Source of the DNA: a virus
Direction: 5' to 3' (one strand)
DNA length: 28,643 nt
IMG/VR virus record: IMGVR_UViG_3300042305_000506
Span: 1-28,643 of that record
The position numbers and the translations under genes were made by a program. Positions 1-28,643 of the stretch are shown piece after piece (within the stretch, counting starts at the first letter, position 1; each line of letters opens with the position of its first letter). The notes under the pieces are model-generated. The model ran no database searches and was not told where the DNA came from. It saw nothing but the letters and a program-made list of their open reading frames with translations.

Positions 1-938
1 CTCTGTGCAGCTTTTCTCTCATTACCATATGCATGCATAATGATACCTTGTTTAAGATTTGGGATGTTCACACCCTCATTTAACTGCAGTACAGTAGATA
101 ACTTAGTAATCTTACCTGCTTTAAACATTTCAAGATTATCTTCAGACTCTTTGTTGTTGCTGTGGTAGCTATATTCACATAACTTATCAGCTTGAGCTTG
201 AGTATTAGCAAATATGATACACTTTGTACTAATGCTTTCCATAAGTTTCTTGGTATATCTTTCTTTACTTGGATACTCCATAAGAGCTTTCATTCTCATT
301 ACTCTGAGCATATGCATATTTCCTGACCCTACATCTAATCTTCTAGACCAATAAGTATAGTTATCTATCTCAGATGCCATGTACTGTCTGTTACCCATTT
401 TGACCGGATATACTTTCTGATCAGTTAATCTCAATTGGTGCACAATGATCTGATAATCATTTAGTATTCCACTCTCTACAGCATCATCTGCCTTAAATGT
501 AAATACCACAGGACAGAATTCATTTACTAACTTACCTTTCTCTGAATAGTCTCTCTTTGGTGGAGTACCAGTAAGACCGAGGATCTTGCCTTTGTATAAC
601 TGCAAGAATCCCCGGTGACTATCTAATAAACTATGCATCTCATCCAAATAGACAGCATCATAATCATTAGGGTTATGTTTATTCAGACTTAGATAAGTAG
701 TAAATACCATTCTACCTAATAAATTTTGTTTACCAAATTTCACAGCATCATCTTTCCATGATTGGAAGATTGCTTTCTTTGGTGCTACTACAAGACACCG
801 CATTAATTCTGTGGTGTTTTGCTCTATATGAGTTAGGCCAACAAGGGTCTTGCCGACCCCTGTGCCAAGTACCACTGAAACACGTTGTTTACCCTCTGTA
901 GCTTTGATTGCTTCTTCTTGGACTTCTTGCCTGTTCAT
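1..938 (-). CDS. SF2 DEAD/DEAH-type DNA helicase (UvsW-like), C-terminus cut by window edge
   Basis: ATP-dependent superfamily 2 helicase, expected to unwind or remodel DNA during phage replication or recombination. The reading frame is open from the ATG at 936-938 to the left edge, so only the first 312 or so residues are visible. Motif I (Walker A) GTGVGKT lies at residues 25-31, motif Ia APKKA at about 52-56, motif II DEMH at 99-102, and motif III TGTPP at 123-127. The last visible residues, NERKAAQR, look like the start of motif VI (QxxGRxxR). The N-terminus is short and starts almost directly at the helicase core. Only four A residues separate it from the stop of the upstream ParB-like gene, so the two are probably co-transcribed. 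The family is clear; the UvsW-type subfamily is inferred from layout and phage context. Confidence 0.88.
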   Translation of the reverse strand, partial: MNRQEVQEEAIKATEGKQRVSVVLGTGVGKTLVGLTHIEQNTTELMRCLVVAPKKAIFQSWKDDAVKFGKQNLLGRMVFTTYLSLNKHNPNDYDAVYLDEMHSLLDSHRGFLQLYKGKILGLTGTPPKRDYSEKGKLVNEFCPVVFTFKADDAVESGILNDYQIIVHQLRLTDQKVYPVKMGNRQYMASEIDNYTYWSRRLDVGSGNMHMLRVMRMKALMEYPSKERYTKKLMESISTKCIIFANTQAQADKLCEYSYHSNNKESEDNLEMFKAGKITKLSTVLQLNEGVNIPNLKQGIIMHAYGNERKAAQ

Positions 939-942
939 TTTT

Positions 943-1692
943 TTAAATTAAATTAAATACATTCTTTTGGATAAACTGGTTAGCCTCAGATACATCTGTC
1001 ATAGCTTTAATAGTAGCAATATTAGCATCAATATTTAGCAAAGTTGCTTTATGATTATAATTCTTACCACTATAAGCCTGAATAAATACTCTCAGGAAAT
1101 TATGCTTAACCCATCTATCAGCTTTACCAATTTTAATAAACAAATCACTGAAATCTTTACACATAGCTTCAGAATTAGGATTAGTAACCCTAAATTTACC
1201 ATTCTTTATTATATCACTAATAGAACCTGACAATACAGTACTGTCTGTATTACTACAAATGCTAGCAATCATCAATGGTTCTAAGTTATATAAGTTCTTG
1301 AACTTTTTGAGTGTAAGATAATCTGGGTGAACATACAACCAGGCATTTACATAATCCATAAGCTTCCAAGACTCAGATGAATTGTTATAAAAAGCCATTT
1401 TTGCAACAATATCCTCCTGGTCTACAACTTCAATGTACTCATATCTTACTGGAATACTTTCCCTTTGACAAGCATGCAATAAGTGCTGACCATCAATAAT
1501 ATAGGTTCTTAATACACCATCAATACAAGATGTCTTAATACATATAACTTGTCTTGTTAAGCCCATTGCTCTTATACTTTGAACTAGTAATTCTACTTGA
1601 GCAGACTTAATAACTCTGTTCATTGGTAAATAGTTAAACAATGTATAATCTGTTGTAACTGCAATTTGAATAAATCCTTTTTTCATAATCAT
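943..1692 (-). CDS. ParB/Srx-fold N-terminal domain protein
   Basis: 249 residues. The first 90 or so match the ParB-like pattern: PMNRVI, then a helix QVELLVQSIRAMGL, then a strand pair, then IDGQHLLHACQ, in place of the usual DGxHRxxA box, followed by IPVRYEYI. The remaining 150 residues are helical and not recognised. ParB-like domains in phages are found in DNA-binding proteins, nucleases and CTPases; which activity applies here cannot be read. The gene sits directly upstream of the helicase with a 4-base gap. The start reads ATGATTATGAAA, so translation could begin at residue 1 or 3. An A/T-rich leader without Shine-Dalgarno precedes it. Confidence 0.68.
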   Translation of the reverse strand: MIMKKGFIQIAVTTDYTLFNYLPMNRVIKSAQVELLVQSIRAMGLTRQVICIKTSCIDGVLRTYIIDGQHLLHACQRESIPVRYEYIEVVDQEDIVAKMAFYNNSSESWKLMDYVNAWLYVHPDYLTLKKFKNLYNLEPLMIASICSNTDSTVLSGSISDIIKNGKFRVTNPNSEAMCKDFSDLFIKIGKADRWVKHNFLRVFIQAYSGKNYNHKATLLNIDANIATIKAMTDVSEANQFIQKNVFNLI

Positions 1693-1720
1693 AAATTTTT
1701 AAATCATTAATAAAATCATT

Positions 1721-1900
1721 TTAAAGCTTTTCTGCTTTGATCAATAAACTGTTTGCATACAGTGTATTTCTAAATGCTGCAATTGAAACTTTTGCTGTTT
1801 CAAGCTTCTTATTTTTCTTGTATTCATCATACAGTGTGTTACCAACATCTTCTGATTTGTCAGCAACCTCTTTAATTTGTTTTTTATCAAAATCACTCAT
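1721..1900 (-). CDS. Small helical protein, 59 aa, unknown
   Basis: A 59-codon gene starting at the ATG at 1898-1900 and ending at TAA 1721-1723. It begins MSDFDKKQIKEVADKSEDVG and is Lys/Glu-rich and probably all helical. The start overlaps the stop of the upstream gene by four bases (ATGA), the signature of translational coupling, and this is the main reason to believe it. No domain is recognised. It ends 28 bases before the ParB-like gene, so it belongs to the same leftward operon. Confidence 0.7.
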   Translation of the reverse strand: MSDFDKKQIKEVADKSEDVGNTLYDEYKKNKKLETAKVSIAAFRNTLYANSLLIKAEKL

Positions 1901-2190
1901 GCTATTAATCTTTTAAGTTCTCTTTTCTTTCTAGTAATTTCAATCAACTCTGGATACTTTTTAAGTTCTTTATACTTAATACCTAATGTCTGAACTAAAT
2001 CATACTTAGGAAGCATATAATCTCTACTTAAAATCTCATTAAGCTCCTCCATCCTAAGTTTTATTTTTCTTCTGGTTGGAAAGCAACAACATGTTTTTAA
2101 TTGTTCTTTAAGTCTATTAAACTCACGTTTTCTTTCTATATTATATTGTAAAATTGTCTGTACAATAACCATATTTGATCTTGATCCCAT
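1897..2190 (-). CDS. Small basic protein, unknown, 97 aa
   Basis: A 97-residue, basic, mostly helical protein. It has a CCC cluster at about residues 34-36 (KTCCCFPTRRK) and a very basic C-terminus (RKKRELKRLIA). It may bind nucleic acid, but no family is recognised. The listed ATG at 2188-2190 sits 6 bases after the stop of the HNH gene; an internal Met (MVIVQT) seven codons in is an alternative start. Its TGA overlaps the next gene's ATG. Confidence 0.6.
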   Translation of the reverse strand: MGSRSNMVIVQTILQYNIERKREFNRLKEQLKTCCCFPTRRKIKLRMEELNEILSRDYMLPKYDLVQTLGIKYKELKKYPELIEITRKKRELKRLIA

Positions 2191-2196
2191 AATTAA

Positions 2197-2601
2197 TCAT
2201 TTTAACCAATTCATTACTCTAGCTTCTGCTGGATTTGCATGAATCCAATCATGACAATTTCTACAGACCGCTAACCATGTACTCTGAACTAAATAAAAAG
2301 CATCTCTGTTGGCTCCCGCATAGGTATGGTGAATATCAGTAGCATTATGACTACATCCATTCACTCTTACCTGACACAGGTTATTCACCAATAAATGCTT
2401 TTCCCTTAACTTAAGATACTCTTGGTCTTTTTTCTTTCTTTTAGAAGAAACCTGAGGGATTTTATAATCAGTTGGTTTCTGTGAACTGTCATTATTAATG
2501 GCTTTTTGGCAACTCCAACAATATTTACAGTATTTGAATCCCTCATGGTTCTTCCAAATAATGGTTTCTTTTTGACAACCATCACAGATTTTAAGTTTCA
2601 T
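2197..2601 (-). CDS. HNH endonuclease with N-terminal zinc ribbon
   Basis: 134 residues. The N-terminal part has CxxC pairs (CDGC at 6-9, CKYC at about 26-29, then WSC) typical of a zinc ribbon. A basic linker (SSKRKKKDQEYLKLRE) follows. The C-terminal half is an HNH nuclease: LCQVRVNGCSHNATDIHH supplies the first Cys and the catalytic His, the Asn/Trp region follows, and CRNCHDWIHANP closes the metal site. This layout resembles recombination-associated HNH proteins of phage replication modules (NinG-like) more than a free homing endonuclease. It is embedded in a tight operon, overlapping the upstream gene by four bases (ATGA), which also argues for a resident phage function. Confidence 0.82.
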   Translation of the reverse strand: MKLKICDGCQKETIIWKNHEGFKYCKYCWSCQKAINNDSSQKPTDYKIPQVSSKRKKKDQEYLKLREKHLLVNNLCQVRVNGCSHNATDIHHTYAGANRDAFYLVQSTWLAVCRNCHDWIHANPAEARVMNWLK

Positions 2602-2930
2602 AGTAGTTCTTCTGGAAACTCACCTTTAGTCTTAGTCACTGCAGGAGTCTCTCCACTTCTAAATAAAGCTTTAACGCCATCCCAGAAACTTTTTGCTATG
2701 TAACAGCTCTGAATAATTACACCTTTTGGAATAACAATATACCCAATAAGATCAGTATGATACATATCTTCATTGTTTCTAAAACTCATAGCTGAACTGT
2801 AGTAATCATTTTTATCTACATAAATAAGCCAATGAGTTTTTGTTTTCCAAATAACTGTTGCTTCAACTTCATCTATGGAAGTATTATAGGGAGCTCTGTC
2901 TCCACTTCTTCTGTCATAAAATGTTTTCAT
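2598..2930 (-). CDS. Unknown protein, 110 aa
   Basis: A 110-residue protein with alternating strands (VEATVIWKTKTHWLIYV, GYIVIPKGVIIQ) suggesting a small beta-barrel, then an aromatic helix (KSFWDGVKALF) and a charged tail. No recognised family. It is overlapped by four bases at both ends: its start lies inside the end of the upstream gene and its stop inside the HNH start. This marks it as a true member of the operon. Confidence 0.65.
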   Translation of the reverse strand: MKTFYDRRSGDRAPYNTSIDEVEATVIWKTKTHWLIYVDKNDYYSSAMSFRNNEDMYHTDLIGYIVIPKGVIIQSCYIAKSFWDGVKALFRSGETPAVTKTKGEFPEELL

Positions 2931-3427
2931 GCTTTTTGGTTTTTAAGTTTTGGTAATTGATTTGGATCCTTATTTAAACTTAAAAAGTTTTTAGGAAGGA
3001 TACCTTCAGCTATAAAGATAGTAATAATATCCTCTTTGGATATGTTTAAATCTTTAAAAGTTAAAGTATTTTTAAACTTCTCATCAAACTCAGTACATGC
3101 TAGTAATGAGTCAGTTAGAGGGCTATTTGGAAACAAAGTCTTGAATATAAAATTAGTATATCTTATAGTAAACTCCTGCTTAAGTTTATTGATTACTACT
3201 TGAGCTCTCTTATAAACATTTACAATTCTTTGTTTCTTCTTACTACACATTGTAGCCAGTTCTTGTTCAGAAAGAGCATTTAGACCATAAAGTGCTCTCT
3301 TGTACAAATAATTTTGATACTGTGAATATCTGTCAGTCTCATACTGCATATAAGTTTTGCCTGCATTTAACTGATAATTTTTAATTTCCTGTTTTAACTT
3401 TTCCATTTTATACATTTTTTTAATCAT
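2927..3427 (-). CDS. Unknown helical protein, 166 aa
   Basis: 166 residues, predominantly helical and rich in Lys, Tyr and Leu. The region LYGLNALSEQELATMCSKKKQRIVN looks like a helix-turn-helix-sized unit, but no family can be named. The N-terminus reads MIKKMYKMEKLKQE, so starts at residues 1, 5 or 8 are possible. It is the first gene after a strong terminator (3432-3464), so its promoter probably lies between that terminator and its ATG, or transcription reads through. Confidence 0.62.
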   Translation of the reverse strand: MIKKMYKMEKLKQEIKNYQLNAGKTYMQYETDRYSQYQNYLYKRALYGLNALSEQELATMCSKKKQRIVNVYKRAQVVINKLKQEFTIRYTNFIFKTLFPNSPLTDSLLACTEFDEKFKNTLTFKDLNISKEDIITIFIAEGILPKNFLSLNKDPNQLPKLKNQKA

Positions 3428-3431
3428 AAAT

Positions 3432-3464
3432 AAAAAGAGAGAGCATCACTAATGACACTCTCTC
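3432..3464 (-). terminator. Rho-independent terminator of the 3490-3972 gene
   Basis: On the minus strand GAGAGAG pairs with CTCTCTC. The helix continues through T-G, G-T, T-A, C-G and A-T to a TTAG loop, giving a 12-bp stem followed by TTTTT. It lies 25 bases after the stop of the upstream gene. Confidence 0.85.
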
Positions 3465-3489
3465 ATATTAACTAATAGCTTAGACTATC

Positions 3490-3972
3490 TTAGATAGATA
3501 AGTCTTCAGCTGGACGTGCATTGTTTATAGCACTTGAAGTACCTGATTGTGCTGCATAAGCATCACGTAATTGATCAACATTATCATGTTTAACAAAAGT
3601 GTCTTGTGCATTAGCATCAAAAGAGAACTTAGTTCTACGGTAGATTGGTTGTCCTCCTACTGTACATACTATACCTGTTCCACCTGCTACTTTAAGATCA
3701 CGTTCTGGAGTCTTGTTGTTAAATGGAGTCAAAGACTCTTCAATAACTACTTTACCATCAAGTTGTTGACCTGCATAAAAGCTCATTAATTGTAAATCTA
3801 CAATTGCACCTGGAATCAATGCTGTTACCAATTTAGGACGCAAGAATCCACTTTTCTCATCAATCATAGGTCTTACCTGTGATACTCTTACATATCCATA
3901 TTCAGGATTGTTAGAAGGATTAATAACTGCATTTGTTGTTTGGTCTGCTAAAACTGTTACTTTAGTTGTCAT
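3490..3972 (-). CDS. Conserved crAss-type protein of unknown function, 160 aa
   Basis: 160 residues. It starts MTTKVTVLADQTTNAVINPS and continues with a beta-rich body including EYGYVRVSQVRP, GKVVIEESLTPFNNKTPERD and TGIVCTVGGQPIYRRT. It ends in a flexible tail (ARPAEDLSI). I recall similar sequences in crAss-like phages annotated as hypothetical; that is memory and was not checked. The gene stands alone, with a 119-bp A/T-rich leader and a strong private terminator, suggesting high expression. Together with the beta-rich body and acidic tail this would suit a DNA-binding accessory protein such as an SSB, but that is inference only. Confidence 0.75.
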   Translation of the reverse strand: MTTKVTVLADQTTNAVINPSNNPEYGYVRVSQVRPMIDEKSGFLRPKLVTALIPGAIVDLQLMSFYAGQQLDGKVVIEESLTPFNNKTPERDLKVAGGTGIVCTVGGQPIYRRTKFSFDANAQDTFVKHDNVDQLRDAYAAQSGTSSAINNARPAEDLSI

Positions 3973-4091
3973 AACTTTAAATTTTAAAAAATAAATAAAT
4001 AATTAATTGATTGTTTTGAGTAGATTTTTACTATATCATTAGTTACTCATGCTAAGTGATAAGTTGTTAATACCTTATTGCAATTCAGGTA

Positions 4092-4367
4092 TTATGTATC
4101 CAGTGGGCCCGTTAAGTCTATGATATCATCAAATGGGTCATCATCTGATATCACATCATCATCACTTTCATCATCTGCTAGATAATCAAAGTCATAATAT
4201 TTTTCTTGTTTGTTTTTTTCTACTGCTGATCCTGTGAATGGATCTAAGATATGTTCTCCATAATCTAGAGACATCAAGTACTGCACATCTTCATCTGTTA
4301 AATCAAGATATTCTTCTATTGAAAGATGAACTACTTTCCCATTTGCAAGTTGAAACTGCATGTGCAC
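4092..4367 (-). CDS. Small acidic protein, 91 aa, unknown
   Basis: 91 residues. A short N-terminal beta part (MQFQLANGKVVHLSIEEYLDLTDEDVQYL) is followed by a long Asp-rich tail (DDESDDDVISDDDPFDD) ending IDLTGPLDT. The strongly negative charge suggests a DNA mimic or a partner of a basic protein, but no family is recognised. The first ATG is at 4365-4367; a second Met follows two codons later. It is preceded by a pair of terminators of the upstream gene and by a GTTTAAAC palindrome at 4414-4421, so it is probably a separate transcription unit. Confidence 0.68.
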   Translation of the reverse strand: MHMQFQLANGKVVHLSIEEYLDLTDEDVQYLMSLDYGEHILDPFTGSAVEKNKQEKYYDFDYLADDESDDDVISDDDPFDDIIDLTGPLDT

Positions 4368-4413
4368 ATAAAAATATGCTAGTAAATGTAAGCCTTTTAG
4401 TAATACATCTAAA

Positions 4414-4421
4414 GTTTAAAC
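4414..4421. promoter_or_regulatory. GTTTAAAC palindrome upstream of the acidic gene
   Basis: A perfect 8-bp palindrome 46 bp upstream of the 4367 start. The same word occurs before the genes at 12179 and 23562, each time just after a terminator and before a start codon. This suggests a promoter or operator element. Confidence 0.35.
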
Positions 4422-4454
4422 CAATAAAATTTAGCACTATATAGCTAAACAATG

Positions 4455-4476
4455 AAAAGGGGACATTGCTATCCCC
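4455..4476 (-). terminator. Second of two tandem terminators after the 4519 gene
   Basis: On the minus strand GGGGA pairs with TCCCC around an 8-base loop, followed by TTTT. Confidence 0.65.
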
Positions 4477-4491
4477 ATATCATTTGGTCAG

Positions 4492-4516
4492 GAAAAGTAT
4501 ATTCACAGAATACACT
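4492..4516 (-). terminator. First of two tandem terminators after the 4519 gene
   Basis: On the minus strand AGTGTATTC pairs with GAATATACT (9 bp with one G-T) around a TGT loop, followed by TTTTCC. It starts right after the stop codon. Confidence 0.65.
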
Positions 4517-4518
4517 TC

Positions 4519-4938
4519 TTAAAATTCCTCAATAACTTCTAAATCTTTTGCTTGAACATAAGTAGTGTCTAGTCTAGCTATACCACCTGTTGTAACTACC
4601 ATGCATTCAATAGTATAGGAACTATACTCATGATAACCTCTAAATTCTTTTATAGTTACTGTAACATTCTCATCTTGATCAGCAAACTTATCTCTGGTGG
4701 CTTCCCTATCCACACCATAACCAAGATTACTATAATACATTTTACATAAAGTACCATTTGGTATTATATCCGGTAACTTATTACCTATCATTAGTTTAAA
4801 GAAATGATCTACAGCTTGACTACTACCACATAGCATAGGAGTAAGTAACTTAACAAATTCTTCAGCATTTGGATCTTTGATGATCTTACTGAGAGCTTTT
4901 GCTACATCAGTATCATCATAGTTTACAGATATTCTCAT
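4519..4938 (-). CDS. Unknown protein, 139 aa
   Basis: 139 residues. The N-terminal half is helical (DVAKALSKIIKDPNAEEFVKLLTPML) and the C-terminal half beta-rich (NVTVTIKEFRGYHEYSSYTIECMVVTTGG). No family is recognised. It begins 2 bases after the stop of the upstream basic protein and is the last gene of its operon, closed by two tandem terminators. Confidence 0.65.
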   Translation of the reverse strand: MRISVNYDDTDVAKALSKIIKDPNAEEFVKLLTPMLCGSSQAVDHFFKLMIGNKLPDIIPNGTLCKMYYSNLGYGVDREATRDKFADQDENVTVTIKEFRGYHEYSSYTIECMVVTTGGIARLDTTYVQAKDLEVIEEF

Positions 4939-4940
4939 GA

Positions 4941-5153
4941 CTAGTCATATTTTCTTAAATCTCTAATCTTTGCTATCAGTTCCTCATTATAGTGAGTAAA
5001 AAAGGTCTTGTCAAATAACCTTGGCTTGATCTTTTTTGCCCGTTTTGGACAGGCACCTTTAACAAAACCTTTTTTAACTTTCTCACCATTCTGATCAACT
5101 ATCTCTACCTTAAGATTAAATCCTAAGACAGAACTAATTAAATACTTATCCAC
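4941..5153 (-). CDS. Small basic protein, about 70 aa, unknown; start uncertain
   Basis: A basic protein (GEKVKKGFVKGACPKRAKKIKPRLFDKTFF) of unknown role. The frame is open further upstream with ATGs at 5192 and 5210, but those starts would overlap the preceding gene by 47-65 bases. A GTG at 5151-5153 overlaps the preceding stop by only 8 bases, in the style of the coupled starts elsewhere in this operon, so I prefer it. If an ATG is used, the protein has up to 89 residues with a hydrophobic MKGFLICLKTC start. The coding frame itself is supported by its tight fit between two neighbours. Confidence 0.5.
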   Translation of the reverse strand: MDKYLISSVLGFNLKVEIVDQNGEKVKKGFVKGACPKRAKKIKPRLFDKTFFTHYNEELIAKIRDLRKYD

Positions 5154-5481
5154 GGCCAAACATGTTTTTAAGCATATTAGAAATCCTTTCATGTGACTCA
5201 TTCTTCTCAATAACTTTAGCCATCATAAGAGTAGCAAAGACTATCTCATTAGTATGAGTACATATGTCAACAACCTTTTCCATTGCAACATGAACACGTT
5301 GACTACTCTCAAATGCTTCCAGACACTTACTCAATATTACTTCTGCTCTTACATCATTGATACCCAGATTCTTATGAATCAGCTCAGCCTCATCATCAAT
5401 GATAAGTAGCTTATACTTACCATCAGTGTTATAACCTTTTTTCTTTTTCTTGAACATTTTTCCTAACCAGTTCATAATCAT
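5146..5481 (-). CDS. Unknown protein, 111 aa
   Basis: 111 residues. A very basic start (NWLGKMFKKKKKGYN) is followed by strand-forming KYKLLIIDDEAELI and then helices. No recognised family. The start context TTTATGATTATGAA is shared with the ParB-like gene and the 6025 gene. It follows the secreted-protein gene after 9 bases. Confidence 0.58.
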   Translation of the reverse strand: MIMNWLGKMFKKKKKGYNTDGKYKLLIIDDEAELIHKNLGINDVRAEVILSKCLEAFESSQRVHVAMEKVVDICTHTNEIVFATLMMAKVIEKNESHERISNMLKNMFGRG

Positions 5482-5490
5482 AAATTTAAA

Positions 5491-5766
5491 TTAATTACTT
5501 TCTCTACCTAATGCCATCCAATCCTCATCATCAAGAATCCATACCTGATCAATATAACCAAATTCTGTGAGAGTATACATAGTATTATAAAACTCTACTA
5601 CTATGATACCATCATTTCTTTTAGTTACATTCACTAAGACATCATTTGTAAGCTCAATTACATTCTTGACAAACTTCTTCTCTGACCGTGTTAAATTCTT
5701 TGGTAATTTTTGTGAGTAACCAGCTCCGGCAATCATAAGTGCCACAATCATAAATAACTTTTTCAT
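5491..5766 (-). CDS. Small exported protein with Sec signal peptide, 91 aa
   Basis: The N-terminus is a textbook signal peptide: MKK, a hydrophobic core LFMIVALMIAGAG, then YSQ, with likely cleavage just before or after Gln19. The mature part is about 72 residues with a basic helix (NLTRSEKKFVKNVIELTND) and a beta hairpin (GIIVVEFYNTMYTLTEFGYID). It would act in the periplasm or at the outer membrane of the infected cell. It abuts the tail-anchored gene upstream (1 base), and a lipoprotein gene precedes that, so three envelope proteins are adjacent. Role unknown; superinfection control or envelope remodelling is inference. Confidence 0.7.
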   Translation of the reverse strand: MKKLFMIVALMIAGAGYSQKLPKNLTRSEKKFVKNVIELTNDVLVNVTKRNDGIIVVEFYNTMYTLTEFGYIDQVWILDDEDWMALGRESN

Positions 5767-5767
5767 C

Positions 5768-6025
5768 TTACATAAATATTAAAATTGTTAAACCTAATAC
5801 AACCATTGTCCATAATACTACAAGAAATGCAGTACTCACATTGTTGTTTTCTCTTATTGACTCTTTCTCAGCTTCTATAGCTTCTTCTATACAGGCTATT
5901 TGATACTCAAGTTCTTCTCTTCTCATTTTGTACCATTCTTCACTAGGCTCATAAATATGAAGCTGTTCTAAGTGTAATTGGCACTTTGCTTTTTCTTGTT
6001 CTAATTCTTCTAAGTTCATAATCAT
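5768..6025 (-). CDS. Coiled-coil protein with C-terminal membrane anchor, 85 aa
   Basis: Residues 4-55 form a charged coiled coil (LEELEQEKAKCQLHLEQL and EELEYQIACIEEAIEAEKE). Residues about 62-85 are a single hydrophobic segment (STAFLVVLWTMVVLGLTI and more) ending at the C-terminus, so this is a tail-anchored inner-membrane protein with its coil in the cytoplasm. I chose the start at 6023-6025 (ATGATTATGAAC) because an upstream in-frame Met lies inside the terminator of the previous gene. Function unknown; spanin-like and exclusion roles are possible, but it is not next to the lysis genes. Confidence 0.66.
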   Translation of the reverse strand: MIMNLEELEQEKAKCQLHLEQLHIYEPSEEWYKMRREELEYQIACIEEAIEAEKESIRENNNVSTAFLVVLWTMVVLGLTILIFM

Positions 6026-6040
6026 AATTTTTAATGATAC

Positions 6041-6067
6041 AAAAGGAGCCAAGTTTCCCCGGCTCCT
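6041..6067 (-). terminator. Terminator after the lipoprotein gene
   Basis: On the minus strand AGGAGCC pairs perfectly with GGCTCCT around a 10-base loop, followed by TTTTG. It separates the lipoprotein unit from the 6025 gene. Confidence 0.8.
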
Positions 6068-6089
6068 ATAACTCTTAGTACCTTAGATA

Positions 6090-6224
6090 CTAAATTCTTT
6101 CTTCTGTGTCTACCTGACCATAGGCATCACAACCGGCTCTTTTAGTAGAACCACAACTAGCAAATAATACTGCTATTGTAATAACTACCGCAAACCATAC
6201 AACTACTGCTGATATTGTTTTCAT
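6090..6224 (-). CDS. Small lipoprotein, 44 aa
   Basis: The protein starts MKTISAVVVWFAVVITIAVL and continues FASCGSTKRAGCDAYGQVDT. The hydrophobic stretch followed by FAS-C is a lipobox (Phe at -3 is less usual), with Cys24 as the lipidation site. The mature lipoprotein would be only 21 residues, with a second Cys at 32. An upstream in-frame Met at 6293 overlaps the preceding gene and is not used in my call. It has its own terminator. A short phage lipoprotein fits a superinfection-exclusion or envelope role, but nothing in the sequence proves this. Confidence 0.66.
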   Translation of the reverse strand: MKTISAVVVWFAVVITIAVLFASCGSTKRAGCDAYGQVDTEERI

Positions 6225-6240
6225 ACTGTAAGTTAATAAA

Positions 6241-6429
6241 TTAATAAATATTATCAAAATCTGGATAACAATAAGTTGCATTAGACTCAGCAATCATACT
6301 GTCTCTCAATATTACTAACTCTACAGTTGGCAATTTCTCAAGTTCCTGGAAGTATCTATCTTCCAACTCTTTTCTACTCAAGCCTCTGCTTAAGTCTTTA
6401 ATCTCTTCAATAATCATTTTTGAAATCAT
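6241..6429 (-). CDS. Small helical protein, 62 aa, unknown
   Basis: 62 residues starting MISKMIIEEIKDLSRGLSRK, acidic and helical. It ends in YCYPDFDNIY. The reading frame extends upstream to 6471, but that extension runs through the terminator at 6454-6491, so I start at the ATG at 6427-6429, which has an A-rich leader. It ends 16 bases before the lipoprotein start. Confidence 0.6.
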   Translation of the reverse strand: MISKMIIEEIKDLSRGLSRKELEDRYFQELEKLPTVELVILRDSMIAESNATYCYPDFDNIY

Positions 6430-6453
6430 ATTACTTGTTTTTAATTGGTTACT

Positions 6454-6491
6454 AAATAAAAACACAGGCAAACCTTACTATAAAGCCTGTG
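6454..6491 (-). terminator. Terminator downstream of the structured RNA region
   Basis: On the minus strand CACAGGC (6485-6491) pairs with GCCTGTG (6463-6469) over a 15-base loop, followed by TTTTTATTT. Its position shows that leftward transcription from about 6.5-6.7 kb ends here, so the structured element beside it is a transcribed minus-strand RNA. Confidence 0.8.
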
Positions 6492-6494
6492 AAT

Positions 6495-6547
6495 GCACCT
6501 TTGAGAAACAAAGGATAAACTGTATGTATACACAGTGACAGAGGTGC
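6495..6547 (-). ncRNA. Two-hairpin element with mutually exclusive pairings
   Basis: GCACCT (6495-6500) can pair with AGGTGC (6542-6547), enclosing an ACTGT/ACAGT hairpin (6519-6536). Alternatively CCTTTG (6498-6503) pairs with CAAAGG (6509-6514); the two options share 6498-6500. The terminator at 6454-6491 follows on the minus strand, so the switch could bear on termination. Confidence 0.4.
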
Positions 6548-6556
6548 TTTTATGCT

Positions 6557-6654
6557 GGAGTGATTAAGTCCTTCTAGTTGGCATTAGCAACGGAGTGGGC
6601 ACCCTAGCGGTGTTGTTTCCCGACTCATTTAGTCAGGACTTACGGGTATCACCC
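6557..6654 (-). ncRNA. Structured RNA with three-way junction, about 98 nt
   Basis: Nested complementary segments: GTGAT (6560-6564) with ATCAC (6648-6652), and TAAGTCC (6565-6571) with GGACTTA (6636-6642). Together these form a 12-bp closing helix with a 5-base bulge. Inside are a hairpin GTTG/CAAC (6577-6591) and an arm GAGT-GGG-CACC (6593-6603) paired with GGTG, CCC, ACTC (6609-6626). The minus-strand orientation follows from the T-run terminator downstream and the leftward genes around it. No known family recognised. Confidence 0.6.
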
Positions 6655-6674
6655 TGCCTAACAGAAAATATTAA

Positions 6675-6878
6675 TTAAGTTTCTATAGCTTTTTTAACTT
6701 TATACAAGTTACTCTTTTTATCATACTCTACATTCTCTGCAGGTATGATTTTTACATCTCTTATTAAAACCTTACAAGGTTCATCAAAGTACCAAATGTA
6801 ATCAGGATCAGATTCTGAGATCATTCCTGCTTCACAATACTCTGGCCTAATTCCCGGAGGCTGAAAGAATACCATCAT
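6675..6878 (-). CDS. Unknown protein, 67 aa
   Basis: 67 residues: MMVFFQPPGIRPEYCEAGMI, then a strand-rich part (YIWYFDEPCKVLIRDVKIIP) and a basic C-terminus. No family recognised. It stands alone between two RNA-like regions, with no ATGA-type overlaps to support it. Amino-acid composition is normal for the phage and the frame is uninterrupted, so it is probably real. Confidence 0.52.
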   Translation of the reverse strand: MMVFFQPPGIRPEYCEAGMISESDPDYIWYFDEPCKVLIRDVKIIPAENVEYDKKSNLYKVKKAIET

Positions 6879-6911
6879 TGTTCTTTAGTTTAATAGTTAA
6901 ATAATACACTA

Positions 6912-6960
6912 CAGCTATAAGATTACGTTCACTACCTCAACAGGTTTCCTCTTATAACTG
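6912..6960. ncRNA. Stem-closed structured element
   Basis: CAG-C-TATAAGA (6912-6922) pairs with TCTTATA-A-CTG (6950-6960), 10 bp with one mismatch. It encloses an ACCT/AGGT hairpin (6934-6945) with a CAAC loop. No ORF covers it. Leftward transcription is likely from context. Confidence 0.45.
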
Positions 6961-6971
6961 CAATGCATTAG

Positions 6972-7029
6972 TACCACAAGTCAACCCCTGCTTTACAGGA
7001 TGAGAGGTTATGCCTGAAACCTTGTGGTA
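6972..7029. ncRNA. Stem-closed structured element with 9-bp perfect helix
   Basis: TACCACAAG (6972-6980) pairs perfectly with CTTGTGGTA (7021-7029). Inside, AACC-CCTG (6983-6990) pairs with CAGG (6996-6999) and GGTT (7006-7009). GGTT can alternatively pair with AACC at 7018-7021. Confidence 0.5.
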
Positions 7030-7037
7030 ATATAAAA

Positions 7038-7172
7038 AGGAACAGCTGTGTTTATGACGGTAGAAGACTATGCTTCTACATTCTTGCAATAAGCTATCTT
7101 TAGCCCTTGCTCACCAAGTTCATGGACATTATAAAGACATTTCTACATCTTTATACATTCACAACTGTTCCT
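7038..7172. ncRNA. Large multi-arm structured element, about 135 nt
   Basis: The closing helix is AGGAACAG-C-TGTG (7038-7050) with CACA-A-CTGTTCCT (7160-7172), 12 bp with one mismatch. Inside are GTAGAAG/CTTCTAC (7060-7079), a double-helix arm GCAA..GCTA/TAGC..TTGC (7086-7110), and ATAAAGA/TCTTTAT (7131-7154). There is no substantial reading frame on either strand. The strand is probably minus from the surrounding direction of transcription. No family recognised. Confidence 0.58.
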
Positions 7173-7176
7173 ATAT

Positions 7177-7218
7177 TGTTGACGGAAAACTAATTCCGGA
7201 AGATGTTACTGTCCAACA
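7177..7218. ncRNA. Short stem-closed element
   Basis: TGTTG (7177-7181) pairs with CAACA (7214-7218), enclosing CGGAA/TTCCG (7183-7198). It directly follows the 7038-7172 element, so both may belong to one RNA. Confidence 0.35.
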
Positions 7219-7280
7219 CTAACTAATACTAATAGATATAATAGTAATAAGTAATATAGTAAGGTAGACTATGTGTGTTG

Positions 7281-7360
7281 TATAGATATGGTTGTGTAGC
7301 CATATATATCTATAGTTATATGGGATTTTACTAGATTCTGAATACTAGATATGACCCATA
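7281..7360. repeat. Two AT-rich inverted repeats
   Basis: TATAGATATGG (7281-7291) pairs with CC..ATCTATA (7300-7314). TATGGG (7319-7324) pairs with CCCATA (7355-7360) around CTAG/CTAG. The rest of 7219-7430 is AT-rich, has no gene, and shows only short simple-sequence runs. Confidence 0.35.
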
Positions 7361-7432
7361 GAATAGTGGAGAGATTATCACATCATCACACACACTCATC
7401 ACCATAATGTGTACTTAATAAACAGTGCAACA

Positions 7433-7475
7433 GGGTTGAGTATGCAACTTATGTGCATTTGAGCCTACTCAACCC
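7433..7475 (-). ncRNA. Stem-closed small RNA cassette, about 43 nt
   Basis: GGGTTGAGTA (7433-7442) pairs perfectly with TACTCAACCC (7466-7475), 10 bp. Inside is ATGCA/TGCAT. On the minus strand it begins 5 bases after a copy of the 15-bp cassette motif (7481-7495). This is the same arrangement as the RNA at 9688-9754. Confidence 0.55.
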
Positions 7476-7480
7476 ACAAA

Positions 7481-7495
7481 AGTACAAAGCTGTAC
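7481..7495 (-). promoter_or_regulatory. Cassette motif copy, RNA unit at 7433
   Basis: AGTACAAAGCTGTAC, 13 of 15 matches to AGTAAAAAGCTGTAT, placed 5 bases before the stem-closed RNA. Confidence 0.5.
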
Positions 7496-7518
7496 TAACA
7501 AGTTGCCGAAGGCCTAAT

Positions 7519-7551
7519 TAAAAAAATATAACCCGCACATAATGTACGGGC
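7519..7551 (-). terminator. Terminator of the OB-fold-like gene
   Basis: On the minus strand CCCG..ACAT pairs with ATGT..CGGG (one mismatch), followed by TTATATTTTTTTAAT. Confidence 0.75.
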
Positions 7552-7564
7552 TATATTACTCACA

Positions 7565-7876
7565 TTAGAACAATGGTTCTTCAGCAAGTGTGTTTTCTGC
7601 AATACCAAACAGTGCACCAAGGTTGGCAACAGTTGCAATATTAGCAGAAGGTCCATTAAGTACGGTCAACCAAATGTTGTCTCCGTCTCTTTGACCCTCA
7701 ACGGTATATTCACTACCAAGCTCAACACCATATTGAAAAGACTTTTCCCAAATCTTTGCAATATAATTGTTACCGTCTGCTAATCTAACGGTACAAGTAC
7801 GGTATTGAGATGCATTCTCACTGTTAGCTGTTTTTACTGTGTTGCTAACTGACACTAATGTTCCTTGAACTTTCAT
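7565..7876 (-). CDS. OB-fold-like small protein with SSB-type C-terminal tip, 103 aa
   Basis: 103 residues starting MKVQGTLVSVSNTVKTANSE at the ATG at 7874-7876. I start here because the cassette motif (7908-7922) lies 31 bases upstream; the frame runs on through the motif, but an upstream start would fall beyond it. Residues 2-75 alternate strands and glycine turns (VQGTLVSV, YRTCTVRLADGNNYIAKIW, YTVEGQRDGDNIWLTVL), as expected for a one-domain OB barrel. The tail ends AEEPLF, close to the acidic -PF tip by which bacterial SSBs recruit partner proteins. A single-stranded DNA-binding role is therefore plausible but inferred. Confidence 0.68.
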   Translation of the reverse strand: MKVQGTLVSVSNTVKTANSENASQYRTCTVRLADGNNYIAKIWEKSFQYGVELGSEYTVEGQRDGDNIWLTVLNGPSANIATVANLGALFGIAENTLAEEPLF

Positions 7877-7907
7877 AATAAATAATTTATTGGTTAATAC
7901 TCCAAGC

Positions 7908-7922
7908 AGTAAAAAGCTGTAT
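7908..7922 (-). promoter_or_regulatory. Cassette motif copy upstream of the OB-fold-like gene
   Basis: AGTAAAAAGCTGTAT, exact consensus, 31 bases before the ATG at 7876. A GTGC/GCAC hairpin (about 7931-7942) lies between it and the upstream terminator. Confidence 0.6.
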
Positions 7923-7949
7923 AAACAAGATGTGCGAAGCACCTTATAC

Positions 7950-7972
7950 AAAAAAAGGGGTTTTTACACCCC
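7950..7972 (-). terminator. Terminator overlapping the stop of the 7964 gene
   Basis: On the minus strand GGGG, an 8-base loop containing the TAA stop, CCCC, then TTTTTTT. Confidence 0.8.
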
Positions 7973-8392
7973 TCTGTTGTTCCACTTACCACCGGCATGA
8001 CATTTATAGTCACTGTAGTCAGCATAGCTTGTTTCACTGTAATTAGTACAGTAACCAAATGAATCATTGTACACTTCAGTAATAGTGTACATACCTTGCT
8101 TAGAGTGCAAATGCACTTTATCACCTATTTGTAATTTAGGTGCTTTAGGAAGATGGAGTTCAGCAAGTGCTCTCCCTTCCTCTCTGCATTCCCTTTCCCA
8201 TTCTTCAGCTAACTCTTGTTCAGCTTGTTCTTCAAAGTATCCTTCAGGATAATCATCATCATAATTATCATGATAATCATCATGGTAATATTCTTGATGA
8301 GATCCATATGCTTCACAATAACAAGCATTGTATCCTTCACTATAGATAGCTTGATAGGTTTTAGGGAATAAGAATTTAATTAACTTTTTCAT
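7964..8392 (-). CDS. Tyr/His/Asp-rich unknown protein, 142 aa
   Basis: 142 residues in three parts. A basic N-terminus (MKKLIKFLFPKTYQAIY) comes first. A low-complexity stretch at about residues 31-56 follows, built from HDDYHDNYDDDYPEGY-like repeats, and then an acidic helix (EEQAEQELAEEWERECREEG). The C-terminal part (QIGDKVHLHSKQGMYTITEVYND) is a small beta fold resembling SH3-like barrel turns. The His/Asp/Tyr repeats could bind metal; no family is recognised. It is one unit of the cassette array, with the motif 26 bases upstream and its stop codon inside the terminator loop. Confidence 0.68.
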   Translation of the reverse strand: MKKLIKFLFPKTYQAIYSEGYNACYCEAYGSHQEYYHDDYHDNYDDDYPEGYFEEQAEQELAEEWERECREEGRALAELHLPKAPKLQIGDKVHLHSKQGMYTITEVYNDSFGYCTNYSETSYADYSDYKCHAGGKWNNRGV

Positions 8393-8418
8393 GGGTATTT
8401 GGATTTAAATTTAATAAC

Positions 8419-8433
8419 AGTAATAAGCTGTAT
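8419..8433 (-). promoter_or_regulatory. Cassette motif copy upstream of 7964-8392
   Basis: AGTAATAAGCTGTAT, 14 of 15 matches to consensus, 26 bases before the ATG. Confidence 0.6.
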
Positions 8434-8442
8434 AAGTATAAA

Positions 8443-8456
8443 GGGGATTACTCCCC
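8443..8456 (-). terminator. Minimal terminator with stop codon in its loop
   Basis: On the minus strand GGGGA-GTAA-TCCCC: a 5-bp stem with a GTAA (GNRA-type) tetraloop that holds the TAA stop, then CCCCTTTAT. The T-tract is short. Confidence 0.65.
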
Positions 8457-8612
8457 TCCTGCTAAATCATTTTCAGCTTGTGCTACTAAATGCTCAACAC
8501 AATCTTGGAACCGGTTTCTTCTACCTTCCAACTGTATTATCTCTTGCTTTAGTTCTTCAATTTGCTGGTCTAATAATCTAATCTCCAAAAACAATAATTC
8601 TGTATTTTCCAT
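8448..8612 (-). CDS. Small coiled-coil protein, 54 aa
   Basis: 54 codons from the ATG at 8610-8612 to the TAA at 8448-8450. It begins MENTELLFLEIRLLDQQIEE, continues with a leucine/isoleucine heptad pattern (LKQEIIQLEGRRN), and ends ENDLAGGE. It is almost certainly a coiled coil that dimerises; function unknown. Support comes from the cassette layout: a perfect motif 23 bases upstream, the shared leader TTAAACTATATATTATGGA, and a terminator fused to the stop. Confidence 0.72.
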   Translation of the reverse strand: MENTELLFLEIRLLDQQIEELKQEIIQLEGRRNRFQDCVEHLVAQAENDLAGGE

Positions 8613-8635
8613 AATATATAGTTTAATTAATTACT

Positions 8636-8650
8636 AGTAAAAAGCTGTAT
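8636..8650 (-). promoter_or_regulatory. Cassette motif copy upstream of 8448-8612
   Basis: AGTAAAAAGCTGTAT, exact consensus, 23 bases before the ATG. Confidence 0.62.
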
Positions 8651-8677
8651 AAAAGAAAAAAAAGGGGATTACTCCCC
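8651..8677 (-). terminator. Terminator of the 8679 gene
   Basis: On the minus strand GGGGA-GTAA-TCCCC followed by TTTTTTTTCTTTT. The TAA in the loop is out of use here, since the gene stops 2 bases earlier. Confidence 0.82.
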
Positions 8678-8678
8678 C

Positions 8679-8951
8679 TTAATACTCTGGATTCTCATAG
8701 GCATCTTGCATATTAGCTAATGCTGCTCTCATGTTTTTATCATTCTTTTCTTTGATATCCAGATACTCATTAAGTGCATCTGCAACATGTCTTATCCAAG
8801 CCTCATTACCCCATTTAGTGTAAGCACTATCAGGAAGGTTTATTCTTGATTGAAGTATCTGTATCATACATATCATAGTATGTTTATCTAGATAACCCAT
8901 TCTGTTTAATAAACTTTGAGTAACTTCACTTCTGTCAATTCTTGTTTCCAT
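8679..8951 (-). CDS. Unknown helical protein, 90 aa
   Basis: 90 residues starting METRIDRSEVTQSLLNRMGY at the ATG at 8949-8951. I choose this start because it sits 23 bases after an exact cassette motif and shares the leader TTAAAACTATATATTATGGA with the neighbouring unit. The protein is helical throughout (KHTMICMIQILQSRINLP; WIRHVADALNEYLDIKEKND) and acidic at the end. No family recognised. Confidence 0.7.
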   Translation of the reverse strand: METRIDRSEVTQSLLNRMGYLDKHTMICMIQILQSRINLPDSAYTKWGNEAWIRHVADALNEYLDIKEKNDKNMRAALANMQDAYENPEY

Positions 8952-8974
8952 AATATATAGTTTTAATTTACACA

Positions 8975-8989
8975 AGTAAAAAGCTGTAT
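8975..8989 (-). promoter_or_regulatory. Cassette motif copy upstream of 8679-8951
   Basis: AGTAAAAAGCTGTAT, exact consensus, 23 bases before the ATG. Confidence 0.62.
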
Positions 8990-8991
8990 AA

Positions 8992-9017
8992 TAAAACCTA
9001 GAGGAAATTAATCCTCT
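8992..9017 (-). terminator. Terminator with stop codon in its loop
   Basis: On the minus strand AGAGGA pairs with TCCTCT around a 6-base loop that contains the TAA of the 9008 gene, then AGGTTTTATT. Confidence 0.65.
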
Positions 9018-9199
9018 AAGTCTTCATTATACTCAAATGTTCCGGTCTCTATATACTCTATGATCTCTGCCTTATAAGCATAATCAACAACCTTCCCATC
9101 TGGGAAGAATAAAGCATACTGATCTCTACCATCCATGTCCTGTTGGTATACTACAGTCCCTGTAATAAGATACCAAATAAAAATAATCTGTGCTATCAT
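9008..9199 (-). CDS. Unknown protein, 63 aa, hydrophobic start
   Basis: 63 residues: a short hydrophobic start (MIAQIIFIWYLITGTVVY), then a polar part (QQDMDGRDQYALFFPDGKVV) and an acidic end (YIETGTFEYNEDLED). The start could be a weak membrane segment or simply buried strands. No family recognised. The cassette motif lies 17 bases upstream and the stop is inside the terminator loop. Confidence 0.66.
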   Translation of the reverse strand: MIAQIIFIWYLITGTVVYQQDMDGRDQYALFFPDGKVVDYAYKAEIIEYIETGTFEYNEDLED

Positions 9200-9216
9200 A
9201 TATATAATTTAAAATT

Positions 9217-9231
9217 AGTACAAAGCTGTAT
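9217..9231 (-). promoter_or_regulatory. Cassette motif copy upstream of 9008-9199
   Basis: AGTACAAAGCTGTAT, 14 of 15 matches to consensus, 17 bases before the ATG. Confidence 0.6.
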
Positions 9232-9235
9232 ATAA

Positions 9236-9256
9236 ATAAAAGGGGAATTACTCCCC
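9236..9256 (-). terminator. Terminator with stop codon in its loop
   Basis: On the minus strand GGGGA-GTAAT-TCCCC followed by TTTTATTT. The TAA stop of the 9248 gene is in the loop. Confidence 0.75.
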
Positions 9257-9490
9257 CTCATCTTGCATAAGTTTTAATACTTCAGCAATCTTCTCTAAGA
9301 ATCCTGCATACTCTTCAAGTGCTTGCACTTTTGCTGCAGTTCTAGTTGGAGAATAACTTCCTTTATTACCATGCATGTTAGCACACATAGTAGTAACAGA
9401 TTTTTGATCATGTGTGAAATCTACTATCTTTAATAAAGTTGGTAAATGCAAGTCTTTGAAGCCAAATCTTTTTATTAATTTCTGATCCAT
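9248..9490 (-). CDS. Unknown protein, 80 aa
   Basis: 80 residues starting MDQKLIKRFGFKDLHLPTLL. The middle (VTTMCANMHGNKGSYSPTRT) is followed by an amphipathic helix (AAKVQALEEYAGFLEKIAEV) and a short acidic end. No family recognised. Cassette unit: motif 24 bases upstream, leader TTAAAACTATATAACATGGA, and stop codon within the terminator. Confidence 0.7.
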   Translation of the reverse strand: MDQKLIKRFGFKDLHLPTLLKIVDFTHDQKSVTTMCANMHGNKGSYSPTRTAAKVQALEEYAGFLEKIAEVLKLMQDEGE

Positions 9491-9514
9491 GTTATATAGT
9501 TTTAATTTAAGATT

Positions 9515-9529
9515 AGTAATAAGCTGTAT
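9515..9529 (-). promoter_or_regulatory. Cassette motif copy upstream of 9248-9490
   Basis: AGTAATAAGCTGTAT, 14 of 15 matches to consensus, 24 bases before the ATG. Confidence 0.6.
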
Positions 9530-9530
9530 A

Positions 9531-9566
9531 TCAAAAAGTTAAAGTGCCACTATTAAAGTGACACTT
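9531..9566 (-). terminator. Terminator of the 22-codon cassette
   Basis: On the minus strand AAGTG-T-CACT pairs with AGTG-G-CACTT (9 bp around one mismatch), then TAACTTTTTG. Confidence 0.72.
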
Positions 9567-9570
9567 CAAG

Positions 9571-9639
9571 TTAAGCATTGGGATTTAATACCCATTCTTT
9601 AACTGTTACAATTCCATTGATGATTACATAAGATACCAT
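9571..9639 (-). CDS. Microprotein, 22 aa
   Basis: An ATG at 9637-9639 opens a 22-codon frame ending TAA at 9571-9573. The peptide begins MVSYVIINGIVTVKEW and ends NPNA. Its length alone would not justify a call. The cassette context does: a motif copy 25 bases upstream, the same A/T leader as its neighbours (TTAAAACTAAATATCATGG), and a terminator hairpin 5 bases after the stop. The peptide is beta-prone and uncharged apart from Lys/Glu in the middle. Function unknown. Confidence 0.5.
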   Translation of the reverse strand: MVSYVIINGIVTVKEWVLNPNA

Positions 9640-9664
9640 GATATTTAGTTTTAAGATTAATACT

Positions 9665-9679
9665 AGTGAAAAGCTGTAT
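9665..9679 (-). promoter_or_regulatory. Cassette motif copy upstream of the microprotein
   Basis: AGTGAAAAGCTGTAT, 14 of 15 matches to consensus, 25 bases before the ATG. Confidence 0.6.
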
Positions 9680-9682
9680 AAT

Positions 9683-9754
9683 AAAAAGATATAATGAGTG
9701 TTTCCGTGTTACCCTCCGCGAGAGGATCCCCCAGGATTCATTGCACATTATATC
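9683..9754 (-). ncRNA. Stem-closed small RNA cassette, 67 nt
   Basis: GATATAATG (9688-9696) pairs perfectly with CATTATATC (9746-9754), and on the minus strand TTTTT follows the helix, so the closing stem can double as a terminator. Inside are ATCC/GGAT and CCTC-TCGCG-GAGG hairpins in an unusually G/C-rich core for this genome. The cassette motif (9761-9775) ends only 6 bases before the RNA, where protein cassettes have 17-31 bases. A 72-codon frame crosses this unit and both adjacent motifs and is therefore unlikely to be a gene. Confidence 0.62.
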
Positions 9755-9760
9755 CATAAA

Positions 9761-9775
9761 AGTAAAAAGCTGTAT
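9761..9775 (-). promoter_or_regulatory. Cassette motif copy upstream of the 67-nt RNA
   Basis: AGTAAAAAGCTGTAT, exact consensus, 6 bases before the RNA's closing stem. This limits any transcription start to the motif's downstream edge. Confidence 0.62.
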
Positions 9776-9798
9776 ATATACAAAGAGAAAGAGAAGCC

Positions 9799-10008
9799 TT
9801 ATAGCCTCCCTTTCCACTTATCCATTTTACCCTGTCTCCATTCAGTGTGTAATGTTCTTGCTATCATAAACATACCAAATCCAGCTAATGCTAGTATGAA
9901 TGCATTAGCATACTGATGGCTTATAGCAACATAATATGTTACTGATACAATACACATTATGGTACATGCATAGCATGCAACCATATTAAATAATCCAAAT
10001 ACTTTCAT
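9799..10008 (-). CDS. Small membrane protein with two transmembrane segments, 69 aa
   Basis: 69 residues. Two hydrophobic helices, about residues 5-28 (LFNMVACYACTIMCIVSVTY) and 34-50 (ANAFILALAGFGMFMIA), are joined by a short HQYA loop. A basic tail (WRQGKMDKWKGRL) should stay in the cytoplasm. No family recognised. Small two-helix phage proteins can be exclusion factors or holins, but this one is far from the lysis genes. Cassette unit with motif 26 bases upstream; a weak GAGGC/GCTTC hairpin with a T-rich tail follows the stop. Confidence 0.7.
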   Translation of the reverse strand: MKVFGLFNMVACYACTIMCIVSVTYYVAISHQYANAFILALAGFGMFMIARTLHTEWRQGKMDKWKGRL

Positions 10009-10034
10009 GATGTTTTAATTTTATAATTAATATT

Positions 10035-10049
10035 AGTAGTAAGCTGTAA
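10035..10049 (-). promoter_or_regulatory. Cassette motif copy upstream of 9799-10008
   Basis: AGTAGTAAGCTGTAA, 12 of 15 matches to consensus, 26 bases before the ATG. Confidence 0.52.
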
Positions 10050-10053
10050 ATAA

Positions 10054-10075
10054 AACATAAAGGGGTATTACCCCC
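10054..10075 (-). terminator. Terminator of the 10081 gene
   Basis: On the minus strand GGGG, a short loop (GTAATA), CCCC, then TTTATGTTTTATTT. Confidence 0.65.
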
Positions 10076-10080
10076 TTTTT

Positions 10081-10227
10081 TTAATCCTCACTCCAAAACT
10101 CTAATATATAATTACCACATATATCTTTTCCCATTCCTCCATACAATTCATACACTTCATTAACAAAATATTTCTCTCTATCTATTTCATTATTATCTTC
10201 ATCAAACACAACTTTATTATACCACAT
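10081..10227 (-). CDS. Small acidic protein, 48 aa
   Basis: 48 residues starting MWYNKVVFDEDNNEIDREKY at the ATG at 10225-10227 and ending ILEFWSED. The frame is open further upstream to 10311, but that extension reads straight through the cassette motif (10253-10267), so I take the first ATG after the motif (25 bases). Acidic, with a likely beta-hairpin start; no family recognised. Confidence 0.6.
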   Translation of the reverse strand: MWYNKVVFDEDNNEIDREKYFVNEVYELYGGMGKDICGNYILEFWSED

Positions 10228-10252
10228 AGCTTTATTATTTAATATTAACATT

Positions 10253-10267
10253 AGTATAGAGCTGTAT
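10253..10267 (-). promoter_or_regulatory. Cassette motif copy upstream of 10081-10227
   Basis: AGTATAGAGCTGTAT, 13 of 15 matches to consensus, 25 bases before the ATG. Confidence 0.55.
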
Positions 10268-10576
10268 ATATAGAATGTTGTTGGTTGCTTGCCAGCTAGA
10301 TATATAGACATGGTTGCCAGTACCCCCTGTGCTTGTGTCTTATATACATACTATACTATACTAATCATAGTACTAAGTTGTAGCTAGATCATAGACTGTT
10401 AACAGATACTTTTACCTGTACAAAAAATATTATTTTCATACCCAAAAAGTTTTAATCTGTATAGATTTCATGGGGGGTACCACCAATTCTGGCTGAGGGT
10501 GGGGCGTTGTTATACATACCCCATCATACTCTCTTATATACTACATTCTCAGTAACCCACATTCTAATTAAAGTTA
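10268..10576. other. Divergent intergenic region, left part
   Basis: Separates the leftward and rightward gene sets. It contains a degenerate cassette motif (AGTACTAAGTTGTAG, 10369-10383, 11 of 15), a direct repeat GGTTGC..GCCAG (about 10281-10320), a small AATCT/AGATT hairpin (10455-10468) and a GGGG/CCCC hairpin at about 10501-10523. No convincing gene. This is the place to expect early promoters and possibly a replication origin, but no origin signature is visible. Confidence 0.4.
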
Positions 10577-10584
10577 TATCTTTG
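10577..10584 (+). promoter_or_regulatory. Bacteroidota-type -7 box for the 280-nt RNA
   Basis: TATCTTTG matches TAnnTTTG, the -7 element of the primary sigma factor of Bacteroidota. The structured RNA begins a few bases downstream. No clear -33 TTTG is seen. Confidence 0.55.
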
Positions 10585-10587
10585 TAG

Positions 10588-10865
10588 CATAACTCATTCG
10601 GCATCCCAGTAGAACTGCCCGCTCAGAGTGAGTCTTTTCCCCATCAATGGTAACATTGAGACCCTCTACTTCTCCGGTTGTAGAGCCCCTCCCTGTGGTG
10701 AGATAGCCATAGGCCAAGTTCCAGAACACATACCGTAAGATCTGTGTCCCAGCTCTGGACTTTTTGGATACTGGGAAAGCAGACTGAAGGTACCTAAGTT
10801 TGTATAACTAGTATCCGGCCCAGATAAGTTTCTCTGATCAAGAAGTACTGTCTGGGTTTTTTTTT
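10588..10865 (+). ncRNA. Large structured non-coding RNA, about 280 nt
   Basis: Flanked by a TAnnTTTG box and a T9 terminator, with no significant reading frame. Successive helices: ACTCA/TGAGT (10592-10633) enclosing CAGT/ACTG; TCAATG-GTAA-CATTGA with a GNRA tetraloop (10644-10659); CTCTAC/GTAGAG (10664-10685); CCTGTGG/CCATAGG (10692-10713); CCAGA/TCTGG (10721-10758) enclosing ACACA/TGTGT; GGATACT/AGTATCC (10766-10816). The terminal CCCAGA/TCTGGG stem (10819-10856) then precedes the T-tract. It lacks the hallmark boxes I would expect of RNase P, tmRNA, SRP or group I intron RNA. No family recognised. Confidence 0.72.
10819..10865 (+). terminator. Terminator of the 280-nt RNA
   Basis: CCCAGA pairs with TCTGGG over a 26-base loop holding a TTCT/AGAA helix, then nine T. 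Confidence 0.8.
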
Positions 10866-10895
10866 GTATCTTAGTAGTAAGCTATGTGTTTCTCA

Positions 10896-10945
10896 GGTCA
10901 ACGGACCGGGTAAAGATCCCAGATGTAACAGTCTGGGATTTTTTT
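10896..10945 (+). terminator. Second terminator with related stem, just before the HExxH gene
   Basis: A GGTC-AACG-GACC hairpin (10896-10907) is followed by ATCCCAGA/TCTGGGAT (10916-10939) and TTTTTTT. The core CCCAGAT/GTCTGGG is the same as in the terminator 80 bases upstream, so the pair may be a duplication. Confidence 0.75.
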
Positions 10946-10946
10946 A

Positions 10947-10954
10947 TATATTTG
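10947..10954 (+). promoter_or_regulatory. -7 box giving a near-leaderless transcript
   Basis: TATATTTG matches TAnnTTTG and ends 4 bases before the ATG at 10959, so transcription would start at or very near the start codon. Confidence 0.5.
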
Positions 10955-10958
10955 CTTT

Positions 10959-11402
10959 ATGAAAAAGTTTGACATGGGTAAATATATTCTGTTAGCAGGA
11001 GATAATGCTACAGAAATCTTTGATTATTATAAGGTAGATGAGATGCATGGTCTTAATAGAGCTGATGCTCAGGCAGAAGAAGTTGATAAGACTGTAGGTA
11101 ACGGAGTTTATATTTATGGGTGGACTAATTATGACCCTGCTGATAAGAAGCTAACAGCAAAAGCTCCATACAAACCATTCTTGTTTATTAACCTAGGTAC
11201 ATTCAAGAAGTACTCCCTTACAGAAAAAGCTACAGCTGTTATGCATGAAACTATGCATATGAGTATACTCTTGAACAACTGGAAGATTACTGATAAGGAA
11301 GAAGAAGCAATAGGCTTTGCTGAAGATGAAGCTAATAAGATTATAGAGAAGTTAGGCTTTAATAAAAAGGAAGAACCTAAGAAAGGGTTCTTTAAAAAGT
11401 AA
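10959..11402 (+). CDS. Small HExxH zincin-like putative metalloprotease, 147 aa
   Basis: 147 residues. Residues 96-100 are HETMH in the helix TEKATAVMHETMHMSIL, a zincin zinc-binding motif in which Glu97 would be catalytic. A possible third ligand lies in EEEAIGFAEDEANKI about 14-22 residues later, as in gluzincins. A beta segment (YKPFLFINLGTF) precedes the motif, as expected for the edge strand, and the C-terminus is basic (KKEEPKKGFFKK). No signal peptide. Targets could be phage or host proteins. Its stop overlaps the next ATG by one base, so the two are coupled. The motif is certain; enzymatic activity is inferred. Confidence 0.72.
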   Translation: MKKFDMGKYILLAGDNATEIFDYYKVDEMHGLNRADAQAEEVDKTVGNGVYIYGWTNYDPADKKLTAKAPYKPFLFINLGTFKKYSLTEKATAVMHETMHMSILLNNWKITDKEEEAIGFAEDEANKIIEKLGFNKKEEPKKGFFKK

Positions 11403-12034
11403 TGGCATATATAGAACATAATTTTTTTCCGCTGAAGGTGTTTGTTAGGAATGAGTACATGTATCAGCATACTAAGGGTAAAGGAGAATTCACCCCGGGG
11501 GTTATCATTTCAGTCAGGTGTATGCCGGGTCAAGCGGCACTGTTCCAGGTACTGTTAGAGAATGGTGTACTTAGAGATAAGTTACCATCTCATGCTTTAC
11601 TTACTGAACCAAAGCTACCGGATCCAGATCTACCGTTTCATTACCTACAAATATGGAATTGTTTCAGTTATAACTTCACTCTACTACATCTGTCATATCT
11701 TTATGATACTCCGGTGGAAGTTTATATGAAAGATAAAAAGTTCTACAAAGGTAATTACTATGCTACTATTAACTGGGGTAGTAATGATCCTAACACAGAT
11801 CTATCTTTAGCAGAGGATCCGTTGGAACATAAGAGTCATCATATTATTTTACTTGATAATGGGCAGATAGCACTACAACCTAATAATAGGATTAAATGGT
11901 CTGAGCCTAGCTTTGTTACTAAGCCTTTTCCTGAGAGACCTGACTATCTGGTTAACAAAGATTACTACAATTGTGAGGGTTATGAAAAATGGAATACAGA
12001 AGATTCTGATAGAATGTTTTATGATAATGAATAA
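11402..12034 (+). CDS. Conserved unknown protein, 210 aa
   Basis: 210 residues, mixed alpha/beta. Notable segments are TPGVIISVRCMPGQAALFQV, LENGVLRDKLPSHALLTEPK (a flexible, proline-rich loop follows) and a Tyr-rich acidic C-terminus (NKDYYNCEGYEKWNTEDSDR). I have a faint recollection of similar proteins in crAss-like phages, without function. It starts on the stop codon of the HExxH gene (TAATG), so both proteins come from one two-gene operon ending at the 12103 terminator. Confidence 0.72.
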   Translation: MAYIEHNFFPLKVFVRNEYMYQHTKGKGEFTPGVIISVRCMPGQAALFQVLLENGVLRDKLPSHALLTEPKLPDPDLPFHYLQIWNCFSYNFTLLHLSYLYDTPVEVYMKDKKFYKGNYYATINWGSNDPNTDLSLAEDPLEHKSHHIILLDNGQIALQPNNRIKWSEPSFVTKPFPERPDYLVNKDYYNCEGYEKWNTEDSDRMFYDNE

Positions 12035-12040
12035 TTTTAT

Positions 12041-12048
12041 TATATTTG
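12041..12048 (+). promoter_or_regulatory. -7 box between operon end and terminator
   Basis: TATATTTG matches TAnnTTTG. The only thing downstream before the terminator at 12103 is about 50 bases without an ATG-started frame, so it would make a short RNA. Confidence 0.38.
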
Positions 12049-12049
12049 C

Positions 12050-12126
12050 ATTGTTCATTTCTGTTATTAGAAATTAAACATAATTGATTGATTTGCTAGA
12101 AGCCCTGGAATTTTTCCGGGGTTTTT
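12050..12126 (+). ncRNA. Possible small RNA of about 75 nt
   Basis: Bounded by the TAnnTTTG box at 12041 and the terminator at 12103-12126. It contains no start codon followed by a frame. The interior shows little secondary structure, so this could also be just the 3' untranslated region of the upstream operon. Confidence 0.3.
12103..12126 (+). terminator. Terminator after the 10959-12034 operon
   Basis: CCCTGGAA pairs with TTCCGGGG (8 bp, one T-G), loop TTT, then TTTTT. Confidence 0.8.
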
Positions 12127-12155
12127 AGTTTAAACAAAAAAAATTTATATATTTG
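12127..12155 (+). promoter_or_regulatory. Promoter of the 12179 operon
   Basis: AGTTTAAAC (12127-12135) and TATATTTG (12148-12155, a TAnnTTTG box) followed by TC. The same combination, with a shorter spacer, precedes the gene at 23562. The ATG lies 23 bases downstream. Confidence 0.55.
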
Positions 12156-12178
12156 TCAGATCAAGTTTATTATATGAG

Positions 12179-12475
12179 ATGACACTAGAACAGAAAAAGT
12201 TATGGTTACTTGTTGCAGAAAAGACAGGGTCTAACTTGGAGGCTAGGATGGTATATGATGAACTAATAAAAATATTAAATATGGATAAAGATACAGTGAT
12301 TGTTTCTATCACAGAAACAGATGGGGGTTTAGAGGTAAGAGTCAATGAGGGTGCTTATGGTAATCCACATATAATAGGTATCTTAGAGAAGATTAAGTTT
12401 ACTCTTTTATCTGAAGATCCCCCTATGGTAGAGAAGGTATCTGCTACCGCTACCAGTCAGAAGTATGATGCATAA
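12179..12475 (+). CDS. Unknown protein, 98 aa
   Basis: 98 residues. A helical start (LEQKKLWLLVAEKTGSNLEA) is followed by strands (DTVIVSITETDGGLEVRVNE) and a short tail. No family recognised. First gene of a five-gene operon driven by the 12127-12155 promoter and ended by the 13669 terminator. The next ATG is 18 bases after its stop. Confidence 0.68.
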   Translation: MTLEQKKLWLLVAEKTGSNLEARMVYDELIKILNMDKDTVIVSITETDGGLEVRVNEGAYGNPHIIGILEKIKFTLLSEDPPMVEKVSATATSQKYDA

Positions 12476-12493
12476 ATTTTTAAAACCAACAAT

Positions 12494-12781
12494 ATGAGTG
12501 AAAAAAAACCAGTGTACAGTGTACCAGATCAAGCTCCAGAAGTACTAGAGCATAAGATCATCCCGTTTGGACATCAGCTAGTAGGACTAGATCCAGATAA
12601 CTTAGATGATACTACAGTAACTAAAGTAAAGTTACTAGCAGCTGAAATGGCTGAGATATTAAAAACAGACTATGAGAATGAAAGAGGTCCGTTGAAAAGC
12701 CTACTCTTTGATCATGCATTAGGAGAGATAATCAATGCACAGATGTCAGTAGTAAAAGTATTAACTCTAAAAAATAAGTAA
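12494..12781 (+). CDS. Small helical-hairpin protein, 95 aa; distant Acb2-like pattern
   Basis: 95 residues. The N-terminal 40 are extended (VYSVPDQAPEVLEHKIIPFG). Residues about 42-92 form two long helices (VKLLAAEMAEILKTDYENER, then SLLFDHALGEIINAQMSVVK) separated by the ER-G turn. Size, order and the ER-x(3-7)-L-x(5)-EI-x-AQ spacing recall the helical hairpin of the Acb2/Vs.4 group, phage proteins that bind cyclic nucleotides and block CBASS defence. This is a pattern resemblance only; many phage proteins are helical hairpins. Its stop overlaps the GroES-like start (TAATG). Confidence 0.6.
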   Translation: MSEKKPVYSVPDQAPEVLEHKIIPFGHQLVGLDPDNLDDTTVTKVKLLAAEMAEILKTDYENERGPLKSLLFDHALGEIINAQMSVVKVLTLKNK

Positions 12782-13077
12782 TGAGCAAACCATTTAAGTT
12801 ATTAAGAGGCCGCACTATTTTATTAAGTGTACCTGAAAGAAAAAAGTCAGCACTTGAGCTGTCTGCAAAAGATGAAGAAGCAATGATGCAAGAAGCTGCA
12901 AAGCTATGGAGTAGACTTACAGTTTATGCTATAGGAGATAAAGTAGAAGATGTCAAAGAAGGTGATGTTGTTTATGTAAGAACAGGAGCTCTGAATATGG
13001 AGCACATGGAGCGCATAGAAATAGATGGGCAAATCAAGCTTGTTCTTAATGAAGGTGACGTAGTTATAGTATGGTAA
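12781..13077 (+). CDS. GroES-like co-chaperonin
   Basis: 98 residues, close to the 97 of bacterial GroES. It has a GroES-like core: an N-terminal strand (FKLLRGRTILLSVPER), a loop-containing middle with extra helix (SAKDEEAMMQEAAKLWSR), then the barrel strands TVYAIGDKVEDVKEGDVVYV and IKLVLNEGDVVIVW. The last two match the GroES VKVGDIVIF and SESDILAIV strands. In phages such proteins (T4 gp31 type) cap host GroEL to fold the capsid protein. The mobile loop that contacts GroEL would be in the 15-40 region but is not recognisable. It follows the helical-hairpin gene and precedes the DUF3310 gene. Confidence 0.6.
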   Translation: MSKPFKLLRGRTILLSVPERKKSALELSAKDEEAMMQEAAKLWSRLTVYAIGDKVEDVKEGDVVYVRTGALNMEHMERIEIDGQIKLVLNEGDVVIVW

Positions 13078-13080
13078 GTT

Positions 13081-13452
13081 ATGAGAGGAAAACTTTATGA
13101 TACATATAGACCAAGTCCAGGTGATACATACTCTCCATATAAAGGTATGGCCGAAGGAGTTTATGGAAAGGACACAAGTACTACAAAACCAAGCTGTCCA
13201 ACAGCAGAGGAAATAGACTGGAGCAAAAGAGTTGTGGATCTAGGTGAACCACCAAGACCTGACTATTATGGTGGTAAGGATAATCCTTATGAAGTGTTTG
13301 AAGTATTAGAAGCCTGGGGACTTGATAAAGACTTCTATCTAGGTAATGTAATTAAGTATGTTGCTAGAGCCGGTAAGAAAAATAAATTAACTGAAAAGGA
13401 AGATTTACAAAAAGCTTTAGTATATTTACAAAAAAGAATTGACTCATTATGA
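13081..13452 (+). CDS. DUF3310 (SaV-like) protein
   Basis: 123 residues. The C-terminal 70 are a DUF3310 domain: RPDYYGGKDNPYEVFEVLEA, then FYLGNVIKYVARAGKKNK, then EDLQKALVYLQKRID. These are the family's conserved HY/YY-G, GNVIKYxxRxGKKN and DLxKAxxYLxxxI blocks. The N-terminal 60 residues are proline/tyrosine-rich and look disordered. DUF3310 proteins are common in phages and often labelled nucleotide-kinase-like, but no biochemical role is settled. Its stop overlaps the following membrane-protein start. Confidence 0.85.
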   Translation: MRGKLYDTYRPSPGDTYSPYKGMAEGVYGKDTSTTKPSCPTAEEIDWSKRVVDLGEPPRPDYYGGKDNPYEVFEVLEAWGLDKDFYLGNVIKYVARAGKKNKLTEKEDLQKALVYLQKRIDSL

Positions 13453-13646
13453 TACTAAAAGGAATCATGTTTATATTTGGTGTAATAGTTCTTGGATTTT
13501 TATTCTTAGTAAACAATGCTATGAGTAAACCCTTATATAATAAGATACATAATGTCTGGGAAGAAGACCCAGAAGGAAAGAAATATGCTAATTTAGCCTT
13601 GACTGTAATGTTATTCATTGCATTCTTTATGGGCTTAATGTTTTAA
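13449..13646 (+). CDS. Small membrane protein, two transmembrane segments, 65 aa
   Basis: 65 residues. Hydrophobic helices at about 5-21 (GIMFIFGVIVLGFLFLV) and 47-65 (NLALTVMLFIAFFMGLMF) flank a polar loop (SKPLYNKIHNVWEEDPEGKK). No family recognised. It overlaps the DUF3310 gene by four bases (ATGA) and is the last gene before a strong terminator. Confidence 0.7.
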   Translation: MILKGIMFIFGVIVLGFLFLVNNAMSKPLYNKIHNVWEEDPEGKKYANLALTVMLFIAFFMGLMF

Positions 13647-13668
13647 CCTACAACTCTCCAAAAAGAAA

Positions 13669-13700
13669 GATCCTCAGTTTTTTAGCTGAGGATTTTTTTA
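13669..13700 (+). terminator. Terminator of the 12179-13646 operon
   Basis: ATCCTCAG pairs perfectly with CTGAGGAT over an 8-base loop, then seven T. Confidence 0.88.
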
Positions 13701-13708
13701 TGTGAAAT

Positions 13709-13738
13709 ATTTTTTGTATATTATAGTATATTTATAAA
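13709..13738 (+). promoter_or_regulatory. Putative promoter of the tail-fibre operon
   Basis: ATTTTTTG followed by TATATTATAGTATAT and TTTATAA. Nearly the same block precedes the lysis operon at 21551-21582. It lacks the G of TAnnTTTG, so it may belong to a different (late) class. Confidence 0.5.
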
Positions 13739-13748
13739 ACTAATAATA

Positions 13749-14087
13749 ATGGACATTTTAAATTTCATATCATGGATTAGAGGGCGCAGACAAGTAACTT
13801 CTGTAGACCCTAAGAAAACATTATTACCAGTAGGTCTTAAAGACGGAAGAAGAGATGATGGTTATATAGCAGGAGCTATTACTGTTGAAGATTTTGCAGC
13901 ACAACTTGGTAGTTCAAATGAAGTATTAGGTATAAGTATATGGGCTAATGGATTTAAATCAGTAGGTTGTATTAATGAAGATATAACATTACCAACTCCA
14001 GGAAATTTCACTTATCCTTCACCATTAGCAATGTGTGCAGGTTCAACATTGACTATTCCTGTTGGAACAACTTTAACAATCGTGTAA
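13749..14087 (+). CDS. Modular tail/appendage protein, 112 aa
   Basis: 112 residues. Residues 1-55 are a module (MDILNFISWIRGRRQVTS, then a loop to DDGYIAGAITVEDF) shared with the proteins at 15457 and 16011. The C-terminal half is a short beta-rich domain (ITLPTPGNFTYPSPLAMCAG; TLTIPVGTTLTIV). The shared start with variable remainder, in the middle of fibre genes, suggests a virion-attachment module carrying different tips. First gene of the block, 11 bases after the promoter-like block. Confidence 0.66.
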   Translation: MDILNFISWIRGRRQVTSVDPKKTLLPVGLKDGRRDDGYIAGAITVEDFAAQLGSSNEVLGISIWANGFKSVGCINEDITLPTPGNFTYPSPLAMCAGSTLTIPVGTTLTIV

Positions 14088-14106
14088 CTAATAAAAAATA
14101 AATAAA

Positions 14107-15027
14107 ATGAGTCAATTAAACGTAAATGTAATAGCACCTCTTGGTTATACAGGTCCTGATTTACCAGGGGATAATAATTTTGTTCAGATAGTAGATAATG
14201 CTGGTGATACTGTATTAAAAATACCTAACGGAAATAATATAGCTATTGGCAAAGATGCATTAAATACTATAACAACTGGATTAGTAAATACAGCTGTTGG
14301 AGATGGTTCAATGGGTTTAGTTACTACTGGTAATGCTAATTCAGCTTTTGGAGCAGGTGCTTTAGGTGGATTAACTACTGGAACTTGGAATATAGGAATA
14401 GGACCTCAATCTGGTCAGACATTAGATAGCGGAAGCGAAAATGTATTTGTAGGTTATCAAGCTGGTTATGGAGATTTTGCTAATCCTCCAGGAAATCAAA
14501 ATACCTGCATAGGAACAATGGCAGGATTTAATATGTCTGGATCACAATATAACACTTATATAGGATGGAATGCTGGATTTAACACTACAACAGGGAATAA
14601 CAATGTGTGTTTAGGCAATTATTCAGATGCGGCAACTGCAACATCTAGTAATTCAATTACATTAGGTAATTCTTTAAACACAATATTACGTTGTGCTGTA
14701 ACATCAATCACTTCATTGTCTGATGCTAGAGACAAAAAAGATGTTAAAGAACTAGGAGCTGGTCTTGATTTTGTAAAAGGATTGAAGCCAGTAGAGTTTG
14801 TATGGGATGATCGTGATGAAAAAGGCAGACATGATGTTAAAGATTTCGGGTTCATAGCTCAAGATTTAAAGAAGTCTCAAGAGGATGCTGGTCTTGCTGA
14901 GACATTGAAATTAGTTTACGAAGAGAATCCAGAAAAATTAGAAGCTTCTTATGGTAAGTTAGTTCCAATCCTTGTAAAAGCAATCCAAGATTTATCAAAA
15001 GAAATAGAAATTTTAAAATCAAAATAA
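14107..15027 (+). CDS. Tail fibre with S74 intramolecular chaperone
   Basis: 306 residues. N-terminus MSQLNVNVIAPLGY, also seen in the next gene, then about 150 residues of degenerate repeats with a GxxA(G/x)GxxTTTGxxN pattern (NTAVGDGSMGLVTTGNANSA; NTYIGWNAGFNTTTGNNNVC), typical of a trimeric beta-helix. From residue 203 comes the S74 chaperone: SLSDARDKKDVKELGAG, LKPVEFVWDD, DFGFIAQDL, YGKLVPILVKAIQDL. The chaperone trimerises the fibre and normally cuts itself off just before the SDxRxK block. Catalytic Ser205 and Asp206 appear in place. Confidence 0.88.
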   Translation: MSQLNVNVIAPLGYTGPDLPGDNNFVQIVDNAGDTVLKIPNGNNIAIGKDALNTITTGLVNTAVGDGSMGLVTTGNANSAFGAGALGGLTTGTWNIGIGPQSGQTLDSGSENVFVGYQAGYGDFANPPGNQNTCIGTMAGFNMSGSQYNTYIGWNAGFNTTTGNNNVCLGNYSDAATATSSNSITLGNSLNTILRCAVTSITSLSDARDKKDVKELGAGLDFVKGLKPVEFVWDDRDEKGRHDVKDFGFIAQDLKKSQEDAGLAETLKLVYEENPEKLEASYGKLVPILVKAIQDLSKEIEILKSK

Positions 15028-15028
15028 G

Positions 15029-15439
15029 ATGAGTACAATTAATGTAGATGTGGTTTCTCCTCAATCAGGATCTGACGTGACAATAAATGGTAATTTATTA
15101 GTTACAGGAACTAATAATATTAGACCTTATAAAGTATATAGTGCTATATTAAATCAGTCAGGAACCAATGCTCCTACAGCAATAGTATTATTGGATGAAA
15201 TTGGTATTACTGGATTTTCTTATGTGGGTCCAGGAATCTATAATATTACTTCAAGTGGTGGGTTTACTACAGATCAAACAAGTATTGATGGTAATAATGT
15301 TGATTACAGTAATGGTGATACAATTGCATATAGGATTGGTGGACCTGGATTTTGTCAGATTTCAACTAGAACATTTGCTGGTGTCCAAGCTAATAATATT
15401 TTATTCAAGAATTTTATTGAAATAAGAGTATATAATTAA
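15029..15439 (+). CDS. Modular tail/appendage protein, 136 aa
   Basis: 136 residues. N-terminal module MSTINVDVVSPQSGSDVTI followed by NGNLLVTGTN, a pattern shared with the fibre upstream. From residue 32 the C-terminal domain runs RPYKVYSAILNQSGTNAPTA to the final IEIRVYN. The same C-terminal domain, ending in identical IEIRVYN, is found in the 16011 protein, joined there to a different N-terminal module. Probable beta-sandwich tip. It begins one base after the fibre's stop. Confidence 0.7.
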   Translation: MSTINVDVVSPQSGSDVTINGNLLVTGTNNIRPYKVYSAILNQSGTNAPTAIVLLDEIGITGFSYVGPGIYNITSSGGFTTDQTSIDGNNVDYSNGDTIAYRIGGPGFCQISTRTFAGVQANNILFKNFIEIRVYN

Positions 15440-15456
15440 TAACTAAATAAATAATC

Positions 15457-16008
15457 ATGGATATTTTAAACTGGCTGTATATAAAATCACAGCAACTTAT
15501 CAGAACAAAAGCAAATGACCCTAACTCAGACCTATTAGTATTAGGTGCTAATGTTGGGTTTAACAAAAGAGATGATCAGTATCAGACTTATGCAATGCCT
15601 CTTAAAGATGCAGTGCAGTCTGGTTGCACAGGTAATACTAAACATTATGAGTTAGATATTACAGCTACTAATACTGTAGTAGTAGATACTCCCCGTGGTA
15701 TTATTGATATTACTGGTATGGGTACATCAAATCCTTTAACTCCAGATCCAGCTTTTGGTAGCACTACATTATTTAAAATTGATAATCCAGATTTAGATCT
15801 TACTGTAGCTAACAGAGATAATATATATTTACAATACTCAGTATATTATAAAGCAGCTACAACGGATAATGCTATTCCATACTTAATTTCTACAGGAGCA
15901 GTTAATGGATTAGATTTTAATCTTTATAATGCTAATCCGGCTACTGCAGGAACTAATGATTGGCAAGGAGCATTGTATGTATACTATGAATTATATACAC
16001 TTAATTAA
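15457..16008 (+). CDS. Modular tail/appendage protein, 183 aa
   Basis: 183 residues. N-terminal module MDILNWLYIKSQQLIRTKAN, then LLVLGANVGFNKRDDQYQTY, a divergent version of the 13749/16011 module. The C-terminal part is a beta-rich domain (HYELDITATNTVVVDTPRGI; NIYLQYSVYYKA; ALYVYYELYTLN). No enzymatic motif. It ends 2 bases before the next gene, which begins with the same module. Confidence 0.68.
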   Translation: MDILNWLYIKSQQLIRTKANDPNSDLLVLGANVGFNKRDDQYQTYAMPLKDAVQSGCTGNTKHYELDITATNTVVVDTPRGIIDITGMGTSNPLTPDPAFGSTTLFKIDNPDLDLTVANRDNIYLQYSVYYKAATTDNAIPYLISTGAVNGLDFNLYNANPATAGTNDWQGALYVYYELYTLN

Positions 16009-16010
16009 TT

Positions 16011-16697
16011 ATGGATATTCTAAATTTCATATCTTGGATAGCTAGCAGAAGAAGAGTTGTTACATCAGCTCCGGATGATGCTTTGGTACCAATTGGTATC
16101 AGAACAGAAACTAGAGATGATAAGTATACTACAGTAGCTATCAAGAAATCTGACTTGATCACTACACCAGAACCTGCATATAAAGTATATACTGCTTTAT
16201 TAACACAGAGTGGTGGGGATGATCCTCTATCTATATCTGAAGGTACTTTAACAATAGGAGTTACATATTATATAAATGATACAGTCATTGATATGGATTT
16301 TACTAATGTAGGAGCTCCTAATAATAATGTAGGAACATATTTTGTAGCAACTGGAACTAACCCTAATTGGGGAACAAATCCATTAGAATCTGCAATACTT
16401 TTTTATAACACAGGAACCCCAGTAGTAACAGTATTAGAGAATACTATTGGGAATATTTGGTTTACTTATAATAGTGATGGTTTTTATGGTATTAATTCAA
16501 ATGGGTTATTTACAAATAATAAATCTGTTATTTTTATAACTAATACAACTGGTGATATTAATAGCCCATCAGAAATAGTAAAGGCAGCAACATACGACCT
16601 ATCTAGTATGTATGTAGCATCATTCAGTACTGGAGCTCCTCCAAATAGTATCAATATATTATACAACACCCCAATAGAAATAAGAGTATATAATTAA
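16011..16697 (+). CDS. Modular tail/appendage protein, 228 aa
   Basis: 228 residues. N-terminal module MDILNFISWIASRRRVVTSA through TRDDKYTTVAIKKSDL, as in 13749. The C-terminal domain starts YKVYTALLTQSGGDDPLS and ends NILYNTPIEIRVYN, as in 15029. It thus combines both shared modules. The middle has two extra beta segments (IGVTYYINDTVIDMDFTN; GTYFVATGTNPNWG). Function is presumably host-surface contact. Confidence 0.7.
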   Translation: MDILNFISWIASRRRVVTSAPDDALVPIGIRTETRDDKYTTVAIKKSDLITTPEPAYKVYTALLTQSGGDDPLSISEGTLTIGVTYYINDTVIDMDFTNVGAPNNNVGTYFVATGTNPNWGTNPLESAILFYNTGTPVVTVLENTIGNIWFTYNSDGFYGINSNGLFTNNKSVIFITNTTGDINSPSEIVKAATYDLSSMYVASFSTGAPPNSINILYNTPIEIRVYN

Positions 16698-16710
16698 AAA
16701 ACATAATATT

Positions 16711-17349
16711 ATGTCAATAGGAAATTTAAAAGATACGGGAAACCAAGGTAATAACCTACCATACCAGTGGAAAGTATTACAAGGACTTCAAGCTATCCTA
16801 GATGAGGTAGCTCAACCACTTACTTGTGTTGATGATTCAGTAACTATATGTAATGAAAATATAGATGCACTAACTTTTACTGATGATGCTCTTAATGTAA
16901 ATGTTACTAATCCTCTTGGTATATACAAAGAAGATAACCCCCACACCACTGGTGATTGGGGTTCATTTATACTTACTGTTAGAAATGATCTTAATACAGT
17001 AATGACAAATGCTGATGGAGATTATTCTGCTATAGCAGTAAATAATAAAGGTGCTGTAGCTATACAAGATGGTGGTAACTCTATTACAGTTGATGGTGGT
17101 GCTGGTTTATTAAGAACTACTGGTATGATTAGACCTGCTGGTGGTGCAGCAACAAACTTAAACTTGACTGTTCCTACTTTCTATTCTGTATCAGTTGCTA
17201 ATGTGGGTTCTGCTAATGGAACTGTTTTAGGAGCAACTATTAAACCAGGAGAGGTATTAAACTTCTCAGCAGATGCTATTAATAATTACTTTAATTCATT
17301 TGCTTATAATGCTTCTGGAACTGAGTTTATAATCATTTATGTTGCATAA
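16711..17349 (+). CDS. Structural protein of the fibre block, 212 aa
   Basis: 212 residues. The start MSIGNLKDTGNQGNNLPYQW followed by KVLQGLQAIL looks like a virion-attachment segment often seen in tail genes of phages of Bacteroidota (from memory). The rest is beta-rich and ends in a domain (LTVPTFYSVSVANVGSANGT; IKPGEVLNFSADAINN; GTEFIIIYVA) like a small jelly-roll. No enzymatic residues. 14 bases after the preceding gene. Confidence 0.66.
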   Translation: MSIGNLKDTGNQGNNLPYQWKVLQGLQAILDEVAQPLTCVDDSVTICNENIDALTFTDDALNVNVTNPLGIYKEDNPHTTGDWGSFILTVRNDLNTVMTNADGDYSAIAVNNKGAVAIQDGGNSITVDGGAGLLRTTGMIRPAGGAATNLNLTVPTFYSVSVANVGSANGTVLGATIKPGEVLNFSADAINNYFNSFAYNASGTEFIIIYVA

Positions 17350-17351
17350 TT

Positions 17352-18167
17352 ATGCCTGTTATCTTAGGTGGAAATACTGGTATTTATTTAGCTTCTTTAG
17401 CTCCTGCTTTTGACCCCGATGCACAAGCATTCATTACAGCGGCTGCAATAACAGACCCTACTCAACAAAGTGCTATTAATACTTTAGTAGTTGATTTAAA
17501 AGGTTATTCTATATGGGATAAAATGAAAGCTATTTATCCTTATGTTGGCGGTACAAGTACAACGCATAAATTCAACCTTAAAAATCCTTTAGATACGGAT
17601 GCAGCGTTTAGGCTTGTGTTTAGTGGTGGGTGGACTCATTCGGCTAATGGGGCTTTGCCTAACGGAACAAATGCTTATGCTGATACTAAATATAATTTAT
17701 CAACTCAATCTACAACTTCAAATCTATCAGGTGGGTTTTATTCAAGAACAAATGCAATAACAAGTGGTGTTTCTATTGGTGCTATTGATGGCTCATTTAG
17801 AGGTTTACAAATTTCACCTAAATTTACAGATAACAATACTTATTATGGAGCAAATGATTCTATTTCAGACGGCTCTGGAAATTATGTAACTAATACTCAG
17901 AAATTATTTATAGCCAATAGAGAGGGTTCAGGAACTAAAAAATTATATAGAGATGGAACTGCAATAAATACTACAACACCAACAAATAGTGCAAATCCAA
18001 ATTTAACGGTATATTTAGGAGCAAGGAATTATACAGGTGTATCAAACGCGTATGATTCAAGGCAACAAGCCTTTGCATTTTTAGCAGATACTTTAACTGC
18101 TACTGATGTAACAAATTTAACAACAGCGGTACAAGCATTTCAAGTAAGTTTATCTCGAAATATTTAG
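17352..18167 (+). CDS. LamG/concanavalin-type lectin-like tail protein
   Basis: 271 residues. N-terminal linker (DPDAQAFITAAAITDPTQQS, NTLVVDLKGYSIWDKMKAIY), then a jelly-roll-like domain with WTHSANGALPNGTNAYADTK, GGFYSRTNAIT, KLYRDGTAINTTTPTNSANP and LTVYLGARN, resembling LamG/concanavalin A domains used for sugar binding. The ending HQ-like region (AFAFLADTLTATDVTNLTTA) matches the closing helix common in this group. Likely receptor-binding. The HNH insertion follows within 35 bases, between it and its probable small accessory gene at 18926. Confidence 0.74.
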   Translation: MPVILGGNTGIYLASLAPAFDPDAQAFITAAAITDPTQQSAINTLVVDLKGYSIWDKMKAIYPYVGGTSTTHKFNLKNPLDTDAAFRLVFSGGWTHSANGALPNGTNAYADTKYNLSTQSTTSNLSGGFYSRTNAITSGVSIGAIDGSFRGLQISPKFTDNNTYYGANDSISDGSGNYVTNTQKLFIANREGSGTKKLYRDGTAINTTTPTNSANPNLTVYLGARNYTGVSNAYDSRQQAFAFLADTLTATDVTNLTTAVQAFQVSLSRNI

Positions 18168-18187
18168 GATATATGATTACATTGTTG

Positions 18188-18195
18188 TATATTTG
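18188..18195 (+). promoter_or_regulatory. -7 box giving a near-leaderless transcript for the HTH/HNH gene
   Basis: TATATTTG (TAnnTTTG) ends 4 bases before the ATG at 18200, the same spacing as at 10947. It is the only such box inside the fibre block and supports separate transcription of the inserted gene. Confidence 0.5.
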
Positions 18196-18199
18196 TATT

Positions 18200-18367
18200 A
18201 TGGGAAGATGGAGTCAAATAAAACCATTAGATATTGATTATATAAAATCAAACTATGGTAAAAAGCCTATGCATGAAATTGCAACAGATTTAAATGCAAC
18301 AACAGATAGAGTAAGAAGAGCTTTAAAAATGCATGGTATTGCTATACTTGGTAAAACCGAAATATAA
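18200..18367 (+). CDS. HTH segment of an HNH endonuclease, probably frameshifted from 18333
   Basis: 55 residues: MGRWSQIKPLDIDYIKSNYG, then KKPMHEIATDLNATTDRVRR and ALKMHGIAILGKTEI. The HEIATDLNATTDRVRRAL stretch is a helix-turn-helix as found in the DNA-binding part of homing endonucleases. I start at 18200 because the -7 box lies 4 bases upstream; the frame is open to 18173 but that part would lie over the promoter. The stop falls 35 bases after the HNH frame's ATG, with the HNH frame at +1. It may be the front half of one disrupted gene, or a separate small protein. Confidence 0.55.
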   Translation: MGRWSQIKPLDIDYIKSNYGKKPMHEIATDLNATTDRVRRALKMHGIAILGKTEI

Positions 18368-18929
18368 AAAAATTAATTTATTTAGATTTTCTTTTGAAGA
18401 TGATTTATGTAATGACTATTTAAACGGATTTACACAAACAGCATTAGCTAAAAAATATAAGATAGGTGCTGAAAAAGTCAGAATACTTCTTGATAGAAAT
18501 AATGTAAATAGAGAAATAGGCTCTGGAAGTGGAACTAAAAAAGCTTGGAGTAAAGGAATTAGACAACCAAGAAATTGTAATAAAGGTGGTACTAAAGATA
18601 TTCATAATGCATTATTTAATAGATGGAAAGCAAATGCTAAATCAAGAAATTATCCATTTGAAATAAGTATTGAAAAATTACAAGTAATATTAGAAGAGCA
18701 AAAATTTAAATGTGCTTATACTAATATGGATATGCTTTGTCCTAAAACATATAATGAAAAAAGAGAAATGACTTCAAGTCCTTACTTAATATCATTAGAT
18801 AGAATAGATAATGATTTAGGATATGTAGAAGGCAATGTACATTTTGTTTGTGTATGGGCAAATAAAGCAAGAGGTTCTTATGCTCACGAAACATTTAAAG
18901 AAATTTTAACTAATTTTAGAAACGTATGA
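18333..18929 (+). CDS. HNH homing-type endonuclease
   Basis: 198 residues. An N-terminal HTH (FEDDLCNDYLNGFTQTALAK and KYKIGAEKVRILLDRNNV) is followed by a linker and the nuclease: HNALFNRWKANAKSRNYPFE, CAYTNMDMLCPKT, SPYLISLDRIDNDLGYVEGN and VHFVCVWANKARGS. SLDRIDNDLGYVEGNVHFVC is the characteristic LDRID-GY-GN-V block of this HNH group. The start MVLLYLVKPKYKK overlaps the upstream HTH frame and does not look like a natural N-terminus. The gene interrupts the fibre block and probably moves by itself. Its stop overlaps the next ATG by four bases. Confidence 0.82.
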   Translation: MVLLYLVKPKYKKINLFRFSFEDDLCNDYLNGFTQTALAKKYKIGAEKVRILLDRNNVNREIGSGSGTKKAWSKGIRQPRNCNKGGTKDIHNALFNRWKANAKSRNYPFEISIEKLQVILEEQKFKCAYTNMDMLCPKTYNEKREMTSSPYLISLDRIDNDLGYVEGNVHFVCVWANKARGSYAHETFKEILTNFRNV

Positions 18930-19177
18930 AACTAAATGAATTAACAGCAGAACAAAGACTAACTTATGTAGGCTTGCTTACTGAGTTACAAAAAGACGAA
19001 TTAGTAGGTCAATGGTATGCACCAGACAGCTACTTTAATCCTATCCAAGATTTATCGGAAAATTGGGTTATATCAATAGAGGAAATGGAGCAATGTGTTA
19101 ACCCTAATTTTCTTTGGGTTAAAGACCTTGACTTAATTCCTTATGAACCAAAACCAACACCACCACCATTTGAATGA
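18926..19177 (+). CDS. Small fibre-associated protein, 83 aa
   Basis: 83 residues: MKLNELTAEQRLTYVGLLTE, LQKDELVGQWYAPDSYFNPI, and a tail EPKPTPPPFE. The proline-rich -PFE tail parallels the -TPNPF end of the 21277 protein, which also follows a large receptor-binding gene. Both are probably fibre accessory or assembly proteins; this is inference from position. Its stop is coupled to the next start (TGAGT, overlap). Confidence 0.64.
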   Translation: MKLNELTAEQRLTYVGLLTELQKDELVGQWYAPDSYFNPIQDLSENWVISIEEMEQCVNPNFLWVKDLDLIPYEPKPTPPPFE

Positions 19178-20418
19178 GTACACAAATAAACATATTATCA
19201 GCTAATCAATCAATATTGGCTAATGATCCAATGCTTACTGATGCATTTGGTAGAATAAGAGTAGCACAACCATTAACATTATTTGATTCTTCTCATAGAT
19301 ACAGAGATAATGGATTATGGAATACATTAGCAACACTTGGCGGAACTGCTGTATTTAGTACAAATGAAGGATTAGTAAACTTAAATGTAACTAGTACAGG
19401 AGGATCTCAAGTAGTAAGAGAGACTGCAAAAGTATTTTCTTATCAACCAGGTAAGTCATTATTAGTACTTAATACATTTGTAATGGCTCCTGCCCAAACA
19501 GGATTAAGACAAAGAGTTGGGTACTATGGAACAGATAATGGTATATACATTCAGTTAAGAGATGATATTTTAAGTTTTGTAGAAAGAAGTGCGGTTACAG
19601 GTTTAGTAACTGAAAGTATTGTGCCTCAAGCTGTTTGGAATGTGGATACACTAGATGGCAATGGACCTTCAGGAGTAACTTTAGATATAACTAAAGCTCA
19701 AATCATGTTTATGGACATTGAGTGGTTAGGTGAAGGAACTGTAAGAATAGGATTTATAATAGATGGAGTATTCATACTTTGCCATAGATTTAATCATGCT
19801 AACCTAATTGCATCTACATATATTACTACAGCTTCATTACCATTAAGATGTGAGATAACTAATGAAGGAACAGCAACAGCAAGTACATTAAAGCAAGTAT
19901 GTTCTACTGTGATATCTGAAGGAGGTTATGAATTAAGAGGAGCACAACAAGCTATTGGAACACCAATACTTACTCCAGCAACATTTGCTGCGGCAGGAAC
20001 ATATTATCCTATAGTAGGTGTAAGACTTGTACCAACTAAATTAGATGCTATTGTAATACTTACTGCTGTATCTATATTAGGATTAGGTAATGGTAAAAAC
20101 TATGCTTGGAGAGTTGTTCAATCTGCAACTATAACTGGTGGTTTATGGACTCCTATAGGACCTGATTCTGCTGTTGAATATAACTTAACAGGTGCATCTG
20201 CTGCTGGAGGTAGAATATTAGCACAAGGATATGTAAACTCATCTAACCAAGGTTCTCCTAGTATCAATATATTAAAAGAAGCTTTGTTTGCTACTCAACT
20301 AGAAAGAAATAGTTTTACAGGAGTAGCTTCTGAAATAGTTATTGAAATGGCTATTGATGCTACAGGAGGAACATTAGGAGCATATGCTTCAGTAGATTGG
20401 GAAGAAATAAGTAGATAA
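19174..20418 (+). CDS. Large tail/structural protein, 414 aa
   Basis: 414 residues. N-terminus MSTQINILSANQSILANDPM, then LTDAFGRIRVAQPLTLFDSS and HRYRDNGLWNTLATLGGTAV, a conserved front part that I associate with structural proteins of marine and crAss-type phages. The rest is beta-rich with jelly-roll features (IMFMDIEWLGEGTVRIGFII; FILCHRFNHAN) and a C-terminal domain ending SVDWEEISR. No catalytic motif seen. Longest of the fibre block and probably a main fibre or baseplate-associated component. Confidence 0.7.
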   Translation: MSTQINILSANQSILANDPMLTDAFGRIRVAQPLTLFDSSHRYRDNGLWNTLATLGGTAVFSTNEGLVNLNVTSTGGSQVVRETAKVFSYQPGKSLLVLNTFVMAPAQTGLRQRVGYYGTDNGIYIQLRDDILSFVERSAVTGLVTESIVPQAVWNVDTLDGNGPSGVTLDITKAQIMFMDIEWLGEGTVRIGFIIDGVFILCHRFNHANLIASTYITTASLPLRCEITNEGTATASTLKQVCSTVISEGGYELRGAQQAIGTPILTPATFAAAGTYYPIVGVRLVPTKLDAIVILTAVSILGLGNGKNYAWRVVQSATITGGLWTPIGPDSAVEYNLTGASAAGGRILAQGYVNSSNQGSPSINILKEALFATQLERNSFTGVASEIVIEMAIDATGGTLGAYASVDWEEISR

Positions 20419-20428
20419 TAAAAGATCA

Positions 20429-21280
20429 ATGGGAGCTAGTATATATTTAGGTAAGGTATTAAGTTCAGGAACTAAGGGGTGTACTATTACACTTCCTACA
20501 GCTCCGTCTTTATTATTAGACATTTATCCAAATGCTTCAGTAGCTTATTCACTTAGAAAACTAAGAACAGCCTACACAGGTAACGCAATAAGAGTTAGAC
20601 GGTCAAGTGATAATACAGAACAAGATTTTGGCTTTGTTAGTAATGATTTAGATACAGCTTCTTTGCTTACATTCTGCGGTGCTGGTAATGGATTTGTTAC
20701 TACATGGTACGATCAAAGCGGAAGCGGCAATAATGCAACACAAACAACAGCATTAAACCAACCACAAATTGTTTCAAGTGGTAGTTTATTAGTTATTAAT
20801 TCTAAGCCTTGTTTAACATTATCTATTAATAATGCAGGCTTTACTTTAGGAAGTACTATAAGTGTTGGAGCTTCAAATTATAATTCCTTTGTGGGTAAAA
20901 AAGATGCAGCAGGAAATATGTTAAGAGCATTAACGTCCAGTACTACTGATGGTTATAAATTAATGAATAGCTATGATAATAAATATTATATCTTTGCAAA
21001 ATCAGGCAGTTATTTAGTTAGTAATTCAGCAGATACCACAACAAGTCAAATATTATTAACAGGAATGAATTCAGCAGGAACAATGTCTATTTATAAAAAT
21101 GGAAGTGTTGTAGCTACAACTTTAAATTCTTATAATTATACTAACTCAATAGGCTTTATAGGTGGCGGTGCTTCGGGAATTTATAGACTCCAAGAAGCTG
21201 TATTCTACAACTTAGACCAATCAACAAATAGAACAGGGATTGAAAGCAATATAAACACTTATTATACTATTTATCCATGA
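20429..21280 (+). CDS. AbfB/LamG-type carbohydrate-binding tail protein
   Basis: 283 residues. The first half carries the strongly conserved pattern AYSLRKLRTAYTGNAIRVRR, SSDNTEQDFGF, FCGAGNGFVTTWYDQSGSGN and NATQTTALNQPQIV, known from the jelly-roll domain of arabinofuranosidase B (GH54-like) and many phage tail proteins. The second half is a LamG-like repeat (TMSIYKNGSVVATTLNSYNY; GFIGGGASGIYRLQEAVFYN) ending in a helix (STNRTGIESNINTYY). A receptor-binding or glycan-binding role is expected; catalysis is doubtful, since such phage domains usually only bind. Confidence 0.78.
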   Translation: MGASIYLGKVLSSGTKGCTITLPTAPSLLLDIYPNASVAYSLRKLRTAYTGNAIRVRRSSDNTEQDFGFVSNDLDTASLLTFCGAGNGFVTTWYDQSGSGNNATQTTALNQPQIVSSGSLLVINSKPCLTLSINNAGFTLGSTISVGASNYNSFVGKKDAAGNMLRALTSSTTDGYKLMNSYDNKYYIFAKSGSYLVSNSADTTTSQILLTGMNSAGTMSIYKNGSVVATTLNSYNYTNSIGFIGGGASGIYRLQEAVFYNLDQSTNRTGIESNINTYYTIYP

Positions 21281-21513
21281 TAATAACAGGCTACAAATAC
21301 ACTAATGAACAAGAAGCAATAAATGCAAGAGAGTTATGTGATGACTATTATGGTATTCCTGTTTCACCTGATGATGTTACACAAAACTGGGTTGACTACA
21401 ATATAGCAGACCTTGACAATCCTATATTCTATTATATTACCTTTGATGAAAGTTTAAGAGTAGTTCTAGGAGAGCCTGAAACATTTGAAGTAACTACACC
21501 TAATCCTTTTTAA
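21277..21513 (+). CDS. Small fibre-associated protein, 78 aa
   Basis: 78 residues: MIITGYKYTNEQEAINAREL, CDDYYGIPVSPDDVTQNWVD, then strands and the end TFEVTTPNPF. It overlaps the AbfB-type gene by four bases (ATGA) and occupies the same relative position as the 18926 gene, so it is probably the accessory partner of that tail protein. No domain assigned. Confidence 0.66.
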   Translation: MIITGYKYTNEQEAINARELCDDYYGIPVSPDDVTQNWVDYNIADLDNPIFYYITFDESLRVVLGEPETFEVTTPNPF

Positions 21514-21550
21514 TAAGTAAAAATACCTAGTAACCTATTGTAGTTTCATT

Positions 21551-21582
21551 TATTTTTACTATATTATAGTATATATTTATAA
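21551..21582 (+). promoter_or_regulatory. Putative promoter of the lysis operon
   Basis: ATTTTTACTATATTATAGTATAT followed by ATTTATAA; it matches the block at 13709-13738 over most of its length. The ATG lies 11 bases downstream of the block. Confidence 0.5.
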
Positions 21583-21593
21583 TTTAAAAAGAC

Positions 21594-21869
21594 ATGGAAA
21601 ACTGGATAATTACAATAATCATTTTTATAGCTAGTTCAATTTTTGCTATATTTGGTTACTTTTTAAAAATGATTCACTCTGATGTTAGAAAAAACACAGA
21701 AGAACAAGGAAAACTAAAAGGCAAAATAGAACTAGTACAACAAGAAAACCAGTTAAAGTATCAGGCAATTCAAGAGCTTACACAGCTTGAGATTAAAAAC
21801 TTAGCAAGAAATGTTAGTGAATTATCTGATGCAGTAAAACAATTTATATTAAATAATAGAAATGACTAA
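21594..21869 (+). CDS. Membrane-anchored coiled-coil protein, candidate holin or spanin component
   Basis: 91 residues. One transmembrane helix (ITIIIFIASSIFAIFGYFLK, about residues 6-25) is followed by a long coiled coil (RKNTEEQGKLKGKIELVQQE and onward). The layout, one N-terminal anchor plus coil, resembles small BhlA/XhlA-type holins and inner-membrane spanins. Next to another membrane protein and the endolysin, a lysis role is likely. It overlaps the next gene by eight bases. Confidence 0.68.
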   Translation: MENWIITIIIFIASSIFAIFGYFLKMIHSDVRKNTEEQGKLKGKIELVQQENQLKYQAIQELTQLEIKNLARNVSELSDAVKQFILNNRND

Positions 21870-22140
21870 TATAAAAAAAAGATGGAATGCTCCAACTCCT
21901 AAGTTCTGGAAGAAAGTACAGAAAGTAGCTATTGCAGTAGGTGCAGCTGCAGGAGTAGTAATTGCAGCTCCTATAACTTTACCAGCAGCAGTAGTAACAG
22001 TAGCTGGTTATTTAGTAACTGCAGGAACAGTAGCAGCAACACTATCTCAATTAACAGTAGAAGATTACAAGGATCTTGATGAAGTAATAACTAAAAAAAA
22101 GAAAAATGGCAAAGAAAGCAAAAGCCCCAGTGCAAATTGA
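21862..22140 (+). CDS. Membrane protein, candidate holin
   Basis: 92 residues. A basic, Trp-containing start (KKRWNAPTPKFWKKVQK) is followed by an Ala/Val-rich hydrophobic region at about 22-64 (VAIAVGAAAGVVIAAPITLP; AAVVTVAGYLVTAGTVAATL), enough for two transmembrane helices, and a Lys-rich tail. The arrangement recurs before endolysins in phages of Bacteroidota as I recall it, and fits a holin. Its end overlaps the next gene by 35 bases in another frame. Confidence 0.68.
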   Translation: MTNIKKRWNAPTPKFWKKVQKVAIAVGAAAGVVIAAPITLPAAVVTVAGYLVTAGTVAATLSQLTVEDYKDLDEVITKKKKNGKESKSPSAN

Positions 22141-22411
22141 TGCTGAAGTAAAGGTTAAGAAAACCAAAGTAAGTGTTAAGAAAAAAGACAAAAAGTTAGA
22201 TGTAGTAGTAGATACACCTAATACAGATGTTGAATTACACACATCTGAAGAAGAAAAGAAGTTTGTACTTGACTCTAAAAAATTAGATGTAGAAGTTACT
22301 AAAACAAATGCAGGCACTACAATTAAAGTAGAAGCTCAAAATCCTATATTAAAAAGAGTTGGTAAATGGGTTGCTCATATGATGAGTAAAAAATTTAACC
22401 GCAAAAAATAA
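22106..22411 (+). CDS. Lys-rich protein of the lysis region, 101 aa
   Basis: 101 residues, very basic and low in complexity: MAKKAKAPVQIDAEVKVKKT, KVSVKKKDKKLDVVVDTPNT, then alternating strands (FVLDSKKLDVEVTKTNAGTT; IKVEAQNP) and a basic end (HMMSKKFNRKK). No signal peptide or catalytic motif. Reading frame confirmed by its fit between neighbours: it overlaps the membrane gene by 35 bases and the endolysin start by one (TAATG). Role unknown. Confidence 0.62.
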   Translation: MAKKAKAPVQIDAEVKVKKTKVSVKKKDKKLDVVVDTPNTDVELHTSEEEKKFVLDSKKLDVEVTKTNAGTTIKVEAQNPILKRVGKWVAHMMSKKFNRKK

Positions 22412-23289
22412 TGGATGTTTTAAAAAAAGGAAGTAAGGGTCCAGCAGTGGTCACTCTTCAGGAATTTTTAAAAATCACAGCTGATGGTGATTTTGGTCCT
22501 AAAACAGAATCTGCAGTTAAATCATATCAAAAAAAGAATGGCTTAGTAGCTGATGGTATAGTAGGACCTAAGACATGGGCACATATGGGTATTCTTAATA
22601 CTGATAATGCTGAGAATAATGAAGTAGCAAAAGCTTTAGAAATAAAGAAACATTACATGCCAGTAGGAACATATTTCCCTGGACCTGTGAAAAAGCAATG
22701 GATATTCTTACATCATACAGCAGGTTGGGAGAATCCTTATCAAGTAGCTGACATGTGGGCTAGAGATAACAGAGGTAACGTAGCTACTGAATTTATATTA
22801 GGTGGACAATCTGTTAAGGATGGTAATACCAAATATGATGGTGAACTAATCCAATGTTTTCCAGAAGGAGGATATGGATGGCACACAGGCACAGGTAATT
22901 CTGTTATGCATAGAAACTCTGTAGCTATTGAAGTATGCTGTATGGGTCAGATTGTTAATGGAAAGACTTATGTTAATACTCCAGCTAACCCTGATCAAAT
23001 AGTTAAACTAGCTAAACCTTTCCGTGGATTTCAATTTTGGCATAAATACTCAGATGCTCAGATAGAGGCATTGAAGCAATGGATTTTATTTGTAGCTGAG
23101 AAATATGGTATTGATCCTAAAGTAGGTTTAGTAGAATATGTTAAAGCTAAAGGAGCTGATGGATTTGATGTGTATGATCCAGCTAGAGCAGAAAAAACTC
23201 CAGGAATGTATTCTCATACTAATGTATTAAGAGGTAAAGTAGATATGTTCCCGCAACAAGAACTAATTGATATGTTATTAAGCTTATAG
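22411..23289 (+). CDS. Endolysin: N-acetylmuramoyl-L-alanine amidase with PG-binding domain
   Basis: 292 residues. Residues 4-60 form a peptidoglycan-binding type 1 domain (LKKGSKGPAVVTLQEFLKIT, ADGDFGPKTESAVKSYQKKN, VADGIVGPKTW). From about residue 94 comes an Amidase_2 domain: WIFLHHTAGWENPYQ gives the first zinc ligand in His101/His102, GYGWHTGTGN contains His158, and NSVAIEVCCMG is the conserved core strand. The enzyme cleaves the sugar-peptide bond of peptidoglycan to release progeny. No signal peptide, so it needs the holin-type proteins encoded just upstream. The binding domain at the N-terminus is the common order in phages of Gram-negative hosts. Confidence 0.9.
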   Translation: MDVLKKGSKGPAVVTLQEFLKITADGDFGPKTESAVKSYQKKNGLVADGIVGPKTWAHMGILNTDNAENNEVAKALEIKKHYMPVGTYFPGPVKKQWIFLHHTAGWENPYQVADMWARDNRGNVATEFILGGQSVKDGNTKYDGELIQCFPEGGYGWHTGTGNSVMHRNSVAIEVCCMGQIVNGKTYVNTPANPDQIVKLAKPFRGFQFWHKYSDAQIEALKQWILFVAEKYGIDPKVGLVEYVKAKGADGFDVYDPARAEKTPGMYSHTNVLRGKVDMFPQQELIDMLLSL

Positions 23290-23290
23290 T

Positions 23291-23449
23291 ATGAAATTAA
23301 GAAATAACTGGAACACCTCAAGAAAGCAGTGGGATAAGTTGATGATAAGATTGAGATTATCCAGTTTAGACTTGTTCTCACTAGAGATTGATATATCAAG
23401 AGAGTTTTACTTGCTTACTATTTTAAATTTTACAATTAAAAATAGATAA
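23291..23449 (+). CDS. Small protein after the endolysin, 52 aa
   Basis: 52 codons from the ATG at 23291, one base after the endolysin stop, to the TAA at 23447-23449. It begins MKLRNNWNTSRKQWDKLMIR, is basic in the first half and hydrophobic in the second (REFYLLTILNFTIK). Ends 19 bases before the operon terminator. Position in the operon and a clean frame support it; no function assigned. Confidence 0.48.
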   Translation: MKLRNNWNTSRKQWDKLMIRLRLSSLDLFSLEIDISREFYLLTILNFTIKNR

Positions 23450-23468
23450 TAACACTCTAATTTCTATA

Positions 23469-23500
23469 ATCCAGGTAGTTTCTATGCCTGGATTTTTTTT
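23469..23500 (+). terminator. Terminator of the lysis operon
   Basis: ATCCAGG pairs perfectly with CCTGGAT over an 11-base loop, then eight T. Confidence 0.88.
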
Positions 23501-23539
23501 GTTTAAACATTTTTAGTTTAAACTTTTATTGTATATTTG
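23501..23539 (+). promoter_or_regulatory. Promoter of the packaging operon
   Basis: Two GTTTAAAC palindromes (23501-23508, 23516-23523) and a TATATTTG box (23532-23539) followed by TC, as at 12127-12155. The ATG at 23562 lies 22 bases downstream. Confidence 0.55.
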
Positions 23540-23561
23540 TCTGAAAATAAATATATATATT

Positions 23562-23843
23562 ATGGAAAACCAACATTTTGAGGAGGAGCTAACTCCTGAA
23601 CAACTAGCTGAAAAAAAGGCTTCTATGCTGGAATTTTACACAGATTCTATTCCTTATCTTGATGCTCAATTGATTTATGAACAAAAGCTTTTAGCTATTG
23701 ATGAAGCAAGATTTAAAAGAATGAGTCTTCAAATGCAGTATGCTATGATGATGAATGAGGCTAAGAATGCTGAGAATGGTGAAGAAGATGACTTAGAGTA
23801 TCCAGAAACAGAAGCTCCAAAAAGAAAGCTTAAGAAAGACTAA
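23562..23843 (+). CDS. Small acidic helical protein, 93 aa
   Basis: 93 residues starting MENQHFEEELTPEQLAEKKA at the ATG at 23562, chosen because it is the first ATG after the TAnnTTTG box; an in-frame upstream ATG at 23529 lies within the promoter. Helical, Met- and Gln-rich middle (ARFKRMSLQMQYAMMMNEAK) and an acid/basic tail. No family recognised. First gene of the packaging operon; such small coiled proteins can be scaffolding or terminase accessory factors, but this is unproven. Confidence 0.68.
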   Translation: MENQHFEEELTPEQLAEKKASMLEFYTDSIPYLDAQLIYEQKLLAIDEARFKRMSLQMQYAMMMNEAKNAENGEEDDLEYPETEAPKRKLKKD

Positions 23844-23845
23844 TC

Positions 23846-24205
23846 ATGGCTTTAGTTAATCAGGTACAGAAAAGAGTAGTGATGTCAAAAAATGATATCA
23901 TTAAGTTTCAGATCTTAACTCATTGTTATATTAACCGTATAACAATGAGTGAGTCTGATCTGGAATGTTTAACTCTGTTATCATTACTTGGTCCAATTGA
24001 ACTCTCTCATTTTTGTTATGAAGCATCTGATGAACATAAGATATTTAAGTCAGAGCAAACAGTAAGAAACTGTATTAATAAGTGTGAGAAGAATAATTTA
24101 GTAAGCAAGGATCCTTCAAATAAAAAGGTTGTATTTATAGACCCAGCTCTAAAGGTGCAGACTGAAGGTGACATATTATTAGACTTTAAATTTTTAGGTA
24201 AATGA
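23846..24205 (+). CDS. Winged-helix-like unknown protein, 119 aa
   Basis: 119 residues: helices (NDIIKFQILTHCYINRITMS; ESDLECLTLLSLLGPIELSH), then KSEQTVRNCINKCEKNNLVS, which has the recognition-helix look of a winged helix, and a beta wing (KKVVFIDPALKV). Conserved in layout before the IHF-like gene. DNA binding is plausible. Its stop overlaps the next start by four bases (ATGA). Confidence 0.66.
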   Translation: MALVNQVQKRVVMSKNDIIKFQILTHCYINRITMSESDLECLTLLSLLGPIELSHFCYEASDEHKIFKSEQTVRNCINKCEKNNLVSKDPSNKKVVFIDPALKVQTEGDILLDFKFLGK

Positions 24206-24588
24206 TACCACAGAAGTCAAAGTCTTTATATAAAGAAGTTGCTGAAGAATTAAATATCCCAATTGATCTAGTTGAAGATTTGATTGAGTATTATTACAAA
24301 GAAGTAAAAAGTAATATAACAGGTTTAAAACATTTAAGAATAAATGTAGATGGTCTTGGTCAGTTTGTTATAAAAGAAAGTTTTGTAAGAAAGATGGTGC
24401 CTAGATATAAAAAGGCATTAACCAACCATGACACATCTACCTTTAATGCTTATCACCACAAGATGATGCTAGAAAAAAAACTAATAGCTTTGGCTCACAT
24501 AGAAAAAGAATTAGATAAAGTAGCATTAAAAAAGCAAGAGACTTTAAAGAAGAAAGAAGAATATAAACTTAATAAAGAAGACTTATGA
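24202..24588 (+). CDS. IHF/HU-like DNA-bending protein
   Basis: 128 residues. The first 75 match the HU/IHF fold: two N-terminal helices (YKEVAEELNIPIDLVEDLIE, YYYKEVKSNITGLKHL) and a beta sheet (LRINVDGLGQFVIKESFVRK). The C-terminal 50 are a long basic helix (LIALAHIEKELDKVALKKQE) not present in HU. IHF-like proteins of this kind are a known feature of crAss-type head modules and probably shape DNA for packaging or ejection. The long arm with the Pro tip is not clearly visible. Coupled to both neighbours by four-base overlaps. Confidence 0.74.
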   Translation: MIPQKSKSLYKEVAEELNIPIDLVEDLIEYYYKEVKSNITGLKHLRINVDGLGQFVIKESFVRKMVPRYKKALTNHDTSTFNAYHHKMMLEKKLIALAHIEKELDKVALKKQETLKKKEEYKLNKEDL

Positions 24589-24893
24589 AAAACACACTAA
24601 AACTAATTTGGGAGAACCGAAACCAAATAATTGAAGGAATAACAAATGCAGTTATTAGAGATGAGACAGTAGAAGAGATTGCTAGACTTAGATATTCCAT
24701 CTGTGAAGAGTGTGAGCACAAAGGTAAAAAGTGTGCTGTTAAAGGCACAGCTCCATGTTGTAATGAATGTGGATGCTCACTTAATTTTAAAACCAGATCA
24801 TTATCCTCATCATGTCCATTAGGTAAATGGGAAGCTCTTACTACAGAAGATAAAGAAGATGAGTTAGATGCATTAGATGAATCTAAAGACTAA
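24585..24893 (+). CDS. Cys-rich zinc-binding protein, 102 aa
   Basis: 102 residues. Residues 40-78 carry nine cysteines: CEECEHKGKKC, CCNECGC and SSSCPLGKW, a double zinc-ribbon arrangement like small phage and bacterial zinc proteins whose domain also ends CPLGKW. A helical start (LKLIWENRNQIIEGITNAVI) and an acidic tail flank it. Lies between the IHF-like and nuclease genes; function unknown. Confidence 0.76.
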   Translation: MKNTLKLIWENRNQIIEGITNAVIRDETVEEIARLRYSICEECEHKGKKCAVKGTAPCCNECGCSLNFKTRSLSSSCPLGKWEALTTEDKEDELDALDESKD

Positions 24894-24895
24894 AC

Positions 24896-25726
24896 ATGAG
24901 TATAGTATTTAATGCAGCAGATCATAGCTATAAAAGTTTAAGCTCAGAAGAAAACATTAGCTGGACTAGTGTTACTTCTGTGGTATCAGCTTTTAAAAAA
25001 CCTTTTGATGCAAAAAAGACTGCAGAGAAAGTTACCAAGAGTAAAAAGTCAAAATGGTTTGGTATTGATCCTGTATTGATACAACAAATATGGACTAATG
25101 AAGCAGACAGATCTACTACTCTAGGTACATGGTATCATAATCAAAGAGAAGATGATTTATGTTCCTTAGCTTCATTAGAAAGAGAAGGAGTTACTATACC
25201 TGTATTTAAACCATCTGGTGAGAATAATGGTATAAGAATAGCACCAAGTCAGAAACTAGAACCAGGCGTGTATCCAGAACATATGGTCTATCTTAAGTCA
25301 GCAGGCTTATGTGGCCAATCAGATTTAGTTGAAGTAGTCAATGGTAAAGTAAATATCACTGACTACAAGACTAATAAGAAGATAGATATGGAATCTTATG
25401 TAAACTGGGAAGGTGTAGCAGAAAAAATGTTACCGCCAGTAGATAACTTAGATGACTGCCATTTCTATCATTATGCTCTACAATTGAGTATTTATATGTA
25501 TATTATATTAAAGCATAATCCTAAGTTAAAACCTGGGAGAATATTTATACATCATGTTATGTTTGAGGTAGAGGCTGAAGATAACTGGGGGTATCCTGTA
25601 ACTAAGAAAGATGAGAATGGAGATCCTGTAATAAAAGAAGTAAAAGCAATTGCAGTACCTTATCTAGTAGATGAAGTACAGGCTATTATTCACTACATGA
25701 AAGATAACCCAATTAAAAAGAAATAA
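24896..25726 (+). CDS. PD-(D/E)XK nuclease, RecB/Cas4-like exonuclease family
   Basis: 276 residues. The catalytic core shows GTWYHNQRE (His81), then GQSDLVEVVNGKVNITDYKT, in which Asp143 and the DYK triad (Asp156, Lys158) are the PD-(D/E)XK metal-binding and catalytic residues, and a Q-motif (HYALQLSIYMYIILK). This order is typical of Cas4/RecB-like nucleases. A member of this family is commonly found in crAss-like genomes next to the terminase and may process ends or intermediates of DNA. No Cys cluster is present, so unlike Cas4 it lacks an iron-sulfur site. Coupled to the next gene by one base (TAATG). Confidence 0.84.
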   Translation: MSIVFNAADHSYKSLSSEENISWTSVTSVVSAFKKPFDAKKTAEKVTKSKKSKWFGIDPVLIQQIWTNEADRSTTLGTWYHNQREDDLCSLASLEREGVTIPVFKPSGENNGIRIAPSQKLEPGVYPEHMVYLKSAGLCGQSDLVEVVNGKVNITDYKTNKKIDMESYVNWEGVAEKMLPPVDNLDDCHFYHYALQLSIYMYIILKHNPKLKPGRIFIHHVMFEVEAEDNWGYPVTKKDENGDPVIKEVKAIAVPYLVDEVQAIIHYMKDNPIKKK

Positions 25727-26241
25727 TGATAGTTAAGCTATTTGAAATACAAAACAATGTAGTAATACCAACTGAGCACTGTTATACCTTAAAGGCACTT
25801 AAAGATATTATGGATGATTATCCAGAAGATTACCTTAAGATATATCAGTATCTGTTCTACATGACATGTCCTAACCCAGATATGAATCCATTCTTCTATA
25901 CACCAGATATAGACAAAGAGAATTTGATCATGCAACAGATAGAGGGTGAGTTCTCAACAGAAGATGATGCTGTGTTTACTGCGCTTAAATTCTGTGAAAG
26001 AATGTATGAAACACCAACATCCAGAGCATATAAAGGTATTGCATCCATGTTAGATAGATTAGCAAGATATATGGAAGTAACTACAATTACTGCAGGTAGA
26101 GATGGTAATATAAATTCTCTTATTAGTGCCGCTAAAAACTATGAAGCTATCAGACAGTCTTTCAAAGGAGCATATAAAGATCTTCAAGAAGAACAGCAAA
26201 GTAAAGTAAGAGGTGGGCAGGGGCTTGCGTATGATATGTAA
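25726..26241 (+). CDS. Unknown protein before the terminase, 171 aa
   Basis: 171 residues, helical apart from an N-terminal hairpin (MIVKLFEIQNNVVIPTEHCY). Segments include YQYLFYMTCPNPDMNPFFYT, EDDAVFTALKFCERMYETPT and a coiled C-terminus (LISAAKNYEAIRQSFKGAYK and on). By position it is a candidate small terminase or terminase partner, since no other candidate is seen, but there is no sequence proof. 21 bases separate it from the terminase. Confidence 0.72.
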   Translation: MIVKLFEIQNNVVIPTEHCYTLKALKDIMDDYPEDYLKIYQYLFYMTCPNPDMNPFFYTPDIDKENLIMQQIEGEFSTEDDAVFTALKFCERMYETPTSRAYKGIASMLDRLARYMEVTTITAGRDGNINSLISAAKNYEAIRQSFKGAYKDLQEEQQSKVRGGQGLAYDM

Positions 26242-26262
26242 TGTGCTGATTATTAAGTAATT

Positions 26263-28467
26263 ATGAGTGAAATTTATCAAGATATACCAACCTATGACAA
26301 TGGAAACTGGACAACCACAAGTTTTGAATCCAGAGAAGAGTTCAGCAACTTTATCTTTGGAGTATTTAAAGAACCAGGTAAGTACAACTTCAATGAAACT
26401 ACCAATAAAGTTTTCATATCTGAGTCAGTCAAGTTTAAAAAAGATGGAGTATACACTACAGCTCCATTCAAATCAAAAGACTATATAGCTTATTGGGATG
26501 ACCAGAAAGCTAAATGCCGCAAGGGTGTAATAGTTAAAGATAAAGATAACACATGGTTTGTAGCTAGAGAATACTACATGTGGTTAAACTTCTTACCCAT
26601 CTTTGACAAAGAGATACAACAGTTTGGCTTTGCTAAAATCAGGGATGCTCAGTATCATATGGCTTTATATGAGTTGTTAGCAGAACTTAATTACAAACAT
26701 TCAGCTATCTTAAAGAAAAGGCAGATAGCCTCTTCTTACTATCATATGGGCAAATTTATAAACCAGCAATGGTTTGAGGCCGGGGTCACTCTAAAAATGG
26801 GCGCAAGTCTTAAGGATTATATTAATGAGAAAGGTTCTTGGAAATTCCTACAGGAATATGCAGCTTTTCTAAATGAGCATACTGCATGGTATAGACCAAT
26901 GTCTCCGGATAAGGTCATGATGTGGCAACAGAAGATTGAAGTAAGAAAAGGAGATAGAAAAACAGAAGTTGGTCTTAAAGGTACTATACAAGGTATGTCA
27001 TTTGAGAAAGATCCAACAAATGGTGTAGGGGGTCCAGTTAAGTACTTCTTCCATGAGGAGGCTGGGATTGCTCCTAAGATGGATCAGACATATGAGTACA
27101 TGCGCCCGGCCATGAGATCTGGGCTTATTACTACAGGAATGTTTATAGCTGCAGGATCTGTGGGTGATCTATCACAGTGTAATCCACTTAGAGATATGAT
27201 CCTTAATCCATTATCTAAAGATGTATATGCAGTAGAAACAGATCTTATAGATGATAAAGGTACTCAAGGTATGTCAGGTTTATTTATTCCTGAACAGTGG
27301 TCTATGCCTCCTCACATAGATACTTATGGTAATTCACTTGTAGAAGATGCATTAAAAGCATTAGATGAGCAGTTTGATAAATGGAAAAAAGAACTAAACC
27401 CGGAAGACTACCAGTTGAGGATATCTCAGCATCCAAGAAACATTAAAGAAGCTTTTGATCACAGAACTGTATCTGTGTTTCCTACACACTTACTTGCAGC
27501 ACAAGAAAGAAGAATAGAAGATAAGACATATGGTTATGAATTCTTAGATATAAGCACAGATGAGAATGGTAAGCCTGCTGTAATGCCTACAAATAAAAGA
27601 CCTATATCAGAGTTTCCTATATCCAAAAAGACAGAAGATAAAACAGGAGTATTAGTTGTATGGGAAAGGCCGGTTAAAGATCCAACATTTAGAATGTACT
27701 ATGCATCTATAGATCCGGTATCAGAGGGAAAAACTAATACATCAGAATCACTATGTTCAATATATGTAATGAAAGCTCCAATTGAAGTAACTAAAGTAAC
27801 TGGTGTAGAAACAGAAAATTATATAGAACAGGGTAAAATAGTAGCAGCATGGTGTGGAAGATTTGATGATATAAATAAAACACATCAAAGACTAGAATTA
27901 ATTATTGAGTGGTATAATGCCTGGACAGTAATTGAAAACAATATTTCACTATTTATCCAGTATATGATATCTAGAAAAAAACAGAAATATCTTGTACCTA
28001 AAAGTCAGATCATGTTTCTAAAAGATCTTGGATCTAATGCTAATGTATTTCAGGAGTATGGTTGGAAAAATACAGGTACTCTTTTTAAAGCACACCTTCT
28101 TAGTTATGCTATAGAATATTGTAAAGAAGAAATAGATGTGGAAACAAAACCTGATGGTACAATAGTAAGAACTAAATATGGTATAGAAAGAATTCCGGAT
28201 CCAATGTTGATGAAAGAAATGAGAGAATATGCTGATGGAGTCAATGTAGATAGACTAGTTGCCTTTGCTGCTCTTGTTGCTTTTATGAGAATACAACACT
28301 CAAATACAGGTTATCCAAAAAGAACAATCATGGATGATGTGGCCAAAAACTTGCAAAAGTCTGAAAATTTTAGTAAATTAAATAGAAGTCCATTTAGACA
28401 CATGGGAGGTTCCGGTAATTCATTAAACAAAGGAATTACAAGATCTCCATTTAAAAATATTAAATAG
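26263..28467 (+). CDS. terL: Terminase large subunit
   Basis: 734 residues: ATPase-nuclease that packages DNA into the prohead. The ATPase part has KKRQIASSYYHMGK (151-164), an atypical Walker A as found in crAss-type terminases, Walker B VKYFFHEEA (259-267) and the coupling motif GSVGDLSQ (about 299-305). The RNase H-like nuclease follows: MYYASIDPVSEG, with Asp484, then VIENNISLFI as the second acidic position, and a late Asp-containing helix (REYADGVNVDRLVAF). The length suits the family, which is longer than most TerL proteins. Start supported by spacing from the preceding gene. The next ATG lies 5 bases after its stop. Confidence 0.9.
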   Translation: MSEIYQDIPTYDNGNWTTTSFESREEFSNFIFGVFKEPGKYNFNETTNKVFISESVKFKKDGVYTTAPFKSKDYIAYWDDQKAKCRKGVIVKDKDNTWFVAREYYMWLNFLPIFDKEIQQFGFAKIRDAQYHMALYELLAELNYKHSAILKKRQIASSYYHMGKFINQQWFEAGVTLKMGASLKDYINEKGSWKFLQEYAAFLNEHTAWYRPMSPDKVMMWQQKIEVRKGDRKTEVGLKGTIQGMSFEKDPTNGVGGPVKYFFHEEAGIAPKMDQTYEYMRPAMRSGLITTGMFIAAGSVGDLSQCNPLRDMILNPLSKDVYAVETDLIDDKGTQGMSGLFIPEQWSMPPHIDTYGNSLVEDALKALDEQFDKWKKELNPEDYQLRISQHPRNIKEAFDHRTVSVFPTHLLAAQERRIEDKTYGYEFLDISTDENGKPAVMPTNKRPISEFPISKKTEDKTGVLVVWERPVKDPTFRMYYASIDPVSEGKTNTSESLCSIYVMKAPIEVTKVTGVETENYIEQGKIVAAWCGRFDDINKTHQRLELIIEWYNAWTVIENNISLFIQYMISRKKQKYLVPKSQIMFLKDLGSNANVFQEYGWKNTGTLFKAHLLSYAIEYCKEEIDVETKPDGTIVRTKYGIERIPDPMLMKEMREYADGVNVDRLVAFAALVAFMRIQHSNTGYPKRTIMDDVAKNLQKSENFSKLNRSPFRHMGGSGNSLNKGITRSPFKNIK

Positions 28468-28472
28468 GTACT

Positions 28473-28643
28473 ATGAAGATAATAAATGCCTTACAAGCAA
28501 AAGGGGGAGCAACTACTGAAAATAACAGAATGGGTAGTATTACCCAACCGTTACAGTTTATTCCTAAAAAAGAAAAAGATGAAAAGTGGGCAGCTTGGAA
28601 TTTAGATTGGTTAGAGTGGCAAGGATTAAAACAAATCCGGAGA
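28473..28643 (+). CDS. Portal protein, N-terminal fragment (cut by window edge)
   Basis: The first 57 codons run to the right edge without a stop. The fragment begins MKIINALQAKGGATTENNRM, continues GSITQPLQFIPKKEKDEKW and then AAWNLDWLEWQGLKQIRR. The tryptophan-rich stretch at about 40-57 is like the start of a portal protein, and position directly after TerL is where crAss-type phages carry the portal gene. Only position and style support the call, since the diagnostic domain lies outside the window. Confidence 0.68.
   Translation, partial: MKIINALQAKGGATTENNRMGSITQPLQFIPKKEKDEKWAAWNLDWLEWQGLKQIRR

Follow-up and report, generated by a model that had tools for sequence, protein, structure and literature searches.

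A single array of small-gene cassettes with a lineage-specific, promoter-like motif in a crAss-like phage

Few known phages are as abundant as the crAss-like phages, and the structure of a giant, injected crAss-like polymerase has been solved. In the T7 family, related phages have private promoter spellings, each matched to the phage's own polymerase. The promoter early stem-loop elements (PeSLs) of T4-like phages are described as composites of a promoter and a stem-loop terminator, located between small variable genes and providing homology for modular shuffling (PMC4503421, citing Arbiol 2010; Comeau 2014). The virion RNA polymerase (vRNAP) of phi14:2 is gp66 (PDB 6vr4), and the early genes of this phage are described as rifampicin-resistant (PMC8375218, PMC10136315). 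For the Thermus phage P23-45, the account in PMC10770324 gives AT-rich vRNAP promoters, with a short motif upstream of pre-early genes that is found only in vRNAP-carrying relatives. We found no promoter reported for crAss-like vRNAPs in the literature searched.

The stretch of DNA analysed here (the window; 28,643 nucleotides) is part of a crAss-like phage genome of about 110 kb. The terminase, portal and major head protein belong to phage families, and since the terminase, although closest to Crassvirales, shares only ~25% identity, the phage probably represents a distant or new group within Crassvirales-like phages. As for the host, the sole genome match was to one short contig of a mixed bin. 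In complete relatives there is a gene for a giant RNA polymerase of the virion type, akin to the phi14:2 enzyme (3415 aa, motif GADFDVDK, with homology to PDB 6vr4 at E=5e-8 and to the crAss001 RNAP); the window ends before this gene. A search for a T7-type polymerase was also run, its own controls giving no match.

Eleven copies of a 15-bp motif, with ATACAGCTTnnTACT on the sense strand, lie at 7481-10267, all in the same orientation (table 1). Their recurrence is not due to chance: a scan of the whole window with AGTAAAAAGCTGTAT, allowing up to three mismatches, gave 14 matches, against a mean of 3.3 and a maximum of 9 in shuffles. Within the array four copies are exact, four have one mismatch, two have two and one has three, so that 10 of 11 match at 13 or more of the 15 positions, in agreement with the initial annotation (eleven copies, at least nine of this quality, one orientation). 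The regular one-orientation array was likewise confirmed, neighbouring copies being 96-511 bp apart (about 200-450 bp in the initial annotation). A weaker twelfth copy (10369-10383, CTACAACTTAGTACT) upstream of copy 1 and a degenerate one at 10448-10462 lengthen the array; a match at 24061 falls inside a coding gene and was rejected as a member. Both in the window and in six near relatives the motif is restricted to one array. Three nucleotides beyond the motif, a T is invariant across 35 non-redundant sites that had been pre-filtered on a CAGC core, and the extended consensus is T-ATACAGCTTnnTACT-nnT. Sequence information is limited to the motif and the few bases around it (~0.14 bit per column farther upstream), no other block, of the -33 or -35 kind for instance, is conserved in the site alignment, and sigma70-like sites are not enriched at the array (13 against 18.7). 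No inverted repeat is conserved in the consensus; inspection shows a full one to be possible in the 7481 copy only.

Table 1. Positions of motif copies, cassette genes and RNAs, and hairpins in the window
Feature	Position	Strand	Source or occurrence
Motif copy 1 (ATACAGCTCTATACT)	10253..10267	-	motif scan
Cassette 1 ORF, 48 codons (MWYNKVV...)	10081..10227	-	unrelated 54-codon ORF instead in G4/G5; missing from G1, G6
Cassette 1 terminator hairpin	10059..10077	-	hairpin search
Motif copy 2	10035..10049	-	motif scan
Cassette 2 ORF, 69 codons, probably membrane protein	9799..10008	-	in 7/7 arrays of this dialect (ATACAGCTTnnTACT)
Terminator-like hairpin overlapping cassette 2 ORF end	9786..9815	-	hairpin search
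Motif copy 3	9761..9775	-	motif scan
Cassette 3 structured RNA, family R1	9683..9755	-	other RNA in slot in G2, G3/G4, G6; none in G1/G5
Motif copy 4	9665..9679	-	motif scan
Cassette 4 ORF, 22 codons, MVSYVIINGIVTVKEWVLNPNA	9571..9639	-	kept in 7/7 arrays; also under three other motif spellings
Cassette 4 terminator hairpin	9539..9569	-	hairpin search
Motif copy 5	9515..9529	-	motif scan
Cassette 5 ORF, 80 codons	9248..9490	-	in relatives deleted or swapped for three unrelated genes
Terminator hairpin GAGGGGGAGTAATTCCCCTTT, cassette 5 stop codon in loop	9239..9259	-	hairpin search
Motif copy 6	9217..9231	-	motif scan
Cassette 6 ORF, 63 codons (MIAQIIF...)	9008..9199	-	homologues under several other motif spellings
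Motif copy 7	8975..8989	-	motif scan
Cassette 7 ORF, 90 codons (METRID...)	8679..8951	-	other slot in G1
Cassette 7 terminator hairpin	8661..8680	-	hairpin search
Motif copy 8	8636..8650	-	motif scan
Cassette 8 ORF, 54 codons, C-terminal -GGE, stop codon in terminator loop	8448..8612	-	
Cassette 8 hairpin GGGGAGTAATCCCC	8443..8456	-	sequence
Motif copy 9	8419..8433	-	motif scan
Cassette 9 ORF, 142 codons	7964..8392	-	
Cassette 9 terminator hairpin	7954..7975	-	hairpin search
Motif copy 10	7908..7922	-	motif scan
Cassette 10 ORF, 103 codons (MKVQGTL...)	7565..7876	-	in all same-dialect arrays reaching this end; homologues in other dialects
Cassette 10 terminator hairpin	7525..7557	-	hairpin search
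Motif copy 11	7481..7495	-	motif scan
Cassette 11 start, non-coding RNA opening with 10-bp stem-loop	7433..7475	-	

Downstream (leftward, on the minus strand) of nine copies an ORF of 22-142 codons follows after 17-31 nt (the 48-codon ORF was taken as the first), while at 9761 and 7481 there is no ORF and an RNA begins about 5 nt away. The motif itself follows terminators within a few nucleotides. Terminator-like hairpins are concentrated in 7200-10500 (17, where 1.1 are expected; 10 against 6.5 in the rightward operons and 5 against 1.7 in the left ones), a hairpin below -5 kcal/mol occurs at 180 of 183 junctions as opposed to 104 of 183 when shuffled, and several terminators overlap the gene end so that the stop codon is placed in the hairpin loop. 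Because the motif precedes coding and non-coding units alike, comes after terminators, lacks an upstream block and is conserved together with the array, we read each cassette as a one-gene unit. The small gene or RNA at every copy, usually followed by a hairpin, is as the initial annotation described it, and its arrangement of one predicted promoter, one gene and one terminator is well supported by the layout and by the relatives. The array genes have no obvious Shine-Dalgarno sequence. No function or known domain emerged for the cassette proteins from Pfam or PHROGs, the array RNAs matched no Rfam family credibly when the window and two relatives were scanned, and a DNA similarity search among named phages gave no match to the array.

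What is chiefly new is that the array is retained in relatives while its motif spelling changes by lineage. De novo motif searches in relatives recovered arrays of the same geometry built on other motifs, most of these in 5-13 copies, every spelling being near-uniform in its own genome and all but missing elsewhere (4-12 sites for a genome's own motif, 0-1 for the rest). Examples are ATACAGCTTnnTACT in G4, AAACATCTTnnTACT in G7 and TAACTGTGTnnTACT in G11, and genes beside the arrays of other dialects are 91-98% conserved. In the fetched regions of G34, G36, G61-G63, G69, G70, G72 and others, several of them complete relatives, no array was found, which the search or the regions may explain. 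A repeat in G36 that resembled a motif of this kind was rejected as a gene remnant.

The comparison of G4 and G7 is particularly informative. Their motifs differ at two positions throughout the array, and core proteins are nearly identical (TerL 96%, MCP 98%, DNA polymerase 97%, DnaB 97%, primase 94%), yet the vRNAP and the adjoining giant protein share just 40% and 39% identity, against 81% and 86% between G4 and G5, which have a common dialect. The array has been replaced, and so has the virion module that contains the vRNAP. G4/G7 is a single contrast, in which the entire virion module changed and the vRNAP not alone. Across 17 genomes the motif fits the vRNAP tree better than shuffles do (p=0.008); we relied on a class-free column test, since the first motif classes were drawn after the vRNAP identities had been seen. 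This congruence is not unique to the vRNAP: 7 of 35 genes fit the motif slightly better and five equally well, MCP and DnaB have the same AUC, and when motif distances were correlated with protein distances gene by gene, the vRNAP did not stand out. Moreover, G7 and G45 have a common dialect, yet their vRNAPs are just 41% identical.

Taken together, these patterns make it probable, in our judgement, that the array consists of single-gene units behind a compact one-block promoter of lineage-specific spelling, most likely read by a virion-carried RNA polymerase soon after injection. The motif would either immediately precede the transcription start or span it, and each unit would yield a single small protein or structured RNA and have its own terminator, often laid over the stop codon. 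A promoter read in this way would, as a consequence, have a spelling that is specific to the lineage, near-uniform per genome and altered with the polymerase module. The phage-polymerase early promoter of the initial annotation is thus plausible and is the reading we favour, given a phi14:2-type vRNAP in the lineage and the joint change of dialect and vRNAP module in G4/G7; we infer promoter activity, early timing, reading by the vRNAP and products with an accessory or counter-defence function. More tentatively, and with rather less confidence, the spelling might be a private lineage code shared with the injected polymerase, the array being rewritten in concert when the module is exchanged and imports working only under the resident spelling. 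If so, co-infecting competitor phages would be kept from each other's early genes.

In an alternative scenario, which we consider unlikely, the host RNA polymerase would read the promoter after redirection by a phage DNA-binding factor that sets the dialect, either an HU/IHF-like protein (24202-24588) or the adjoining small protein (119 aa, 23846-24205). Both genes do diverge between G4 and G7 (45% against 80% in G4/G5 for the former, 74% against 90% for the latter), and the 119-aa gene has a slightly better parsimony fit to the motif than the vRNAP. However, they sit in a rightward, late-type operon among structural genes, the HU-family Pfam match is below the cut-off, a search for sigma region 4 found none, and the missing second block and unenriched sigma70-like sites argue against host polymerase. 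It is much less probable still that the motif is a post-transcriptional leader element (a translation signal or processing site) in one or a few longer transcripts: the fixed spacing ahead of start codons (median 25 nt) and the lack of an obvious Shine-Dalgarno would suit such a role, but the motif also stands before ORF-less units and directly after terminators, and it changes by lineage while the leader behind it stays similar.

Cassettes have been gained, lost and exchanged among the six near relatives. At 33 of 33 pairwise swap junctions the shared sequence breaks off 0-15 nt beyond the motif, a chimeric junction marks one deletion, and an imported gene stands under the resident spelling. 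These junctions directly support the earlier proposal of a plug-in site. The motif is conserved in all relatives found to have this array; its lineage-specific spelling could not be seen from the window alone. Under the promoter reading, the terminator-motif-leader block would act as a short repeated homology that lets recombination exchange, remove or add gene bodies behind the resident promoter. Exchange so close to the motif might also suggest a site-specific recombination site in an integron-like array expressed from elsewhere, to which we give hardly any credence, as the junctions are variable and in one case chimeric, as expected from homologous recombination, the imported gene has the resident motif, and no tyrosine recombinase was found in five relatives although positive controls were detected.

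The matched polymerases and candidate promoters of close relatives, including the near-natural swap in G4/G7, make promoter recognition testable in vitro. The array rule offers a way to search uncultured phages for small RNAs and early accessory genes, and array comparison shows how such genes are exchanged between phages. Compared with the described vRNAP systems, the locus shares with phi14:2 and crAss-like phages a homologous giant polymerase and, as far as these are described, short genes at one genome place, but the same method found no array in phi14:2 (at most two similar sites) or crAss001. As in P23-45, a short motif lies upstream of genes in vRNAP-carrying phages; phage and motif are different, and going by the P23-45 description, one-gene terminator cassettes and a dialect series occur here only. 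Unlike the N4-type vRNAP promoter, the motif has no conserved small hairpin within it. The private spelling of each related phage recalls the T7 family, the pairing with a polymerase being presumed here, but the polymerase fold is another and spellings differ here even where the other core genes of two phages share 94-98% identity. The closest likeness is to PeSLs, in which a promoter-like motif and a stem-loop terminator also stand side by side at a junction used for gene exchange. Unlike them, the array has a one-block motif and no T4-type sigma70 early promoter, belongs to a phage of another group with its own vRNAP, and forms one dense array that carries structured RNAs under a lineage-specific spelling. 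Cassette shuffling here resembles that of PeSLs, while the predicted promoter type and the dialects set the array apart.

Scanning of the window finds the motif eleven times within 7481-10267, always in the same orientation, as the initial annotation had described, and the whole window holds 14 matches against 3.3 in shuffles, with none of 100 shuffles reaching 14. The consensus on the gene-carrying strand is ATACAGCTTnnTACT, usually preceded by a T, and a second T, three bases past the motif, is invariant in 35 non-redundant sites pre-filtered on a CAGC core. The proposed layout of one small gene or RNA per copy also stands: nine copies are followed at 17-31 nt by an ORF of 22-142 codons, and two by an RNA about 5 nt away. 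Hairpin terminators were likewise correctly anticipated, the array containing 17 terminator-like hairpins versus 1.1 expected, a strong enrichment relative to the rest of the window.

Features of the window
Feature	Positions	Strand	Remarks
RNA of family R1	9683-9755	minus	about 73-103 nt, long closing rod
22-codon ORF	9571-9639	minus
Stop codon within terminator loop	9239-9259; 8443-8456		also in relatives
Degenerate motif copy	10369-10383		upstream of array
Degenerate motif copy	10448-10462		upstream of array
Two-mismatch motif copy	24061-24075		inside conserved coding gene; lone outlying copy also in three relatives; reflects coding conservation, not a promoter
Stretch of about 550 bases without ORF on array strand	6880-7430		beside cassette 11; may be a control region or give a long non-coding RNA
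GC-skew sign change	about 10270-10950		between divergent gene blocks; likely divides transcription directions, perhaps replication directions too
Neighbour gene	11402-12034		encodes a member of a ferredoxin-annotated family frequent in cyanophages
ORFs with common N-terminus MDILN(F/W)	13749-14087; 15457-16008; 16011-16697		neighbours; probable paralogous tail or fibre adaptors

A cassette-pattern search found the same motif in six contigs; in each of them 5-11 copies make up a single array, with hardly any outside it. The 69-, 63-, 103- and 22-codon ORFs occur in every array reaching their position; other cassettes are swapped for unrelated genes, missing or moved to another slot, and a single slot carries four different structured RNAs across relatives. 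In all 33 pairwise comparisons of arrays sharing the upstream unit but differing in the next, the motif is kept and identity stops 0-15 nt past it, as expected of the plug-in site first suggested. One relative (G5) has lost a unit, the leader of the next being a chimera of both leaders.

The neighbour gene served as a lead to 80 further loci, and a search beside it for any repeated 15-mer revealed arrays laid out alike but built on other motifs (AACATCTTnnTACT, AACCTCTCATnACT, AACAGCTCAnAACT, TAACTGTGTnnTACT, ACCATTTTATAACT, TAACAACTTTATAAT, TTTTTCCACTTTTAA and more), typically in 5-13 copies each. Across eight large genomes each such dialect motif has 4-12 sites in the genomes that use it and 0-1 in every other. 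Homologous cassettes are found under different spellings: a 63-codon ORF of relative G6 and a gene of locus L075 are 98.3% identical over 180 nt, from codon 5 on, under unrelated promoters and leaders, indicating that genes cross dialects yet adopt the resident promoter. Relatives of the neighbour protein lie on over 440 viral contig stretches; the gene is missing from most relatives bearing the giant virion-type RNA polymerase (vRNAP), and thus looks like a mobile extra gene.

The 22-codon ORF encodes the same peptide in the window as in L075 despite about ten synonymous changes, arguing for a real microprotein. Unrelated cassette proteins often share a C-terminal -GE (20 of 184, versus 1 of 560 background ORFs); the apparent cause is a stop codon placed within the GGGGAGTAATCCCC terminator's loop. 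R1 is present at seven loci spanning several dialects (the window, L097, L108, L126, L141, L265 and L276) as an 18-pair rod with both-side changes at three pairs among these only seven sequences, and Rfam scans matched it to no family. Three further RNA families, R2-R4, occur in other relatives, also without Rfam match.

Terminase, ParB, portal, head protein, primase, helicase and DNA polymerase families in the window and its complete relatives indicate a crAss-like phage only distantly related to named ones, the terminase being about 25% identical to Crassvirales. The complete relatives (107-122 kb) encode a protein of 3.3-4.7 thousand residues with GADFDVDK or close variants; its core profile matches the phi14:2 virion RNA polymerase (PDB 6vr4, E=5e-8), tblastn recovers the crAss001 RNAP, and its relatives are encoded on 215 IMG/VR stretches.

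Which protein reads the motif is best approached through relatives G4 and G7, 94-98% identical in terminase, head protein, DNA polymerase, primase and helicase. No nucleotide similarity is detectable between their arrays, nor over most of the virion module (42-84 kb) that contains the vRNAP; the two vRNAPs are 40% identical, and a two-position difference runs through all their motif copies. G4 and G5, despite less similar replication genes, have one dialect in common and vRNAPs that are 81% identical. Mapped onto a vRNAP tree of 17 genomes, the motif columns require 49 changes versus 57.3 with shuffled labels (p=0.008). Genomes whose motifs are of the ACnTCT type group in one supported clade, the motif classes having been drawn after the vRNAP identities were seen. 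Such congruence is not unique to the vRNAP: of 35 other genes, seven match the motif a little better and another five just as well, and an HU/IHF-like protein differs between G4 and G7 too. We nevertheless favour the vRNAP as reader, since no other recognised transcription enzyme lies among the changed genes, the motif forms one block lacking host-like elements, and, according to PMC10136315, early genes of phi14:2 are driven by its vRNAP.

The promoter-gene-terminator cassettes of this array are real and unusually clear-cut, with promoter activity predicted from sequence. Shuffling cassettes of this kind are already known from T4-like phages, as promoter early stem-loop (PeSL) elements. What appears new, as far as the literature could be searched, is their occurrence in a crAss-like phage, a promoter that probably belongs to the vRNAP, and dialects specific to each lineage.

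Follow-up and report, generated by a model that had tools for sequence, protein, structure and literature searches.

The window, that is the whole stretch of 28,643 nucleotides analysed here, is a 28.6-kb virus record encoding a terminase of phrog_6681, virion structural proteins and an endolysin. As its terminase shows ~25% identity to Crassvirales genomes, the window is a fragment of a crAss-like phage, from a lineage outside the phage collection searched. crAss-like phages rank among the most abundant viruses of Bacteroidota; the species genomes contained no relative of the window phage. The minus strand carries, at ~7.4-10.3 kb, an array of small genes, most of which are preceded by a copy of the motif TACAGCTTTTTACTA and end in a hairpin and a T-run. 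This motif has 15 matches in the window against 3.3 expected, a number reached by none of 100 shuffles. Among relatives, the array promoter varies (TACAGCTTTTTACTA, TTTCCACTCATAAT, CAGCTTTTATTGTATGAGAAA or AACATCTTTATACTTAT) but looks uniform within one phage (arrays of L016, L021, L031, L053 and L106), which suggests co-evolution with the polymerase reading it.

One slot of this array, between genes of 69 and 22 codons (p69 and p22), is occupied by a stem-closed, GC-rich RNA of 67 nt, hereafter RNA A, lying directly 3' of a copy of the array motif and followed by a T5 run and then by the next gene's own promoter (Table 1). The flanking motif copies, the perfectly paired ends of 9 bp and the T5 run reported by the initial annotation are all present. 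Its two GC-rich internal hairpins, in contrast, are not supported: the fold is a two-step stem made of P1 (9 bp), a CAA bulge and P2 (UG..UCC/GGA..CA), topped by a single apical hairpin (AUCCUCU/GGAGGGU), and the same succession of P1, bulge and P2 is predicted independently for the homologues. The 51-nt core has a GC content of 55%, compared to 33% for the window, and ranks in the top 0.25% of 50-mers. It is plausible, though the closing stem is AU-rich, that this stem would by itself act as terminator. No match above cut-off was found in Pfam for the small proteins neighbouring RNA A in the window.

Table 1. Features of the RNA A slot (window coordinates).
Feature	Position	Strand	Basis
RNA A cassette: 67-nt structured RNA (9754-9688), short 5' overhang, T5 at 3' end	9683..9757	-	fold, covariance-model matches of homologues, covariation
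P1 closing stem, 5' strand, GATATAATG	9746..9754	-	compensatory changes in homologues
P1 closing stem, 3' strand, CATTATATC	9688..9696	-	compensatory changes in homologues
3-nt bulge CAA (GAA in L136 type)	9741..9743	-	same position in all four types
P2 5' strand UGAAUCC, pairing with GGAAACA (9705-9699) except for an AA/AA internal loop	9734..9740	-	UG..UCC conserved
Conserved G-rich strand UGGGGGA	9727..9733	-	identical in window, L176, L136, L150 and truncated L168
Apical hairpin AUCCUCU-CGC-GGAGGGU, variable region	9711..9727	-	AUCCUCC..GGAGGAU in L176; two hairpins instead in L136 and L150 types
Conserved 3' segment ACGGAAACA (AC + P2 3' strand)	9699..9707	-	alignments
T5 run behind closing stem, presumed terminator	9683..9687	-	sequence
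Promoter-like motif of RNA A cassette, TACAGCTTTTTACTT	9760..9774	-	one mismatch to array motif
Promoter-like motif of next gene p22, independent of RNA A	9664..9678	-	array motif match
p22, downstream 22-aa gene, MVSYVIINGIVTVKEWVLNPNA, own terminator	9571..9639	-	conserved in relatives with and without RNA
p69, upstream 69-aa gene, left border of slot	9799..10008	-	present in 12 loci

Taken alone, the P1 stem is only moderately unusual. It is the sole 9-bp Watson-Crick stem with a span of 40-130 abutting a T5 run on both strands of the entire window, shuffled windows containing on average 0.075 such stems, and shuffling of the RNA A unit yields one in 9 out of 3000 cases. The minimum free energy is -20.9 to -21.3 kcal/mol (z -2.3 to -2.6). 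Stem and fold z are thus moderate by themselves, and it is the homologues that settle that RNA A exceeds chance. A chance inverted repeat in AT-rich intergenic DNA could account for a lone 9-bp AU-rich stem, which is weak evidence in itself as 3 of 40 shuffled windows have one with T5, but this reading is refuted by covariance-model matches with E-values of ~1e-11 to 1e-17 on sequences outside the model, together with compensatory changes and a core conserved across independent phages.

RNA A was not found by local BLAST in the first 80 related loci, and very few of the ~100 related records, which include many fragments, have it. A BLAST search of whole records gave a 25-nt match in a related record, with the same architecture behind another promoter (L131/L136 type), and a gapped pattern scan gave six contigs with an identical RNA A of ~100 nt (L136 type). 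A covariance model, R1, built from these two types (window and L136), was applied to the later pattern-scan matches, where it scored 87 bits (E 3.5e-17) on the L150 type, present in seven contigs, and 65 bits (E 5.7e-12) on L176, a fourth type. Among themselves, the L150-type contigs share 99.4-100% identity in their flanks, indicating a single phage species. RNA A is thus known from 15 contigs, the window among them, which represent four sequence types (one window, one L176, six L136 type and seven L150 type), so far all from Crassvirales. A 16th contig, L168, ends within its copy, which lies behind the promoter TTCTCCACTCATAAT; this truncated copy has a weak score (E 0.1-0.5) and is a probable member. 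Since TCCTGGGGGA was a required element of the pattern scans, joined in the final one by GnAATG, and UGGGGGA too was required in that final scan, the invariance of these letters is due in part to selection; the AC, GGA and ACAC of the 3' core are kept, though the final scan did not ask for them. Three other sets of matches were discarded: five contigs sharing the pattern TCCTGGGGG..ACGGAAACA, which are unrelated and GC-richer; matches to GATCCTCTCGCGGAGG in 12 contigs, where similarity ends beyond ~20 nt; and L111:8612-8693, another stem-closed, ORF-less cassette, which first reached an E-value of 0.02 but lacks the core and is unmatched by the better model R2.

Each of the four types, when folded independently, shows the order P1, CAA or GAA bulge, P2, G-rich strand and hairpin(s). 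In an alignment fitted to the model, 5 of the 18 pairs have changes on both sides and 88.9% of cells are paired, whereas sliding the 3' partner by 1-3 columns leaves 29-54% of cells paired and no double change. This alignment leans to the model, but the P1 double changes between window and L136 are already visible in a plain MAFFT alignment. Four double changes fall in P1 (G-C/A-U, U-A/C-G, G-C/A-U and A-U/U-A) and one in P2, where a U-A pair becomes A-U between the L136 and L150 types. The initial annotation had named beforehand, as counter-evidence, homologues whose stem strands vary without compensation; the L176, L136 and L150 types instead keep P1 and P2 via double changes. Some parts vary: P1 of the L150 type is well paired in its inner part only, the P2 internal loops (AA/AA and AA/AG in the window and L176 types) are paired in the other two types, and the apical region is interchangeable, with one hairpin (window, L176) or two (L136, L150). 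The retained core comprises the 3-nt bulge (CAA/GAA), P2 (UGnnUCC/GGAnnCA), UGGGGGA and the AC ahead of GGA. The window unit is very probably a real small-RNA gene, and the first member of a structured RNA family of crAss-like phages that had not been described before.

RNA A is conserved far above its surroundings. Window and L176 are identical at 64 of 67 aligned positions, whereas the adjoining p69 protein, whose homologue also lies 5' of RNA A in L176, is 42% identical; the L136 and L138 copies are 100% identical, whereas their aligned flanks reach only 79-94%, their upstream genes differ and their downstream proteins have diverged. An identity of ~95% between phages with far-diverged neighbour genes argues for a conserved partner. 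The gene 3' of RNA A also changes, being p22 in the window and other proteins in L136, L138 and L176. In L136 and L138, RNA A stands among different genes behind the promoter TACTTCTTCTTACTTG, and each array copy has the local promoter type. Conversely, the p69-p22 slot contains in sister phages either RNA A (window), RNA B (L015), RNA C (L017/L101 and L096) or RNA D (L097), the last three being unrelated to RNA A, or is empty (L099 and L100). The seam ATTATACAGCTTTTCACTAG at the p22 motif is identical in L015, L096, L101 and in the RNA-less L099. As ATTATACAGCTTTT is present at both seams of the RNA A unit, recombination between motif copies would gain or lose the whole unit cleanly.

Two readings that tie RNA A to its neighbours or to a protein can be confronted with this context. 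RNA A could act in cis, as 5' leader or attenuator of p22 or as terminator of p69, since it lies between both genes and ends in a stem and T5. This is very improbable: p69 has its own hairpin/T-rich stretch 5' of the RNA promoter, p22 has its own promoter 3' of the RNA, and the empty slots of L099 and L100, which keep p69-p22, together with the changed neighbours in L136, L138 and L176, rule out a leader or terminator role. The unit could alternatively be a peptide gene of 10-13 codons (MNPGGSSRGG, MFPGGARPAVATA or MYPGGARPVVATA) starting at an AUG in the bulge/P2 region; the in-frame AUG and first codons (xPGG) are kept and a 22-aa gene adjoins. However, the L176 frame lacks the window's stop and continues beyond the terminator, the differences between types are non-synonymous, one of them (UUU to UAU) matching a stem partner outside the ORF, and conservation extends both 5' of the AUG and 3' of the stop. 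The AUG moreover lies ~18 nt behind the motif, at the bulge/P2 border and without the usual A-rich leader. Neither the ten-codon frame, lying within RNA A, nor a 52-aa ATG frame from 9757, which is open yet crosses the terminator and the next promoter, is conserved as protein, and a peptide gene was rejected as equally improbable. Several promoter types, varied neighbours and a swapped or empty slot most likely reflect a trans-acting, exchangeable gene rather than a leader, a terminator or a peptide gene.

The L150/L152 type differs in context. There, RNA A is found downstream of a C-rich element, in the corresponding region of a phage whose terminase is ~41% identical to that of gut crAssphages (Suoliviridae). 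It lies in an ORF-less stretch of ~360 nt, lacks an evident promoter or T-run in its immediate surroundings, and may there be a domain of a longer RNA. The C-rich element (CCCCACC..GGTGGTACCCCCC) is conserved upstream of the array in the window (10464-10510) and at the equivalent place in L015, L031, L168 and L152; it is weaker in L021 and L053 and occurs also in phages without RNA A.

RNA A corresponds to no known family, as initially proposed. In Rfam 15, the window, L150 and L168 had no match at gathering score, the tRNA match of L176 lying elsewhere; the best sub-threshold matches were MicX for the window RNA A (16 bits vs 75 for gathering) and one of 9.9 bits vs 127 for the L136 copy. Nor is it a normal tRNA: it is roughly tRNA-sized with paired ends, like tRNA or tmRNA, but has no cloverleaf, and ARAGORN found no tRNA gene in the window. 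It does not resemble a type III (ToxI-like) antitoxin, being a single unit at one window site without tandem repeats. No relative was found in 50,697 phage records, a strict pattern for RNA A matched none of 84,980 species genomes, and five complete Crassvirales genomes, including Cellulophaga phage phi14:2, gave no RNA A either; a literature search of incomplete coverage gave no description of such RNA genes in crAss-like phages. By eye, the L136 and L150 types resemble 16S helix 24 (GGGGAGCAA..GUAGUCC), but mimicry of 16S/23S rRNA was rejected, local alignments scoring no better than shuffles.

Other RNA-like elements were observed. At 10565-10870 (+), the window has an ORF-less element of ~300 nt with a strong terminator end (CCCAGATAAG..CTGTCTGGG-T9) and a fold z of -4.1; highly conserved in L017 and L113, absent from L015 and without Rfam match, it is probably another, larger structured RNA. 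RNA C (L101:5232-5362, L096:5252-5384, L081:1552-1682 on the minus strand and L111:7525-7625) shows two loops, the conserved UUAUUGCUUU and UUAGCA, and the stems carrying them vary in sequence among copies but stay paired (GGUUCC/GGACC, UCUCC/GGAGA, UCUC/GAGA; GGA/UCC, GAG/CUC). The two RNA D copies (L097:5232-5334 and L106:4394-4491) are 82% identical over 98 nt, in different slots and with different promoter types. Further ORF-less array units, several with closing stems of 9-13 bp followed by T-runs, are likely more RNA genes (L111:8619-8689, L138:11012-11112 on the minus strand, L103:7290-7413, L106:4516-4830 and L111:10149-10330). Finally, the minus strand of L152 shows, between small ORFs, two hammerhead-like ribozymes (CUGAUGAG..CGAAAC..GUC) near 6885-6838 and 7213-7170, the former matching Rfam Hammerhead_3 with 27 bits, below gathering.

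At the level of sequence, RNA A is a discrete cassette with a common fold kept by compensation and a conserved core, found in several slots and phages. Judging from the same data, it is very probably a real, trans-acting structured RNA gene. Its organisation as a single promoter/RNA/terminator unit, its presence or absence in sister phages and a conservation far above that of its neighbours point to an accessory gene with a conserved partner in trans. This partner could be another RNA, the G-rich strand UCCUGGGGGA pairing as a trans antisense with a C-rich phage or host target. UGGGGGA is indeed found in every type, unpaired or weakly paired in window and L176, and CCCCC followed by A or G occurs at just four places on the same window strand, one of them (10476) inside the conserved early-region element. 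Such an antisense role is nevertheless unlikely, as the full complement TCCCCCA is present in the window only as antisense of RNA A itself, the C-rich element exists in relatives without RNA A too, and the P2 helix and bulge, needless for a plain seed, are also conserved. The fact that conservation covers bulge, helix and G-rich strand, rather than one unpaired seed, favours a protein partner over an mRNA. A phage-internal RNA cofactor, of the phage polymerase, replication or packaging, would agree with the restriction of RNA A so far to Crassvirales contigs, in a region of small genes with their own promoters. It is even less likely than the antisense role, because RNA A is patchy, being missing from most related records and from same-slot sisters, and because essential machinery is not expected to be replaced by other RNAs. 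Phi29 pRNA, likewise phage-encoded, has paired 5' and 3' ends and a small bulge in its closing helix; RNA A shares these traits but differs by its lack of Rfam match, its patchiness and its place in a small-gene array, and the swap pattern does not support a packaging role.

The best explanation, with a probability of roughly 0.6, is that RNA A is a self-contained small-RNA gene of a new Crassvirales family, acting in trans by offering its core to a host or host-defence protein. The phage-type array promoter would drive a structured RNA of ~70 nt, ended by the closing AU stem and T-run. The phage's own polymerase would transcribe it at an early stage of infection; early genes of crAss-like phages are read by the virion polymerase (PMC10136315), which makes early expression of RNA A likely. 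The RNA would then act in trans as an RNA decoy: its two-step stem would display the bulge/P2/UGGGGGA core to a protein belonging to the host or to one of its defence systems, and could titrate or inhibit that protein. This decoy or counter-defence mechanism is proposed only tentatively, having been reached by excluding other readings and by comparing RNA A with the exchangeable accessory genes of phages. The parallel with RNA anti-CRISPRs (Racrs), phage-encoded RNAs that mimic CRISPR repeats (PMC10651486), would make counter-defence or host takeover its most likely use. Racrs resemble RNA A in being small and stand-alone, and work in trans by mimicry against a defence ribonucleoprotein of the host; RNA A folds into a long two-step stem with a bulge. 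Phage regulatory sRNAs (reviewed in PMC12197685) are also short phage transcripts without ORF that probably act in trans, but the examples considered from that review come mainly from temperate phages and work by base-pairing or as antisense RNAs, whereas RNA A has a conserved structured core and belongs to a crAss-like small-gene array.

A wider and still more tentative possibility is that Crassvirales small-gene arrays are cartridge racks: their promoter repeats would double as start sites and recombination seams, and the interchangeable, mutually unrelated structured RNAs that they carry (A, B, C, D and others) could form an RNA-based arsenal for counter-defence or host takeover, parallel to that of the small proteins. 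The empty-slot phages L099 and L100 are ready natural knock-outs, and identifying the partner of RNA A would open a new phage-host interaction.
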